NCBI GenBank assembly: GCA_937918935.1
Contig: CAKZSI010000055.1
Coordinates: forward strand, 1-61,354
DNA length: 61,354 nt
Direction of reading: 5' to 3'
Source: an uncultured Chloroflexales bacterium
GTDB taxonomy: Bacteria > Chloroflexota > Chloroflexia > Chloroflexales > Chloroflexaceae
Shown: positions 1-61,354 of the stretch, in pieces
Numbering within the stretch: the first letter of the stretch is position 1
Layout: each line of letters begins with the position of its first letter
The notes under the pieces: generated by a model
The model's database searches: none
The model's input: the letters and a program-made list of their open reading frames with translations, nothing else
What the model was told of the DNA's origin: nothing
Made by a program: the position numbers and the translations under genes

Positions 1-238
1 GCCCCTGCTCTGTGTTGAGGGTTACAAGCAGGTGCTGCACTTGTCTAAACCATATTAATCACTGTCGTACTAACAAATATAACTAGATTACAGGAAGATT
101 ACAGTGAAAACTATCAATTTATGGTAACAAATCAGTAATTATGCGTCATTACTCTATGAAAAGATAAATAACAACGCTGCGCTCCCTTCCGAACTCATCG
201 TTCTTACTACATTTAATCCTAGTGAAGAGGAGGAGCCC
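1..238. other. AT-rich leader upstream of glycan cluster
   Basis: Positions about 40-200 are clearly richer in A and T than the rest of the window. I see no ORF on either strand that I can support and no convincing -35/-10 pair. A strong ribosome-binding site (gaggagg) sits at 228-234, just before the first GTG. The patch probably holds the promoter of the glycan cluster, or it marks the edge of an acquired segment; the sequence does not decide between these. Confidence 0.35.
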
Positions 239-1480
239 GTGGTCTCGACGACCTTTCATCGTTATCCGAACCTGCCCGGTGCGCTCGAGGAGGCCCTCTG
301 CCCTATCCACACGACCGTCCTGATCCCCGTCTATAACGAAGAAGCGGCTCTGCCCCGCGTGCTGGAGGATGTGATCGCCAATGTGGGGCCCGGCTATGAG
401 ATCCTGGTTGTTGACGATGGCTCCAGCGACGCCACCGTCGCCGTAGCTCAACGTTACCCCTGCCGGGTCATCAGCCATCAGGTGAATCGCGGCAAGGGCG
501 CTGCGATGCGCACCGGCCTCGCCCATGCCCGCGGCGAGAAGGTGATCTTCATTGATGGCGATGCCACGTACCCTGCCAGCGCCATCCCCGAGATCTCCCG
601 TCAGCTCGACCAGTACGATCTGGTGCGCTGTGTGCGCCACGATGGGCGCGATAAGATCCCCCTCGTCAATCGTCTGGGCAACCTGTTCTTCGATCACCTC
701 ATCCGTAGCGTGCATCAGGTCGAGGGCGCCGATGTGCTCAGCGGCCTCTACGGGTTGCACCGGCGCCACCTGCTGGCGATGCAGCTCGAATCCGACGGCT
801 TCGACATCGAGACGGAGATCATGGTCAAGGCCGGCTTGCTGGCCCTCACAGCCCACAGTATGCCCATTCAGTACCACGAGCGCATCGGCGAGAAGAAGCT
901 GAAGCCGCTGCGCGACGGCTGGGCCATTCTCCTGCGCGTCCTGCGACTGGCGGCGATCTTTAACCCCTTCGCCACGTACATCATGCCCGGGCTGATGCTC
1001 TGGCTGCTGGCCCTCGCAGTGGTGCTGATACCACGCCACGACCCGTCTGGCATCTCCCGCGGCGAGCCGGCAATGATCCTCGGCGCCATGGCGTTCCTGA
1101 CCGGCTTCCAGTTGTTGATGCTGGGCGGGGTGGTGCACCTGTACATCACCCGTCACGGCATGCGCCGGCCCAGTCGCATCCTTGACCTCCTGACGCGGCA
1201 GCCGGTGCGGCTCGCCAACTATGCGTTCGCCGGGCTGCTCGTCCTCGCCGGTGGCGTCTGGACGCTCGTCCTTGCCAGCCAGTGGGTCTGGGGCGGTCCT
1301 GCCTCGTTCCGATCGGGCCAGGAGTTGATCATCGCGCTGGCGATGGTGGTTGGCGGCACCAAGCTGTTTGCTACCACCCTGCTTATGGCGCTGTTTGCCT
1401 CCAACACCGCAAGCAAGCAGTGCGAGCAGGATCACCGCAGCGCCGTCGTGCGCCTCTCCGGCGTCGAGCCTGTTCAGTAG
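239..1480 (+). CDS. GT2 glycosyltransferase with C-terminal membrane helices
   Basis: Family 2 (GT-A fold) glycosyltransferase of 413 aa, resembling dolichyl- or polyprenyl-phosphate sugar synthases. The N-terminal catalytic domain shows VLIPVYNEE (27-35), VVDDGSSD (57-64) and the DGDATYP metal/nucleotide site (106-112). A basic GEKKLKPLRDG stretch near 217-227 precedes about four hydrophobic helices (roughly 245-390), so the enzyme should sit at the inner face of the cytoplasmic membrane. It probably charges a lipid-phosphate with a sugar or extends a lipid-linked glycan. The GTG start is chosen because gaggagg lies 4 nt upstream. It is followed 25 bp later by another GT2 gene in the same direction. 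The donor and acceptor cannot be read from the sequence. Confidence 0.85.
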   Translation: MVSTTFHRYPNLPGALEEALCPIHTTVLIPVYNEEAALPRVLEDVIANVGPGYEILVVDDGSSDATVAVAQRYPCRVISHQVNRGKGAAMRTGLAHARGEKVIFIDGDATYPASAIPEISRQLDQYDLVRCVRHDGRDKIPLVNRLGNLFFDHLIRSVHQVEGADVLSGLYGLHRRHLLAMQLESDGFDIETEIMVKAGLLALTAHSMPIQYHERIGEKKLKPLRDGWAILLRVLRLAAIFNPFATYIMPGLMLWLLALAVVLIPRHDPSGISRGEPAMILGAMAFLTGFQLLMLGGVVHLYITRHGMRRPSRILDLLTRQPVRLANYAFAGLLVLAGGVWTLVLASQWVWGGPASFRSGQELIIALAMVVGGTKLFATTLLMALFASNTASKQCEQDHRSAVVRLSGVEPVQ

Positions 1481-1505
1481 ATGCTCTGAAGAGAGGAGGT
1501 TTGTC

Positions 1506-2504
1506 GTGGTGTCCTCAATGGATCTGCCGGTCTCGGTGATCATTTGCGCCTACACCGAGGCCCGCTGGACGGACTTGCTCGCCGCCGTTGCTGCGCTGCG
1601 GACGCAGCAGACTCCCCCTTACGAGATTGTTGTTGTGGTTGATCACAATCCGGCGCTCTTCGAACGGGCCAGCAACGAGCCGGACCTTGAGGGTGTGCGG
1701 CTGCTTGCCAACAGCGGTCCGCGAGGGCTTTCGGGCGCCAGGAATGCCGGTGTGGCCCATGCCCGGGGCGCAATCCTTGCCTTTCTCGACGATGATGCCA
1801 TCCCCGAGCCTGACTGGCTGGCCCAGCTCCTCCTGGCGTATCGTGATCCGCGGGTGATCGCCGCCGGCGGGGCGATTGAGCCGCTCTGGCCCGGCGCGCG
1901 ACCGCGATGGTTCCCCGAGGAGTTCGACTGGGTGGTCGGCTGTACCTATCGCGGCGTGCCGACCGCGCCAATGCCGGTGCAGCGACTGATCGGATGCAAT
2001 ATGTCGTTCCGGCGCGAGGCGTTTGACCTGGCGGGCGGTTTCCGCAGCGAGATCGGGCAGGTAGGTCATGATCTCATGCGCAGCGATGACACCGAGTTCA
2101 CGATCCGCCTGTGGCAACGTTGTGGTGATCGGGTTTTGCTCTTCGTGCCACAGGCCCGGGTGCGCCATCGGGTAACCGAGGGTCGCGCGAGCCGGGCCTA
2201 TTTTCGCGCCCGCTGCTATGCGGAGGGCTTCTCCAAGGCCCAGATGGCCCGCCTGGTCGGTTCGCGCGACGGGCTTGCCGCCGAACGCGACTATGTGGCC
2301 CGCACCCTGCCGTCGGGTGTAGCACGCGGGCTGGCGGACACTGTCACCGGGCGCGATCCCGACGGGATACGACGCTCGGCTGCCATCCTGGCTGGTCTCG
2401 CCATCACCGGCTGCGGCTATCTGAGTGGCACGCTGGTGGGCTGGCTCGACACCCGGCGCCGCCATAGTCTCACCCGGTACCTGCTCCCGCGAGGCGCCCG
2501 ATGA
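1506..2504 (+). CDS. GT2 glycosyltransferase
   Basis: Soluble family 2 glycosyltransferase of about 332 aa. It begins with the GT-A core VSVIICAYTEARW and carries the FLDDDAIPEPDW metal-binding signature near residue 95, then an SDDTEF acidic motif near 200 that fits the catalytic base region. GTG 1506 is preferred because gagaggagg (1491-1499) lies 6 nt upstream; GTG 1509 and ATG 1518 are alternatives. The open frame extends further upstream into the previous gene, but that part has no family similarity. The stop overlaps the next gene's start (ATGA at 2501), which indicates translational coupling. Likely role: one sugar addition step of the surface glycan made by this cluster. Confidence 0.85.
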   Translation: MVSSMDLPVSVIICAYTEARWTDLLAAVAALRTQQTPPYEIVVVVDHNPALFERASNEPDLEGVRLLANSGPRGLSGARNAGVAHARGAILAFLDDDAIPEPDWLAQLLLAYRDPRVIAAGGAIEPLWPGARPRWFPEEFDWVVGCTYRGVPTAPMPVQRLIGCNMSFRREAFDLAGGFRSEIGQVGHDLMRSDDTEFTIRLWQRCGDRVLLFVPQARVRHRVTEGRASRAYFRARCYAEGFSKAQMARLVGSRDGLAAERDYVARTLPSGVARGLADTVTGRDPDGIRRSAAILAGLAITGCGYLSGTLVGWLDTRRRHSLTRYLLPRGAR

Positions 2505-3664
2505 AGATTGTACACATCACCTCAGGCTATTACCCTGACCTCGGCGGGATCGAGGGCCATGTCCAGCTACTGAGCGAGACCCTCGTCCAGTACGGGCATC
2601 AGGTAACGGTGCTGGCCGAAAGCCGACGACGGGATCTGGCCCCGGTGGAATCGATCAACGGCGTGGAAGTGCGCCGCTTTCCTGCCGTCGGACGGGGGGT
2701 CTACCGCTACCCGTCGGGCTTGTTGCGCTATCTTCGGGTGCATGCCGGCGCCTGGGATGTGGCGCATGCCCATAACTACCACGCCCTGCCCCTTATGCTG
2801 GCCTGTGTCGCGCGGCCGGCGCCGCTGGTGCTCAGCCTCTACTATCACGGCAAAGGGCATACGTCGCTGGCGAATCTGCTGCACGGGCTTTATGTGCCGG
2901 CCACCAGGGGGCTGATCCGCCGCGTGGAGGGGATCGTGTGCGTCTCCGAGGCTGAGGCGGCCCTGGTTCGCCGCACCTTTGGCCTCGGCCCGCGCCAGGT
3001 GAGCGTTGTGCCCACTGTTGTGGCGCTGGTTGATGAAGCCTGCCTCAGTACGGAACCCTCTGCCTGCGCAGAGGTACGGGCGCCCGCTTACCTCCTCAGT
3101 GTCGGACGGATGGCCCCCCATAAGCGGATGGACCGGCTGATCGGCGCTCTGTCCCATCTCTCAGACAGCTATGCGCTTACCCTGGTTGGCGATGGGCCGG
3201 AGCGCGCGCGGCTGGAGCAACTGGCCGATCAGTACGGAGTACGCCCCAGGCTGCATGTCGCTGGCCGGGTGAGCGATGCCGACCTGCGCGCCTGGTACCG
3301 CCGCGCAGGTGTGCTGGTGTCACTCTCGGAGGCCGAGTCGTTTGGGCGCACCATCGTCGAGGGATTGGCCATGGGATGCCGGGTGGTGTGCAGCGACATC
3401 CCGGCGCACCGCGAGTTCGCCCGGCGCTACCCGGAGTGGGTCACCCTGGTTCCTCCGAACGCCAGTGATGCACACGTTGCGATGCTGCTTGAGGCGACGG
3501 TTCGCCGGGAGACGGGAGCGCCGCCCGACCTGCGGCCGTACACCCGATCGGCCATTGCCGATGTCATGCTAGATATCTACGCCGTAGCGGCGCGGTTCGG
3601 GGCCTTGCACGCCCCTGAGGAAGCTGCTCTGGAGGTGGCAGGCGATGCGCATTGTCATTCTTAA
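2501..3664 (+). CDS. GT4 glycosyltransferase
   Basis: GT-B fold glycosyltransferase of family 4, 387 aa. The N-terminal Rossmann half starts MKIVHITSGYYPDLGGIEGHV, whose glycine-rich loop is typical of the acceptor domain. The C-terminal half holds LLSVGRMAPHKRMDRLI and the donor-binding EAESFGRTIVEGLAMG with the E-x7-E spacing of retaining GT4 enzymes. Length is normal for the family. It starts within the ATGA overlap with the preceding GT2 gene, and its 3' end overlaps the next gene by 20 bp, so these genes are almost certainly one transcript. Probably adds a hexose from a nucleotide sugar to a lipid-linked oligosaccharide; specificity unknown. Confidence 0.87.
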   Translation: MKIVHITSGYYPDLGGIEGHVQLLSETLVQYGHQVTVLAESRRRDLAPVESINGVEVRRFPAVGRGVYRYPSGLLRYLRVHAGAWDVAHAHNYHALPLMLACVARPAPLVLSLYYHGKGHTSLANLLHGLYVPATRGLIRRVEGIVCVSEAEAALVRRTFGLGPRQVSVVPTVVALVDEACLSTEPSACAEVRAPAYLLSVGRMAPHKRMDRLIGALSHLSDSYALTLVGDGPERARLEQLADQYGVRPRLHVAGRVSDADLRAWYRRAGVLVSLSEAESFGRTIVEGLAMGCRVVCSDIPAHREFARRYPEWVTLVPPNASDAHVAMLLEATVRRETGAPPDLRPYTRSAIADVMLDIYAVAARFGALHAPEEAALEVAGDAHCHS

Positions 3665-4943
3665 CACCTATAGCTGGCTCAACAAGGGCGATGCGGCAAT
3701 CGTGCTCGGCACCGTCCGCGCAGTGCGCACCGTCGCGCCCGAGGCCGACATTACGCTTGTCTCGCTGACGCCGGAGATTGACCGGCTCCACTACGCCGCC
3801 GAGCACCTGCGGGTCGTGGCCGGTCCCTTCGGTCTGTGTTATGCCGCGCATATCCCTGCGGGGGTGCGGGGCAGGCGCTTCGTGGGTGAATACCTGGCCC
3901 TGCTCGGCGGGCTGCTCGCCAGTCGCCTGACACGCCGGCCGCTTTCGCGCTGGTGGCCCGCCGGGCTGCGTGATCTGGTGCAGGCAATCGCCGAGGCGGA
4001 TGTGGCGATCAGTTGCGGAGGCGGTTTCTGGCAGGATAGCTGGGGCGCGGGCGTGCTCATCCACGTGGCCCAGGTGCTGGCAGCCCTGGTGGCCGGCGTC
4101 CCTGTCGTCTGTCTTGGGCAGAGTGTTGGCCCCTTCCGCAGCGCACGCCTCCGCGCCCTCGTTGGCCACGTGCTTCGCCGAACCGACGCGGTGGTGATCC
4201 GTGAGAGCGAGTCCCTGGCAACCGTCCAGGCCATGCGCATCGCCCCGGAGCGGCTCCATCTCGGTACCGACATGGCCTTTGCCCTGGACCGCGACCGGCC
4301 GGTCCGTCGTGCCAGCGCCCCTCGTTCGGGGCGCCTGCGGGTTGGCGTCACCGCGCGCAACTGGGCGTTTCCCCATTCGCTGGATCGCCAGGCGGCGCAG
4401 CGCCACTACGAAGATGCGCTGGTAGTGGCCCTGGACCATCTGCTGGCTGTCCACGATGCCGAGATCGTGTTCCTGCCCCAGGTCATCGGTCCCGGCAACG
4501 ATGACGATCGCCTTGTGGAGCGGGGGCTGGCCGCGCGGCTGAAGCGCCCCGATCGGGTGCGGGTGGTCGAGGACGATCTGGCGCCATCCGAGCTGATCGA
4601 GATGCTTGAGGGGATGGATATGCTGCTGGCTACGCGCTTTCACTCGGCGATCTTCGCTATGCTCGCCCGCGTACCCGTGGTGGCGATTGCCTATGAGCAT
4701 AAGACCACCGGGATCATGCGGCGCATGGACCTTGGCCGGTGGATCGTCCCTATCGAGACGGTGAGCGGGGCACGCTTGATCGAACTGATCGAAGCGCAAC
4801 TCGGTCAGCGGGAGGCGGTCATCGCCACGCTGAACGTCCGGGTGGCTCAGGAGTGTGCGCAGGTGCTGGCCAATGCAGCCATCTGCCGGGGCGTCGTCAG
4901 GCGGCCCGCCACGGCGGGCCAGGGCGCCGTGGTGGTCGAATGA
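3645..4943 (+). CDS. Polysaccharide pyruvyl transferase family protein
   Basis: 432-aa protein of the polysaccharide pyruvyl transferase (WcaK/CsaB-like) family. It begins RIVILNTYSWLNKGDAAIV, the family's N-terminal G-D loop, and contains CGGGFWQDSWG and VCLGQSVGPF in the first half, then LLATRFHSAIFAMLARVPVVAIAYEHKT in the second half. Family members transfer pyruvate from phosphoenolpyruvate to sugar hydroxyls as ketals, giving acidic glycans that can anchor S-layer proteins. The start codon follows GGAGG at 3631-3635 and overlaps the upstream GT4 gene by 20 bp. Some family members are ordinary glycosyltransferase-like proteins, so the pyruvylation role is inferred from family and context. 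Confidence 0.82.
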   Translation: MRIVILNTYSWLNKGDAAIVLGTVRAVRTVAPEADITLVSLTPEIDRLHYAAEHLRVVAGPFGLCYAAHIPAGVRGRRFVGEYLALLGGLLASRLTRRPLSRWWPAGLRDLVQAIAEADVAISCGGGFWQDSWGAGVLIHVAQVLAALVAGVPVVCLGQSVGPFRSARLRALVGHVLRRTDAVVIRESESLATVQAMRIAPERLHLGTDMAFALDRDRPVRRASAPRSGRLRVGVTARNWAFPHSLDRQAAQRHYEDALVVALDHLLAVHDAEIVFLPQVIGPGNDDDRLVERGLAARLKRPDRVRVVEDDLAPSELIEMLEGMDMLLATRFHSAIFAMLARVPVVAIAYEHKTTGIMRRMDLGRWIVPIETVSGARLIELIEAQLGQREAVIATLNVRVAQECAQVLANAAICRGVVRRPATAGQGAVVVE

Positions 4944-4967
4944 ACCTTGTTGAAGAAAGGAGTTGCC

Positions 4968-6875
4968 ATGAGCATTCACGTTCCAACAGAATACCGGCGC
5001 ACGATGCTGCCGGAAGGAGCGGCCTTGAGTGGCGCGTGGCTGCGCGGCTGGCGCCCTCCGATCATCGCCGTGAGCCTGGTCTTGTTTTTCCTGGGCCTGG
5101 GAGTGCTGGCACAGGCATATATGGTCGAGGCCAATACTCCGGCGGCCTATGGTTGGTTCTGGGCCGGGTTGGGGTTGAGCGTAGGCGCAGCTATCATCAC
5201 TGGCCTGGCCCCTGCCAGCACCACCGGGCAACGCCTGCTGATGCTGGGACTTCTGGGGGGCGCTTTGTATCTGCCCACCTTTCTGCGTAGCCCGGCTTAT
5301 CCGATCTTTGCCGACGAGTTGTACCACTACCAGGCCCTGACGCTGATGCGTGAACATGGCACGCGCGAGGTGAGTCTTACATTTTTCACTGTTCCGCGCG
5401 ACTATCCGGGCCTGGCCCTGCTCGGGCTGCACATGGTCAGCATCGCCGGCCTGTCCTCCGAATGGGCGGTACGGCTCGTGCCGCTCCTGGTCCACCTTAC
5501 CATGCCGGTGCTAGCCTACGCCGCGCTGGCGACCCTGCGCGTGCCGGAGCGCCTGGCATTCGTGGGCGGGCTGGTCTACATGAGCAACCGCAGTTTCTTC
5601 TTCTTCCACAGCGTCTTTAGCTACGAGACCCTGGGAACGCTCCTGTTCCTGGTCCTGGCGCTCCTTAGTTTGAACCTGCTACGCAAAGACACGCAGTGGG
5701 CGTGGCAGGTTCACCTGCTCCTGCTGATAGTCATTGCGGCGGTGAGCATGACTCATCACTTCAGCACCTTGATCAGCCTGGTCTGGCTGTTTGGATGCGC
5801 GCTGGTCACGTGGGCGCTGCGGCACGAACAACGGCGTCTCTTTGGGGCGCTGGCCCTCTTCACCGCTGTCTTCGCCCTGGCCTGGCTTGTCTTTCAGTCT
5901 GATCGCGGCATTCAGTATGTCGTCCTGACGATCATCAACCGGACGGCGGCATTCTTCAACGCTGCACAGGCCGCGCTGAGCGGATCGGCGGCGTCACCCG
6001 GCGGTGAGGGCTGGCGGTTGCGTCTGCTGTTTGCCAACTCGCCGCTGCCGCTGGCGGAGCGGTTCTTCGCCTACCTTTACCCCGCTCTGATCGGCGTGCT
6101 TATGCTGGCGGGCCTGGCACGGGCGGCGGGCTTCTTCTGGGCCAGACGCGGCCAGGATCTTACCCCCTACGCGGGCGTCCTCCTTCTGGGGATCTTTGGC
6201 CCGGTTCTGTGGCTCCTGTCCACGCCGCTGGTGCTGACGGTCAATCAAGACGCGGCCTATCGCTCCTGGCCGTTCCTCTTCCTGGGGGTGGCTCTGTACG
6301 TGATCATTGCGCTCTACGGCGTTGAGGCCGAAGCGCGTCCTGTGCGCGTCTCGGAGCGCCTGACGGCGTTCGGCATCGCCATACCGCTGCTGATCGGCGG
6401 GATCGTTCTGGGCGACAATCAGGCCGGGCGCTTCCACACCCACCAGATCTTCGCCGCCTCCGGGCCGGAAGCCATCACCGATGATCTGGTCGCGGCGGCG
6501 CGCTGGCTGGAGGCGCACTACGGGGCGTATCACCGCGTGGCCGGCGACCGGGCCAGCCAGGTGGCTTTTGGCACTTTCGGCAACCAGCATACCCGCATCT
6601 GGGGCATCGGCCAGTTGTATTACTACGACGATCCGGGCGGCGCGATCTGGTTCCTGAACGAGCACAAGATTGACTTCGTCAGCGTGGATTGGCGGGTGTC
6701 GCGCTATCTGCCGCGCTACACCACCTACTTCGGCGACGCCGATCCCTTCGGCCAGCAGCGACCGATCCAACCGGTGCCGGTCGAGCGTCTGGAGAAGTTC
6801 GACCGTATTCGCGATCTACAGCGCATCTACGATAACGGCGACATCCTTCTCTATCGAAAGGTGGTGATCCGATGA
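4968..6875 (+). CDS. Polytopic membrane protein, GT39-like
   Basis: 635-aa integral membrane protein with about 12 predicted hydrophobic segments. The loop after the third segment reads FADELYHYQALTLMREHGT; acidic residues at this place are typical of GT-C enzymes such as the GT39/ArnT group, which take sugars from polyprenyl-phosphate donors on the outer face. A soluble domain of about 130 aa (from roughly residue 505, rich in aromatic residues) closes the protein. ATG 4968 is chosen because gaaaggag lies at 4955-4962; the upstream frame adds only seven codons. The next gene begins inside its stop codon (ATGA at 6872). It could be a glycan transferase, a ligase or a polymerase; the sequence does not settle which. 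Confidence 0.7.
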   Translation: MSIHVPTEYRRTMLPEGAALSGAWLRGWRPPIIAVSLVLFFLGLGVLAQAYMVEANTPAAYGWFWAGLGLSVGAAIITGLAPASTTGQRLLMLGLLGGALYLPTFLRSPAYPIFADELYHYQALTLMREHGTREVSLTFFTVPRDYPGLALLGLHMVSIAGLSSEWAVRLVPLLVHLTMPVLAYAALATLRVPERLAFVGGLVYMSNRSFFFFHSVFSYETLGTLLFLVLALLSLNLLRKDTQWAWQVHLLLLIVIAAVSMTHHFSTLISLVWLFGCALVTWALRHEQRRLFGALALFTAVFALAWLVFQSDRGIQYVVLTIINRTAAFFNAAQAALSGSAASPGGEGWRLRLLFANSPLPLAERFFAYLYPALIGVLMLAGLARAAGFFWARRGQDLTPYAGVLLLGIFGPVLWLLSTPLVLTVNQDAAYRSWPFLFLGVALYVIIALYGVEAEARPVRVSERLTAFGIAIPLLIGGIVLGDNQAGRFHTHQIFAASGPEAITDDLVAAARWLEAHYGAYHRVAGDRASQVAFGTFGNQHTRIWGIGQLYYYDDPGGAIWFLNEHKIDFVSVDWRVSRYLPRYTTYFGDADPFGQQRPIQPVPVERLEKFDRIRDLQRIYDNGDILLYRKVVIR

Positions 6876-7666
6876 ACACGCTCCTTACGCGCCGGCCTGG
6901 CCCGCTCTTCCTTCCCGCTCTGGTCGGACTGATCGCTACGCTGGCTCTGTTGCTTGCAGCGGGCAACGTACCGGCCCCGGCGCTGCGCGCGCCCCTGGGC
7001 CTGGTGCTGGCGTGCTTCGCGCCCGGCTATGCCCTGCTCTTCGCCCTTTTTCCGCCCGAAGCTCACCGCCTGCAACAGGCAGCCCTGAGCATCCCCTTGA
7101 GTCTGGCGCTGGGCATCCTGCTGGGCGCCGGTATTGACCTCGCAGCCCTTACCTTCTCCGGGACGCTCTTCGCCGGGCTGAGCTGGGTCATCACCATGGC
7201 GGGGCTGGCCATTGGCGCCTGGCGCCTGGAGCGCTCCGGCGGCCTGAGCGGCTTCTTTCGCCAGACCTCGCTGCCACAGGTCAGCCATCTGCTGACCGGC
7301 GCGCTGGTCGCGCTGCTGGTGATCGCTTCCGCGGGATGGGCCGGTGTAGCACTGTACCGGGCCGCCCAGGTGGAAACCAGACCGTTCACGGCTCTCTCGG
7401 TTGAGCCGGCAAGCATTGATGGAACCCTGCGGCAGGTGGTGGTGGTTGCCAATCATGAGCATGCCCCGGTGGCCTATCGCCTGGAGGTGCGTCTGCCGAA
7501 CGGCGGCGTGGCCGGCGGCTGGTCGGGGGTTTTGACACCCGGCCAGACCTACCATGTATCACTGCCCGCCAGCCTGGATCTGGAAGCGGGTGAGCGGGCC
7601 GAGGTGCTGCTGTTCCGCGATCAGGAGAACAAACCGTACCGGACGGTGCATCTGGCGCGGCCCTGA
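6872..7666 (+). CDS. DUF1616-like membrane protein
   Basis: 264-aa protein with four or five N-terminal hydrophobic helices up to about residue 160, then a beta-rich outer domain (about 170-264). The pattern of a membrane block with APGYALLFALFPPE followed by an extracytoplasmic domain that mentions FTALSVEP and LPASLDLEAGERAEVLLFRD fits DUF1616 proteins, which often sit in archaeal and chloroflexotal glycan clusters. It overlaps the previous gene by 4 bp and is clearly co-translated. The function is unknown; location suggests a partner of the GT39-like enzyme in handling the glycan outside the membrane. Confidence 0.7.
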   Translation: MNTLLTRRPGPLFLPALVGLIATLALLLAAGNVPAPALRAPLGLVLACFAPGYALLFALFPPEAHRLQQAALSIPLSLALGILLGAGIDLAALTFSGTLFAGLSWVITMAGLAIGAWRLERSGGLSGFFRQTSLPQVSHLLTGALVALLVIASAGWAGVALYRAAQVETRPFTALSVEPASIDGTLRQVVVVANHEHAPVAYRLEVRLPNGGVAGGWSGVLTPGQTYHVSLPASLDLEAGERAEVLLFRDQENKPYRTVHLARP

Positions 7667-7696
7667 GAACGCGAGCTTCTGCTCAAGCGGGGGCGC

Positions 7697-7715
7697 GGGG
7701 AAAGCTGGTTTCCCC
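7697..7715. repeat. Palindrome family A, copy 1
   Basis: GGGGAAAGCTGGTTTCCCC, extended outward by GCGC on the left and (A)CGCGC on the right, giving a strong hairpin. It is the first of 14 copies of this element in the window and lies between the DUF1616 gene and the flippase gene, about 38 bp before a family C copy. Confidence 0.75.
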
Positions 7716-7754
7716 ACGCGCCTCCAACGCGCCCTTCCAGAACAATCTATCCTG

Positions 7755-7769
7755 CGCGGCGAAGCCGCG
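7755..7769. repeat. Palindrome family C, copy 1
   Basis: CGCGGC-GAA-GCCGCG hairpin, 20 bp before the flippase start. The stretch just upstream (cccttccagaacaatctatcc) resembles the B-to-C spacer seen at 19330-19360, so this may be a B-C composite whose B half has decayed. Confidence 0.65.
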
Positions 7770-7788
7770 TGAGCAGCTAGCAAACACT

Positions 7789-9096
7789 ATGCTCACCAAC
7801 GCCAGAACATCACTAACCCGGATCATCGCCGGTTTGCGCATGCCGCTGTACCTCAACGGCTATGCGCTGATGATCAGCGCCATGGCCATGTCCGGCCTCG
7901 GCTTTGTCTTCTGGGTGCTGGCAGCCCGCATGTACGCCCCGGCGGCGGTCGGCGCCAGTTCGGCGCTGGTCTCCCTGCTGATGTTTCTGGCGGGGATCGC
8001 CCAGCTCAACCTGCGCGGCGCGCTGATCCGCTTCCTGCCGCTGGCCGGTCTCGCGGCGCGCCGCCTGATCCTCGGCGCTTATGCGGCAAGCATTGGCGCC
8101 AGCCTGCTCTGCGGCGGCGGGACGCTGCTGGTCGCCCGCTGGTGGCTGCCGGAAGGAGCCTTTAGCGTCGCGCAACCCGCCTTCGCCGTCTGGTTCATCG
8201 TCTCGGTCTTGGCGCAGACGATCTTTGCCCTGCAGGATCACGTGCTGACCGGGCTGCGCCAGGCGATCTGGACCCCGGTTGAGAACCTGCTCTATTCCCT
8301 GGCCAAGCTCGCCCTGCTGACCGCCCTGGCCGGCAGCGCCTTCGAGCACGCCATCTACTATGCCTACACCATCCCCATTCTGGCACTGGTCATTCCCATC
8401 AACTATTTCATCTTTGTGCGCTGCTTGCCGGCCCATGTCTCCGCTTCCGGCCAGAGGGCCGAGCCGCTGACCTTCAGAGGCGTGGCGCGCTTCGTCGCCG
8501 GCGACTACCTGGGCTCGCTGTTCGCTCTGATGTCCACGACCCTTATCCCGGTGCTGGTGGCCCTGCGCCTGGGGGCCGAGGCGAATGCCTATTTCTACCT
8601 GCCGTGGACCATCGCCGGGGCGCTGGAGTTGCTCGCGGTGAACATGACCGCCTCGTTCACGGTGGAAGCGGCCCGTGACCGCGCGAAGCTGGTCGTCTAC
8701 AGCCGGCGCGTGCTCGGGCAACTGCTGATCCTGTTGGCCCTGGCGCTAGGCGTCCTCCTACCCGCCGCGCCTCTCCTGTTGCGGATCATCGGCCAGGAGT
8801 ATGCCGATGCCAGTGCCGGGCTGCTGCGCTTACTGGCGCTTTCCAGCGTTCCGCAGGCGGTGCTGATGCTGGCGATGAGCGTCACGCGGATCGAGAATCG
8901 TGTGCGGACCATCGTAGCGTTGCAGGCGGCGAACTGCGGCTTGCTGCTGGGCTTTAGCGCACTCATGCTCCCGGCGCTGGGCATCCTCGCTATCGGCTGG
9001 GCAAAGCTGATCGCCCAGGGCGTCCTGGCGTTGCTCGTGTTCGGCACGCTGCTGCGCCCGGTGTGGTGGTCGAAGTGGAGAGGTGTCGAGGCGTAG
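7789..9096 (+). CDS. Wzx-like polysaccharide flippase
   Basis: 435-aa membrane protein with 12 or more hydrophobic segments and no large soluble domain, typical of the MATE/Wzx (polysaccharide biosynthesis protein, MVF-type) superfamily. The N-terminal part contains AMAMSGLGFVFWVLAARMYAPAAVGASSAL, matching the first two helices of O-antigen flippases. It probably moves the lipid-linked repeat unit made by the upstream transferases across the cytoplasmic membrane. Separated from the DUF1616 gene by 122 bp containing A and C palindromes, so it may be expressed with the upstream genes or from its own weak promoter. The ATG at 7789 has no obvious Shine-Dalgarno sequence. Confidence 0.85.
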   Translation: MLTNARTSLTRIIAGLRMPLYLNGYALMISAMAMSGLGFVFWVLAARMYAPAAVGASSALVSLLMFLAGIAQLNLRGALIRFLPLAGLAARRLILGAYAASIGASLLCGGGTLLVARWWLPEGAFSVAQPAFAVWFIVSVLAQTIFALQDHVLTGLRQAIWTPVENLLYSLAKLALLTALAGSAFEHAIYYAYTIPILALVIPINYFIFVRCLPAHVSASGQRAEPLTFRGVARFVAGDYLGSLFALMSTTLIPVLVALRLGAEANAYFYLPWTIAGALELLAVNMTASFTVEAARDRAKLVVYSRRVLGQLLILLALALGVLLPAAPLLLRIIGQEYADASAGLLRLLALSSVPQAVLMLAMSVTRIENRVRTIVALQAANCGLLLGFSALMLPALGILAIGWAKLIAQGVLALLVFGTLLRPVWWSKWRGVEA

Positions 9097-9178
9097 AGGT
9101 ATTTTTACCTTTACACATACATGAGTGAATTATCAGGCGATTTTTGTATACGGAAACTCACTGAAGGAGGAATCAACC

Positions 9179-9406
9179 ATGCATCCACTCATCCTGAACA
9201 CGGGGCTTACCGGCGCGGCATCAGTTATGGGCCTGGCGGCGACAATCTTCCTGATCGGGCTGCTGGTGCAGCGCGAAGCCATCGGCAGCCTGGCGCACGA
9301 ACGGGCGCAGCGGGCGCGGGCGGCCCTCTGGGTGGCGATCGTACCGCTGGTGGGGGTTTTCGCCCTGGTGGTGGCAACACGCATCGCCAGCGCCCTGGCA
9401 GGCTGA
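9179..9406 (+). CDS. Small two-helix membrane protein (75 aa)
   Basis: 75-aa hypothetical protein with two hydrophobic helices (about 5-27 and 47-72) joined by a charged loop QREAIGSLAHERAQRARAAL. The start at 9179 is well supported by aaggagga at 9164-9171, 7 nt upstream. It lies between the flippase and a GT4 gene in the same direction. I do not recognise the family. Its position suggests a small partner of the flippase or of the glycan assembly complex, which is inference only. Confidence 0.65.
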   Translation: MHPLILNTGLTGAASVMGLAATIFLIGLLVQREAIGSLAHERAQRARAALWVAIVPLVGVFALVVATRIASALAG

Positions 9407-9507
9407 AGCCAGGCGCCAGGGAACCCATTCGGGCATTCGCGCGCCGAAGATGGTGCGCGGAGGCGTCGCTTCGATCGAATCGGCAATCGCTCATCTGCAA
9501 TGTTCCT

Positions 9508-10749
9508 ATGCGCATCTTAATGCTCACTGATTTCTACCGGCCCCTGATTGGCGGCCAGGAGCGCCACGTCGAGAACCTGGCCCGCGAACTGGCGGAGCGG
9601 GGCCACCAGGTAGCAGTCGCCACCCTCTGGCATGAGGGCCTCGAACCCTTCGAAGAGGATCGGGGGGTGCGGATCTACCGCATCCGCGGGACTGTGCAGC
9701 GTGCCGCGGGGCTGTTCAGCCAGGCAGGGCGCCGTTTTGCCCCGCCGGCGCCCGATCCCGAGACGGTATGGGCCTTGCGGCGGATCATCAAGCGCGAACG
9801 GCCCCAGATCGTCCATGCCCATAGCTGGATCGTCCACTCCTTCCTGCCCCTCAAGACCTGGAGCGGGGCAAAACTGGTGGTCACCCTGCACGACTACGGC
9901 CTGCGCTGCGCCACCAAAACGCTGATGCGCCACGAGCGCCCGTGTGGCGGCCCGGCGCTGGATCGCTGCCCGGGGTGTGCCGCGACGCACTATGGCCCAC
10001 TGAAAGCCGGCGCGACCCTGGCCGCGCAGCGGGCAACCCTGCCCTGGCTGGTCGCGGCGGTGGACCGCTTCATCGCCGTCAGCCAGGCCGTGGCGGAGGG
10101 CAACGGTCTGGCCGGCGGCGGGTGCGCCTGCGAGGTGATTCCCAACTTTATCGCCGATCACGTCGAGGCGCCAGAGGAAGATGCGGCGGACCTCGCCGCT
10201 CAACTTCCGTCCGGCGACTTCCTCCTCTTCGTCGGGGCGCTCAGCCGTCACAAGGGCGTGCGCGTGCTCCTCGACGCCTACACGCGCCTGGAGGACGCGC
10301 CACCCCTGGCGCTGATCGGCATCTGGGCCGACCCCGAACTACACCTCCCCGCCGGGGCGCGAGTGTTTCAGCACTGGCCCCATCCCGCAGTCATGCGGGC
10401 CTGGCAGCGCTGCACCATCGGCATCGTGCCTTCCATCTGGCCCGAACCCTGCCCGACGGTGGCGATGGAAGCTATGCTGGCGGGCCGCCCCCTGGTCGCC
10501 TCGCGCATTGGCGGCCTGCCGGACCTGGTGGCGCACGAGGAGACGGGGTTGCTGGCGCCGCCGGGTGACGCCGGGGCGCTGGCGGCGGCGCTGGCGCACC
10601 TGCTCGGCGATCCGGCCTTGCGGCGGCGCATGGGCGCGGCGGGGCAGCGGCGCGTGGCCGCCTTTCAGGCGCGCGCGGTCATCCCGCGGATCGAGGCCCT
10701 GTACGCCGAACTCCTGGAACCTGCCAGTCAAACAATACCCGTTCGATAG
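9508..10749 (+). CDS. GT4 glycosyltransferase
   Basis: 413-aa GT-B fold family 4 enzyme. MRILMLTDFYRPLIGGQERHVENLARELAERGH is the acceptor-domain start, and the donor site shows IWPEPCPTVAMEAMLAGRPLVAS with the E-x7-E pattern. A cysteine cluster, CGGPALDRCPGC near 149-160, recurs in a subgroup of GT4 proteins and may hold a metal or a disulfide. ATG 9508 is chosen from homology to the family N-terminus; the longer open frame to 9121 overlaps the small membrane protein gene and has no family match. No strong ribosome-binding site is visible. Last gene of the glycan cluster. Confidence 0.82.
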   Translation: MRILMLTDFYRPLIGGQERHVENLARELAERGHQVAVATLWHEGLEPFEEDRGVRIYRIRGTVQRAAGLFSQAGRRFAPPAPDPETVWALRRIIKRERPQIVHAHSWIVHSFLPLKTWSGAKLVVTLHDYGLRCATKTLMRHERPCGGPALDRCPGCAATHYGPLKAGATLAAQRATLPWLVAAVDRFIAVSQAVAEGNGLAGGGCACEVIPNFIADHVEAPEEDAADLAAQLPSGDFLLFVGALSRHKGVRVLLDAYTRLEDAPPLALIGIWADPELHLPAGARVFQHWPHPAVMRAWQRCTIGIVPSIWPEPCPTVAMEAMLAGRPLVASRIGGLPDLVAHEETGLLAPPGDAGALAAALAHLLGDPALRRRMGAAGQRRVAAFQARAVIPRIEALYAELLEPASQTIPVR

Positions 10750-10816
10750 GCAGGGAGGGGAATCGGATTGAGCCACACCTTGCAACCGGCCATTCGTAGA
10801 AAAGGAGGAACTCCCA

Positions 10817-12031
10817 ATGACAACCTCATCACTCCCCTTTGAGACCCATGGCTCTGAACGCGCGCTGGCTTCGGGGGTATGGTTCTGGCTCTACCCGGCG
10901 CCCCTGGCCATCGCCGAGCTGCTGGTCCCCAGCGGGCGGCCCCTGACGGGTCTGCTGCTCCACGCCGCCCTGGCCCTGGCCCTCATCTACCACAGTACCC
11001 TGGGCCGCGCCGCACACGGACGCAACCTGGCTCTGGCCCTGCTGCTCATCCCATTGATGCGCATCGTCGCCCTGGCGCTGCCGCCGTCCGGCTCGTTGCT
11101 GCTCAGCTACGTCCTGGCCGGCGGCGGCATTATCGCCGCCGCCGCGCTGGTGCTGCGCGCCCTGCGGCTGCGCCCGCGCGAGGTGGGTTTGACCCTCGGC
11201 GAGTGGTGGATGCAACTGATGGTAACGGGCTGCGGCATCGCTCTGGGCTACGCCGGGGCGGTCCTGCTACGCCCCGAACTCCCCGCCGGCATGGTCTCCT
11301 GGCAGGCCCTCGCCGCCCTGGCCCTGGCCCTGCTGGTCTTCGCCGGCTTCGCCGAAGAGTTGATCTTCCGCGGCCTGCTGCAAACCGTGAGCGGGCCAGT
11401 ACTGGGACGCTGGGGGCCGCTCTACGTAGCAACCGTCTTCGCCCTGGTGCAACTGGGCTTCGGCTCGCCGCTCTACGCCCTGCTGGCCTTCATCGTCGGG
11501 CTGGTCTTTGCCGGGGTGGTGCGCCTGAGCGGCTCGATCATCGGCGTGGCTCTGGCCCACGGGGTGGCGAGCATCGTGATGCTGCTGGTGATGCCCTACG
11601 TGCGGGCCAACCCGGCCTCACCGGTGGCGACGGCGCTGCCGCTGGCGATGCTCATCGGCGGAGTGTGTGCGGGGGTCGCCGTGCTGCTCTTCGTCCTGGC
11701 GCGCCGGGCGCCGGCGGGCGCGATGCGTCTCCCGGAGCGGCTGGCGTCGCGGGCGCCGGCGAGTGCGCCGGAGTCCCCGGCGGGGCGCGCGCTTGCCGGA
11801 CCGGCGGCCTCCGCCCAGACGAGCGCGCCGCTTCTGTCAGTGAGCCAGCTCACCCGCCTGCGCCGGGCGGCGCAGTTGACCTACATGGACCTGGCGGAGC
11901 GGGCCGGGCTGCCGGCGCGGCTGCTGGCCGAGATCGAGCTGGGCCTGGTTCCCCTGGACCCGGAGAGCGCCCTGCGCCTCGCCGACGGGCTGGGTATTCT
12001 GCCGCAGGAGTTGCGGGCGGTAGCGGGGTAG
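10817..12031 (+). CDS. CPBP-type membrane protein fused to XRE HTH
   Basis: 404-aa fusion. Residues about 15-295 form eight or so hydrophobic helices of the CPBP/CAAX-protease (ABI) family, with motif 1 EELIFRG at about 179-185 and the late motif LAHGVASI. Residues about 338-404 (SQLTRLRRAAQLTYMDLAERAGLPARLL...) look like a lambda-repressor type helix-turn-helix. Two family residues differ: the second-motif histidine position reads FALVQLG rather than FxxxH, and the terminal HxxxN reads HGVAS. It may therefore be a weakened or inactive protease used as a membrane-bound regulator. An Ala/Pro-rich linker (about 298-336) joins the halves. aaaggaggaa lies 6 nt before the ATG. It is followed by a palindrome that may end transcription. 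Confidence 0.75.
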   Translation: MTTSSLPFETHGSERALASGVWFWLYPAPLAIAELLVPSGRPLTGLLLHAALALALIYHSTLGRAAHGRNLALALLLIPLMRIVALALPPSGSLLLSYVLAGGGIIAAAALVLRALRLRPREVGLTLGEWWMQLMVTGCGIALGYAGAVLLRPELPAGMVSWQALAALALALLVFAGFAEELIFRGLLQTVSGPVLGRWGPLYVATVFALVQLGFGSPLYALLAFIVGLVFAGVVRLSGSIIGVALAHGVASIVMLLVMPYVRANPASPVATALPLAMLIGGVCAGVAVLLFVLARRAPAGAMRLPERLASRAPASAPESPAGRALAGPAASAQTSAPLLSVSQLTRLRRAAQLTYMDLAERAGLPARLLAEIELGLVPLDPESALRLADGLGILPQELRAVAG

Positions 12032-12057
12032 CCGGGGGCCGTTCCCGCTGAACTGTT

Positions 12058-12080
12058 ATGGGAGGGCCTGGCCCTCCCAT
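12058..12080. repeat. Palindrome family B, copy 1; possible terminator
   Basis: Perfect 11-bp arms, ATGGGAGGGCC and GGCCCTCCCAT, around a single T. It lies 26 bp after the CPBP-HTH stop and is followed by TGTT. It could end transcription of that gene, though the T-run is weak. Confidence 0.7.
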
Positions 12081-12105
12081 TGTTATCCTCGTGTGCGATC
12101 AGATC

Positions 12106-12122
12106 TGGCGGCGTAGCCGCCA
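12106..12122. repeat. Palindrome family C, copy 2
   Basis: TGGCGGC-GTA-GCCGCCA, perfect 7-bp arms, 25 bp after the family B copy at 12058. Together they form the recurring B-C composite. Confidence 0.65.
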
Positions 12123-12218
12123 AAACCAACGCTAAATGACCCTATCAGGCCGCCATGCCGCCCCGATCCCCCGTCGGAGGCGCACCTTGCACCGGCCCTA
12201 TCGAGTAATCTATCTGGT

Positions 12219-12247
12219 TTGCGCCCCCGGTAACGCGATGCTATAAT
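12219..12247 (+). promoter_or_regulatory. Sigma-70 type promoter
   Basis: TTGCGC (12219-12224), 17-bp spacer, TATAAT (12242-12247). Transcription would start near 12254 and give a leader of about 70 nt before the 49-aa gene at 12324. It is the best promoter match for the run of genes that follows. Confidence 0.75.
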
Positions 12248-12273
12248 ATTATCAGCTATCTCCAGGTAAATTG

Positions 12274-12298
12274 AGCAGGGAGGGAAACCCTCTCTGCT
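12274..12298 (+). other. Leader hairpin
   Basis: AGCAGGGAGGG-AAA-CCCTCTCTGCT, an 11-bp stem with one G-U pair. It sits in the transcribed leader downstream of the 12219 promoter and upstream of the first gene. No T-run follows, so it is more likely an mRNA stabiliser or a protein-binding site than a terminator. Confidence 0.5.
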
Positions 12299-12323
12299 TG
12301 TTGTTGCATGTTGCAGGGAGCTT

Positions 12324-12473
12324 ATGGACGCAAAAGTCATCGTCTTTGGCGAGACGGCCATTGACCGTCTGTTGCAGTGGTTGCGTTCGACGGGGCAACC
12401 TCAGGATATTACAGACCTGGTCAGACAGTATCTGGAGATCTTGAGCAAGGCGGTGAGGGAGGAGAACGAATGA
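12324..12473 (+). CDS. Small hypothetical protein (49 aa)
   Basis: A 49-codon ORF, MDAKVIVFGETAIDRLLQWL..., ending VREENE. It starts 70 nt after a consensus promoter, with gcaggga (12313-12319) as ribosome-binding site. Its stop codon overlaps the next gene's start (ATGA at 12470-12473), which strongly supports translation. It has no signal peptide or membrane segment and is likely two short helices. No family recognised; it may be a small subunit or chaperone for the large protein encoded next. Confidence 0.65.
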   Translation: MDAKVIVFGETAIDRLLQWLRSTGQPQDITDLVRQYLEILSKAVREENE

Positions 12474-14554
12474 CCGCTGCGCACACGTTACCTGCCGACC
12501 AGCAGCGCCTGGCCGAGGACATCTATCGCTTGATGGTCGCGCAGGGCGCCATGTTCGCCGTAGACACACCCATCCGCCAGACGCTTGCCAGTCTCGCTAC
12601 GTTTCTGGCCCGACGCGAGGGGCGCGATCGGGCGGAGCTTGAGGCGGCAATTGATATGGCCCTGAGCGCCGACAGTCGTTTCACCCGCGAAGTCGTGGAT
12701 GGCGAGGTGCGCTTTGTGACTACCCGCCAGGGCGCCTATGTGCCCCGGGAAGGCGCCGATACTCATAGCTTCAAGCAACGACTGCACGAGCCGGAAAATC
12801 CGCTTCCGATTGACGATATCAGTGTGGTTGTCTCGACCTCGCGCCCCGCGATCACTACGGTCGAGCCGGTGTATATTTCCGATTACTGGCAGGTGCAACT
12901 GGCCGCCCCCTCGGTTGAGGGCGAGACTGAAGCGGTTGCGGCGCCCGAAGCGCCGGCGCCCGTCGCCGAAGCGATTGTTGAGGAAGCGCCAGCAGCGCCG
13001 GAAGAGGCTCCGATTACCGTTGAGGAAGAAGTTTCCGAACCCGCACCCGCGGTGTTGGAAATGCCCGCCCCGGCCCCGGTCGAGGAAGCGGCCCCCGAAC
13101 CCGCGCCCGCGGTGTTGGAAATGCCCGCCCCGGCCCCGGTCGAGGAAGCGGCCCCCGAACCCGCGCCCGCGGTGTTGGAAATGCCCGCCCCGGCTCCCGT
13201 CGTCGAAGAGCCAGTGCCTGTCGTGGCGCCGGCCCCGCGACCGGTGCAGCCGCCCCGCAGCACCGTATTTACCCTTGACGATGCAACGGCGATCGATCTC
13301 CGCCGGCCGGTTGACGAGATCATGGCCGAGCACGGCGATCTGCTGGCGCAGGTGCTCGCAGAACGCCTGGAGCACGACCCGCTGCAGCGCATCGTTAGCT
13401 TTGGGCGGAAATATTACCCTGAGGCCAACCTGGCGAGCTTCGGCAAGAACGATCTGCGGAAGATCCGTGACTACATTCTCGAGCGGAACGAGCCGCTGCT
13501 TGACACCGAGATTATCGCCGATCTCTACTACCATAACCCGCGGCAGGCCGACTACGAGGGCTTCCGCTTCTCGTTGAACTATCGCCTGCACCGTGAGAAG
13601 GACTTTGAGTTCGTCGGGGTTGAGGGGGCCTATCTCTGGGCCACCAGGGGCTTGACGATCACCAGTGGCAAGCGTCTCAAGGCCGCTGAGATGGGGCAGA
13701 TCACGTCCTATCTGGTCGAGGGCTACGACGATAGCCCGGAATTGCAGAGCATCGAAGCCGTCAGACAGAGCGGCAGCGTTACCCGGCTATTGACCTTCTT
13801 CGAGTGGGAGTACGGCGTGTTGCCCCTCGATGCCGGTCTCGCCGCGCTGCTTCCGCCCCCCCTGCTGCCCGAACAGCGCAGCGCGGTGCTGCGCTTCGAG
13901 TCGCCCCAGCACTTTACCACCTACCTGGTTGAGGTGCGCTTCCCCGCCGGCAATCGCGGCGGCTGGCTCCAGGGGTTGGAGGAGTTCTTCCACGAGCATA
14001 TGGTGCCCGGCGCCCTGATCACCATCACTCGCACCGGGGAACCGAACGTCTTTCATGTCGTCTACGAGGAAGGCTCCGAGCAAACCGAACGCCTGCTTAC
14101 CTTCGACGAGAAAAAGAACCGGCTGGCGTTCGCCAATGTCTCGTTCTTCTGCGTGGTGGACGAAGACCAGTTGCCTACCCAGAGCCGCTATGGGCGGCTG
14201 AACCGCCTCAAGGCCTTCCCTATGGGCGAGCGCCGCAAGGCGGAACTCATGCTTGAACACGTGAGCGAGACCATTGGCGACCAGGTGGGTACTCCGGCAG
14301 AGCCGCGCTACGCCGTTACGCTCGATGATCTCTACGTCGCCTTCAACGTGCTGCGGCCCGGCTCGCGAGCGTATCTGAAGGCGCTGCTCGAACGCAGCGA
14401 AGATTTCACTGCCGATGAGTCGACCCCGGGTCTCTACTATTACATACCCGCCCCCCGCACCAGCGCCGAAGAGGTCGAGGAGGAAGAGGACGAATCGCTG
14501 GAAGAGCGCCCGCCGCTGCGCCAGCGCTATGGACGGTACGATGAGGATGAGTGA
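12470..14554 (+). CDS. Large protein with Ala/Pro/Glu repeats, unknown function
   Basis: 694-aa soluble protein I do not recognise. Residues 1-130 are mainly helical (ADQQRLAEDIYRLMVAQG...) and may form a winged-helix-like domain. Residues about 145-265 are a low-complexity linker containing nearly three copies of EPAPAVLEMPAPAPVEEAAP. A globular C-terminal part (about 265-670) follows, with conserved-looking FEWEYGVLPLDAGL and RVSFGRKYYPEANL-like stretches, and the end is very acidic (EEVEEEEDESLEERPP). ATG 12470 is chosen for the ATGA overlap with the 49-aa gene and the gaggagaa site; upstream codons in this frame run through that gene. The linker and acidic tail suggest a cytoplasmic scaffold or partner-binding protein. 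Confidence 0.7.
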   Translation: MTAAHTLPADQQRLAEDIYRLMVAQGAMFAVDTPIRQTLASLATFLARREGRDRAELEAAIDMALSADSRFTREVVDGEVRFVTTRQGAYVPREGADTHSFKQRLHEPENPLPIDDISVVVSTSRPAITTVEPVYISDYWQVQLAAPSVEGETEAVAAPEAPAPVAEAIVEEAPAAPEEAPITVEEEVSEPAPAVLEMPAPAPVEEAAPEPAPAVLEMPAPAPVEEAAPEPAPAVLEMPAPAPVVEEPVPVVAPAPRPVQPPRSTVFTLDDATAIDLRRPVDEIMAEHGDLLAQVLAERLEHDPLQRIVSFGRKYYPEANLASFGKNDLRKIRDYILERNEPLLDTEIIADLYYHNPRQADYEGFRFSLNYRLHREKDFEFVGVEGAYLWATRGLTITSGKRLKAAEMGQITSYLVEGYDDSPELQSIEAVRQSGSVTRLLTFFEWEYGVLPLDAGLAALLPPPLLPEQRSAVLRFESPQHFTTYLVEVRFPAGNRGGWLQGLEEFFHEHMVPGALITITRTGEPNVFHVVYEEGSEQTERLLTFDEKKNRLAFANVSFFCVVDEDQLPTQSRYGRLNRLKAFPMGERRKAELMLEHVSETIGDQVGTPAEPRYAVTLDDLYVAFNVLRPGSRAYLKALLERSEDFTADESTPGLYYYIPAPRTSAEEVEEEEDESLEERPPLRQRYGRYDEDE
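13036..13201 (+). repeat. 60-bp in-frame tandem repeat
   Basis: A 60-bp unit repeats about 2.75 times with almost no base changes (13081-13140 and 13141-13200 differ only near the end). It encodes the 20-aa unit EPAPAVLEMPAPAPVEEAAP. The near identity at DNA level points to recent expansion and likely length variation between strains. Confidence 0.9.
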
Positions 14555-14562
14555 GGTCCGGC

Positions 14563-15468
14563 ATGACCTTTGAGGAACAACTGGCCCGGCTTGGCGATCT
14601 CGAACGCCCCCTTGCCCACGCGGAACTCAAGGCCCTCTCCGACCTTGGCCCCGCAATGCTGAAGGCGTTCTGGGCGGCATGGCGCGAGTTTCCCGCCGAA
14701 CGCCGTCTGGCAATTATCCGCGAGCTTGATGAGCTTGCCGAAGACAATCTGGATCTCGATTTTCGCGCGGTCTTCCGAGCCTGTTTGAGCGATCCCGATG
14801 CCGAGGTGCGGGCCGCGGCCATCAACGGGTTGTGGGAGGATGAGAGCCTGGCGACGATGAACCGGTTGATCGCCATGCTCGACGATGAGGCCGGGGTGGC
14901 GCGCGCGGCAGCTACCCTGGCCCTCGCGCGCTTTGCCTATCTCTGCCAGGTTGGCGACCTGTCGGCAGCCGAGGGCGCCCGGCTGCTGGCGGTGCTGTTG
15001 CGCACTGCGACCGACCCCGAACAGCCGCTTGAGGTGCGCCGGCGCGCCGTGGAGGCTCTTGGCTACTTCGCTGCTTCCAGGGAGGCCCAGACGGAGATTG
15101 GCCGGGCCTACGCCCATAGCGACCTGGCCATGCGCGAGAGCGCCCTGCTGGCGATGGGGCGCTCGATGCGCCCTACCTGGTTTCCCTATATCGAACGTGA
15201 GTTGAAGAGTCCCTCGCCGGCCCTGCGCTACGAGGCTGCCCGCGCCGTCGGCGAACTGGCCGAAGAGGGACGCCCGCTGCTGCCCGCCCTGCTGCCGCTG
15301 GTTGACGATGATGACATCGAGATTTCCCTGGCTGCGATCTGGGCGCTTGGGCAGGTGGGTGGTTCAAGCGCCCGGCGCGTGCTCGAACGCCTGGCCCGCT
15401 CCAGAGATCTGTCGCGCCGCCAGGCTGCCGACGAGGCCCTGGCCGAACTCTCCCTCGATGAATGGTGA
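14563..15468 (+). CDS. HEAT-repeat protein
   Basis: 301-aa all-helical protein with tandem HEAT-like repeats: DPDAEVRAAAINGLWEDE, DDEAGVARAAATLALARF, SPSPALRYEAARAVGELAEEG and DDDDIEISLAAIWALGQVGG are successive repeat cores. Such proteins are protein-binding scaffolds; some act as phycobilin lyase-like or kinase-partner proteins, but nothing here shows catalysis. ATG 14563 is preferred because gtgagg lies 6 nt upstream; a GTG at 14551 would add four residues. It begins 8 bp after the large repeat-containing protein, so the two are probably translated together and may interact. Confidence 0.8.
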   Translation: MTFEEQLARLGDLERPLAHAELKALSDLGPAMLKAFWAAWREFPAERRLAIIRELDELAEDNLDLDFRAVFRACLSDPDAEVRAAAINGLWEDESLATMNRLIAMLDDEAGVARAAATLALARFAYLCQVGDLSAAEGARLLAVLLRTATDPEQPLEVRRRAVEALGYFAASREAQTEIGRAYAHSDLAMRESALLAMGRSMRPTWFPYIERELKSPSPALRYEAARAVGELAEEGRPLLPALLPLVDDDDIEISLAAIWALGQVGGSSARRVLERLARSRDLSRRQAADEALAELSLDEW

Positions 15469-15513
15469 GCCACGTCTGTGTCCCGGCGCATCGCCGTTCA
15501 TACGGAAGCGTCT

Positions 15514-16320
15514 ATGCCTTTTCATTACACCCGGATCGAGCAACTGAGCGCTCCGTACCGGTATATTTACCTCTCCCCGCACCTGGACGACGCCGCCCTC
15601 TCCTGCGGCGGCGCAATCGCCCAGCATACTACTGCGGGCACCCCCGTACTGGTGGTGAACATCTGCACCGCTCCCCCATCCCCCGGAGCACTCCTCAGCC
15701 CCTTTGTCAGCTTGATGCATCGCCGCTGGAACCTGCCCGCCGATGAGGCCATGGCCCGCCGGCTCCGCGAGGATGCCGAGGCTCTTGAGATTTTGCGCGC
15801 TGATGGGTTGCAACTCGACCTGCTCGACGCGATCTACCGCATGCCTGAGGTGTATGCCAATGATGACACACTGTTCGGCAAGGTGGCCGAGGGCGACCAG
15901 CTTGCCGCTGATGTGCAGTCGCGCCTCGAGCCGCTGATCAACCGCTACCCCGACGCGGTGATCTACGCGCCGCTGGGCGTCGGGCGCCACGTCGATCATC
16001 TGGCTACCTTTGCGGCCGCTCAGGCGCTTAGCCGCAGCGGCGCCAGCGTCGCCTTCTATGAGGATTTTCCCTACGTGCGCCTCGAATCTGCGCGCGACCA
16101 GCGCCTCGCTGAGTTGGGAGGTCCCGACCGTTTCCTGCCTCTCGTCACCAGTATTGACGCTACTCTCACTCGCAAGATCGGGGCGATCGAAGCCTACACC
16201 AGCCAGCTCGACGTGCTCTTTGGCGGCGCCGCCGCTATGGCCCGGGCCGTGCGCGACTATGCGGCGCGGGTCTCCCCTGATGCTGGCGCCTATGGCGAGC
16301 GCATCTGGATGTTCAGGTGA
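15514..16320 (+). CDS. PIG-L family deacetylase
   Basis: 268-aa LmbE/PIG-L zinc-dependent N-acetyl hydrolase. The metal site SPHLDDAALSCGG gives His23, Asp25 and Asp26, and the third ligand region is GVGRHVDHLATF. These enzymes remove acetyl groups from GlcNAc-containing lipids, mycothiol/bacillithiol precursors or antibiotics. The next gene encodes a FemAB-like transferase and the one after is a MurE-like ligase, so an amino-sugar substrate in the envelope is plausible. ATG 15514 is chosen as the shortest start that keeps the family N-terminus; GTG 15478, with ggtgag upstream, would add 12 residues. Confidence 0.85.
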   Translation: MPFHYTRIEQLSAPYRYIYLSPHLDDAALSCGGAIAQHTTAGTPVLVVNICTAPPSPGALLSPFVSLMHRRWNLPADEAMARRLREDAEALEILRADGLQLDLLDAIYRMPEVYANDDTLFGKVAEGDQLAADVQSRLEPLINRYPDAVIYAPLGVGRHVDHLATFAAAQALSRSGASVAFYEDFPYVRLESARDQRLAELGGPDRFLPLVTSIDATLTRKIGAIEAYTSQLDVLFGGAAAMARAVRDYAARVSPDAGAYGERIWMFR

Positions 16321-16354
16321 CCGTTCCGGTGGTGCTGTAACAGGTGCTATCTCT

Positions 16355-17449
16355 ATGTCTCAGCCCACCACAGGCACTGTTCTCGTCCGCGGCGAACGGA
16401 TCGGCGCCCTGGCGCCTGGTGCGCCTGATGCAACGACGTGGGATGCCTTTGTTGAGGCTCATCCGCAGGGCAGCCTGTTACAGTACAGCGCCTGGGGCGA
16501 ACTGAAGGCGGGCTCTGGATGGCGCGCGCGGCGCATCGCGGTCCTCGGCGCTGATGGCACGCCTCTGGCCGGGGCGCTGCTGTTGATCCGTGCGCGCTAT
16601 GGCTTGAGCGTGGCCTATACCCCGCGCGGCCCGCTCTTTTCCGGTGATCCGATGGTTGACCGGTTGTTGCTGGCCGGGCTGGAACGCGAAGCACGCCGCG
16701 CCCGCGCAGTGCTCCTGCGCTTTGAACCAAACTTGCTTGAAGACAATCCCGCTGCCGATGCTTTGCACACCTGGTTGCTCCTGCAGGGGCTGCAACCCGT
16801 GCAGACTATCCAGCCCCGCAGTTCGATCCACGTTGATCTGCGGCAGCCTGAGGAGCGCCTGCTCGCGGCCTGTTCCAAGGGGCACCGCGCCGACATCCGG
16901 CGCGCCGAGCGCAATGGGGTTGTCGTGCGTCAGGGGGATGTGACCGACCTGCCGGTTTTTTTCGTCTTGATGCAAGGAACCGGTAAACGAGCGCGCTTTG
17001 GCGTGCACAACGAGGCGTACTATCGGGCGGCCTGGCGTCTCTTCCAGACGCGCAGTTGCCTGTTGCTCGCCGAAGTGGATGGACGGGCGGCCGCGGCACA
17101 TCTTATCTTTGCTGATGCCCGGGCAGGTCTGTATCTCTACAGCGCCGCCAACGAAGTCGGTCTGCGCTCGGGTGCGAACCACCTTCTGACGTGGCATGCC
17201 ATGCGCTGGGCCCGCGCGCAGGGTTGCACGCGCTACGATCTCTGGGGCATCCCCGACGCCCTGGGCCGCGCGGCGACCGCCCCCGACGCGGAGGCTCGCG
17301 CGGCTCTGGAAAGCGCCGCCCAGCACGACCCCCTGATCGGGGTCTACCGCTTCAAGAAGGGCTTTGGCGGCCAGATTGTGCGCTACCTGCCGGCCTATGA
17401 CCGGGTGCTCCTGGCCCCGCTCTACCGCCTGGCGCTCAGGCGCATCTGA
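16355..17449 (+). CDS. FemAB-like aminoacyltransferase
   Basis: 364-aa protein with two GNAT-like halves of the FemABX/lipid II bridge-forming family. Diagnostic stretches are LLQYSAWGELKAGSGW near the N-terminus, RSSIHVDLRQPEERLLAACSKGHRADIRRAERNGV in the middle, and the C-terminal YDLWGIPD plus VYRFKKGFGGQIVRYLPAYD. Family members use aminoacyl-tRNA to add amino acids to the peptidoglycan stem peptide; Chloroflexi-type copies are poorly studied. The ATG at 16355 is used; the open frame further upstream overlaps the PIG-L gene. Neighbouring PIG-L and MurE genes support a wall-related job. Confidence 0.83.
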   Translation: MSQPTTGTVLVRGERIGALAPGAPDATTWDAFVEAHPQGSLLQYSAWGELKAGSGWRARRIAVLGADGTPLAGALLLIRARYGLSVAYTPRGPLFSGDPMVDRLLLAGLEREARRARAVLLRFEPNLLEDNPAADALHTWLLLQGLQPVQTIQPRSSIHVDLRQPEERLLAACSKGHRADIRRAERNGVVVRQGDVTDLPVFFVLMQGTGKRARFGVHNEAYYRAAWRLFQTRSCLLLAEVDGRAAAAHLIFADARAGLYLYSAANEVGLRSGANHLLTWHAMRWARAQGCTRYDLWGIPDALGRAATAPDAEARAALESAAQHDPLIGVYRFKKGFGGQIVRYLPAYDRVLLAPLYRLALRRI

Positions 17450-17477
17450 CTTCTGGCGCCTCTGGATGGGAGGGGTT

Positions 17478-17496
17478 GAGAGGGCTGCGCCTTCCC
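17478..17496. repeat. Palindrome family B, decayed copy
   Basis: GAGAGGGCTGCGCCTTCCC, an imperfect B element just after the FemAB-like stop. Another weak copy lies at 17531-17552. Confidence 0.45.
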
Positions 17497-17573
17497 CCGA
17501 ACATGCTATGCTGTCCTCCCAGGGAAAGGGTTGGAAAGGCGTAGTCCTCCCTGGATAACGCTGGCAAGGGCCT

Positions 17574-17592
17574 GGGAGTGCTATGCCCTCCC
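17574..17592. repeat. Palindrome family B, copy near murE
   Basis: GGGAGTGC-TAT-GCCCTCCC, with a single mismatch between the arms. It is followed 30 bp later by a family C copy. Confidence 0.6.
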
Positions 17593-17621
17593 GGAGAGAG
17601 CCTTTGTTTCCTTTACGGTGG

Positions 17622-17640
17622 TGCGCGGCGAAGCCGCGCA
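17622..17640. repeat. Palindrome family C, copy 3
   Basis: TGCGCGGC-GAA-GCCGCGCA, perfect 8-bp arms, ending 8 bp before the murE start. At this place the hairpin would lie over the ribosome-binding region of murE mRNA. Confidence 0.7.
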
Positions 17641-17648
17641 GGCAACCT

Positions 17649-19217
17649 ATGGACAAACCAATGCCAACCCTACGCGCTCTGCTGGCTGACGTGGCCGTGC
17701 TGCGCGCTGATGGTCCCCTCGACATTCCCATCACCGCGGTGTCCTACGACTCGCGCAAGGTCGAACCCGGTGCGCTGTTTGTGGCGATCAAGGGCCAGCA
17801 CAGCGACGGGCATGCCTACGTGGAGCAGGCTGTCGCGCGCGGCGCGCGCGCGGTGCTCGTTGATGCCCGGCAGTGGGGGCACGCCCCGGCGCCCGAAGAG
17901 GCGACCCTGGTGGTGGCCATTGATAGTCGCGTGGCCCTGGCCCCCCTCGCCGCTGCCTTCTACGACTACCCGGCGCTGCGCCTGCGGACGATTGGCGTTA
18001 CCGGCACCAAGGGCAAGAGCACCACAACCGATCTGATCAGCCAGCTCCTCGATCACTGCGGCTATCGTACAGGGTTGATCAGCACCGTGGATTTCAAGGT
18101 GGGCCCGCGGCGCTGGGCCAACGATACGCGCCAGAGCACCCCTGAGGCCCCCGAAGTGCAGGCCCTCCTGGCAGCGATGGTCGCCCATGGCTGCGACGTC
18201 GCGGTGATCGAGGCCACCTCGCACGCTCTCTCGGCACGCTGGAACCGCCTCGGCGGCTGCCTCTTCGACGTGGCGGTGTTTCTCAACCTTGGTCACGAGC
18301 ATCTCGATTATCACGGCACGCTGGAGCAGTACCGCGCTGATAAGACGCGCCTCTTCGAAATGCTGGGCGAACGCACCCCCGCAGGGCGGCGCAAGGGCCA
18401 GGCCTGGGCGATCGTCAACGCCGATGATCCGCACCACCATGCTTTCCTCCGCGCGGCGCCGGCGGCCAGGCAGTTGCGCTTCGGCGCCGGCCCCAACACC
18501 GATGTGCGCGCCCGCGAGGTGGCGGCCAGTGCCGCCGGCACGGAACTCACGGTTGATACCCCCTGGGGCAGCGCGCGCCTGCGCCTGGGCCTGCCCGGGG
18601 CCTTCAACGTCTCCAACGCCCTGGCGGCCCTCAGCGTGGCCCTGAGCCAGGGCGCGCCCCTTGAACAGGCTGTTGCCGCCCTTGGCGCCGCTCGTGGGCT
18701 ACGCGGCAGGATGGAGCCGGTGGTAATGGGCCAGCCGTTTCAAGTGATTGTGGACTACGCCCACAACCCCGAGTCGTTCGAACAGGTGCTAAGCATGTTA
18801 CGCCCCCTTGCCCGAGGACGGATTATCGCCGTCTTCGGCAGCGCCGGTGAACGCGATGTGGCCAAGCGTGCCATCCAGGGGGAGATCGCTGGACGCTACT
18901 GCGATCTGCTGGTGCTCACCGATGAGGATCCTCGGGGCGAGGACCCCCTGGCCATCCTCGCTCAGATCGCCGCTGGCGCCGAACGGGTGGGGCGTCGCGC
19001 CGGGCAGGATTATCAAATTATCCCTGACCGGAGCGAGGCCATCCAGGCCGCAATCGCGGCTGCCCGGCCCGGCGATCTTGTGCTGTTGCTCGGCAAGGGT
19101 CACGAGGGTAGTATCATCTACGCCGATCACAGCCGCCCCTGGGACGAAGCCGCCGAGGCCCGGCGCGCCCTGCAAGCCCTGGGGTATACGACGCCTGCCG
19201 ACGGCGATCGGGGATGA
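17649..19217 (+). CDS. murE: MurE-like UDP-MurNAc-tripeptide synthetase
   Basis: 522-aa Mur ligase that adds the third amino acid to UDP-MurNAc-L-Ala-D-Glu in the cytoplasm. N-terminal domain has VSYDSRKVEPGALFVAIKG; the ATPase domain has GVTGTKGKSTTTDLI (117-130), STPEAPEVQALLAAM, IEATSHAL and NLGHEHLDYHG; the C-terminal domain has VDYAHNPESFEQVL and TDEDPRGEDP near 424-433. The last motif normally reads DNPR in enzymes using meso-diaminopimelate; here the Asn is Asp but the Arg is kept. Chloroflexus peptidoglycan is known to carry L-ornithine, so a diamino acid other than DAP is possible. ATG 17649 is used (17661 is an alternative). Preceded by a B-C palindrome pair. Confidence 0.88.
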   Translation: MDKPMPTLRALLADVAVLRADGPLDIPITAVSYDSRKVEPGALFVAIKGQHSDGHAYVEQAVARGARAVLVDARQWGHAPAPEEATLVVAIDSRVALAPLAAAFYDYPALRLRTIGVTGTKGKSTTTDLISQLLDHCGYRTGLISTVDFKVGPRRWANDTRQSTPEAPEVQALLAAMVAHGCDVAVIEATSHALSARWNRLGGCLFDVAVFLNLGHEHLDYHGTLEQYRADKTRLFEMLGERTPAGRRKGQAWAIVNADDPHHHAFLRAAPAARQLRFGAGPNTDVRAREVAASAAGTELTVDTPWGSARLRLGLPGAFNVSNALAALSVALSQGAPLEQAVAALGAARGLRGRMEPVVMGQPFQVIVDYAHNPESFEQVLSMLRPLARGRIIAVFGSAGERDVAKRAIQGEIAGRYCDLLVLTDEDPRGEDPLAILAQIAAGAERVGRRAGQDYQIIPDRSEAIQAAIAAARPGDLVLLLGKGHEGSIIYADHSRPWDEAAEARRALQALGYTTPADGDRG

Positions 19218-19220
19218 TGC

Positions 19221-19239
19221 GGGGAAACCCGGTTTCCCC
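19221..19239. repeat. Palindrome family A, copy 2
   Basis: GGGGAAACCCGGTTTCCCC, a perfect 9-bp palindrome around a C, 3 bp after the murE stop. It may act as the murE terminator, though no T-run follows. Confidence 0.75.
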
Positions 19240-19264
19240 ATCTACCTGCCCGCCAGGAGGCTCC

Positions 19265-19281
19265 GGGAGGGCATGTCCTCC
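19265..19281. repeat. Palindrome family B copy
   Basis: GGGAGGGCATGTCCTCC, imperfect, between murE and the MATE gene. Confidence 0.5.
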
Positions 19282-19314
19282 TGGAAGCACTGCGTTCTCG
19301 CCTCAGGGGGAGGG

Positions 19315-19339
19315 TCTGGGAGGGCTGTGCCCTCCCAGA
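19315..19339. repeat. Palindrome family B, perfect copy
   Basis: Arms TCTGGGAGGGC and GCCCTCCCAGA (11 bp, perfect) around TGT. The spacer that follows (agaatcgccatcc) and the family C copy at 19361 complete a B-C composite. Confidence 0.75.
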
Positions 19340-19360
19340 AGAATCGCCATCCCGTTTTTG

Positions 19361-19375
19361 TGCGGTGAAGCCGCA
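19361..19375. repeat. Palindrome family C, copy 4
   Basis: TGCGG-TGAAG-CCGCA, 21 bp after the B palindrome at 19315. Directly preceded by a GTTTTTG run. Confidence 0.55.
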
Positions 19376-19395
19376 TAGGCGCCCCACATGAACGC

Positions 19396-19414
19396 CAGGA
19401 AACCGGGTTTCCCC
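19396..19414. repeat. Palindrome family A, copy 3
   Basis: CAGGAAACCGGGTTTCCCC, shortly before the MATE gene start. With the copies at 19221, 19265, 19315 and 19361, this 225-bp gap is nearly all palindromic elements. Confidence 0.65.
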
Positions 19415-19442
19415 TTCCCCCTGTCCGCAAGGAACAACAACG

Positions 19443-20840
19443 ATGCGCGCAGTCAGCGCCCCGGACCACGTCCGCAGCCAGTACGGCGGCTCCACTCGCC
19501 GGCGTATGTTCAGCCTGGCCCTTCCTGCCGTCGGCGAGCAACTGCTCAACACCATGGTCGGTCTGGCCGACGTGTTTCTGGTGGGCAATCTGGCTCCACG
19601 GACCGCGGCATTGCTCGGCTATGACAGCGCCGCCGCGCTGACGGCAGCGGGTCTGGGCAACCAGTTTTCCTGGATCATGATGGTGCTGTTCATAGCCGTC
19701 GGCATCGGCGCCACGGCCCTGGTGGCCCGCGCCGTGGGCGCCCGTGATGAGGCCAGCCTGGTGCGTATCGTGCGCCAGGTGGCGCTGCTGGGCGCCGTGG
19801 TCGGTATTCTGGCCACGGCCCTGGGGTTGCTGGGCGCCGAGCTGTTCCTGGCCGTACTCAACGCCCCTCAGGAGACCCGTGCGATCGGCGCCGGGTACAT
19901 CCGCATTACTGCGCTGACCTTCCTTCCCACCGCGCTGCTCCTGGCCATCACCGCCTGCCTGCGCGGCGCGGGCGACACTCGCACGCCCCTGCTGCTGATG
20001 CTGGTGGTGAATACGCTCAACATCGCCGTCACCTGGCTGCTGGTGAACGGGCAACTGGGCCTGCCGGCTCTGGGCGTGACCGGCGCGGCCATTGGCACCA
20101 CCCTGGCGCGCGGGTTGGGGGGCATCGCCGCCGTCGCGCTGCTGCTGCGGGGCCACGCCGGCCTGCGGCTGGTCCTCGACTGGCGGCCCGATCCCGAGAT
20201 GCTGCGGCGTCTGGTGCGCGTCGGGTTGCCAACGGCGGGCGAACAATTCATCTTTCAGGCCGCGCTGCTGATCTTCGTGCGCTTCGTGACCAATCTGGGT
20301 ACGACGGCCTATGCTGCGCACAATATCACGATCACCATCGAGTCGGTCTCGTTTTTGCCAGGGATGGGCTATGCCGCCGCCACCGGGGCCCTGGTGGGGC
20401 AGGCTCTGGGCGCGCGCCGGCCCGACGAAGCCGAGCGCAGCGCCTACGAGGGCCTGTTCCAGGGCGGCCTGATGATGAGCATACTGGGCGGTTTCATAGT
20501 ACTCTTCCCCGCCCAACTGGTGGCGTTGTTCACCAACGACCCCATGGTTGTCGCGGCGGCCACGCCCCCGCTGCGTGCTGCCGGTCTGGTGCAGCCGGCC
20601 CTGGCGATCAGCTTCATCCTGCTCGGTGCGCTGCGGGGCGCGGGCGATACCCGCTGGCCCCTCTACAGCCGCCTGCTCACCACCTGGGTGGTACGCCTGC
20701 CCCTCACCTTCGTGGTGGTGGGCTGGCTCGGCGGCGGCCTGCCCGGGGTGTGGCTGGCGATGTGCACTGATTTCACCCTGCAGGCAATCATGGTCCTGTG
20801 GCGCTTCAGTTCGGAGAAATGGAAGAAGATTGAAGTATGA
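19443..20840 (+). CDS. MATE family efflux transporter
   Basis: 465-aa transporter with 12 hydrophobic helices in two similar halves. Each half carries family features: LALPAVGEQLLNTMVGLADVFLVG and LRGAGDTRTPLLLMLVVNTLNIAVTW in the first, VGLPTAGEQFIFQ and LRGAGDTRWPLYSRLL in the second. MATE proteins export cationic drugs or metabolites in exchange for Na+ or H+. Length is normal. The stop overlaps the start of the next gene (ATGA at 20837), so the two are co-translated although no functional link is obvious. The substrate cannot be read from the sequence. Confidence 0.88.
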   Translation: MRAVSAPDHVRSQYGGSTRRRMFSLALPAVGEQLLNTMVGLADVFLVGNLAPRTAALLGYDSAAALTAAGLGNQFSWIMMVLFIAVGIGATALVARAVGARDEASLVRIVRQVALLGAVVGILATALGLLGAELFLAVLNAPQETRAIGAGYIRITALTFLPTALLLAITACLRGAGDTRTPLLLMLVVNTLNIAVTWLLVNGQLGLPALGVTGAAIGTTLARGLGGIAAVALLLRGHAGLRLVLDWRPDPEMLRRLVRVGLPTAGEQFIFQAALLIFVRFVTNLGTTAYAAHNITITIESVSFLPGMGYAAATGALVGQALGARRPDEAERSAYEGLFQGGLMMSILGGFIVLFPAQLVALFTNDPMVVAAATPPLRAAGLVQPALAISFILLGALRGAGDTRWPLYSRLLTTWVVRLPLTFVVVGWLGGGLPGVWLAMCTDFTLQAIMVLWRFSSEKWKKIEV

Positions 20841-21700
20841 TTGACCTGGCCCCGCGCAATCCCTACGCCCTCGAACTGGCAACCCCGCTGCTGGCCGCGG
20901 CGGGGAGCCTTGGCTACGGTGTCGAGGTGGCGCGGCAACTCCGGCTCGGGCAACGCGACGGCGGGCACGGTCTGGGCGCGCTGATCACCCGCAGCATCAG
21001 CCTGCGCCCCCGGCGCGCTCACCCACCCCCCGCGCTGGTCGAAACCCCGGCTGGCCTGCTCTACACTGGCGGCACGTCCAACCCCGGCCTGGGTGCCGTG
21101 CGCCGGCGCTTCGCACCGATCTGGGCCACCTGGGAGACGCCGGTGATCTTGAGCGTCGCCGCCGCCGATAAGGCCGAACTCGGCGCGCTTCTGGCCGAAC
21201 TGGAAGCAATCGAAGGGGTGCGCGGCGTCGAGCTGTCGCTCGCAACGTTCGGGGCTACCGAACCAGCGGCGGCGGAGCGCCTGGTCGCCGCGGCCCGCGC
21301 GGCCACCCCGCTGCCGCTGCTCGTCAAACTGCCCGTTTACACCGAAGGCCTGGCGGAACTGGCTGCGGCCGCCGCCGCTGCCGGCGCCGACGCGCTCAAT
21401 CTGAGCGATGGCCCCCAGGGCGCCGCCATACTGGCGGGCCGGCGCGTCGAGGGACGTCTCTGCGGCCCGGCGCTGCGGCCCCTGGGTCTGCGGGCGGTGG
21501 CCCGGCTGGCCGGGACGGTGGACCTGCCGCTGATCGGCGGCGGCGGGGTAATGCGCGCCGCCGATGCCCGCGCCTTCCTCGACGCCGGAGCCGCCGCCGT
21601 GGCCCTGGGCAGCGCCCTGCTCACCGACCTGCGCGCCGCGGGGCGGATCATGGCCGGGCTGGCGCTTACAGATGGGTTCGCTGCGCCGCCTTCTGCGTAA
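20837..21700 (+). CDS. Dihydroorotate dehydrogenase-like protein lacking the catalytic motif
   Basis: 287-aa TIM-barrel protein with the overall pattern of class 1 dihydroorotate dehydrogenase: N-terminal ATPLLAAAGSLGYG, LLVKLPVYTEGLAELAAAAAAAGADALNLSD, GPALRPLGLRAVARLAG and the FMN-phosphate site LPLIGGGGVMRAADARAFLDAGAAAVALGSALLTD. Where true enzymes have the N-x-SCPN active-site segment, this protein reads VELSLATFG (about 130-138), with no catalytic Cys or Asn pair. It may still bind FMN but is unlikely to oxidise dihydroorotate by the usual route. It overlaps the MATE gene by 4 bp. Alternatives are a flavoprotein of different specificity or a regulatory paralogue. Confidence 0.7.
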   Translation: MIDLAPRNPYALELATPLLAAAGSLGYGVEVARQLRLGQRDGGHGLGALITRSISLRPRRAHPPPALVETPAGLLYTGGTSNPGLGAVRRRFAPIWATWETPVILSVAAADKAELGALLAELEAIEGVRGVELSLATFGATEPAAAERLVAAARAATPLPLLVKLPVYTEGLAELAAAAAAAGADALNLSDGPQGAAILAGRRVEGRLCGPALRPLGLRAVARLAGTVDLPLIGGGGVMRAADARAFLDAGAAAVALGSALLTDLRAAGRIMAGLALTDGFAAPPSA

Positions 21701-21717
21701 CCATTCGCGGGAGGCGT

Positions 21718-21734
21718 GGAGGGCGCAGCCCTCC
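21718..21734. repeat. Palindrome family B copy
   Basis: GGAGGGC-GCA-GCCCTCC with perfect 7-bp arms, 17 bp after the stop of the dihydroorotate dehydrogenase-like gene. Confidence 0.65.
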
Positions 21735-22030
21735 GCAATCGGTTTGTTCTGCCAGCGGCGGGCGGGCGCTCTGGCGAAGTCAGGAGTTGTCAACCACCCC
21801 GGGCGGAAGGGAGGGTGCGGGGAGGTGTGGCCTCCCCCCGCCTATCCAACGGTAAGTCAGGTGTGAACCATAGCCTACGGACAAGGCATGGCCCGGTTGT
21901 ACCCACTGCCCACCCCGCGAGATGCGCCATTCCTGAACCGGTGCAAGGTGCATTGATGGTAGCATGCAGCCCTCGATGGGCAGGGAGCGCTGTGGAAAGC
22001 CTTGCGGACACCCCTTGCGGATCGCTTGCC

Positions 22031-22060
22031 TTGACACTCGAAAAAAATGCGTGTTATACT
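22031..22060 (+). promoter_or_regulatory. Promoter of the SufR-like regulator
   Basis: TTGACA (22031-22036), 18-bp spacer, TATACT (22055-22060). The start point would be near 22067, which excludes the longest possible reading frame start at 22047 and favours ATG 22101 (or a near-leaderless ATG 22065). Confidence 0.75.
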
Positions 22061-22100
22061 CACAATGCTTTCAATACAACAAGGCGATAAAACTGCAACC

Positions 22101-22730
22101 ATGGCCGAACGTAAAGAGCAGGGGTCAACGCGCCACAACATTCTGCACCTCATCCGCCGCCACGGCGAAATGACGGCGCAGGAGATAAGCGATGTGCTGG
22201 GTATCGGCGCGGTAGGGGTCCGACAACACCTGACCCTGCTCGAGCGCGATGGCCAGGTTCAGGTTATCGGGGTGCGGCGGAACGTTGGCCGTCCTTCCCA
22301 TCTCTACGCCCTCACCGCCGAGGCTGAAGCGTCTTTTCCCAAAGGCTACGATCGCCTGGCCCTCGACCTGGTGACCTACCTGGAGGATATTGGCGGTTCC
22401 GTCGCGATCGAGCAGGTCCTCACCCGCCGTCGCGAGGCGCTGATACAGGAGTTCCTGCCGCACCTGGCCGGCAAGGATCGCGCGGCTCAGGTGGCTGCCC
22501 TGGCTGAACTCCTGGCTGCGCAGGGGTACATGTGCGAGTGGGAGCAGCACGAAGACGGCTCCTTCACCCTCACCGAGTACAACTGCCCGGTTGATTGCGT
22601 CGCCCGCCGGTATCCCCAGTTCTGCGCTCAGGAACTACGACTCTACGAAGACTTGCTCGCAACCCCGATCGCCCGCGAGGGTACCATCGCCGCCGGCGCG
22701 CATTGCTGCCGTTACCACATTCCGGCCTGA
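22101..22730 (+). CDS. SufR-like Fe-S transcriptional regulator
   Basis: 209-aa DNA-binding protein. Residues 8-75 form a winged helix (STRHNILHLIRRHGEMTAQEISDVLGIGAVGVRQHLTLLERDG, then the wing GRPSHLYALT). The C-terminal half has a cysteine set, Cys145, Cys162, Cys166, Cys175 and Cys202/203, in YNCPVDCVARRYPQFC and HCCRYH. This arrangement resembles SufR and related regulators that sense Fe-S cluster status. ATG 22101 is chosen because the promoter start point lies upstream of it but downstream of 22047. The next gene is superoxide dismutase, so a link between Fe-S or redox stress and sod expression is plausible but not shown. Confidence 0.8.
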   Translation: MAERKEQGSTRHNILHLIRRHGEMTAQEISDVLGIGAVGVRQHLTLLERDGQVQVIGVRRNVGRPSHLYALTAEAEASFPKGYDRLALDLVTYLEDIGGSVAIEQVLTRRREALIQEFLPHLAGKDRAAQVAALAELLAAQGYMCEWEQHEDGSFTLTEYNCPVDCVARRYPQFCAQELRLYEDLLATPIAREGTIAAGAHCCRYHIPA

Positions 22731-22784
22731 CGTCTGGTTCGTTTACAATCGGCCTCGTCGCTGAGGCCCGCACGAATGAGGAGG

Positions 22785-22844
22785 GGCCGGCGTAGAGACG
22801 GCCCGCCGGGTTGTCTCTACGCCGGCCCGCCGGGTCGTCTCTAC
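22785..22844. repeat. Inverted and direct repeat before sod
   Basis: GGCCGGCGTAGAGAC (22785-22799) and its exact complement GTCTCTACGCCGGCC (22813-22827) form a 15-bp hairpin. A 20-bp segment beginning GCCCGCCGGGTTGTCTC (22801) recurs with one change at 22825, a 24-bp period. It may end transcription of the regulator or be another dispersed element. Confidence 0.7.
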
Positions 22845-22899
22845 TCTACGCGGGCCCCTTGTTTCATGTCACGCCCTGTAGCGAAAGAGGAGGTCTCCG

Positions 22900-23514
22900 A
22901 TGCCGTTCGAACTCCCGCCGCTTCCGTATGCCTATAATGCCCTTGAGCCTCATATTGATGAGGCCACGATGCACTACCACCACGACAACCATCACCAGAC
23001 CTATGTGACCAATCTGAACAACGCGATCGCCAGACATCTGGAGCTCAAGGATAAGCACCTGGAGGAACTGCTCGGTAACCTCGACGCCGTTCCCGAGGAC
23101 ATCCGCACCGCCGTGCGCAATAATGGCGGCGGTCACTGGAACCATACCTTCTTCTGGGAGATCATGACCCCCGGTGGCAGCAGCGAACCGACCGGCTCGC
23201 TGGCTACGGCCATCGTCAGCGATTTTGGGAGCTTTGCCGCTTTCCAGGAGCAGTTCAAGGCGGCCGCCCTGGGCCGCTTTGGCTCCGGCTGGGCCTGGCT
23301 CGTCGCCGAGAAGAACGGCGCCCTCAGCATCGTCAGCACGCCTAACCAGGATAACCCGCTAATGGAGGGTAAGACCGCCATCCTCGGTGTGGATGTCTGG
23401 GAGCATGCCTACTATCTGAAGTACCAGTACCGCCGTGCCGCCTACATCGACGCCTGGTGGAATACCGTCAACTGGGACAAGGTTGCCGAACGCTACGCCG
23501 CCGCCAGGGCGTAG
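22900..23514 (+). CDS. sodA: Superoxide dismutase, Mn/Fe type
   Basis: 204-aa Fe/Mn superoxide dismutase that turns superoxide into hydrogen peroxide and oxygen in the cytoplasm. Metal ligands are His27 ([13 protein letters not shown]), His82 ([10 protein letters not shown]), Asp165 and His169 ([11 protein letters not shown]). Gly77/Gly78 and Gln150 in [10 protein letters not shown] match the Mn-type outer-sphere pattern rather than the Fe-type, though a cambialistic enzyme cannot be excluded. Start supported by aaagaggagg about 8 nt upstream. The length is normal. A long hairpin containing a family B element follows the stop. Confidence 0.95.
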
Positions 23515-23531
23515 TCGCATTGCTTGCCTTC

Positions 23532-23576
23532 ACAGGCTCATATTGAGAGGGTTTCGCCCTCCCAATGTGAGCCTGT
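23532..23576 (+). terminator. Hairpin after sod, contains B element
   Basis: Outer arms ACAGGCTCA (23532-23540) and TGAGCCTGT (23568-23576) enclose a B-like core GAGAGGG...CCCTCCC. It lies 18 bp after the sod stop. No T-run follows, so it may be a terminator, a 3' stabiliser or only a repeat. Confidence 0.5.
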
Positions 23577-23589
23577 ACCATAAGGATCT

Positions 23590-23608
23590 GGGAGGGCGTA
23601 GCCCTCCC
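23590..23608. repeat. Palindrome family B, perfect copy
   Basis: GGGAGGGC-GTA-GCCCTCCC, 8-bp perfect arms, between the convergent ends of sod and the permease gene. Confidence 0.75.
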
Positions 23609-23622
23609 CGAAATTGATGCCT

Positions 23623-24567
23623 TTATCCCAGACGAATCCGCGGGTTCAAAAAGGCATACATCACATCCGCGGCCAGGTTCGCCAGCGCGAAGATCAGCAC
23701 CGTGATCATACTTACGGCCTGCAACAGGGGCAGATCGCGCCGATCGATGGCGAAGGTCAGCAGGCGGCCCACCCCGGGGTAGTTGAAGACGTTCTCGACC
23801 ACGATCAGGCCGCTGATCAGCCACCCCAGGCTGATTGCCACCACCGTGACGGTCGGCAACAACGCGTTCCGCAACACATGGCGCACGATCACCACCCGGC
23901 GCGGCAGGCCCTTCAACGCGGCCGTGCGTACATAATCCTGCCGCAGTTCCTCGATCACCCCGGCCCGGGTCAGACGAATAATGTAGGCCAGCAGCACCAG
24001 CGTCGCCGTTAGCGCCGGCAGGATCAACTGTGGCAGCGCGGCCATAAAGCCGCTGTCCGGGGCAATCGAAGAGTTTGCCGGCAACCAGCGTAACCGGAAG
24101 GCGAACAGGTCGATCAGCACCAGCCCGGTGACAAACTCGGGCAACCCGACCACCGCCAGCGCGCCGATGCTGATCGCCTGGTCCGCCGGGCGTTCCTCGC
24201 GCAGCCCGGCGATCACCCCCAGGGCCACCGCCAGCGGCACGGCGATCAGCAGCGTCAAACCGGCCAGCATCAACGAGTTGCCCAGCCGCTCCAGCACCAC
24301 CTCGCGGATCGGCAGGCGCGTGCTGTAGGACCGCCCCCAGTCTCCCCGCACGAAGTCGCCCAGCCAGTCCACGTACTGCACCACCGCCGGGCGATTGAGA
24401 CCCAGTTCCTCGCGCAGTGCCTCCAGGGCCTGCTCGCTTGCCTCGCGCCCCAGGATCACCCGCGCCACGTCGCCCGGCAGCAGCCGGGTGATCACGAAGA
24501 TCAGCATCGAGGTGAACAGCAGCGTCAGCCCCAGAAAGCCCAGGCGACGCAAAATGTAGCGTGTCAT
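23623..24567 (-). CDS. ABC transporter permease, DppB type
   Basis: 314-aa inner-membrane permease of the dipeptide/oligopeptide/nickel importer family. It starts MTRYILRRLGFLGLTLLFTSMLIFVITRLLPGD, the family's first helix, followed by five more helices. The EAA-like loop is LRQDYVRTAALKGLPRRVVIVRHVLRNALLPTV near 195-230. ATG 24567 is preferred; the longer open frame adds 18 non-homologous residues. It is the last gene of the importer set and is separated from the ATPase gene by about 330 bp with a large hairpin, unusual for this normally adjacent pair of permeases. Confidence 0.88.
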   Translation of the reverse strand: MTRYILRRLGFLGLTLLFTSMLIFVITRLLPGDVARVILGREASEQALEALREELGLNRPAVVQYVDWLGDFVRGDWGRSYSTRLPIREVVLERLGNSLMLAGLTLLIAVPLAVALGVIAGLREERPADQAISIGALAVVGLPEFVTGLVLIDLFAFRLRWLPANSSIAPDSGFMAALPQLILPALTATLVLLAYIIRLTRAGVIEELRQDYVRTAALKGLPRRVVIVRHVLRNALLPTVTVVAISLGWLISGLIVVENVFNYPGVGRLLTFAIDRRDLPLLQAVSMITVLIFALANLAADVMYAFLNPRIRLG

Positions 24568-24896
24568 TGGCGATCTGCCCCCTCCCTGACCCTTTCTCAG
24601 GTGGAGGGTTTTCCGGCACACCCTCGCGTCGCATTCGCCATCGGGGGCATTGGGACGCCCAACTCCCCCCTCTCCACCTACGGTGGAGAGGGGGGCAGGG
24701 GGGTGAGGATCGCAAGCGCATTGGAATGCCGAAAACCCCTTCTCGCTCCAAAAACCTTACACCTGAGATCTCCCTGACCCTCCTCCGCCGGGGGATGCAA
24801 CCAGCCGCCTCCCTCCAGCGGGGGGAGGCGATGTGGCGCGCTGCACGCGCGCCACCGTTATGACAGGTCAATCTTTTTGAGAAACGCTATCAAAAT
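24568..24896. other. Gap inside importer operon with 14-bp hairpin
   Basis: No gene. It carries a perfect inverted repeat, CCCCCCTCTCCACC (24665-24678) and GGTGGAGAGGGGGG (24682-24695) around TAC, followed by a G-rich run on the plus strand. A second inverted stretch rich in CCTCC and GGAGG lies at 24775-24830. These look like dispersed intergenic repeats inserted within the operon. Confidence 0.6.
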
Positions 24897-26972
24897 CTAA
24901 AATCCAACATCCGATCCCTGCAACCCGCTGAGCTCCTCCAGAGGTATATGGCACCTGATGCGGTGGCCGTTGCCGGCATCGCGCCAGGGCGGCTCCTCCT
25001 GCGCACAGATCGGCCCGAGAAAGCGATGACAGCGAGTGTGGAAGCGGCAACCTGAGGGGATTGCGGTAGGGGCAGGGATGTCGCCCTCCAGCGCAATCGG
25101 CGTGCGCGGCGGGTCGGGCGGCAGAGTGGGCAGGGCCGAGAGCAGCGCCTCGGTGTAGGGGTGCAGCGGCGGCTGCAACACGGCCTCGACCGGTCCCTCC
25201 TCCAGCACCTGCCCCAGGTAGATCACCGCCACATCGTCGGCCAGGTAGCTCACCACCCCCAGGTCGTGGGTGATGAACAGGTAGGTCGTGCCGTTGCGGC
25301 GGCGCAACTCGCTCAGCAGGTTGAGCACCGCCGCCTGTACCGAGACATCGAGCGCCGAAACTGACTCATCGAGCAGCACCAGGTCCGGCTCGGCAGCAAA
25401 GGCGCGGGCAATCGCCACGCGCTGCCGCTCGCCGCCACTCAACTGCGCCGGGTAACGTGCGGCGTAACCAGGGTCGAGCTTTACCGCGTCGAGGAGCCGG
25501 GCCACGCGCCGGTCGGCCTCCGCCCGCGTGAGGCGCCCCAGCCGCATCAACGGGCGTCGCAGCGCCTCGCCGATCGTCAGATAGGGATTCAGGGCCTCCT
25601 GCGGGTTTTGAAAGACCATCTGGATGCGTCGCAGCACCGCCGGGGCGCGCTGCTCCAGCCCCGGCGCCAGCGGCACGTCCACCAGGTTGATCTCACCGCG
25701 GGTGCGCTCTTCCAACCCCACCACACAACGCGCCAGCGTAGTCTTGCCACTCCCGCTCTCGCCAACCACCCCGAGCGTGCGCCCACGGCCCAACCGCAGG
25801 TCAACCCCATCCACCGCCCGCACCGCCCGCGGCGGGCGGCGCGCCAGCCGGTCGCCCAGGCCACGCCGCAGCGGGAACAGCTTCTCGACCCCGCTGAGCG
25901 AGAGCACTGGCTCAACGGCGGAGGGTGATAGTTCGGATAGCAGAATCGCGCCGGTTTCCTCGGCGCTGGCCAGCGCCCCGCGCTCCACCTCGCGCCAGCG
26001 GAAGCAACGCACCTGGCGATCCGGCGTTGGCGCTTCCAGCGGCGGGCGCTCGGTGCGGCAGCGATCCAGCGCCAGCGGGCAACGGGGGTGAAACACGCAC
26101 CCGCGCGGTAGATCATCCAGGCGAGGAATGGCGCCAGGGATGGGACGCAGCGGGCGCAGCGTGTGGCGCATACCCGGACGGGGCAGGCTGTCAATCAGCC
26201 CGACGGTGTAGGGGTGCAGCGGCGTGGCAAACAGGGCCGCGGTAGGCCCCGTCTCGACCAGTTCGCCGGCGTAGAGCACCGCTACCCGGTCGCACATCCG
26301 TGCCACAATGCCCAGGTTGTGTGAAATGAACAACGTCGCCCGTTCGCCCGACTTGTTCGTCAGGTCGGCGAGCAGGGTGAGAATAGCGGCTTCGGTGGTC
26401 ACATCCAGGCTGGTCGTCGGCTCATCAAGAATGAGCAAGGCCGGATCGCCGTGCAGCGCCATGGCGATCAGCGCGCGCTGCTGCATGCCGCCGCTCAACT
26501 CGTGGGGATAGCCCCCCGCGACCCGCTCCGGATCGGCCAGGCGGACGAGGCGCAGCAGGTCCAGGGCCTGACGGCGCGCCTCGGTGGGGGTGATCGTCCG
26601 TGCAGCGCCCTGGAGGATGGCCTCGGCTACCTGATCGCCAATGCGTAACGAAGGGTTGAGCGCCGCCAGGGGGTTCTGCGGAACCAGACGCACGTCGCGC
26701 GCCCAGATGGCGCGCAGTGCGCCCGGCGACAGCGTGGCCAGATCGACGCCACGCAGGCGCACCGTACCCGCGCGGATCGCCCCGCCGGCCCCGAGAAAGC
26801 GTAACGTCGCCAGCGCCAGGGTGCTCTTGCCGCTGCCACTCTCCCCTACCACCCCCAGACGCTCGCCGGGGGCCACTCGCAGGGTTACGTCGCGCACCGC
26901 GTCGCGCCACCCCTCCGCGCCCCGATAACCAACGGTCAGATTGTCAATCTCCAGGATAGACACACCTTGCAC
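24897..26972 (-). CDS. Fused dipeptide ABC transporter ATPase (two NBDs)
   Basis: 691-aa protein with two complete nucleotide-binding domains, equivalent to DppD and DppF joined in one chain. The first NBD has GESGSGKST (about 40-48), LSGGMQQR and ILDEPTTSLD, then an oligopeptide-type C-terminal extension with the cysteine set CVFHPRCPLALDRC. The second has GESGSGKTT (about 402), LSGGERQR and LLDESVSALD, and ends with CRFHTRCHRF...C. The cysteine tails match those that bind a 4Fe-4S cluster in DppD-like proteins. The ABC sites appear intact in both halves. It lies directly after the DppC-type permease gene (75-bp gap) and powers the importer from the cytoplasm. Confidence 0.9.
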   Translation of the reverse strand: MQGVSILEIDNLTVGYRGAEGWRDAVRDVTLRVAPGERLGVVGESGSGKSTLALATLRFLGAGGAIRAGTVRLRGVDLATLSPGALRAIWARDVRLVPQNPLAALNPSLRIGDQVAEAILQGAARTITPTEARRQALDLLRLVRLADPERVAGGYPHELSGGMQQRALIAMALHGDPALLILDEPTTSLDVTTEAAILTLLADLTNKSGERATLFISHNLGIVARMCDRVAVLYAGELVETGPTAALFATPLHPYTVGLIDSLPRPGMRHTLRPLRPIPGAIPRLDDLPRGCVFHPRCPLALDRCRTERPPLEAPTPDRQVRCFRWREVERGALASAEETGAILLSELSPSAVEPVLSLSGVEKLFPLRRGLGDRLARRPPRAVRAVDGVDLRLGRGRTLGVVGESGSGKTTLARCVVGLEERTRGEINLVDVPLAPGLEQRAPAVLRRIQMVFQNPQEALNPYLTIGEALRRPLMRLGRLTRAEADRRVARLLDAVKLDPGYAARYPAQLSGGERQRVAIARAFAAEPDLVLLDESVSALDVSVQAAVLNLLSELRRRNGTTYLFITHDLGVVSYLADDVAVIYLGQVLEEGPVEAVLQPPLHPYTEALLSALPTLPPDPPRTPIALEGDIPAPTAIPSGCRFHTRCHRFLGPICAQEEPPWRDAGNGHRIRCHIPLEELSGLQGSDVGF

Positions 26973-27047
26973 CGTTTCCCCTTCCTCAACCAGCCTGTAC
27001 GCTACAAAGCTCGTATGCAGAGGCTTTCACCATCTCCACACCTCCCC

Positions 27048-27941
27048 TCACCCTCCGCCATGCTGCAGAGCCCGCCGCAAACCATCGGCGAGCAGGTTCA
27101 CCCCAACGACCAGCAGGGCGATGGACCCGGCAGGAAAGTAGAGTGACCAGGGGGCCAGAGCCACGTCGTTGCGCGCCTCCAGCACCATCAGGCCCCAATC
27201 TGGGGCCGGCGGCTGCACCCCCACCCCCAGGAAACCCAGCGACGCCACCAGGAAGATGGCGTAGGAGAAGCGCAGCGCCGCCTCCACAGTCAGGGCCGGC
27301 AGCACCGAAGGCAGGATCTCACGCCCCAGGATGTAACCCAGCGTTTCGCCGCGCATACGCGCCGCCTCGATGAAACCGCGCGGCTTGATCGCCAGCACCA
27401 CGCTCCGCACCACCCGTGCCACGATCGGCGTGTAGACCAGCACGATAACCAGCAGCACACTCTGGCGCGAGGGGCCGACCGTACCCAGCAGCATCAGCGC
27501 CAGTAGCAGCGCGGGAATGGCCAGCAAGCCGTCAAAGGAGCGAAAGGTCAACTCCTCGACCCAGCCGCCGCGGTAGGCCGTCACCAGCCCGATCCCCGTC
27601 CCCAGCGCCACCGCAACCAGTGTGCCGGCACCCGCCAGGGCGAAGATGTCGCGTGTCCCCAGCACCACCCGGCTGAAGACATCGCGGCCCAGCCGGTCAG
27701 TGCCGAAGAAATGCTCGCGCGACGGGGGCAACCAGCGCGCGCCGGGAAGCTGGTCGGTGGCGCGGTAGGGAGCGATCAGCGGGCCAAACAGCGCCAGCGC
27801 CACAAAGAGTAAGACGATCGCCGCCCCGATCGCCGACGTCGGACGCCCCCAGATCGCCCGCAGCGCCCTTTGCCATGCACCGGGCGCGCCGCCGGTCAAC
27901 GCTCCGTCGCCAATGCCGCGTTCAACCGTCTCAAGGGCCAT
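27048..27941 (-). CDS. ABC transporter permease, DppC type
   Basis: 297-aa permease. The N-terminus has the DppC-like helix GRPTSAIGAAIVLLFVALALFGPLIAPY and the periplasm-facing PPSREHFFGTDRLGRDVFSRVVLGTR, diagnostic of this subfamily. The EAA loop reads FIEAARMRGETLGYILGREILPSVLPALTVEA near 185-215. Six helices are expected. It lies between the binding-protein gene and the fused ATPase gene. Substrate not determined: dipeptides, oligopeptides, nickel and some sugars are all moved by this family. Confidence 0.9.
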   Translation of the reverse strand: MALETVERGIGDGALTGGAPGAWQRALRAIWGRPTSAIGAAIVLLFVALALFGPLIAPYRATDQLPGARWLPPSREHFFGTDRLGRDVFSRVVLGTRDIFALAGAGTLVAVALGTGIGLVTAYRGGWVEELTFRSFDGLLAIPALLLALMLLGTVGPSRQSVLLVIVLVYTPIVARVVRSVVLAIKPRGFIEAARMRGETLGYILGREILPSVLPALTVEAALRFSYAIFLVASLGFLGVGVQPPAPDWGLMVLEARNDVALAPWSLYFPAGSIALLVVGVNLLADGLRRALQHGGG

Positions 27942-28013
27942 GGTTGTTTGTGGAGATCTGGGGGTGTGCAGGTGTGGAACTGGAGAGCTGTAATTTCACC
28001 TCCACACTCCCCC

Positions 28014-29669
28014 CTACCCTGCGGCGCGGATCGCCGCCAGATCGGTACGACCCGGGAACGGCCGCAACTCGAAACCCTCAAAGCCGTTGCGAATGGCCCC
28101 CAATGCTGCGAAGAAGTAGGGCACGATGATGGGGCCGCGCTCGATTAGAATGCGCTGGATCTCCCGGTAGGCCGCGACGCGCTCCGCTTCGTCGAGGGTC
28201 GAGCCGGCTCGGGCCGCCAGTTCGTCGAACTCGGCGTCGGAGAAGTGGCTCTCGTTCCACTTCGCCCCCGTGACCAGCATCACATCGAGGTAGAACTGCG
28301 GCACGGGCCGCGAGCCCCAGCCAGTGATGCCCAGATCCACCTCCAGCCAGCCATTCTCACCGTAGTAGACGCTCTCCGGCTCGACGATCACGTTCACATC
28401 AATCCCTGCCTCGGCCCACTGTTCCTTCAGCACCACGGCCAGGTCGGGCCGGTCACCCGAGTCGGGCACGTGCAGGTCAAGCTTCAGGCCGTTAGCATAG
28501 CCGGCCTGAGCGAGCAAATCACGAGCGCGGGCGGGGTCGCGCGGCGGGATGGGCGTCTCCTCGCTGTAGTAGGCCGCAAAGAGCGGGCCGATGGGGCTAT
28601 CGCGACCCACGGCCCCGAGACCCAGCGTCACTGTCTCGAAGATCGCCTGGCGGTCGGTGGCCAGTTTCAGCGCCTGGATCACCTCGGGCTTATTGCCCGG
28701 CTCCCGGTCGGAGCGCAGGCGCACCAGGTCGAAGCCATTGGTCGGGACCTGCACCGCCGTCAGGCCCGGCTCGCGCCGCAGCGTCTCGAAGAGCGGCGTC
28801 GGCATACGCATGGCAATGTCCACCTGTCCGCCACGCAGCGCATCAACCGCGGCGGCCTGGTCGGCGAAGAAGATCAATTCCAGATTGGCCACGCCAGGCT
28901 TGCCGGCAACAAAGTAATTCTCGTTGGCCACCAGGGTCATCCGATTCTCGGGCCGGTACTCGGCCACCTTGAAGGGACCGGTGCCGTTGAAGCTGGTCGC
29001 CGCGTCCGTCGTTTCGGCTTTGAGCACCAGGGCGCGGTTATCGCTGAGGTCGTAGAGGAAGAAGGGATTGGGTTGTGACAGGGTAAACACCACCGTGCCA
29101 TCGCCGTCGGCCTCCACTGCGGTGACGCCAGCGTAGAGATCGGCGGTGGGCAACTGCAACGACGGATCGCGCAGGCGGTTGAAGGTCCAGGCCACATCAG
29201 CGGCGGTGAGCGGGCTGCCATCGTGAAACGTCGCCCCCTCCGCCAGGCGTAGCGTGTAGGTCAGGCCATCATCGCTCACTTGCCATTCGCGGGCCAGGCG
29301 CGGAACGATCTCGTTGCGGGCGTTGATGTCCACCAGATAGTCATAGATCGAGTGGAGGATCAGGATCTCGGCATCGGAGGAAGCCAGGGCCGGATCGAGT
29401 TGGACGGGGATCTCTGTGGCAACGCGGAGGGTGGCGACGGCGCCGCCGGGCGCGGGGGCGGTGGGCGCGGCGGTTGCCGGCGCTCCTCCCGGTGGCGCGG
29501 CCGTAGGCGCCGGGGTAGCGGCCCCCCCACAGGCGGCCAGGGCGGCCGCCCCGGCGGAGAGGCCCAGGGCGCTCATCAGCCGCATAAACTCGCGGCGACT
29601 GAGCCTGGCCGCAAACACGTCACGGCGCGCGGCCTGAATGATGCGGTCATCAGCATCCCGCACTGACAT
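28014..29669 (-). CDS. Solute-binding lipoprotein, family 5, Tat-exported
   Basis: 551-aa extracytoplasmic substrate-binding protein of family 5 (DppA/OppA). The signal region shows a twin-arginine motif SRREFMRL (24-31), a hydrophobic stretch and a lipobox LAAC with Cys47 as the likely lipidated residue, then an Ala/Pro/Thr-rich linker. The binding domain has LAREWQVSDDGLTYTLRLAEGATFHDGSPLTAADVAWTFNRL, the family signature. ATG 29669 is chosen since ctgagga lies about 9 nt upstream and the longer frame has no signal. First gene of the importer set; ligand unknown. Confidence 0.9.
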   Translation of the reverse strand: MSVRDADDRIIQAARRDVFAARLSRREFMRLMSALGLSAGAAALAACGGAATPAPTAAPPGGAPATAAPTAPAPGGAVATLRVATEIPVQLDPALASSDAEILILHSIYDYLVDINARNEIVPRLAREWQVSDDGLTYTLRLAEGATFHDGSPLTAADVAWTFNRLRDPSLQLPTADLYAGVTAVEADGDGTVVFTLSQPNPFFLYDLSDNRALVLKAETTDAATSFNGTGPFKVAEYRPENRMTLVANENYFVAGKPGVANLELIFFADQAAAVDALRGGQVDIAMRMPTPLFETLRREPGLTAVQVPTNGFDLVRLRSDREPGNKPEVIQALKLATDRQAIFETVTLGLGAVGRDSPIGPLFAAYYSEETPIPPRDPARARDLLAQAGYANGLKLDLHVPDSGDRPDLAVVLKEQWAEAGIDVNVIVEPESVYYGENGWLEVDLGITGWGSRPVPQFYLDVMLVTGAKWNESHFSDAEFDELAARAGSTLDEAERVAAYREIQRILIERGPIIVPYFFAALGAIRNGFEGFELRPFPGRTDLAAIRAAG

Positions 29670-29804
29670 AGGGGTTTCCTCAGGAGCATTGCAAAGAGCG
29701 GCTCGCGAAAGGCAACATATGGAGAGGAGGGGGCGAGCAACATGGGAGGATCCAGCGGCAGCGTGCAAACGGCGCCGTGCGCATTGGGGGAGGACGTGGC
29801 GCTC

Positions 29805-30296
29805 CTACCAGCCCCAGGTGCCGGGGCCGCCCTTGAACGGACCGACAATATCCGACGTGATCCAGCCGCCGTAGAAGCCGCCTGGCTGCGGCGTCACCAG
29901 TTCATCGTCGACGTAGCAGGCGTCCATCAGCGCCGGATAGAACGCCACCGCGTTACGAAGAGCCTCATAGCCAGGAGCGGGATCGGGATAGTACCAGGCG
30001 GCGTGTTCGGCGCGGCGCCCCCCGGCGGTCAGCGTATAGTAGTACGCCTGGCCCTTGAACTCACAGAACGTCCGCCGCCCGGTTGGCGTCAGATAATCCA
30101 TCTGAATATCGGCGGGCGGGATATAGTAAACAGGCGGATGGCTCGTTTCAAGCACCCGAAAACCACGGCGCGAATCGGCAATCAACACTCCGCCAAAGAC
30201 CACCCGCAGGCGGCGCGTGATCGGCTCGACCCGCGGGGGGCGAGGATAGTCCCAGACGGACTCCTGACCGGGACCGGGTGGAATACGATGGATCAT
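29805..30296 (-). CDS. DUF427 family protein
   Basis: 163-aa DUF427 protein. The conserved parts are VRVVFGGVLIADSRRGFRVLETSHPPVYYIPPADI, FCEFKGQAYYYTL, AAWYYPDPAPGYEALRNAVAFYPALMD and a C-terminal PGGFYGGWITSDIVGPFKG. The family fold is a small beta barrel of unknown role. ATG 30296 is chosen because aggaag precedes it by 8 nt; the longer frame adds 14 residues. A leftward promoter is visible at 30423-30451. No functional link to neighbours. Confidence 0.85.
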   Translation of the reverse strand: MIHRIPPGPGQESVWDYPRPPRVEPITRRLRVVFGGVLIADSRRGFRVLETSHPPVYYIPPADIQMDYLTPTGRRTFCEFKGQAYYYTLTAGGRRAEHAAWYYPDPAPGYEALRNAVAFYPALMDACYVDDELVTPQPGGFYGGWITSDIVGPFKGGPGTWGW

Positions 30297-30422
30297 GGAC
30301 CATTCACTTCCTGGTAGACGCGGCGGTCTGAGGGTCAACCAGCATATCCCAACACCGTGAAACCCCTCGACGCCTATGGGTTCTGTCCACCTCTAATTGA
30401 TCGGGTTTTGTTCTATTACTTC

Positions 30423-30451
30423 ACTATACCACAGGATAGCACGCCTGCCAT
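30423..30451 (-). promoter_or_regulatory. Promoter of DUF427 gene
   Basis: On the minus strand, ATGGCA (30451-30446), 17-bp spacer, TATAGT (30428-30423). It would give a leader of about 120 nt before ATG 30296. Confidence 0.5.
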
Positions 30452-30647
30452 CATCCGAAAACCCGGGCTTGTCCGGCGTTCGCCTCCTACCGCATGGTGC
30501 GCGACTTCTGCGCCCAGGCGTTGGGTTTGCCCCGAGGCCGTAGCACAGGTCTCGACGCGAAAACAATGAACAATCGGCTCCTATGCACCTGTGTACCGGC
30601 GCAACTCAGGGCCGGCGCAAACGGTATGAATGATGACGGCATAGCCC

Positions 30648-30676
30648 TTGCGCGACACGCACGTTCGTGCTACAAT
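30648..30676 (+). promoter_or_regulatory. Upstream recA promoter candidate
   Basis: TTGCGC (30648-30653), 17-bp spacer, TACAAT (30671-30676). It overlaps the dyad at 30659-30689, so a protein bound there would block it. Confidence 0.5.
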
Positions 30677-30689
30677 AGCACAGACGTGC
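30659..30689. promoter_or_regulatory. Dyad upstream of recA, possible SOS operator
   Basis: GCACGTTCGTGCT (30659-30671) and AGCACAGACGTGC (30677-30689) are complementary at 11 of 13 positions around ACAAT. The location over a recA promoter suggests a LexA-type operator, but the half-site does not match a consensus I can name with confidence. Confidence 0.45.
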
Positions 30690-30697
30690 AATATCGG

Positions 30698-30727
30698 TTG
30701 CGCTGATGGGGCGCTATCCACTATAAT
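30698..30727 (+). promoter_or_regulatory. recA proximal promoter
   Basis: TTGCGC (30698-30703), 18-bp spacer, TATAAT (30722-30727). Transcription would start near 30734, giving a very short leader before GTG 30752. Confidence 0.65.
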
Positions 30728-30751
30728 ACGCGTAGTTTGAGGAGCACACAC

Positions 30752-31834
<1,083 letters not shown>

Positions 31835-31931
31835 CGCGCCTTCGGCAGGGTGCGTACCGCGTGCAAGCGACCGAGGCGCATGGGGCAAGGACGTCGTTCG
31901 CTCGAACCCTCTCTCCGATTGAGTGGGCAAC

Positions 31932-31958
31932 ATGGGGAAACCTGGTTTCCCCATTTTT
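31932..31958 (+). terminator. recA terminator formed by a family A palindrome
   Basis: Arms ATGGGGAAACC (31932-31942) and GGTTTCCCCAT (31944-31954) around one T, followed by TTTTT. This is family A copy 4 and has the form of an intrinsic terminator, 100 bp after the recA stop and 15 bp before recX. Confidence 0.75.
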
Positions 31959-31972
31959 GCTTTGCACCGCCT

Positions 31973-32638
31973 ATGCCAGCCGGAACCATCACCGCCATCC
32001 GTGCCCAGACCCACAATAGCCAGCGGGTCAATATCTTCGTTGAAGGGCGGTTCGCCTTCGGTCTCAGCCTCGACACCCTTGCCCGCGAGGGGTTGTATGT
32101 CGGGCAGTACCTCGATGAGGCCTCATTGATACGCCTGGAGGCCCTCGCCGAAACCGAACGCGCCCTGAGCGCCGCACTGCGCCTGCTCGCCGTGCGTCCC
32201 CGCTCCAGCGCCGAAATGTGTCAACGGCTGCGCCGCAAGGGCTTCGGCTCCGCCGCAGTAGCCTGCGTTCTCGAACGCCTGCTCGCCACCGGCATGCTCG
32301 ATGACGTGGTCTTTAGCCGCTACCTGATCGAGAATCGTCAGAGCTTTCGCCCCCGTGGCGCCCGTGCTCTGCGCGCGGAACTGCGCCACAAGGGGGTGGA
32401 CCGCGAGACTATCGAGGCGGCCATGGTCGCCTATGGCGGCGATGCAGACGCGGAACAGGCCTGCGCCCTCGCCGTTGCCCGCGCCGCGCTCTCTCGTTAC
32501 ACCCGCGTTCCTGATCGCGCCACCTTCGACCGCCGCCTCGGCGGTTTGCTCCAACGCCGCGGCTTTGATCTCGACACAATTCGCCCGATCCTTGCTATAC
32601 TGTGGCACGAACGTAGCGCGCCGCCCGATGAGCTATGA
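31973..32638 (+). CDS. recX: RecX regulatory protein
   Basis: 221-aa RecX, the partner that limits RecA filament growth. It has an extra N-terminal stretch (ITAIRAQTHNSQRVNIFVEGRFAFGLSLDTL) seen in longer family members, then the triple-helix repeats: ALRLLAVRPRSSAEMCQRLRRKGF, FSRYLIENRQSFRPRGARALRAELRHKGV and LGGLLQRRGFDLDTIRPIL. The open frame extends upstream through the recA terminator, so ATG 31973 is the sensible start; no clear ribosome-binding site is seen. The terminator just upstream means recX expression would depend on readthrough from recA. Confidence 0.9.
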   Translation: MPAGTITAIRAQTHNSQRVNIFVEGRFAFGLSLDTLAREGLYVGQYLDEASLIRLEALAETERALSAALRLLAVRPRSSAEMCQRLRRKGFGSAAVACVLERLLATGMLDDVVFSRYLIENRQSFRPRGARALRAELRHKGVDRETIEAAMVAYGGDADAEQACALAVARAALSRYTRVPDRATFDRRLGGLLQRRGFDLDTIRPILAILWHERSAPPDEL

Positions 32639-32701
32639 CCTGGCTTCCGCTGCCCTGCCGCGCCCGATAGCACCAGGCGGGCGTCTGGAAGGTGAAGAGT
32701 T

Positions 32702-33370
32702 ATGCCCGATGTTCAATTCCTTGGCCATGCCTGCGTGCGCATCCGCGGTCGTGATGGTATCATCGTCTGCGATCCCTACAGCCGCGCGATTGGCCTCGAC
32801 CTCGGCCGCCCGACAGCCCATATCGTGACCGTGAGCCACGATCATCCTGACCACAACAACGTCGCTGGCGTCAGACCGATGCGCGAGCGCCTCTTTGTGA
32901 TCAACGGTCCCGGTGAGTACGAAGTGGGCGGCATCCTCATTGCCGGTGTTCGCACCTACCACGACAAAGTGAAAGGCGTCGAGCGGGGCACGAACACCGT
33001 CTATACGATCCATCTCGACGATGTGGTCTTCTGTCACCTTGGCGATCTGGGTCACGAACTGAGCCAGGCGCAAATTGAGGAGATAGGCAGTGTTGATGTG
33101 CTGTTCATCCCCGTCGGGGGTGGCGAGACGATTACCCCCGCCGAGGCCTGCAGCGTGATCGCCCAGCTCGAGCCACGAATGGTCGTGCCCATTCACTTCA
33201 GGGCCGGTCAACTCTCCTTCGAGTATGACCTGGCGCCCCTCGAACGCTTCATCCACGAGATGGGCCTGAAGGATGTAACGCCCGAAGAGAAATTGACCGT
33301 GACAGCAGCTACGCTGCCGGCAGAGGGTGAAGAGACGCGCGTGGTTGTGCTCCGCGCGATCAATGGATGA
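32702..33370 (+). CDS. MBL-fold metal-dependent hydrolase
   Basis: 222-aa metallo-beta-lactamase fold protein of the UlaG-like group. The metal motif HDHPDH spans residues 46-51, with further candidates in NGPGEYEVGG, CHLGDLGH and the C-terminal PIHF. Members of this group are usually phosphodiesterases, lactonases or nucleases; the substrate is unknown. aaggtgaagag lies just before the ATG. It begins 63 bp after recX on the same strand and may belong to the same transcript. No membrane segment or export signal. Confidence 0.85.
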   Translation: MPDVQFLGHACVRIRGRDGIIVCDPYSRAIGLDLGRPTAHIVTVSHDHPDHNNVAGVRPMRERLFVINGPGEYEVGGILIAGVRTYHDKVKGVERGTNTVYTIHLDDVVFCHLGDLGHELSQAQIEEIGSVDVLFIPVGGGETITPAEACSVIAQLEPRMVVPIHFRAGQLSFEYDLAPLERFIHEMGLKDVTPEEKLTVTAATLPAEGEETRVVVLRAING

Positions 33371-33454
33371 AATGTCTGTAAAAGCTCCGGCGAGGCGCGT
33401 TCATATGTAGTGATATTTGTCCCTGGTTATTCGCGACCTCAGTTCGCCGGATGC

Positions 33455-33633
33455 GTCGTTGATGCAATACGATCCCAGGAACCGCACACGATACGGTGAG
33501 ACGCTTCCAATGTCCAGTCTTACCGTCAGCGGCGTGCTGAGCGGCTCAACCCTATGGAACCCTGGGTCAAATCGGATGCGCACGTGCGTAGTGGGTCGGT
33601 ACAACCCTCCGGTTGACCGACCCACTCATTTTT
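33455..33633 (+). ncRNA. Candidate structured RNA ending at a terminator
   Basis: Nested complementary segments: CCCAGG (33474-33479) with CCTGGG (33561-33566); CCGC (33482) with GCGG (33541); CACG (33487) with CGTG (33533); ACGGTGAGAC (33493-33502) with GTCTTACCGT (33517-33526). Together they make one long branched hairpin with a 14-nt loop and a 16-nt single-stranded bulge on the 3' side. It runs directly into the intrinsic terminator at 33591-33633. The layout recalls small stable RNAs such as 6S, but no diagnostic sequence was recognised. The 5' end and promoter are not clear; the boundaries are estimates. Confidence 0.4.
33591..33633 (+). terminator. Intrinsic terminator
   Basis: GTGGGTCGGT (33591-33600) pairs with ACCGACCCAC (33616-33625), and the inner CAACC pairs with GGTTG with one bulged A, giving about 15 bp around a CTCC loop. 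TCATTTTT follows. It is 220 bp after the MBL-fold gene and 350 bp before pyrG. Confidence 0.85.
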
Positions 33634-33827
33634 ACGTCATTATCCCTGATGGGGTTCGTTCGTGGTGACTTCAGGCTCGACGAAAGATTTCGTTGGTCAG
33701 CATTGCACGTACCCGTTCGCGGGAGGCGCGGAGAGTTGGTCCCGCTGTGATCCGCCGGTTCTGCCCGCGGCGGCAGACCTCTCCCGCCTTCGCCAGGGCA
33801 TGTATGCGCTGTGGGCGGAACGGGAGG

Positions 33828-33850
33828 GCGGGGAGGCAGAACCTCCCCGC
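33828..33850. repeat. B-like palindrome upstream of pyrG
   Basis: GCGGGGAGG-CAGAA-CCTCCCCGC, 9-bp perfect arms, a shortened or diverged family B element. Confidence 0.5.
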
Positions 33851-33950
33851 GCCTCTCCAGATGGCACCCTGAGTGCGAATCGTGTCGAGGGTCTTCCGCG
33901 CAGGACGCCCGTTGCTGACCGTGTGCCACAATCGGCCCGGGGAGCCATAG

Positions 33951-35663
<1,713 letters not shown>

Positions 35664-35703
35664 GGGCTGGTTGTTCCAGGCGCCGTTCCGCGGTCGGTTG
35701 GAG

Positions 35704-35734
35704 GAGCGTGGGGAAACCTGGTTTCTCCACGCTC
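35704..35734 (+). repeat. Palindrome family A, copy 5 (15-bp arms)
   Basis: GAGCGTGGGGAAACC and GGTTTCTCCACGCTC around a T, with one G-T pair. It lies 40 bp after the pyrG stop and is a plausible terminator or 3' stabiliser. Confidence 0.7.
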
Positions 35735-35826
35735 TGCCATCGGATCTGCCGGGAGACCTTTCCATCCCTACTGGTGAAAAACTTCTCGATTTGGCGTCAG
35801 AAAGCCACATCCGAGCGGCAAAGGTC

Positions 35827-35854
35827 TTGCGTCACCCTGAAAAGTGTTTATAAT
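35827..35854 (+). promoter_or_regulatory. Promoter of the zinc-ribbon gene
   Basis: TTGCGT (35827-35832), 16-bp spacer, TATAAT (35849-35854). Start near 35861 gives a leader of about 134 nt. Confidence 0.65.
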
Positions 35855-35994
35855 ATGGGGTCAATGGGACGGCTTAGGCGAAGGCGATGGGCATAGCCAC
35901 CCCGACACCCTTGGGCTCAAGGGCGAACCTGCTCGCAACCCTGGCGCGGACCAATCACTTTTGGCAAAGGACCTTCGGCAAGGAGTAGCGAGCG

Positions 35995-36348
35995 ATGAGC
36001 TTCGCGGACAAGACCCTTACGTGTCGGGACTGCGGAATGGACTTTGTGTTCACGGCAGGTGAGCAGGAGTTCTACGCCTCAAAGGGGTTTATCAACGAAC
36101 CGGCCCGCTGTCCGTCGTGCCGTCAGGCCCGGAAGGCCGCCATGAACAACGGCGCCCCACGGGAGGACCGCCCTCCCCGCTCCCCGATGGCTACCGGCGG
36201 GACACGCGAGCGGGTGACCTACAAAACCACCTGCGCCAACTGCGGTCAGGAGACGACCGTGCCCTTTGTGCCCAGAGGCACCAGGCCGGTGTATTGCAGC
36301 GCCTGTTTCGATGAACTGCGGAGCAGTGAGCGCGGAGCGCGGTTCTAA
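35995..36348 (+). CDS. Zinc-ribbon domain protein
   Basis: 117-aa protein with two zinc-binding modules. The first has Cys10, Cys13, Cys39 and Cys42 (CRDCGMDFVFTAGEQEFYASKG...CPSC), a pattern common in small bacterial zinc-ribbon proteins. The second has Cys80, Cys83, Cys101 and Cys104 (CANCGQETTVPF...VYCSAC). A flexible linker lies between. aaggag precedes the ATG by about 10 nt. It may bind nucleic acid or protein; no enzyme motif is present. It has its own promoter and a long leader, so its expression may be controlled after transcription starts. Confidence 0.85.
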   Translation: MSFADKTLTCRDCGMDFVFTAGEQEFYASKGFINEPARCPSCRQARKAAMNNGAPREDRPPRSPMATGGTRERVTYKTTCANCGQETTVPFVPRGTRPVYCSACFDELRSSERGARF

Positions 36349-36416
36349 TGTGGATCAAGTGTTCCGGTCAGTGCTCTAGAACTTGTCCGGATCACCAGGT
36401 TATCCGGTTACCGTCC

Positions 36417-36435
36417 GGGAGGGCATAGCCCTCCC
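36417..36435. repeat. Palindrome family B, perfect copy
   Basis: GGGAGGGC-ATA-GCCCTCCC between the convergent zinc-ribbon and sigma-factor genes. Confidence 0.75.
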
Positions 36436-36460
36436 AGATCCTCCTCTCAGGCAGGTGCAG

Positions 36461-36500
36461 AAGAAAAAGAGGGGGGCCTGGCATTGCCAGGCCCCCCTCT
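36461..36500 (-). terminator. Intrinsic terminator of the sigma factor gene
   Basis: AGAGGGGGGCCTGGCA (36468-36483) and TGCCAGGCCCCCCTCT (36485-36500) form a 16-bp inverted repeat. Read on the minus strand it is followed by TTTTCTT, 15 bp after the sigma factor stop. Confidence 0.88.
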
Positions 36501-36515
36501 CGTACCGTCTGGAAA

Positions 36516-37595
36516 TCACTCCAGATAATCCCGTAGATGCTGGCCCACATCCGGGCTGCGCAGCCGACGCAGGGCTTCGGCCTCGATCTGCCGGGCGCGC
36601 TCGCGGGTCATCCCCAGGGCGCGACCGACTTCCTCCAGCGTGCGCCGGCGACCATCCACCAGACCGTAGCGCAGGTCGATGATCCGGCGCTCCCGCTCGC
36701 TCAGATGATCCAGGGCATTGGCCAGGTCACGGCGGAGCAGTTGCGTCGAGGCAAACTCGGTGGGCGAGGGGATCTCCTCATCGGTGAGAAAATCGCCCAG
36801 GGTGTGCTCGCCTTCGTCGCCGACTGGCGTCTCAAGCGACACGGGCCGGCGCGCGGCCTCCAGCACGCGCTGGATGCGGTCCACCGGCTGCCCAAGGGCA
36901 ATGGCGATCTCCTCCGCCGTCGGTTGCCGCTCCAGCGACTGCGCCAGCCGCTCCGAAGCGCGCTTCACCTGGCCAACCGACTCGCTCATGTGCACGGGCA
37001 GGCGGATCGTCCGGCCATGCTCGGCAATCGAGCGGGTCACGGCCTGGCGGATCCACCAGGTCGCGTAGGTGCTGAAGCGATTGCCCTTACGGTAATCGAA
37101 CTTCTCCACCGCGCGCATCAGGCCGATGTTGCCTTCCTGGATAAGATCCAGGAGCGACAGGCCGCGCCCGACGTACTTCTTGGCGATGCTCACCACCAGA
37201 CGCAGATTGGCCTGGATCAGGTGACGCCGCGCGTCCTGGCCGAGTTGCACGTCCTGCTCCAGAGCGCGCCGCATCTCCGGCGGCAGATCCGCCGCGTTTA
37301 GACGCTCTTCGGCAAGGTTGCCGCGCTCGATTCGCTCGGCCAGTTCCACTTCCTCGCTCGCTGTCAGAAGCGAAACGCGACCGATTTCCTGCAAATAGTG
37401 CTGCACAGGGTCGAGGGCCGGCTCAGTGCCACGGGACTGCTCGGGGCTCTCGTGGGCCAGGTCCTCAAGTTCTTCGATGATATGTTCAACCTCGGGATCC
37501 TGCGCCAGAGCCTGTGCGTCGGTCAGTTCCCAGATGGATGTTGTCCGCTTGAGCATCGATCCGTGCTCCTCGCCTAGGGTTGAAAAAAGACACAT
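36516..37595 (-). CDS. rpoD: Primary-type RNA polymerase sigma factor (RpoD/SigA)
   Basis: 359-aa sigma-70 factor. Region 1.2 is [31 protein letters not shown], region 2 is [56 protein letters not shown] (-10 recognition), region 3 follows, and region 4 has [47 protein letters not shown] (-35 recognition). A short acidic N-terminus replaces region 1.1. ATG 37595 is preceded by ggggggag; ATG 37556, with gaggag upstream, would be 346 aa. Transcribed from a consensus promoter at 37733-37761. It could be the main sigma factor or a close paralogue; the genome may have several. Confidence 0.92.
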
Positions 37596-37732
37596 GACAA
37601 CTCCCCCCTTGCGGGCAGGAGTGGCACCTCCACAGCCATTCTTAACTTGCACTCAACGTGTCGGGGTTAAGCGCACGCGGGTTGTGTTGAGGGTGTGTGC
37701 CAGCAGCCATCATGCTGATAGCCGCGATGCCA

Positions 37733-37761
37733 AGTATAGTTGCGATATGACAACTTGTCAA
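37733..37761 (-). promoter_or_regulatory. Promoter of the sigma factor gene
   Basis: On the minus strand, TTGACA (37761-37756), 17-bp spacer, TATACT (37738-37733). This is a near-perfect sigma-70 promoter; the leader is about 130 nt to ATG 37595. Confidence 0.85.
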
Positions 37762-37854
37762 GGGTTTTTTTACCGAAATGTGGGCCGCGTCGGGTAGGGA
37801 GAGGGCCGTTCGCTCTCTTAACGGTCTGCATCGAAAACGCCACGCCTGAAAAAG

Positions 37855-38775
37855 CTACCAGGGTCGGGCGGCCAGCGCGCGGGCGACGCGGGCAGCAACA
37901 CGGGCATTCTGGCGCAGCAGCGCGACGTTGACGGCAATGCTTTCACCCCCCGTCTCTTCGGCAATGGCGGCCAGCAGAAAGGGGGTTACCGCCGGGCCAC
38001 GTACACCGGCAGCCTCGGCGCGGGCCAGGGCCCGGCTGATGGTGGCCTCCACCGTGGCGGAGGGCAGGGCAACCTCATGGGGTGGCGGTACACACAGCAG
38101 CATCCCGCCGGGCGCGGCCACGGCTGAATGCAAACGTTGGGCAGTCCAGAGCGCAGCGACCTCTTCGGGGTGGTCGGCGCGCGCCGGCAGGGGCAGCCCA
38201 CTGCTCCGGCTGTAGAAGGCCGGAAACTCCGCAGTGCCGTAGCCTACCACCGGCACGCCCAGGCTCTCCAGGTACTCCAGCGTGGCCGGCAGATCGAGAA
38301 TAGCCTTGGCCCCGGCGCACACCACCAGCACCGGAGTGCGGGCCAGTTCGATCAGATCCGCCGAAACGTCCCAGGTGCGGGCGGCATCGCGATGCACGCC
38401 ACCGATGCCACCGGTGGCGAAGACGGTGATGCCCGCGGCGGCGGCGAGGGCCATCGTCGCGGCGACGGTGGTAGCGCCATTGGCGCCCTGGACGATGCAT
38501 GCCGCCAGGTCGCGGCGCGAGAGCTTGCGCACCGCGGCCCCGCCTGTGGCAAAGCGCTCCAGTTCCGCCGGTGCCAGGCCCACGGTCGGCGTTCCGCCCA
38601 CCACGCCAATCGTCGCCGGAACCGCGCCCGCCGCGCGTACCTCGGCTTCCAGTGCCAGGGCGATCTCCAGGTTCTGCGGGTACGGCAGGCCGTGACTGAT
38701 CAGGGTGCTTTCTAGCGCTACGACCGCCTGGCCCTCTTCAACCGCGGCGGCTACTTCTTCGGAGAGACGGAGCAT
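37855..38775 (-). CDS. psuG: Pseudouridine-5'-phosphate glycosidase
   Basis: 306-aa PsuG, which splits pseudouridine 5'-phosphate into uracil and ribose 5-phosphate, part of pseudouridine breakdown. The family segments are VALESTLISHGLPYPQNLEIA, PATIGVVGGTPTVGL, KLSRRDLAACIVQGANGATTVAATM, VFATGGIGGVHRDA, VVCAGAKAILDLPATLEYLESLGVPVVGY and GGESIAVNVALLRQNARVAARVA. ATG 38775 is chosen because gaagg precedes it by 8 nt and it matches the family start. The kinase partner PsuK is not seen in this window. The long open frame upstream overlaps the carboxyltransferase gene and is not coding. Confidence 0.93.
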   Translation of the reverse strand: MLRLSEEVAAAVEEGQAVVALESTLISHGLPYPQNLEIALALEAEVRAAGAVPATIGVVGGTPTVGLAPAELERFATGGAAVRKLSRRDLAACIVQGANGATTVAATMALAAAAGITVFATGGIGGVHRDAARTWDVSADLIELARTPVLVVCAGAKAILDLPATLEYLESLGVPVVGYGTAEFPAFYSRSSGLPLPARADHPEEVAALWTAQRLHSAVAAPGGMLLCVPPPHEVALPSATVEATISRALARAEAAGVRGPAVTPFLLAAIAEETGGESIAVNVALLRQNARVAARVARALAARPW

Positions 38776-38838
38776 AGTGATGACCTTCGTGGTTCGTCGC
38801 GGCTGCGCCGTACAACAAGCGGGCAAAAGCATGTTTCT

Positions 38839-38857
38839 GGGAGGGCGCAGCCTTCCC
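38839..38857. repeat. Palindrome family B copy
   Basis: GGGAGGGC-GCA-GCCTTCCC with one mismatch, between psuG and the carboxyltransferase gene. Confidence 0.6.
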
Positions 38858-38905
38858 GGCCCCTTCCGGGCATGGCCTCTGATGACATCGTACTGTCGCT
38901 GGCAG

Positions 38906-40513
38906 TCACATGCGAAACACGCCGAACCTCGTTTCCTGGGCCGGGGCGTTGCTGGCCGCAGCCAGACCCAGGGCCAGGGCCTTGCGCGTATCGGTGGGCA
39001 CGAGGATGCCATCGTCCCAGAGGCGCGCGGTGGAGTAGTAGGGGCTGCCCTCGCGTTCGTACTTTTCGAGAATGGGCGCCTTGAAGGCCTCTTGCTCCTC
39101 GGGGGTCATGTCGCGGCCCTGGGCCAGCAGGTTGTCGCGACGCACGGTGAGCAGCACATTGGCGGCCTGCTGGCCCCCCATCACGCTGATGCGGGCGTTG
39201 GGCCACATCCAGAGCAGCCGGGGCTGGTAGGCGCGGCCGCACATGCCGTAGTTTCCGGCGCCAAACGAACCGCCTACTACCACGGTAAACTTCGGCACCG
39301 CGGCGCAACTCACGGCGGTGACCAGCTTGGCCCCATCTTTGGCGATCCCCCCGTTTTCGTACTGCCTGCCGACCATGAAGCCGGTAATGTTCTGCAGGAA
39401 GAGCAGCGGAATGCCACGCGCCGCGCAGAGTTCGATGAAGTGCGTCCCCTTCAGCGCGCTCTCGCTGAAGAGGATGCCATTGTTGGCCAGAATGCCGACG
39501 GGGATGCCCTCAATGTGTGCGAACCCGCAGACCAGGGTCGTGCCGTAGCGCGTCTTGAACTCATATAGCCGGCTGCCGTCTACCAGGCGGGCGATCACTT
39601 CGCGAATATCGTAGCTCTTGCGCGTGTCACGGGGGATGATGCCGTACAACTCCTCCGGATCGTAGCGTGGCGGTTCGGGGGCCCGCAATTCCCAGGGCGG
39701 GCGGCGGCGGGGGCCGAGGTTGGCGACGATGTCGCGCACGATCCCCAGGGCCTCGTGGTCATTCTCGGCGAAATGGTCGGCCACGCCGGAGAGGCGCGTA
39801 TGCACGTCGGCGCCGCCCAGTTCTTCGGCGCTGACCTCTTCGCCGGTGGCGGCCTTGACCAGCGGCGGCCCGCCGAGAAAAATTGTGCCGGTGCCCTTGA
39901 CGATCACCACCTCGTCGCTCATTGCCGGCACATAGGCCCCGCCGGCGGTGCACGAACCCATCACCGCAGCGATCTGCGGGATGCCCCGGGCCGACATCTG
40001 GGCCTGGTTGTAGAAGATGCGCCCGAAGTGGTCGCGGTCGGGGAAGACCTCGGCCTGCAGCGGCAGAAAGGCCCCGCCGCTGTCCACCAGGTAGATGCAG
40101 GGCAGGTGGTTCTCCTGGGCGATCTCCTGGGCGCGCAGGTGCTTCTTCACCGTGAGCGGGTAGTAGGTGCCACCCTTGACGGTGGCATCATTGGCGATGA
40201 TGACGCACTCGCGACCGCTCACCCGCCCGATGCCGGTGACGATCCCCGCGCCGGGCACATCATCCTCGTAGACGTGATACGCGGCCAGGGGGCTAAGCTC
40301 CAGAAAGGCGGCCCCTTCATCGAGCAGCAAATCGATCCGCTCACGCACAAGCAACTTGCCACGGGCGGTGTGCTTCTGGCGCGCGTCGGGGTTACCCCCG
40401 TGCGAGGCGGCGAGCATACGGCCGCGCAACTCGTCGGCAAGGGCGCGGTGGTAGACGGCGTTGGTTTTGAACTCTTCGCTCTGCGGGTTGATGTGAGAAT
40501 GAATGACTGTCAT
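38906..40513 (-). CDS. Acyl-CoA carboxylase carboxyltransferase subunit (MCC/PCC beta)
   Basis: 535-aa biotin-dependent carboxyltransferase. It moves the carboxyl group from carboxybiotin to an acyl-CoA. Both crotonase-like halves are present: [49 protein letters not shown] and [19 protein letters not shown] in the first; [62 protein letters not shown] in the second. The MCGRAY segment and overall length fit methylcrotonoyl-CoA carboxylase beta best, but propionyl- or geranyl-CoA use is possible. No biotin carboxylase or carrier gene lies beside it. ATG 40513 is the family start; the ribosome-binding site is weak. Confidence 0.88.
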
Positions 40514-40673
40514 AGGGAACTCTGGGGCTAATGGTGCATCCGGCAAGTCCCGTTGCACGAAAGTGCCGGGAGGGGGGCCGTGCCGTGAGCCTTGTCTCAT
40601 TTGCAAGGTATTGCTTCTAGACCTCCCCCTCAGGCAGGGCCCCGGGGCGTACCGGAGCGTTGCCCCCCTGTTG

Positions 40674-42701
40674 TCAGCCCAACAGGCCCTTAAGGGTCTC
40701 GGCGGCCTTGCGGTTCATTCCCGGCACAGCGGCCAGTTCCTCCACACTGGCGCGGCGGATGCCATCGAGGGAGCCGAAGGCTTGCAGGAGGGCCTTTTTG
40801 CGCCGGGGGCCGATGCCGGGGATCTCCTCCAGGGTCGAGGTGAGAGCTGCCTTGCCGCGGATCTTGCGATGGTAGGCGATGGCGAAGCGATGGGCCTCCT
40901 CGTCAATGCGCCGCACCAGGTGCAGGGCGGGGCTGGAACGCTCCAGCACGAGCGTCTCGGGCCGGTCAGGGCACACCAGGTCGAAACGGTCACGGTCGGG
41001 GCCTTTGGCCACGCCGACCACCGGGATGTGTTCGAAGCCCGCCTCGCGCAGCGCTGCCAGGGCGACATTGACCTGGGCGCGCCCGCCATCAATCAGCACC
41101 AGGTCGGGCAGATCGGCCCAGGTGGATGAGGGCAGGGCCGCATCGGCGCCCGGCGCGCCGGCATCGAGCGCCGGGGTCTCCTCCGGCAAGCGTTCCTCTT
41201 CCTCCTCGTCTTCGGCGCCGGAGGCGCTCGATGCCGGCGGCGGGGCCTGGGGCATCTCTGCGCCGGGCGCGCCCTGGCTCGCGGCGGCGCGCCGGAAGCG
41301 ACGACCGAGCGCCTCCCGCAGTGCGGCGACATCATTGGCGCCCTCGACCGTCTTGATGCGGAAGCGGCGGTAGGCCGAGGATTTCGGCTCGCCGTGCTCG
41401 AAGACGACCATACTGGCCACCGGATGCTGACCCTGAATGGTCGAGACATCGTAGCCCTCGATGCGGCGCGGGAGCGCGGGCAAGCCGAGCAGGTCGCGCA
41501 GGGCGCTGAGACCGGCGACGGCCCGCTGTTCGGTGTTGAGCCACTGCTGGCGCAACTCGGCGAGCTTCTGACGGGCATTGGTGGCGGCCAGTTCGACCAG
41601 TTCCTTCTTCTCGCCACGCCGGGGAACGGCGATCTCGACCTTGTGGCCCGACTTCTGGGCGAGCCAGGAGGCGATGATCATCGGCTCTTCAATATGGTCG
41701 GCCAGCAGGAGGGTGGGTGGCACAGTTGGAGCCCGGTCGTAAAACTGGGTGATGAACGAACCCAGCAGCGTGGCGTCACTCTCATCCTCGGCCCCCTGGA
41801 GGGTGAACGGCTCGGCATTGACCAGCTTGCCACCGCGGATAAACAGCACCTGCACCACCGCGGAGCCATCTTCGCGAGCAAAGGCGATCACATCCTGGTC
41901 CTCATCAACCGTGCGCAGCACCTGCTGGCGCTCGGAGATGCGCTCGATGGCCGTGATCCGGTCGCGGAGGTAGGCCGCCCGTTCAAAGTTCAGCGCCTCG
42001 GCGGCGGCCTCCATGTCGTGGCGAATATCGCGGACGATCTGGTCGGTGCGCCCCTCGAGGAAACGGCAGACGGCCGTAATCGTCGCCCGGTACTCCTCCT
42101 GCGAGACCAGCCCGGGCACGCAGGGGCCGAGGCAGCGCCGCATCTGGTAGTAGAGGCAGGGCTTGCCCAGCTTGCGATGGCGATTGAACTTGTCGTCCTT
42201 GCACTCATAGGGCGGACGAAAGGCGAAGAGCCGGTTGAGCAGATCAAGGGTCTTATAAACCGACCCGGCACTGGCGTAGGGGCCAAAGTAGCGCGCCCCA
42301 TCCTCGAGCACCGTGCGGGTGGGAAAGATGCGCGGCCAGTCCTCCTGGAGCGTCACTTTAATATAAGGATAGCTCTTGTCGTCCTTGAGCAAAATATTGT
42401 AGCGCGGCCGGTGCTGCTTGATCAGGTTCATCTCCAGCAGCAGGGCCTCCAGTTCGCTCTGGGTGACGACGATATCAAAATCGGCGATATGGCTGACGAG
42501 ACGGCGCGTTTTGGCGTTGAGACCGCGCGGCGAGCCGAAGTACGAGCGCATGCGATCGCGCAGACGCTTGCTTTTGCCTACGTAGAGCAACGTGCCCGTC
42601 GCGTCTTTCCACAGATACACGCCGGGTGCGTCGGGTACGCGCTTCAACCGCTCCTCGAAAGCTGCGGGATCGGCTATTGCTGTATACGAAAAATCGGGCA
42701 T
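40674..42701 (-). CDS. uvrC: Excinuclease ABC subunit C with disordered insertion
   Basis: 675-aa UvrC, which makes both incisions in nucleotide-excision repair. The N-terminal GIY-YIG nuclease has [19 protein letters not shown], the UVR motif region has [36 protein letters not shown], the RNase H-like nuclease starts YDVSTIQG, and two helix-hairpin-helix motifs end the protein ([25 protein letters not shown]). Within the RNase H-like domain, residues about 470-528 are a low-complexity insertion rich in Ala, Pro, Glu and Ser that ordinary UvrC lacks. ATG 42701 is the family start. Confidence 0.94.
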
Positions 42702-42897
42702 CGTTGAATAAACAACCAGGAATCGGCAAATGAATATGTTTTTTGTTCCGCCCGCCAGGGTGATGCAATGACCGCATTGTACCCCCACGGGTGAGAGGCG
42801 TCAACGCAGGCGCCCGGCAGCACCATTTCATCTGTTCTTCATCTGCATAGATTATACTGAGCCTCGCGGCATGGCCCCTGCCCACCGGCAGGGGTGT

Positions 42898-42916
42898 GGG
42901 GAAACCGGGTTCTCCC
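42898..42916. repeat. Palindrome family A, copy 6
   Basis: GGGGAAACCGGGTTCTCCC, preceded by CCGGCAGGGGTGT, the usual left flank of the family. It lies between uvrC and the metallophosphoesterase gene. Confidence 0.6.
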
Positions 42917-42961
42917 GGACTCTGAAATGTCCATGGTTACATCAGAGAACAGATCCAGAAT

Positions 42962-43918
42962 ATGGCAATAACAACACAGCAATTTCGTCCACAGCGTGAA
43001 GGGCGACGTTTTGACCCCAGCCCGGGGCAGGTGCGGTATTCCGAGCGCTGGCTTGGCGCGGCGGCGAGCGCCGGCGCCCTGGCCGCTCTGGCGCTGGTCG
43101 CTGGTGGCGCGCCGGCGGCGGCGGCGCTGGGCCTGATCGGGGCCACCGGGGTGGCCTACGCCCTCTGGCACGAGCCGCGCCAGCCGCGGCTGGAACAGGT
43201 GACGCTCCGGCTGCCGCAGCTACCACCCGCCCTCGACGGGTTACGCATCGGCCAGTTGAGTGATCTGCACCTCGGCCTGCCCTACACCACCGAAAATACC
43301 CGCTGGGCCGTCGAGCGTCTGGTGGCCGAGCAGCCCGATCTGCTGGTGATGACCGGCGACTTCGTGAGCTACGAGCACGCCATCCCCGAGTTGCCAGAGC
43401 TTCTGGCGCCATTGCAATCCTGGCGCCCACGGCTGGGCATCTTCGCCGTGCCGGGCAATCACGACTACTGGGAAGGTTTCCCGGCCATCCAGCAGACGCT
43501 TGCCCCGCTGGGAATCGAGTTTCTGCTCAACAGTCACCGGCGACTGCGCGACGGCGAGGCCGAACTGGTCCTGGCCGGCGTTGACGATATGTGGGATGGC
43601 GCTCACGACCTGGCAGTGACCCTCGACGGCGCACCCGAGGGCGCCTTCACCGTACTCCTGTCGCACTGCCCTGACCTCGCCGACCAGGCAGCCGCCCGCG
43701 GGGTGCACCTGCAGCTTTCCGGACACACCCACGGCGGCCATGTCTACCTGCCGCTCCTCGGTTCGTTGTGCCTGCCGCGCCACGGCTGGCGTTATCCCAT
43801 CGGATACCGGAGCATCGGCGCACTCCAACTCTACGTCAGCCGGGGCATCGGCGGTCTGCCGTTGCGCTTCGGCTGTCCCCCCGAGGCCACGATCCTCACA
43901 CTGCGGCACACGTCGTAG
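42962..43918 (+). CDS. Membrane-anchored metallophosphoesterase
   Basis: 318-aa calcineurin-like phosphoesterase. Two hydrophobic segments (about 32-50 and 52-67) anchor or target it, then the catalytic domain follows with the metal motifs SDLHLG, TGDF, PGNHDYW, LSHCPD and GHTHGG in order. The arrangement is like YaeI/LpxG-type phosphodiesterases that act on phospholipid or nucleotide-lipid substrates; the real substrate is unknown. The ATG has no strong ribosome-binding site. It is transcribed away from uvrC. Confidence 0.87.
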   Translation: MAITTQQFRPQREGRRFDPSPGQVRYSERWLGAAASAGALAALALVAGGAPAAAALGLIGATGVAYALWHEPRQPRLEQVTLRLPQLPPALDGLRIGQLSDLHLGLPYTTENTRWAVERLVAEQPDLLVMTGDFVSYEHAIPELPELLAPLQSWRPRLGIFAVPGNHDYWEGFPAIQQTLAPLGIEFLLNSHRRLRDGEAELVLAGVDDMWDGAHDLAVTLDGAPEGAFTVLLSHCPDLADQAAARGVHLQLSGHTHGGHVYLPLLGSLCLPRHGWRYPIGYRSIGALQLYVSRGIGGLPLRFGCPPEATILTLRHTS

Positions 43919-43960
43919 GCCAGCGCACCGGCCTGACGGTGGCGTCGCACGATGAAGGAG

Positions 43961-43981
43961 GGGGAGGGCCAGGCCCTCCCC
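43961..43981. repeat. Palindrome family B, perfect copy
   Basis: GGGGAGGGCC and GGCCCTCCCC, 10-bp arms around an A, 43 bp after the metallophosphoesterase stop; possible terminator. Confidence 0.72.
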
Positions 43982-44003
43982 GAACCTCCCACAGCCAGGG
44001 TAC

Positions 44004-44022
44004 AGAGAAACCTGATTTCCCC
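44004..44022. repeat. Palindrome family A, copy 7
   Basis: AGAGAAACCTGATTTCCCC, a diverged copy flanked by GGGTAC on the left and ATACCCC on the right, 23 bp after a B element. Confidence 0.5.
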
Positions 44023-44140
44023 ATACCCCCGTACCCCTTGCCCCCGCCCTGCCCTTGTAGCGGCAAAGCCAGCCCTCACCCGAAACGTTGTATCATGAAC
44101 GCTACATCGCCTGCGAACCTTCTCGGGGAAGGATGGTGCC

Positions 44141-45535
44141 ATGACCGATGACATGAACCGACTTGCCGCCCTCTCACCACTGGATGGGCGTTACCGCAGT
44201 GACGTGGGCCATCTGGCGGCCTATTTCAGTGAAGCGGCGCTGTTCCGTTACCGCGTGCGCGTGGAGGTTGAGTATCTGATCGTCCTCTCTCGCGCCCCCA
44301 GCATCGGGTTTGTGCCGCCCCTCGACGCGCAGCAGCAGGCCCGGCTCCGGCAATTGTATCGCCAGTTCAGCGACGCCGACGCGCTGGCTATCGCCGCCTG
44401 GGATCGCCGGGTCAATCACGATGTCAAAGCAGTCGAATACTGGCTGCGTGAACAACTCGACCGGCTGGGTCTGGAGCGTTGGAAGGAGGCAGTGCACTTC
44501 GCGCTGACCTCGGAGGACGTGAACAATCTGGCCTATGGCCTGCTGGTGCGTGAGGCTCGCGACGCGGCGATCCTGCCGCCCTTGAGTCGCCTGCTTGAAC
44601 GCTTGCGCGAACTGGCCGACGCCGAGGCGGCCACGCCGATGCTGGCCCGCACCCACGGCCAGGCGGCCACCCCGACGACGTTCGGCAAAGAGATGAACGT
44701 GTTCTTTATGCGCCTGCGCCGCGCCGTCGAGGCAGTGCGTGACGCCCGGCTCACCGGTAAACTCAACGGCGCCACCGGCACCTTCGCCGCCCACGCCATC
44801 GCCCTGCCAGCGGTGGACTGGATGGCCTTCTCGCGCGCCTTCGTGCGCGCCCTGGAGCTGGAGCCGGTGTTGCTTACCACCCAGATCGAACCCCACGACA
44901 GCCTGGCGACGCTCTGCGATGCGCTCAAACGGGTTAACGTAATCCTCGTAGACCTGTGCCAGGACCTCTGGCGCTACATCAGCGACGGGTACCTCGCCCA
45001 GCGGCCCGCACCCGGCGAGGTCGGTTCTTCAACCATGCCGCATAAGATCAACCCGATCGATTTCGAGAACGCCGAAGGCAACCTGGGGCTGGCAATCGCC
45101 CTGCTGGAGCACATGAGCCGCAAGTTGCCCGTTTCGCGCCTGCAACGTGACCTGTCGGACAGCACGGTGCTGCGCAACATGGGCACAGCTTTCGGCTACA
45201 GCCTGCTGGGGTGCCAGCGTGTGCTGCGCGGCATGGACAAACTCGCGGTGCGCCGCGAGCGGCTGCGCGCCGACCTGGAAGCGCATCCTGAAGTGCTGGC
45301 CGAAGCGATCCAGACCATCCTGCGGCGCGAGGGTTACCCCGAAGCCTACGAGACACTCAAGACCCTCACCCGCGGGCGTGATCTCACCCTGGACGGTTTG
45401 CGGCAGTTCGTGGAGACGCTGGACGTGCGCGAGGAGCTCAGGAAGGAGTTGCTCGCCCTGCGACCGGAGAGTTACACCGGAATCGCGGCCGATCTGGCGC
45501 GCCTGCGTGACGACCGCACCACGGGAGGCTGGTGA
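44141..45535 (+). CDS. purB: Adenylosuccinate lyase
   Basis: 464-aa PurB of the longer, E. coli-like type. It cleaves SAICAR and adenylosuccinate in purine synthesis, releasing fumarate. The N-terminus LAALSPLDGRYRSDVGHLAAYFSE is typical, VHFALTSEDVNNLAYGL and ARTHGQAATPTTFGKEM hold active-site residues, and the superfamily signature GEVGSSTMPHKINPIDFENAEGN lies near 288-310. ggaagga precedes the ATG by about 8 nt. No other purine gene lies beside it. Confidence 0.96.
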   Translation: MTDDMNRLAALSPLDGRYRSDVGHLAAYFSEAALFRYRVRVEVEYLIVLSRAPSIGFVPPLDAQQQARLRQLYRQFSDADALAIAAWDRRVNHDVKAVEYWLREQLDRLGLERWKEAVHFALTSEDVNNLAYGLLVREARDAAILPPLSRLLERLRELADAEAATPMLARTHGQAATPTTFGKEMNVFFMRLRRAVEAVRDARLTGKLNGATGTFAAHAIALPAVDWMAFSRAFVRALELEPVLLTTQIEPHDSLATLCDALKRVNVILVDLCQDLWRYISDGYLAQRPAPGEVGSSTMPHKINPIDFENAEGNLGLAIALLEHMSRKLPVSRLQRDLSDSTVLRNMGTAFGYSLLGCQRVLRGMDKLAVRRERLRADLEAHPEVLAEAIQTILRREGYPEAYETLKTLTRGRDLTLDGLRQFVETLDVREELRKELLALRPESYTGIAADLARLRDDRTTGGW

Positions 45536-45551
45536 CCTCCTTCGGGAGGAC

Positions 45552-45574
45552 TCGGCAGGGCCTTGCCCCGCCGA
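45552..45574. repeat. Hairpin after purB
   Basis: TCGGCAGGGCC and a nearly complementary CCCCGCCGA 17 bp after the purB stop; B-like. A second B copy follows at 45598. Confidence 0.45.
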
Positions 45575-45597
45575 ATCATCTGTGCCCCGGGGAAGGC

Positions 45598-45622
45598 TCT
45601 GGCAGGGCTGCGCCCTCACAGA
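45598..45622. repeat. Palindrome family B copy
   Basis: Arms TCTGGCAGGGC and GCCCTCACAGA around TGC, with mismatches at one arm position. Confidence 0.55.
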
Positions 45623-45803
45623 ACAAAATAAACACAAATGTTTCGATATTTCATGGCTTTCTGATGCGCCAAAACCGAGTTGGAAAATCTGAAGCGGCAA
45701 ATACCGCGTTGGAATGCGCCAGAGGTATTGACAGGCGCGGTATACTGCTTCACAAAGGCATATAGCGCATATGCTCATCCTTGCTCGGAGGAGGTCTGCA
45801 CCG

Positions 45804-46091
45804 ATGCAGAAGACCGACTTTATCAAGGCCGTGGCGGAACGAGCGGGCGTGTCGCAGAAAGAGACCAGGCTCGTGGTCGACTCGGCGCTCGAAGTGATCA
45901 CCGAGGCATTGGCCAGAGGCGAAAAGGTCACCCTGACCGGCTTTGGAACGTTCGAGGTCCGCTCGCGGCAGGCGCGAGAGGGTGTGAACCCGCAAACGCG
46001 AGACAAGATCCAGATCCCCGCCACCAGGACCCCCGGCTTCAGCGCGAGCAGCACGCTCAAAGAAGCAGTGAAGGGGACGCAGGCCGATTGA
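45804..46091 (+). CDS. HU-family DNA-binding protein
   Basis: 95-aa nucleoid protein of the HU/IHF family, which bends and compacts DNA as a dimer. It starts MQKTDFIKAVAERAGVSQKET and carries the conserved GFGTFEVRSRQAREGVNPQT with the beta-arm NPQTRDKIQIPATRTPGF. ATG 45804 follows ggaggaggt by 8 nt; the open frame further upstream adds 11 residues without family match. A possible promoter region (TTGACA at 45728, TATACT at 45741) has a spacer too short to be a normal pair, so the true promoter is uncertain. Confidence 0.93.
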   Translation: MQKTDFIKAVAERAGVSQKETRLVVDSALEVITEALARGEKVTLTGFGTFEVRSRQAREGVNPQTRDKIQIPATRTPGFSASSTLKEAVKGTQAD

Positions 46092-46181
46092 GGGCCTTCC
46101 GGGCTACGAAGGCTCGCAGATCGCGTCGATGGGGAAGGTCGGAGCGGGCGAAGCCCGCCCCGACCTTCCCTGTTTGTAACC

Positions 46182-47528
46182 CTAACCGCTGCGGAGCTGC
46201 CCCAGCAGCCGTTCGGCGGCGCGTTCACCGCTGACGATAGCGCCTTCGATGAACGGTCCCCCCAGGTAATCGCCGGCAAAGGCGAGCGCAGGCGGCTCAA
46301 TCGCGCCGGAGGCGAAGTCCTGCAAACGGTGGAAATGTCCCACCTTGAACTCGGGCAGGGCCTCGGCGCAGCGGTAGAGGCGCTGGAACACGCGCCGGTT
46401 CACCGGGTCGAAGTCGGGTGCGAGACGCCGCAATTCGGCGAGCATGAGGCAGGCCAGGGTGTCGTCGGCGCACTCGCGTAGCGCGGCCGCCGCGCGGCCG
46501 CTCAGGCGCAGGCAGATCACATCGCGGTCGGCGGGGGCGCATCCCGGATCTTTGACCGTGGGGAGCGTGGCGGCGGCGAGAAAGGGTGTCTCGCGGCGAG
46601 GAAAGAACACGCCGTAGGTGACGCGCGGTAAGTGGCCATGAACACCCACGGCCAGCAGGGTGGTCATGGAGTAGGTGACCGCAGAGAAGAACGCGCGCTG
46701 GCGGTCGTCGAGCCAGGGGAGCAACCGCGGCACGGCGCTGGCGGTTGTGGCGATGACAACCGCGTCGGCGGCAAGGGTGAAGGGGGTATTGCCGGCACGC
46801 CCATGAATCGTATAGCCTTCGCCGGGGCCAGGCGTAACCGTCTCGACCTCGGCGCCGAGGCGCAGGTCGTGGCCGGTGGCCAGGGCCGTCGCCAGTTGCC
46901 CCAGGCCCTCGCGCAGCGTGTAGAGGCGCATCCCGGCAGGACGGCTGAGGCCGGCGCGTAGCGCCAGAAACAGCAAGGCCCGCGAGGTGCGTTCGGGCGT
47001 CCAGTAGAAGATCCCCGAGAGCGGCGGCTGAAGCACGTACTCCAGGACTTCCTCGGAGAGATGGGCGCGGGCATACTCGGTGACGGAAACATCATCAAGG
47101 GCGTAGGCCTTATGGAAGGCATGGGTATCGAGCCGCGAGCGGTGGCGCGCCAGCGCCCCGACCAGGTATGAGAGCGCGACCTTGTGGCGCGGGCCGACCA
47201 GGGGTGTGAGCGCAGCGGCGAGATTGGGCCAGAGCGGGTAGAGGTGGTCCGCGCGAAGCGTGGCGGCACTCCGCGGAATACGTCGTAGCTCTCCCGCCAG
47301 ACCCAGCTCGCGCACCAGTTCAAACGTGCGCGAATAAAAGTCCGCCAGGAACTCGGCCCCAAGCTCGACGCGACAGCCCTCGACCAGCAGTGTTCGCACG
47401 CGGCCACCAGGGGCCGACGCCCGTTCCAGCACCGTCACCTCTGCCCCGGCCAGCCGCAGGCGCCGCGCCGCAGCCAGGCCGGCAACTCCGGCGCCGATCA
47501 CTACCACCCTCCGCCCGAGCCTGGTCAT
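46182..47528 (-). CDS. FAD-dependent amine oxidase-like protein
   Basis: 448-aa flavoprotein of the flavin amine oxidase/protoporphyrinogen oxidase/phytoene desaturase superfamily. The N-terminus VVVIGAGVAGLAAARRLRLAGAEVTVLERASAPGGRV is the FAD-binding dinucleotide fold, with the second FAD segment VIATTASAVPRLL, and the C-terminal GDYLGGPFIEGAIVSGERAAERLL closes the flavin site. ATG 47528 is chosen since it is just before the FAD motif; the longer frame adds 63 residues without match. The substrate is unknown; HemG/HemY-like and carotenoid-type oxidases are possible. Confidence 0.85.
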   Translation of the reverse strand: MTRLGRRVVVIGAGVAGLAAARRLRLAGAEVTVLERASAPGGRVRTLLVEGCRVELGAEFLADFYSRTFELVRELGLAGELRRIPRSAATLRADHLYPLWPNLAAALTPLVGPRHKVALSYLVGALARHRSRLDTHAFHKAYALDDVSVTEYARAHLSEEVLEYVLQPPLSGIFYWTPERTSRALLFLALRAGLSRPAGMRLYTLREGLGQLATALATGHDLRLGAEVETVTPGPGEGYTIHGRAGNTPFTLAADAVVIATTASAVPRLLPWLDDRQRAFFSAVTYSMTTLLAVGVHGHLPRVTYGVFFPRRETPFLAAATLPTVKDPGCAPADRDVICLRLSGRAAAALRECADDTLACLMLAELRRLAPDFDPVNRRVFQRLYRCAEALPEFKVGHFHRLQDFASGAIEPPALAFAGDYLGGPFIEGAIVSGERAAERLLGQLRSG

Positions 47529-47643
47529 GATTGTGCGTAAGCGTACTTCGCCGGAGGCCGTTCCGGCGCTATTGCGGCGTATAATAGCATAGAGCAAGGC
47601 CCCCGCCTTGCAGGGCTGCCAGGCAATAGGCGGGATGACGCAA

Positions 47644-47714
47644 AGACCTGACAGGGAGACGCACGAGTGATCCCTGTTCAAGCAGCGGTATCCTGGCGCC
47701 TGCCTGTCAGGTCT
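47644..47714. repeat. Spaced 12-bp inverted repeat
   Basis: AGACCTGACAGG (47644-47655) and its exact complement CCTGTCAGGTCT (47703-47714), 47 bp apart. No ORF lies between. It could be a protein-binding pair, a remnant of a mobile element or a cruciform site. Confidence 0.6.
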
Positions 47715-47791
47715 CACATGCGGTCTCTTTGCAATTGTCTGGTAGTTTTACCATCCCAACCCGGCGGGTTGCCTGACATCGACAGGGGTAT

Positions 47792-47810
47792 GGTGAAACC
47801 TGGTTTCCCC
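47792..47810. repeat. Palindrome family A, copy 8
   Basis: GGTGAAACCTGGTTTCCCC, preceded by CGACAGGGGTAT, the left flank of the family. Confidence 0.65.
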
Positions 47811-48219
47811 GGCCCGACGGCTCCGTCTTTGGGCCGATGCCCGCCGTTGTGCGGGCGTGCTACCCTGGAGCGAGCGTGGCGCACGGGGGCGAGCGTGGTG
47901 CGAAATGCTCGCGAGTCGGTGAGACTGCGAAAGACGGGTGCAGGAGTCTTATTCTCGGAAGGGCAACGCCTTCCCCAACCCTCCCCTCTGGCAGGGGCGT
48001 TCCACACCCCGGGACAGTGGAACGACGAAACAGTGGAAGTAATCACTCCCAGGCCCTCCCCTCTGGCGAGTGGTACACCTGCCCCCGATTGCCGCCCCAT
48101 GGCCGGTTAACTCCTTAATGGCCGCGGCGGACCTGACGTGAACGGGAAGGCCGTGGCCTTTGTGCGTCCGCGCTCCGCGTACCCGGGAAGGGGCCGTGGG
48201 GTCGGTGAGGAGCTTTGCC

Positions 48220-50058
48220 GTGGATCGCCGCAGCGAGTTCAACATCGCGAATGCCCATCAGTATGACACGCGCAGCGCGGGGCGCTGGATCATATCTCAC
48301 ATCCGGCGCTACTGGTACTTCGCACTAGGGTTTTTTATCTTCTTTTTGAGCGCCTGGTCGTGTTATTCCTTCGCCCAGGTCTTGATTGGCCGCGCCGCCG
48401 ACGAGATCCTGCACCCGAGCATGCCCAACGGCCTGCTGATCGCCGCCCTGGTGGTGCTGGCAGTCCTGCTGGGCGATGCCGTCAGTGGGCTGATTGGCCT
48501 GCTGGCCGCCGAGAGCCTGGCCTCGCACGTCGAGGCCGATGCGCGGCAGGAGTTGTACGAGAGTCTGCTGGGCAAAAGCAAGGCTTTTCACGACCGACAA
48601 CGCGCTGGCGACATTATGGCCCGCGCCACCGATGATACCCGCGCCCTGGCCGATCTGATCGTCCCCGGCGGATTGCTCGCCACCGAGACGGTGCTGGGCC
48701 TCGTGGCGCCGCTGAGCTTCATCGCCCTGATCCGCGTTGAGTTGCTCCTGGCGCCCGTCGCGTTTGTGGTGCTCTACGTGATCACCGCGCGGCGCTACCT
48801 GCGCCGGCTCCAGCCGGTGATTGATGCCCAGCGCGAACAGTACGGAACTATGAATGCCGGTCTCGAGGAGACGCTCTCAGGCATCGAGGTGGTCAAGGCC
48901 TCGGCCCGTGAACCGTTCGAGCGCGAGAAGTATCGTCGCAACGCGCGGCTGTTCCGCGACTTTTACGTGCAACAGGGGTACATCGAGGCGCGCTACCTGC
49001 CATTGCTGCTCTATGGGATCGCCGTGGGCGGAACCTTTCTCCACGCTATGGCGCTCTACGCTCAGGGAACGATCAGTATCGGCCAGGTGGTGAGCGTGAT
49101 AGGTCTGGTCAACGTGATGCGTTACCCGACCTTCATCTCGATCTTCGCCTTCTCGGTCATCCAGGCCGGCATGGCCGGCGCCCGGCGCATTCTGCGGATT
49201 ATCAACGCCGAGAGCGACCTCGACGAGAACGGCGCCGGGTATAGCGCCGAGTTGCGCGGGGAGATTACCTTTGAGGGCGTCTCCTTCCACTACCAGGGCG
49301 AAGCAGGCGACAATAGCGTCCCCGCGCAGACCACCAGCGTGCTCAAGGACATCTCCTTCCACATCCCCGCCGGCAAGACTGTGGCCATCGTCGGGCAGAC
49401 CGGCAGCGGCAAGAGCGCCCTGACGCAACTGGTGAACCGGACGTATGACGCCACTGCCGGGCGGGTGTTGATTGACAGCGTGGACGTGCGCGACTGGAGC
49501 CTGGATGCACTGCGGGCCCAGATCGGCAAGATCGAGCAGGACATCTTCCTGTTCACCCGCAGCATCGCTGAGAATATCGCCTTCGGCGCGCCGGGGGCTA
49601 CACGGGCGCAGATCGAGGAGGCCGCGCGGGCGGCGCAGGCCCACGCCTTCATTACCGCCTTTCCCGAGGGCTACAACACCGTGGTGGGCGAACGCGGCGT
49701 GACCCTGTCGGGCGGGCAGCGGCAGCGCATCGCCCTGGCCCGTGCCTTCTTGAGCAACCCGCGCATCCTGACCCTCGATGACTCAACCAGTGCGATTGAC
49801 AGCGCGACCGAGGATCAGATCCAGCAGGCCATTCGCAAGGCCCAGGAGGGGCGCACGGTGCTGCTGATCACCCACCGCCTTTCGCAGATCCGCTGGGCCG
49901 ACATGATCCTGGTCCTCGACAAAGGGCGCCTGGTCGCTGCTGGCACGCACGACGAACTCCTGCGCCGCTCGCCGCACTACCGGCGGATCTTCGCCCGCTA
50001 TGAGGTGGACTTGCCCCCCCTGGAGGACGAAACGGGTGCGCCCCTGCAAGCGGCATGA
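48220..50058 (+). CDS. ABC exporter half-transporter, degenerate Walker B
   Basis: 612-aa ABC transporter with a six-helix membrane domain (about 25-325) and one nucleotide-binding domain. Walker A is GQTGSGKSA near 392, the signature [15 protein letters not shown] is intact near 496, and Walker B is [13 protein letters not shown] near 517, where the usual catalytic Glu is Asp. With the next gene it forms an asymmetric exporter pair like TM287/288 or BmrCD. GTG 48220 is preferred because gaggag (48206-48211) lies 8 nt upstream; earlier GTGs at 48196 and 48205 are possible. The cargo is unknown. Confidence 0.88.
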
Positions 50059-50243
50059 TGCCGGGGAATGTAGTGCAACCGTCAAGGTTGCCGGACGTAG
50101 TCTGTAAAGTACGTTGCCTTGCATGGCTGCCCTCTGCCAGCCTCGCCCAGCGAGGGGAGGCGCCGTGCGCCCCCCCCCGCAGGCCGAGGGTCGGGGAGCG
50201 GTCAGGTGGTTAAGGTTGCACCGACAGCAACCAGGGAGCCAGT

Positions 50244-52055
50244 ATGGGTTTTATTCTCGATGGGCTTGACGCTGAAGCCTACGATCGCGCCTACAGCGAC
50301 GGTGCGCTGGTGCGCCGCATTCTGGGCTATTTCCGGCCCCAGGCGGGCAAGATGATCCTTGCCGCGCTGATGGTCTCCGCCACGGCGGCGCTTGATGCCG
50401 GGGCGCCGATCTTCATCGCCCGCAGCCTCGACTGGATCAGCGCCAACCCTGACCCCCGGTTGATCGGCGGGCTGGCCGCCGTCCTCGCGCTCCTTGGATG
50501 CACATCGTGGCTCTTCAACCTGGTGCGGCAGACCTGCTCGGCGCAGGCCGTGGGCGACGTGGTGCTGGCTATGCGCGAAGACGCCGTCGAGGCCGTGCTG
50601 CGCCGCGATATGTCGTTCTATGACCAGTTCCCCACCGGCAAGATTGTCAGCCGGGTCAATTCCGATACGGCAGCCTTCGCCCAGGTTATCACCCTCACGA
50701 TGGACCTGATGAGCCGGCTGCTGCTGGTCATCTTCATCGTCGGCTACCTGGCGACGATCAGTCTCAAGCTGACCATGGTGCTGCTGGTGCTGACTCCCTT
50801 CATTATCGGCACGGCGCTGGCGTTCCGCGCCATCGCCCGCCGCACCATCACCGCCTCGCGACGCATGAACGCCGAGGTCAGCGCGCACATCGGCGAGACG
50901 GTCAACGGCATCGGCGTTGCCAAGACCTTCCGCCAGGAGCCAGCCATCTACGCCGAGTTCCTGAAGGTGAACCAGCGTTCACGGCGGATCAACCGTCACA
51001 TGCGTTTCGTCTTCAGTGGCATCTTCCCGGTGCTCAACCTGATGGCAGCAATCGGCACGGCCACGCTGGTCTACTCTGGCGGCCTGGAGGTGCGTGTGGG
51101 CGTCCTGACGGCGGGACTGTGGTTCCTGTTCATCCAGGGGTTGCAGAGCTTCTGGTTTCCTTTGACCAGCATCGCCTCATTCTGGAGCCAGTTTCAGCTC
51201 GGCCTGGCCGCGGGCGAGCGTGTCTTCGCGCTCATTGACAGCGAACCGCGGGTGGTGCAGACCGGCAACCGCAGCTTGCCGAACCTCGAAGGGGCGATCA
51301 GCTTCGAGCAGGTGGATTTCGCCTACCGTGAAGGCGAGCCGGTGCTGACCGGGTTCAATCTGCGCATCCGGCCCGGCGAAACGGTGGCCCTGGTGGGACA
51401 CACCGGCTCGGGCAAGAGCAGCATCGCGAAACTGGTGGCGCGCTTCTATGAGTTCCAGGGGGGCCGGATCACAATTGATGGCGTGGACATTCGCGAACTC
51501 GACCTGGCCGCCTACCGGTCCCGCCTGGGCATCGTCACCCAGACGCCCTTCCTCTTCGACGGCACGGTGCGCGAGAACATTCGCTACGGGCGCCCTGCGG
51601 CCAGCGACGCCGATGTGCTGGCCGCGGCGCGGCACATCGGCGGGGGCGACTGGCTCGATAGCCTGCCCAACGGTCTCGATACACAGGTGGGCGAACGGGG
51701 TGGCAGCCTCTCGATGGGTCAGCGTCAACTGGTGGCCCTGGCGCGGGTGCTGTTGCAAGATCCGGCGATCTGCATCCTCGACGAGGCCACGGCCAGTATT
51801 GACCCGCTGACCGAGGCGCTCATCCAGGAGGGGCTGGACACTGTGCTGGCAGGACGCACCTCGCTGGTCATCGCCCATCGCCTCTCGACGGTGCGCCATG
51901 CCGATCGCATCATCGTACTGCGCAAGGGGGCGATCATCGAGGAAGGGACCCACGACGACCTGATGGCGCGGGCCGGGCACTATGCCGAACTCTACAACAC
52001 CTACTTCCGCCACCAGTCGCTGAGCTACATCGAAGCGTCCCGCCGGGCCGCGTAG
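50244..52055 (+). CDS. ABC exporter half-transporter, degenerate signature
   Basis: 603-aa partner of the previous gene. It has six membrane helices (about 30-310) and one nucleotide-binding domain with Walker A GHTGSGKSS near 385, an altered signature LSMGQRQLVALARVL near 488 (normally LSGGQ) and an intact Walker B ICILDEATASID near 510. Pairing this Walker site with the intact signature of the other subunit gives one working ATP site; the reverse pairing gives a degenerate site. The ATG is preceded by agggag. The 185-bp gap between the two genes contains no promoter that I can support, so both are likely co-transcribed. Confidence 0.9.
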   Translation: MGFILDGLDAEAYDRAYSDGALVRRILGYFRPQAGKMILAALMVSATAALDAGAPIFIARSLDWISANPDPRLIGGLAAVLALLGCTSWLFNLVRQTCSAQAVGDVVLAMREDAVEAVLRRDMSFYDQFPTGKIVSRVNSDTAAFAQVITLTMDLMSRLLLVIFIVGYLATISLKLTMVLLVLTPFIIGTALAFRAIARRTITASRRMNAEVSAHIGETVNGIGVAKTFRQEPAIYAEFLKVNQRSRRINRHMRFVFSGIFPVLNLMAAIGTATLVYSGGLEVRVGVLTAGLWFLFIQGLQSFWFPLTSIASFWSQFQLGLAAGERVFALIDSEPRVVQTGNRSLPNLEGAISFEQVDFAYREGEPVLTGFNLRIRPGETVALVGHTGSGKSSIAKLVARFYEFQGGRITIDGVDIRELDLAAYRSRLGIVTQTPFLFDGTVRENIRYGRPAASDADVLAAARHIGGGDWLDSLPNGLDTQVGERGGSLSMGQRQLVALARVLLQDPAICILDEATASIDPLTEALIQEGLDTVLAGRTSLVIAHRLSTVRHADRIIVLRKGAIIEEGTHDDLMARAGHYAELYNTYFRHQSLSYIEASRRAA

Positions 52056-52086
52056 CGGTGACAGGCCCTTCCACCGGCAGGGGCGT

Positions 52087-52105
52087 GGCGAAACCGGGTT
52101 GCCTC
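52087..52105. repeat. Palindrome family A, copy 9
   Basis: GGCGAAACCGGGTTGCCTC, diverged, preceded by CCGGCAGGGGCGT, 32 bp after the exporter stop. Confidence 0.5.
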
Positions 52106-52159
52106 ACCCTCCGCCACCTGGCGATGGGGCGCGGGACGCCTGCCCGCCGGCAGGGGTAT

Positions 52160-52178
52160 GGGAGAGACCGGGTTGCTC
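52160..52178. repeat. Palindrome family A, copy 10
   Basis: GGGAGAGACCGGGTTGCTC, diverged, preceded by CCGGCAGGGGTAT, 12 bp before the GDPD gene stop. Confidence 0.45.
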
Positions 52179-52189
52179 TATGTTTCAGA

Positions 52190-52903
52190 TCAGCCCTTTA
52201 ACACCTGGCGGGCGAAATCGGGCCGATTGGTGATAATGCCGGTTGCGCCAAGGGCGGCGAGGCCGCGCATACGCCCCGGCTCGTCCACCGTCCAGACATT
52301 GACCTGGTAGCCGGCGCGGCGCACCAGGGGGATCAGCCAGTTGAGGTTGGGCAGATCGTAGTAGGGATGCCAGGCGACCGCCTCGACGGCGCGCAGGGCA
52401 AAGAAGGGCCAGAGTTCACGGATGCGCACGGTGGGATGCATCGTGCGGGTGCCCATCAGGTAGCCGCGGGGCGCCGCCGGCACGACAGCGCGCAGTTCGC
52501 GCAGCGCATCCTCGCTGAAGGATGAGACGATCACCTGCTCAACCAGATTGAAGGCGGATAGCAGTTCGGCGCAACGGGCGGCCATGCCTGTGGTCTTCAA
52601 CTCGATGTTGAGCCGCATACCACTCACGCGGGCGAAGTCCAGCACATCTTCGAGCGCAGGCGCGCGTTCGCCGCCGATGTCCAGGGCCTGAAGCTCGGCC
52701 AGCGTGCACCTGGCAACGGGGCGGTTCTGGCCGTCCCAGCGTTCGGTTGTCTCGTCGTGGAACACCACCAACCGCCCATCGGCGGTGAGCCGCACGTCGA
52801 GTTCGATCATATCCGCGGCCTGCCGTCGAGCCAGTTCGAAGGCGGCCATCGTGTTCTCCGGGGCATAGGCCGAAGCGCCCCGGTGGGCGATGATCAGGGG
52901 CAT
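52190..52903 (-). CDS. Glycerophosphodiester phosphodiesterase
   Basis: 237-aa GDPD-family enzyme that splits glycerophosphodiesters to glycerol 3-phosphate and an alcohol. The catalytic motif IIAHRGASAYAPENTMAAFELA and the metal pair ELDVRLTADGRLVVFHDETTER are complete. A long open frame upstream gives only 11 extra residues, so ATG 52903 is used. There is no export signal, so it probably works in the cytoplasm on lipid turnover products. Confidence 0.9.
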   Translation of the reverse strand: MPLIIAHRGASAYAPENTMAAFELARRQAADMIELDVRLTADGRLVVFHDETTERWDGQNRPVARCTLAELQALDIGGERAPALEDVLDFARVSGMRLNIELKTTGMAARCAELLSAFNLVEQVIVSSFSEDALRELRAVVPAAPRGYLMGTRTMHPTVRIRELWPFFALRAVEAVAWHPYYDLPNLNWLIPLVRRAGYQVNVWTVDEPGRMRGLAALGATGIITNRPDFARQVLKG

Positions 52904-53002
52904 GCGTATCTCACTTCGCCAGGCTGTACGTAGCAAAAAGGGGAGAGTGCGGGAGATCCGCGCTCTCCCACACTCTCCCCATCTTTGTGGTGTGTCTACA
53001 CC

Positions 53003-53296
53003 TCAAACGGCGACGATCTCCTCACTCAGCTTATGCTCGGGGATCGGCAGATCGACGTTCAGGGCCTCCGCGGTGAGCATGGGCTGGAGAATGCGCTGCA
53101 ACGCCATCACGTGGGCGCAGGTGTTCCAGACCTGGAAAAACGAGCAATCGCAGTGCCATTGACCGTCTTTCAAAGAGATAGTGTGGCTGCTATTCCCACC
53201 ATGGAAGGTGACGTTGAGTTCATTAAACTTGATCCGCTCCGGCTCCTCGGCGTAGCGGCGGGCCTTCTCGATCTTGCCAATCAGGTCGGAATGCAT
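53003..53296 (-). CDS. Small stand-alone SWIM zinc-finger protein
   Basis: 97-aa protein made almost only of a SWIM zinc finger: Cys49, Cys51, Cys60 and His62 in WHCDCSFFQVWNTCAHVMAL (C-x-C-x8-C-x-H). SWIM domains bind DNA or proteins and usually form part of larger proteins such as helicases; a short one on its own is less common. aggagg precedes the ATG by about 6 nt. It is transcribed from a strong promoter at 53483-53511 through a 180-nt leader with a leader peptide and terminator, so transcription attenuation is likely. Confidence 0.85.
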   Translation of the reverse strand: MHSDLIGKIEKARRYAEEPERIKFNELNVTFHGGNSSHTISLKDGQWHCDCSFFQVWNTCAHVMALQRILQPMLTAEALNVDLPIPEHKLSEEIVAV

Positions 53297-53353
53297 TGCG
53301 TGCCTCCTGTTATCTCTGAACTGCCGTGTTCAGACCACTCCACTCATCAACGA

Positions 53354-53397
53354 GAAAAACATCAGGGGCGCCGCAGGCGTATGCCTACGCGCCCCTG
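53354..53397 (-). terminator. Attenuator-like terminator in SWIM leader
   Basis: CAGGGGCGC and, opposite, GCGCCCCTG anchor a hairpin of about 15 bp (53363-53397) with an ATAC loop. On the minus strand it is followed by ATG and then TTTTTCTC. It lies between the promoter and the SWIM gene. The leader peptide stop codon lies in its first arm. Confidence 0.75.
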
Positions 53398-53435
53398 AGG
53401 GAAGTGCTGATGGCGATGTTCGTTTTTGCCCCCAT
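53385..53435 (-). CDS. Leader peptide, 16 aa
   Basis: ATG 53435 to TAG 53385 encodes MGAKTNIAISTSLRGA. A strong ribosome-binding site, AGGAGG at plus positions 53443-53448, lies 7 nt upstream. The stop codon lies inside the first arm of the hairpin at 53363-53397, so ribosome movement could melt or hold the terminator. No single amino acid is enriched, though Thr, Ser and Ile make up nearly half. Confidence 0.6.
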   Translation of the reverse strand: MGAKTNIAISTSLRGA

Positions 53436-53482
53436 ACCGGCGCCTCCTGAATAAGAGGTTAAGGGGTGCTTAACATAGGCCC

Positions 53483-53511
53483 ATTATAGAACCGGGGCAG
53501 GGGCGAGTCAA
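53483..53511 (-). promoter_or_regulatory. Promoter of SWIM gene leader
   Basis: On the minus strand, TTGACT (53511-53506), 17-bp spacer, TATAAT (53488-53483). Start near 53476. It is one of the best promoter matches in the window. Confidence 0.82.
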
Positions 53512-53620
53512 GGGAAATCCTGCGCCGGTTCGGAGAGGCGTTTCAGCGCGCTACAACGCGCTGCAAGGCGCCTGGCGCGCCTCGTGGTGAGAGTGGAGAT
53601 TTCTTAAGCCAGGGTAGTGC

Positions 53621-54424
53621 TCACCCGGTGCGCATCCGCGCCGCCAGGCTCAAGATGCGCTGGCCATACTCGGTACCGGGCACGGCCCAGCGTCCGTTCA
53701 GGTCGGTGATGGTCAGCGCGACCCCACGGTTGGCAGGAGAAAGGCCGCGCACCTCCAGGGCGTAGGCGACCAACTCCTGCTGGCAGGGTGTGCCGAAGCC
53801 GGCAGGCAGCGCGTAGGCCAGCAGGCGCCCCAGGTGTGCCCGGACGGAGTCGCTGTCCCAGGCGGCAAAACTGGCCCCCTCGCGCCAGACCAGGCCGTCC
53901 CAGGCCCAGTTGCGTCCGGGCGGATACTCGGGTGAGCCGGGGATGGTCGCGCCGGTTACGGCGATGCCGGCGGGGTTGCGGCGGGGCCGGGCGCACCACC
54001 AGGAGGTCAGGCTGCCGGTTTCGTGGGCGCATTGGGCCAGGGCCAGGAACCAGTCCACGCCCGCCTCGGTCCCGATCCGGGCATAGGCTCCCACAATCGA
54101 CGTGATGTCGTAGAGGGTATAGAGTGTGGAGCGGGCGGCGAACCAGGCGATGGCCTGTTCAGCCGTCCCCGAGGGCGGCGCCAGCAAATAGCCGCTCTCG
54201 TTGGCCCAGACGCCTGGATCGGTTGGGAGCGGGGGTGGCGGCTCTGGAATGGGATCGGGCGACGGCTCAGGAACAGGCTCGGGTGGTGGTTCCAGGCCAC
54301 TGACCAGGGGGAGGTAGATCTGGAACGGGGACTCCTGAGCGCAAACGGGACGCGCGCCGGCAAGCGTAACAACCGTGGCGCCCAGCAGGTGCAAGAGGCG
54401 TCGGCGAGAGAGCATGGCCTTCAT
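53621..54424 (-). CDS. Secreted glucosaminidase-domain protein
   Basis: 267-aa exported cell-wall hydrolase. A signal sequence starts MKAMLSRRRLLHLLGATVVTLAG with paired arginines and ends near VCA-QES. A YLPLV motif (about 34-38) and a Pro/Glu/Asp-rich linker follow. The enzyme domain resembles mannosyl-glycoprotein endo-beta-N-acetylglucosaminidase (GH73-like), with the probable catalytic Glu in ALAQCAHETGSL. It would cut N-acetylglucosamine links in wall glycan. ATG 54424 is used; ATG 54415 is close. The open frame upstream is not homologous. Confidence 0.8.
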   Translation of the reverse strand: MKAMLSRRRLLHLLGATVVTLAGARPVCAQESPFQIYLPLVSGLEPPPEPVPEPSPDPIPEPPPPLPTDPGVWANESGYLLAPPSGTAEQAIAWFAARSTLYTLYDITSIVGAYARIGTEAGVDWFLALAQCAHETGSLTSWWCARPRRNPAGIAVTGATIPGSPEYPPGRNWAWDGLVWREGASFAAWDSDSVRAHLGRLLAYALPAGFGTPCQQELVAYALEVRGLSPANRGVALTITDLNGRWAVPGTEYGQRILSLAARMRTG

Positions 54425-54483
54425 TTTCTCCACGCGCACAAGCTGCGCTTGCGACCTACCATTGGGATAAGCACAGGGTTTTT

Positions 54484-54505
54484 CAGGGAGGGCCTGCCCT
54501 CCCTG
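54484..54505. repeat. Palindrome family B, perfect copy
   Basis: CAGGGAGGGC-CT-GCCCTCCCTG, 10-bp perfect arms, in the divergent region rather than after a stop codon, so this copy cannot be a terminator for either neighbour. Confidence 0.72.
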
Positions 54506-54675
54506 CCGCAACTTCAGTTGGGAGGCGCCTGACCGGCTGCCATGGTGGCGCGCTGGCGGCAACCCGGTGCGCTACGGGGCACCTATTGGGTTTAACGTGC
54601 CTGATGGGTCTGTTCGGCGTTTATGAAGATGACAGGATGGTGGCACTCCCGGGGCAACCGAACCTGTGCAAAGAC

Positions 54676-54704
54676 TTGACAAGACCTGATAATGAGTGTA
54701 TACT
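54676..54704 (+). promoter_or_regulatory. Promoter of TetR-efflux operon
   Basis: TTGACA (54676-54681), 17-bp spacer, TATACT (54699-54704). A near-perfect promoter with a start near 54711, right at the first operator-like site. Confidence 0.85.
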
Positions 54705-54710
54705 CTTCCT

Positions 54711-54765
54711 GACCGGTCGGTAAAGGTGCGAAATATTTTGGCTTCTTTTGCTTACTGACCGTTCA
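54711..54765 (+). promoter_or_regulatory. Two TetR operator-like sites
   Basis: GACCGGTCGGT (54711-54721) and CTGACCGTTCA (54755-54765) share the GACCG core typical of TetR-family operators. They lie at the start point and in the leader just before the TetR start, fitting autoregulation. Confidence 0.5.
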
Positions 54766-54776
54766 TACAGGATCAT

Positions 54777-55508
54777 ATGGTGCAAGATCTCGAACCCATC
54801 AGCAGCCCCACGGCGGTGAAGATCGTTGACGCCGCCAGTCACCTCTTTATGCAGCGGGGCTATAAGGCTGTCTCGATTAACGATATCATCCGTGCCGCGG
54901 ATGTGACCAAGCCAACTCTGTACTACTACTTCGCCGACAAAGAGGAACTGTTCGTTCAGATGGGGCTGCGGGTGCTGCAAGAGGTGGGCGCCCGCCTCAC
55001 TGCTGCGGCCAATGCTCCCGGCGGGACAGTTGCCCGCCTGCGCGCCCTTGCTGCCGTGTTGATGGACGACCGCGACCGTGATATGCGCATGATGCGCCAT
55101 GAGATGGCCGAGCATCTGGGGCCGGCCAATCGCAACCGGCTGGCGCGGGCCTTTTTCACGCACCTCTTCCGCCCCATTCTGGCCGTGATGGAGGAGGGCG
55201 TGGCCGAAGGGACGCTCGGGCATTTCGCGCCGGTGACCCTGGCTAACCTGTTCCTCAGCGTGTCCGAGGCCTGCCAGGAGTTTTCCGGCGAGAGCCGGAT
55301 GGTCGCCTGGGCTGCTGAGAGCGGCATTCCCGTGCACATTAGTCCGATCTCTACCGAGGAGACGGTGGATCTGTTTCTGTACGGTGTTGCAGCGTCAGGG
55401 CGCCGTGGCGCCCCGGACGCTACCGAGATGCATGAGGCGCATAGTGAGAGAGCGTCGAGAGGGTCTGGGAGGCTGGCGCCCTCCCAGGAACACCCGTATG
55501 AAGCCTGA
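54777..55508 (+). CDS. TetR family transcriptional regulator
   Basis: 243-aa repressor. The N-terminal HTH reads KIVDAASHLFMQRGYKAVSINDIIRAADVTKPTLYYYFADKEELFVQM, and residues about 70-210 form the helical ligand-binding domain. It probably represses the promoter at 54676 and the efflux genes that follow, with release by the exported compound. The last 40 residues or so (from about ASGRRGAPD) are low in family similarity; the DNA there contains a family B palindrome (55465-55487), so the natural end may once have been earlier. A 152-bp gap separates it from the next gene. Confidence 0.88.
   Translation: MVQDLEPISSPTAVKIVDAASHLFMQRGYKAVSINDIIRAADVTKPTLYYYFADKEELFVQMGLRVLQEVGARLTAAANAPGGTVARLRALAAVLMDDRDRDMRMMRHEMAEHLGPANRNRLARAFFTHLFRPILAVMEEGVAEGTLGHFAPVTLANLFLSVSEACQEFSGESRMVAWAAESGIPVHISPISTEETVDLFLYGVAASGRRGAPDATEMHEAHSERASRGSGRLAPSQEHPYEA
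55465..55487 (+). repeat. Palindrome family B inside the TetR reading frame
   Basis: CTGGGAGG-CTGGCGC-CCTCCCAG within the last 50 bases of the coding region. It is the only A, B or C element found inside a recognised coding sequence in this window. Confidence 0.7.
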
Positions 55509-55536
55509 CATAATCAACGTCCGGTGGAAGGGCATG

Positions 55537-55555
55537 GGGGAAACCAGGTTTCTCT
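55537..55555. repeat. Palindrome family A, copy 11
   Basis: GGGGAAACCAGGTTTCTCT, between the TetR and membrane-fusion genes, 50 bp after the B element at 55465. Confidence 0.6.
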
Positions 55556-55660
55556 GCCCGCCGAGAGGGTCCAGGAGGAAGTTCCCTCCCACCAACACGC
55601 TTACGTGACGGTGCGCGCGCAGCGCGTGACCGGCCGACACAGACACACATTGAAAGGAAC

Positions 55661-57424
55661 ATGCATTCTATGACCACGGTTCCACAGTCTCGACCGGGCG
55701 GCCTGCGTCGCCCGACCTTTGCCGCGATTATCGCTCTGATCCTGCTGCTGGCCGTCGCCGGCACCTTCGCCTTCCGCGCCTTCACCGGCGCGCGGGCCAA
55801 TCCCCTGGCCGACGCCACGCTTGTCCCTGTAAACCGGAGCGACCTGGTGCTGGGGGTGAGCGCCACCGGGCGGGTTGAGCCGCGCGTCCAGGCCGAACTC
55901 TCCTTCCCCACCGCTTCGGGGCGCGTCGCCGAGGTGCTGGTTGTCGAAGGCGATACGGTCAAGGCCGGTGACGTGCTGATCAAGCTCGATAGCCGCCAGC
56001 AAGCTGCCGCCCGCGCCGCCGCTGCTGCCAACCTCGCGGCGGCCCAGGCCGACCTGCAAGCCCTGCGCGAGGGCGCCACCCCCGAGCAGATCGCCGAGGC
56101 TCGCGCCCAGGTCCGCGCTGCTCAGGGCAATCTGGCCCAGACCCAGGGCAGCGTTACTGATGCCGACATCGCCGCCGCCCGCGCCGCTGTGGAAGAGGCC
56201 CGCGCCCGCCTGGCCGTGCTTGAGGCCGGGGCAAAGAGCGATGCCCGCACTCGCGCCGAGACGGCCCTCGCCGAGGCCCGCGCCGAGCTTGACCGCCAGC
56301 GCGCGGCTCTCGCCAGCGCCAAAGAGCAGGCTCGCCTGAACGTCGAGGCCGCCGCCAACACGGTGCGCAACGCCCAGAGCGCCTATAGCACCGCCTTCTG
56401 GGACCTTGAGCACGTGCGCAAGAACGGCACCGACCCGCGCACCGGTCGCTCGCTGAACGATTTCCAGAAGCAGGATTTCCAGGTCGCCTTTGACCAGGCT
56501 TCCCGGAACCTGGCCGATGCCGAGGCCGCTCTGCAACAGGCTCAGACCGCGTATGAGACCGCGGTCCAGAACGAAATCAGCGGTCTGCAAACTGCCGAGG
56601 CTCGCGTGCGCGCCGCCCAGGCCGACCTGGATACGCTGATCGCCGGCGCCGATGCCGACGACCTGGCCGCGGCCCGCGCGCAACTCGCCCGCGCCCAGGC
56701 CGAGCTTGCCCGCCTGACCGGAGCCCAGCGCGCTGGCGCCGTCGCCGCCCAGCAGGCCAACCTCGAGGCGGCCCGTGCGCGCCTGGAACAACTGACTGCC
56801 GATCCGACCACCAGCGACCTGGCCCGCGCCGAGGCCCGCGTGGCTCAGGCCCAGGCCCAGCTCGACCAGGCCCAGGTGGCCCTCGACGATCTCACCCTGC
56901 GCGCCCCCTTCGATGGCGTGGTCGCCAGTGTCAACGTCGCCCCCGGTGAGAGCGTCGGCCCTGCTGCCCCCATCGTTCTGATTGACATCAGCCGCTTCCT
57001 GGTCAAGGTGACGGTTGATGAGGTGGATATTGCCCGTGTCCAGCCCGGCCAGCCGGTTGAGGTGCTGGTAGACGCCCTGGGCCAGACCCTGCCCGGCACG
57101 GTGCTGCGCCTGGAGCCGTTACCGCGCAACGACAGCGGCGTGACCGCCTACCAGGTCACCGTCGAGATCGACCCGGCCGGCGTCGCCATCAAGCCCGGCA
57201 TGACCGCCAGCGCCACCATCGTCGCTGAGCGCCGCGACGATGCCCTCAGCGTGCCCCTGGCCGCCGTGCGCAGCGTTGATGGCAAGAGCGTGGTGAGCGT
57301 GGTTGTGGGCGAAGGCAACGAGCGCCGTATTGAGGATCGCGTTGTCGAGACCGGTCTGCGCGCCGGTGATCGAATCGAGATCCGCAGCGGCCTCGCCGAA
57401 GGCGAGCAGATTGTCATTCGCTAA
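55661..57424 (+). CDS. MacA/HlyD-like membrane fusion protein with long coiled coil
   Basis: 587-aa periplasmic-adaptor type protein. One membrane helix (about 20-38), then the first beta-barrel/lipoyl half (NPLADATLVPVNRSDLVLGVSATGRVEPRVQAELSFPTASGRVAEVLVVEGDTVKAGDVLIKLD), a very long Ala/Glu/Gln-rich coiled coil (about 105-410), the second lipoyl half (LTLRAPFDGVVASVNVAPGESV) and a C-terminal barrel. It would bridge the ABC permease encoded downstream to the cell surface. The coiled coil is longer than in E. coli MacA. ATG 55661 is used; ATG 55670, better spaced from aaagga, is possible. Confidence 0.88.
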   Translation: MHSMTTVPQSRPGGLRRPTFAAIIALILLLAVAGTFAFRAFTGARANPLADATLVPVNRSDLVLGVSATGRVEPRVQAELSFPTASGRVAEVLVVEGDTVKAGDVLIKLDSRQQAAARAAAAANLAAAQADLQALREGATPEQIAEARAQVRAAQGNLAQTQGSVTDADIAAARAAVEEARARLAVLEAGAKSDARTRAETALAEARAELDRQRAALASAKEQARLNVEAAANTVRNAQSAYSTAFWDLEHVRKNGTDPRTGRSLNDFQKQDFQVAFDQASRNLADAEAALQQAQTAYETAVQNEISGLQTAEARVRAAQADLDTLIAGADADDLAAARAQLARAQAELARLTGAQRAGAVAAQQANLEAARARLEQLTADPTTSDLARAEARVAQAQAQLDQAQVALDDLTLRAPFDGVVASVNVAPGESVGPAAPIVLIDISRFLVKVTVDEVDIARVQPGQPVEVLVDALGQTLPGTVLRLEPLPRNDSGVTAYQVTVEIDPAGVAIKPGMTASATIVAERRDDALSVPLAAVRSVDGKSVVSVVVGEGNERRIEDRVVETGLRAGDRIEIRSGLAEGEQIVIR

Positions 57425-57466
57425 GCAAACGCCGGACGTTCGAGCGCCCGTAGCCTCCACGGGCAG

Positions 57467-57495
57467 GTATGGGGAAACCTGCTTTCCCCATACCA
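57467..57495. repeat. Palindrome family A, copy 12
   Basis: GGTATGGGGAAA and TTTCCCCATACC, 12-bp perfect arms around CCTGC. First of three A elements in the 203-bp gap between the fusion protein and ATPase genes. Confidence 0.8.
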
Positions 57496-57516
57496 GTACC
57501 CGGCAGGTCGGAGCGT

Positions 57517-57535
57517 GGGGAGACCCGGTTTCCCC
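57517..57535. repeat. Palindrome family A, copy 13
   Basis: GGGGAGACCCGGTTTCCCC, preceded by CCGGCAGGTCGGAGCGT. Confidence 0.72.
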
Positions 57536-57586
57536 ACTCCTCATTAACGGGTGATGAAAAGCCTGCACCCCGGCAGGCCGGGGCAC

Positions 57587-57605
57587 AGGGAAACCCGGTT
57601 TCCCT
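57587..57605. repeat. Palindrome family A, copy 14
   Basis: AGGGAAACCCGGTTTCCCT, perfect, preceded by CCGGCAGGCCGGGGCAC, 22 bp before the ATPase start. Confidence 0.75.
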
Positions 57606-57627
57606 CTACATAACGGAGCACTGTGCC

Positions 57628-58428
57628 ATGCACACCGACTATAGAACCAGACCGATCGTCCAGATCGAACATATGGTCAAAGAGTTTCCCACCGGCGATG
57701 GCGTCTTCCGCGCCCTTGACGATGTTTCGCTGCAGGTTGACCAGGGCGAAATGGTTGCCATCATGGGTCCGTCAGGCTCAGGCAAGAGCACGCTGATGAC
57801 CCTGATCGGTCTGCTCGACACGCCCACCAGTGGACGCTACGTGCTCGACGGCGAGGATGTCAGCGGCCTCACCCGCCTGGAACAGTCCCGCGTGCGGAAC
57901 CGCAAGCTCGGCTTCGTCTTCCAGAACTTCAACCTGCTGCCCCGCCTCACCGCCCTGCAAAACGTGGAACTACCCCTGGTCTACGGGCGCGTGGACGGAC
58001 GGCGGCGGCGTGAACTGGCCCGCGCGGCGCTGGAGGCGGTGGGCCTGGGGGCCAAAGTTGACAATCTGCCCAACACCCTCTCGGGCGGCCAGAAGCAGCG
58101 CGTCGCCATCGCCCGCGCCCTGGTCCACAACCCGGCGATCATCCTCGCCGACGAACCCACCGGCGCCCTCGACACTCGCACCGGCGCCGAGATTATGGCC
58201 CTCTTCCGTGAGTTGAACCGTGAACAGGGCCGGACAATCATCATCGTGACCCACGACCCGGAGATCGGACGGCACATGGATCGGGTAATCGGTCTGCGCG
58301 ACGGGCGCCTAGCCGAGAACATTCTGAGCGAATACTACGGCGTCGAGGTGTTTGAGCGCGTCGAGCGTGAGCACGGCCTGGAGCCGGTGCCGGTTCCCGC
58401 GCGCCGCCGCGAGGCTGATCAGGAGTAG
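57628..58428 (+). CDS. MacB/LolD-like ABC transporter ATPase
   Basis: 266-aa ATPase that powers the neighbouring permease. Walker A is GPSGSGKST (about 51-59), the signature is LSGGQKQRVAIARALVHNP, Walker B is ILADEPTGALD and the H-loop is VTHDPEIG; all look intact. The N-terminus is QIEHMVKEFPTGDGVFRALDDVSLQV. ATG 57628 is chosen because acggag lies about 10 nt upstream; the longer frame runs through the A repeats. It begins 9 bp before the permease gene. Confidence 0.93.
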   Translation: MHTDYRTRPIVQIEHMVKEFPTGDGVFRALDDVSLQVDQGEMVAIMGPSGSGKSTLMTLIGLLDTPTSGRYVLDGEDVSGLTRLEQSRVRNRKLGFVFQNFNLLPRLTALQNVELPLVYGRVDGRRRRELARAALEAVGLGAKVDNLPNTLSGGQKQRVAIARALVHNPAIILADEPTGALDTRTGAEIMALFRELNREQGRTIIIVTHDPEIGRHMDRVIGLRDGRLAENILSEYYGVEVFERVEREHGLEPVPVPARRREADQE

Positions 58429-58437
58429 ATTCGAGAG

Positions 58438-59688
58438 ATGATCAAAGAACAGATCGGCATGGCCCTCGATAGCCTCAGGGCCAACAAGTTTCGCTCGCTG
58501 CTCACCATGCTCGGCATCATCATCGGCGCCGGCACCCTGGTGGCCGTGCTCTCCCTGGGCAACGCCCTCCAGAGCAGCGTCTTCGAGCAATTCGTGGACC
58601 TGGGCACCCGGCGTATCGCTGTGGAGCCTGGCGACCCCAGGGCCAAAGGCGCCCGCGACGTGCCCGGCTACGGTCTACTCTCGGTGCAGGACTACCGGGC
58701 GCTGGCTGACATGGCCGAATCGCGGCCCGACCTCTTCCGCGCAGTGGTGCCCGAGGTGGCAGTAAACACCCAGGTGCGTGCGGGCGCCGTGGCCGTTCAG
58801 GCGTTGCTCGTCGGCACAACCGAGGAATACCCCCAGGTCCAGACGGTGCCGATGCTGGCCGGACGCTTCCTCACCGCTGCTGACGAGGCCGATGGCGCGC
58901 GTGTGGGGGTGCTGGGCTATCTGGTAGCCCGCGACCTGTTCGGCGCCGAGCCGGAGGCGCTGCGGGCCGCCGTGGGTCGCACGGTGGAGATCAACGGCCA
59001 GCCGCTGACAATTATTGGTGTAATTGATGACAATGGCGGCCCCTTCTCCACCGACGGGCGCGTGTTCGCCCCGGTAAGTACGGTGCGGCTGCGCCTGGTA
59101 GGGAATCTGGACCTTCCGGGCCGCGGGTTGCGGGTGAGCAGCGTGTTGCTGGGCATTACCAGCGAGAAAGTGGTGGACCCGGCTGAGGAGGCGATCGTGT
59201 CTACGCTGCGGGCCACCCGCGGCGTCCCCGACGGGGCGATCAACGATTTCGAGGTGCGCACGCCCACGCAGGCCCTCAACGTGCTGCGGGGCATTAACGG
59301 GGCCATTACCGGCTTCATCGCCATCGTGGCCGGCATCAGCCTGGTCGTGGGCGGCATCGGCATCATGAACATTATGCTGGTGGCCGTCACCGAGCGCACC
59401 CGCGAGATCGGCGTTCGCAAGGCCCTCGGCGCTTCCGACGGCGACGTGCTCGGCCAGTTCGTGCTCGAGGCCCTGGCCCTCAGCCTGGTCGGCAGCCTGA
59501 TTGGCATCGCTGGCGCAATCGGCATCGTGCTGCTCATTGGCGCGGCAGCGGGCATCGGCGCGCAGATCTCCTGGAGCGCCGTGGCCATTGCCCTGGCCTT
59601 CGCCTCGCTGATCGGCATCGGTTTCGGCTTCTACCCCGCCCGCCGCGCAGCGATGCTGCAACCCATCGAGGCCCTGCGGTACGAGTAA
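58438..59688 (+). CDS. MacB-like ABC permease
   Basis: 416-aa permease with one N-terminal helix (LLTMLGIIIGAGTLVAVLSLGNA), a large outer domain (about 50-270) and three C-terminal helices (about 285-410) with the FtsX-like GGIGIMNIMLVAVTERTREIGVRKALGAS. Together with the fusion protein and ATPase it forms a MacAB-type exporter controlled by TetR. In a lineage without a TolC-type outer membrane channel it probably exports directly to the outside. Confidence 0.92.
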   Translation: MIKEQIGMALDSLRANKFRSLLTMLGIIIGAGTLVAVLSLGNALQSSVFEQFVDLGTRRIAVEPGDPRAKGARDVPGYGLLSVQDYRALADMAESRPDLFRAVVPEVAVNTQVRAGAVAVQALLVGTTEEYPQVQTVPMLAGRFLTAADEADGARVGVLGYLVARDLFGAEPEALRAAVGRTVEINGQPLTIIGVIDDNGGPFSTDGRVFAPVSTVRLRLVGNLDLPGRGLRVSSVLLGITSEKVVDPAEEAIVSTLRATRGVPDGAINDFEVRTPTQALNVLRGINGAITGFIAIVAGISLVVGGIGIMNIMLVAVTERTREIGVRKALGASDGDVLGQFVLEALALSLVGSLIGIAGAIGIVLLIGAAAGIGAQISWSAVAIALAFASLIGIGFGFYPARRAAMLQPIEALRYE

Positions 59689-59723
59689 GGGCCTCTTCGC
59701 ATGGCCGGGGTATCCGAAGACTC

Positions 59724-59748
59724 TCTGGGAGGGCGCAGCCCTCCCAGA
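59724..59748 (+). repeat. Palindrome family B, perfect 11-bp copy
   Basis: TCTGGGAGGGC and GCCCTCCCAGA around GCA, 36 bp after the permease stop. Possible terminator between convergent genes. Confidence 0.78.
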
Positions 59749-59766
59749 CCCCCCATATGCTGCCAC

Positions 59767-61239
59767 TCAGATCACCATCGAAACGTACTTCTCTTCCAGA
59801 TATTCATGAATCCCCGTCGGCCCGCCCTCGCGCCCGAGGCCGCTCTGCTTGTAGCCGCCGAAGGGCGCCTGGGCCGTGGAGGGGATGGGGTCGTTGATGC
59901 CGACGATGCCATACTCCAGACCCTCGGCCATGCGCCAGGCTCGCCCCAGGTCGCGGGTGAAGCAATACGCCGCCAGGCCGTAGGGCGTGGCGTTGGCCTG
60001 CTGCAGCACTTCCTCCTCGCTGTCGAAGGGGATCAGCGGGGCCACCGGGCCGAAGGTCTCCTCGCGGGCCACCAGCATCTCCGCACGGACATTGGCGAGC
60101 ACCGTGGGCGTCCAGAAGTTGCCCGTGCGCCCCTCGGCGTAGGGGCCGCCGCCGGTGAGCAGGGCCGCGCCCCCGGCCAGGGCGTCGGCGACGTGGCGCT
60201 CCACCTTGGCGCGGGCCTGCGCGTCAATCAGCGGGCCGATCACTGTGGCCGGGTCCAGCCCGTTGCCCACCCGCAAGGCGGCCACCTGTTCGGCGAAAGC
60301 CGCGGCGAAGCGTTCGTAGATCGGGCGCTCAACAAAGATCCGGTTAGCGCACACGCAGGTCTGCCCGGCGTTGCGGAACTTGGAGGCGATCGCCCCGCGC
60401 ACGGCGCTGTCCAGGTCGGCGTCGGCGAAGACGATGAAGGGCGCGTTGCCTCCCAGTTCGAGCGAGAGGCGCTTTACCGTATCCGCCGACTGGCGGATCA
60501 ACAGCTTGCCGACTTCGGTGGAGCCGGTGAAGCTCACCTTGCGCACGCGCTCGTCGGCGAAGATCGTCTCCGCGAAAGGAACCGGGTCCCGACAGGTTAC
60601 AATGTTCAGCACCCCGGCGGGCAGTCCGGCGTCCAGGAAGATGCGCCCCAGTTCCAGGGCCGAGAGGGGCGTCTGTTCGGCGGGTTTGACGATGGCCGTG
60701 CAGCCCGCGGCCAGGGCCGGGCCGAGCTTGCGGGTGATCATGGCGCCGGGGAAGTTCCAGGGGGTGATCAGGGCTGCGATGCCCACCGGTTGCCGTAACA
60801 ACAGCAGGCGCTTGCCAGGCATGCTGGCGGGGATGGTCATGCCATAGATACGCTCGGCCTCGCCAGCGAACCAGGTGAGGAAGCTGGCGGCGTAGGCGAT
60901 CTCGCCGCGGGCCTCGACCAGGGGTTTGCCCTGCTCCAGGGTCATGATCGTCGCCAGGCGCTCCTGCTGCTCGAGCATGAGCGCAGCGGCCCGGCGCAGC
61001 ACCGCTGCGCGGGCGGGCGCCGGTGTTGCCGCCCAGGCCGGGAAGGCCGCCGCCGCGGCCTCGATGGCCGCACGGGTCTCCTCGGCGCCCCCATCGGCCA
61101 CCTCGGCGAGCCGCGCGCCCGTCGCGGGGTTGGTCACGGAAAAGGTTCTGGCCGTGTGCTGCCAGGCGCCGCCGATCAACAGGCCCCGGGCGGCGTTGCC
61201 CAGGAGCTGGGCGGCAAGGGTGTCCGGGTCAATCGACAT
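59767..61239 (-). CDS. gabD: NAD(P)-dependent succinate-semialdehyde dehydrogenase
   Basis: 490-aa aldehyde dehydrogenase superfamily enzyme of the GabD type, which oxidises succinate semialdehyde to succinate at the end of GABA breakdown. Key segments are ITPWNFPGAMITRKLGPALAAGCTAIVKPAEQTPLSAL (NAD binding), VSFTGSTEVGKLL, ELGGNAPFIVFADADLDSAVRGA (catalytic Glu region) and FRNAGQTCVCANRIFV (catalytic Cys near 291). ATG 61239 is supported by aaggagga about 4 nt upstream. No aminotransferase lies beside it, so another small aldehyde could be the real substrate. Confidence 0.88.
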   Translation of the reverse strand: MSIDPDTLAAQLLGNAARGLLIGGAWQHTARTFSVTNPATGARLAEVADGGAEETRAAIEAAAAAFPAWAATPAPARAAVLRRAAALMLEQQERLATIMTLEQGKPLVEARGEIAYAASFLTWFAGEAERIYGMTIPASMPGKRLLLLRQPVGIAALITPWNFPGAMITRKLGPALAAGCTAIVKPAEQTPLSALELGRIFLDAGLPAGVLNIVTCRDPVPFAETIFADERVRKVSFTGSTEVGKLLIRQSADTVKRLSLELGGNAPFIVFADADLDSAVRGAIASKFRNAGQTCVCANRIFVERPIYERFAAAFAEQVAALRVGNGLDPATVIGPLIDAQARAKVERHVADALAGGAALLTGGGPYAEGRTGNFWTPTVLANVRAEMLVAREETFGPVAPLIPFDSEEEVLQQANATPYGLAAYCFTRDLGRAWRMAEGLEYGIVGINDPIPSTAQAPFGGYKQSGLGREGGPTGIHEYLEEKYVSMVI

Positions 61240-61354
61240 ATGTCCTCCTTGAAATACGTAACCTGTTCACCTGGTTCGCAGGGCCTGGGTGCTGCGTCTT
61301 CGAAGGGCTCTTGCAACGTCTTTGGGGCTTGCCCCAAACCCCGGGTGTTGCGTT

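Follow-up and report, generated by a model that had tools for sequence, protein, structure and literature searches.

Does the short ORF found upstream of a gene encoding a small SWIM-like protein in a member of the phylum Chloroflexota, together with the hairpin into which this ORF runs, control transcription of that gene and, if so, by what means? The first-pass annotation of the window, i.e., the entire 61,354-nucleotide stretch of DNA analysed here, had proposed ribosome-controlled transcription attenuation, with an independent small RNA, some 120 nt in length, being offered as the alternative. The locus was accordingly compared with those surrounding related genes in the same family, in the same class and in other classes of the phylum.

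Organization of the Leader Region

Examination of the minus strand confirmed the order of elements described in that annotation, namely, a promoter, an AGGAGG sequence, a 16-codon ORF, a hairpin bearing the stop codon of this ORF, a T-run and the SWIM-like ORF with a ribosome-binding site of its own (Table 1).

Table 1. Elements of the SWIM-like locus and neighboring sequences, numbered from the first nucleotide of the window.
Feature	Position	Strand	Remarks
Promoter TTGACT, 17-nt spacer, TATAAT	53483..53511	-	11 of 12 consensus positions
-35 element TTGACT	53511-53506	-
-10 element TATAAT	53488-53483	-
Dyad GTTAAG-N5-CTTAAC	53458..53474	.	Adjoins likely transcription start; putative operator or 5' hairpin
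Shine-Dalgarno (SD) sequence of leader ORF, AGGAGG	53443..53448	-
Leader ORF, 16 codons, MGAKTNIAISTSLRGA	53385..53435	-	ATG 53435-53433; stop TAG 53387-53385
Intrinsic-terminator-like hairpin, 16 bp	53362..53398	-	One bulged G; leader TAG inside first arm
T-run TGTTTTT	53355..53361	-	3' of hairpin
Second small hairpin/dyad CTGAAC-ACGGCA-GTTCAG	53316..53333	-	5' of SWIM-like gene ribosome-binding site
SD sequence of SWIM-like gene, AGGAGG	53303..53308	-
SWIM-like target gene	53003..53296	-	97 aa
Terminator-like hairpin with T-run	52940..52980	-	3' of SWIM-like gene; -37 kcal/mol, z -7.0
Upstream neighbor, 313-aa protein	53621-54562		Proline-rich linker (by eye)
Promoter-like site TTGACA-17-TATACT, strong	54676-54704	+	5' of ORF at 54777
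ORF resembling TetR regulator	54777		Label by reading

The leader hairpin has a predicted energy of -32 kcal/mol (z -7.0 relative to shuffled sequences), yet was not listed in a simple terminator scan of the window, an omission that we think reflects the bulged G. An imperfect T-run, seen both in the window and in genus g9 (Chloroflexus), is a point against attenuation. The presence of a terminator-like hairpin 3' of the SWIM-like gene suggests that leader and gene form one unit. Promoter scanning yielded three promoter-like sites in 6 kb, as compared to 0.9 in shuffled sequences, and listed none between the leader hairpin and the SWIM-like gene. The GTTAAG-N5-CTTAAC dyad was matched once in the window and not at all in shuffled sequences.

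In f1, the family of the window, 33 of 36 loci have a promoter of the window type 5' of the leader. In 26 of these 33 promoter-bearing leaders, the sequence TTAA occurs no more than 38 nt after the -10 element, with TTAA-N5-8-TTAA being seen in 17 of the 33. Thirteen of the 36 loci, with genus g9 unrepresented among them, carry the pattern CTGRAC..GTTCAG 3' of the terminator and 5' of the ribosome-binding site of the SWIM-like gene. Searches against Rfam at the gathering score gave no match across the whole window; at E values up to 1, five loci returned only two tRNAs and four chance-level microRNA matches. As for the neighboring 313-aa protein, Pfam gave no match at E up to 0.001; the end of TftA was matched weakly, with a score far below the TftA cut-off.

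The SWIM-Like Target

The ligand consensus of SWIM zinc fingers is C-x-C-x(n)-C-x-H. When 26 of the 36 listed relatives of the window protein were aligned (alignment A2), the motif C-x-C-x8-C-x-H proved invariant in all 26, the putative ligands being C49, C51, C60 and H62. Twenty of these 26 sequences matched the Pfam SWIM family (PF04434) at E up to 0.1, with the window protein itself scoring 15.2 bits, below the gathering cut-off of 19.6. The earlier label of SWIM zinc finger is weak for the window protein taken alone but agrees with the ligand pattern, and the protein is here termed SWIM-like. Its predicted structure (mean pLDDT 82.9) matched no PDB fold at E up to 0.001, and a sequence search of the PDB produced a single match (E 0.42) that gave no function.

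Relatives of the gene were detected in 84 of 100 near genomes, in 133 of 158 genomes of the class and, in a sample of 400 genomes taken across the phylum, in 303, with named records being labelled Chloroflexaceae, Roseiflexaceae, Herpetosiphonaceae and Anaerolineaceae, among others. In several genomes (G046, G058, G071 and others), two SWIM-like matches fall within one open frame of some 200-210 codons, corresponding to a tandem duplication.

Conservation of the Start Codon and Its Distance to the Hairpin

The 133 loci of the class sample, from which one incomplete match (G128) was left out, were scored by a single rule that assigned a hairpin and a start codon to 121 but not to the other 12. 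Ten loci were set aside, leaving 111. These comprised L101, a second SWIM copy, and the nine loci of genus g21 (L077, L085, L087, L090-L094 and L117), where a tRNA-Leu (tag) and a terminator replace the leader. The same tRNA-Leu lies upstream, within the fetched stretch, in other genera of family f4 (L078, L083 and L089).

An ATG or GTG preceded by a fair SD sequence was found 26-45 nt 5' of the hairpin in 84 of the 111 loci, as opposed to the 5.6 expected from the density of such starts further upstream; with a strong SD sequence, the corresponding values were 51 and 0.5. If the unscored and set-aside loci are all counted as misses, the spacing is still seen in 84 of 133. For subsequent analysis of the reading frame, 105 leaders representing 57 genera were kept from the 111 according to distance (26-52 nt) and SD sequence, the start codon having been picked by SD sequence and codon alone, blind to the position of the stop codon. 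Within the limits of this 26-52-nt selection, the distance from start codon to hairpin had a median of 37 nt, with the middle half of the values lying between 35 and 39 nt.

Position of the First In-Frame Stop Codon

Of the 105 leaders, four have their first in-frame stop codon before the hairpin, 47 at the hairpin base (positions -6 to +4), 17 inside the hairpin and 37 beyond. The other two frames of the same leaders behave differently, with 51 stops before the hairpin, four at the base, six inside and 44 beyond in frame +1, and 32, eight, 11 and 54, respectively, in frame +2. When each genus was weighted, which removes the effect of species relatedness only in part, stops before the hairpin amounted to 4.0, as compared to a mean of 20.9 and a lowest value of 11.8 in 1000 shuffles of the leader interior, while stops at the base amounted to 21.9, as compared to a mean of 5.0 and a highest value of 11.8. 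In family f1, the leader ORF mostly comprises 10-19 codons.

Exceptions to the layout are provided by genus g21, genus g20, many loci of families f10 and f11 and those loci in which no hairpin was scored. The ORF extends beyond the hairpin in g20, in 17 of the 21 scored f11 loci and in eight of the 16 f10 loci, an arrangement that is compatible with blocking of the hairpin by a ribosome, although not in the form seen in the window. In genus g40 of f10 (L113-L115), an upstream ORF crosses the hairpin and reaches the SWIM-like start without encountering a stop codon; in L114 and L115, this ORF is, by eye, in frame with the SWIM-like gene.

Other classes of the phylum were represented by 40 loci, scored in the same manner, hand-picked from among the matches listed and mostly one per family. 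A terminator was present within 170 nt in 31 and absent in nine, and a start codon was assigned by the start criteria in 24. Here, eight stops were at the base of the hairpin, six inside, six beyond and four before, with the other two frames giving one and one stops at the base, and 11 and seven before. Shuffling gave a mean of 1.9 stops at the base (highest 9) and of 9.2 before (lowest 0). Because shuffled sequences thus also reach four stops before the hairpin, the other-class sample taken alone is suggestive rather than decisive. In L061, a record labelled Anaerolineaceae, the ORF was likewise seen by eye to run into the hairpin.

Taken across both samples, the first in-frame stop codon lies at the base of the terminator, within it or past it in 101 of 105 class leaders and in 20 of 24 leaders from other classes. 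Conservation upstream of SWIM-like genes had been proposed as a check of the attenuator assignment; orthologous leaders for the most part keep the ORF, the terminator and their spacing across the class and, in part, in other classes.

The Leader Peptide

Whereas the frame is maintained, the peptide that it would encode is nearly free to vary. Short N-terminal motifs are common within clades only, with MGAK... being found in most of family f1 outside genus g9, MKTCVT... in most of g9, and MR..xPxEY.. in several genera of f4 (Roseiflexaceae), others differing elsewhere. Across the leader peptides of 40 genera, no residue run common to genera was detected. Nor was a control-codon run of the trp type found, runs of three equal residues occurring in three of the 40 genera and involving a different residue each time. 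Conserved nascent-peptide residues of a stalling sensor of the TnaC or ErmCL kind were likewise not found in the leader set.

Within genera, leaders that stop no more than 20 nt into the hairpin have undergone 39 synonymous and 89 nonsynonymous changes, as compared to 30.4 and 97.6 expected, corresponding to a slight deficit of nonsynonymous changes. Substitutions are, moreover, distributed nearly evenly over the three codon positions. Judged from these sequence comparisons, the leader peptide seems to be nearly neutral, such that the peptide itself would hardly matter. That the start codon, frame and position are kept while the peptide is nearly free argues against both an amino-acid sensor and a stalling peptide.

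A nearly neutral peptide that contains no common control codons is also what one would expect were leader and terminator to act as a fixed brake, holding expression of the SWIM-like protein constant and low without responding to any signal. For this purpose, however, a weak terminator alone would suffice, and neither a conserved start codon, an open frame nor a fixed spacing would be needed. We accordingly consider a fixed brake to be improbable, and favor a leader in which translation of the ORF influences the fate of the hairpin.

The Hairpin

In an alignment of 29 of the 35 f1 leaders (alignment A1), compensatory changes were seen in 10 of the 13 pairs of the consensus hairpin. Matches at E up to 0.01 were obtained in 46 of 100 genomes with a covariance model built from the f1 leaders, used with strict filters and scoring 39 candidates per genome. 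The best 42 matches (E up to 2.2e-4, one per genome), including 29 leaders from which the model was built and 13 that had not contributed to it, all lie 5' of a SWIM-like gene. The remaining 13 of the 55 matches are weaker; 11 of these lie away from a SWIM-like gene, all with E values of 4.8e-4 or weaker. One such match, G043:C15, corresponds to a hairpin with a T-run.

These results bear on the small RNA previously offered as an alternative. It is true that the window holds a complete unit, from promoter to terminator, of the size expected of an RNA of about 120 nt, which could also be a small-protein gene, lying 5' of the SWIM-like gene by chance. Chance placement is, however, difficult to reconcile with the best model matches all preceding a SWIM-like gene, just as a small-protein gene is difficult to reconcile with a nearly neutral peptide. 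Moreover, the gap between hairpin and SWIM-like start codon measures only 36-37 nt in the eight g9 loci and 20-25 nt in eight of the 31 hairpin-bearing loci from other classes, too short to accommodate another promoter. An independent transcription unit thus appears scarcely credible.

Conservation near the window extends to the sequence of the hairpin and not only to its shape. A strict hairpin pattern was matched seven times in 100 genomes, once in each case, and six of the seven matches are SWIM leaders; many f1 hairpins also share, by eye, a one-base bulge on the 3' side. Both features would suit a hairpin that serves as the binding site of a regulator, perhaps of the SWIM-like protein itself in an autoregulatory manner, with the ORF being secondary. 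Against this, the hairpin sequence as judged by eye differs in f10, f11 and other classes, while the geometry of the ORF stays. A regulator site is therefore held to be very improbable, and it is the relation of the ORF to the hairpin that is considered in what follows.

A Possible Mechanism of Control

Conservation of the ORF, the terminator and their spacing across the class supports the earlier interpretation of the layout as one of ribosome-controlled attenuation, with the geometry pointing to direct blocking rather than to a switch of the trp type. Work by Li and others in E. coli showed that termination drops from approximately 90% to under 10% once a stop codon has been shifted from 28 to 5 bp upstream of a terminator, an effect that was abolished when translation was uncoupled (PMC4824070). 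In most of the leaders considered here, the ORF terminates at the first arm of the hairpin or within it, a position from which a ribosome blocks a terminator directly (PMC4824070), which argues against the trp type. The reading that we favor, with some reserve, is hence one of transcription attenuation under ribosome control, achieved by direct blocking as in E. coli pyrBI.

In such a mechanism, transcription would start just 3' of the -10 element and the leader ORF would begin some 37 nt 5' of a strong terminator, its frame remaining open to the base of the hairpin or into it. If ribosomes arrived too late at the end of the leader, or not at all, the hairpin would form and RNA polymerase would stop after about 120 nt. 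Were a ribosome instead to occupy the last codons or the stop codon during synthesis of the second arm, the first arm would be covered and the hairpin blocked, allowing the polymerase to read on into the SWIM-like gene. A point against such a mechanism is that blocking over so short a distance would call for a polymerase pause or for very fast initiation of translation. Readthrough would be the sign of a polymerase that has paused or of a ribosome that is quick or lingering.

A terminator located in the initial 100 bp of a coding region can be efficient, translation not yet being coupled to transcription there (PMC4824070). From this, the default outcome in the leaders considered here is probably termination. 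Given the blocked geometry of the leaders, the likeliest course of events would be that a ribosome close behind the polymerase prevents the hairpin from forming and that the SWIM-like gene is then transcribed. The elements themselves, their spacing, the open frame, conservation of the hairpin and the nearly neutral peptide are all evident from the sequences. We infer that the hairpin terminates transcription and that the ORF is translated, as well as the direction of the response and the nature of the signal, the latter being, at a guess, the coupling of translation to transcription. It is conceivable, although we hold this only tentatively, that the leader acts in much of the Chloroflexota as a peptide-independent sensor of how close the ribosome is to RNA polymerase, made up of about a dozen nearly arbitrary codons some 37 nt 5' of a terminator and controlling the SWIM-like protein. 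If so, the SWIM-like protein would be part of the response to uncoupling of translation from transcription.

A different switch could arise were the region of the leader ribosome-binding site to pair with the second arm of the terminator, thereby serving as an antiterminator. In the window, pairing of positions -16 to +4 of the leader ORF with the second arm gave -26.8 kcal/mol (z -4.0 relative to shuffled sequences); among the 30 of 56 genera that were listed, six (g1, g5, g8, g14, g22 and g32) had average z values between -2.1 and -4.8; and over all 56 genera, the mean was z -0.41 (p 0.017). Yet with only a quarter of the 56 genera falling below z -1, such pairing is no general feature, and in L006, a locus of the window's own genus, the region pairs differently and more weakly (-15.3). 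Furthermore, a G-rich SD sequence and a C-rich second arm favor pairing of this sort, and the shuffling was by single bases. The leader ORF, finally, ends at the hairpin itself, which a terminating ribosome would block. Over the 56 genera, no general alternative fold was found, the pairing being strong in the window and in some genera but weak overall. We therefore consider a switch based on the ribosome-binding site rather unlikely, and direct blocking by a ribosome is retained as the preferred reading. Pairing between the A-rich leader start and the T-run was also considered and was dismissed as too weak, the native combination giving -8.2 kcal/mol, as compared to -7.0 when partners were swapped between genera and -7.6 upon shuffling.

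In sum, the attenuator reading of the leader is supported by comparison of sequences. Together with such a reading, the conservation of the leader hints that the small SWIM-like protein may play a part when translation or transcription is under stress.

Comparison with Known Attenuators

To our knowledge, leader-peptide attenuators are known mainly for amino-acid, pyrimidine and antibiotic-resistance genes. The pyrBI attenuator senses UTP, and the leaders of amino-acid attenuators, such as those of trp, his and ilv, carry control codons.

In pyrBI, a closely following ribosome keeps the terminator hairpin unformed, as described in PMC4824070 and PMC5021804, and the leader ORF, pyrL, runs into the terminator, as do the leader ORFs considered here. 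The two systems differ in that pyrL is, according to the same sources, a 135-bp gene with the terminator inside, whereas here a short ORF ends at or in the hairpin. They also differ in target, being a pyrimidine enzyme in the one case and a SWIM-like protein in the other.

With the trp, his and ilv systems, the present leaders share a leader peptide and a terminator 5' of the gene. In amino-acid attenuators, however, the leader gene and the terminator are separated by more than 20 bp, which keeps a pausing ribosome from blocking the terminator directly (PMC4824070); neither such a gap nor control codons are present in the leaders described here.

The antibiotic-induced leaders bmrB, vmlR and msrD likewise consist of a short upstream ORF and an intrinsic terminator. 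For bmrB, the leader ORF contains the terminator (PMC4191407), and for vmlR, two of three variant tripeptides induced expression like the original, the third doing so less (PMC9226507). In these instances, however, resistance genes and stalled ribosomes are involved, together with an antiterminator in the case of bmrB, whereas the SWIM-like target is no known resistance gene. The upstream-ORF attenuator of Sinorhizobium meliloti DUF1127 is different again, since it is thought to be Rho-dependent, operates without an intrinsic terminator and relies on translation of the upstream ORF to lower expression.

The physical principle of ribosome-blocked termination is thus already known. No paper joining leader attenuation with a SWIM-like target in Chloroflexota was found in the open-licence literature and, as far as that literature shows, novelty lies with the phylum, with the target and with wide conservation in combination with a nearly free peptide. 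The approximately one hundred natural leaders assembled here offer a collection in which one can follow how spacing governs ribosome-blocked termination. The same physical principle seems to have been kept, with a nearly free peptide, for one gene in many members of a single phylum.
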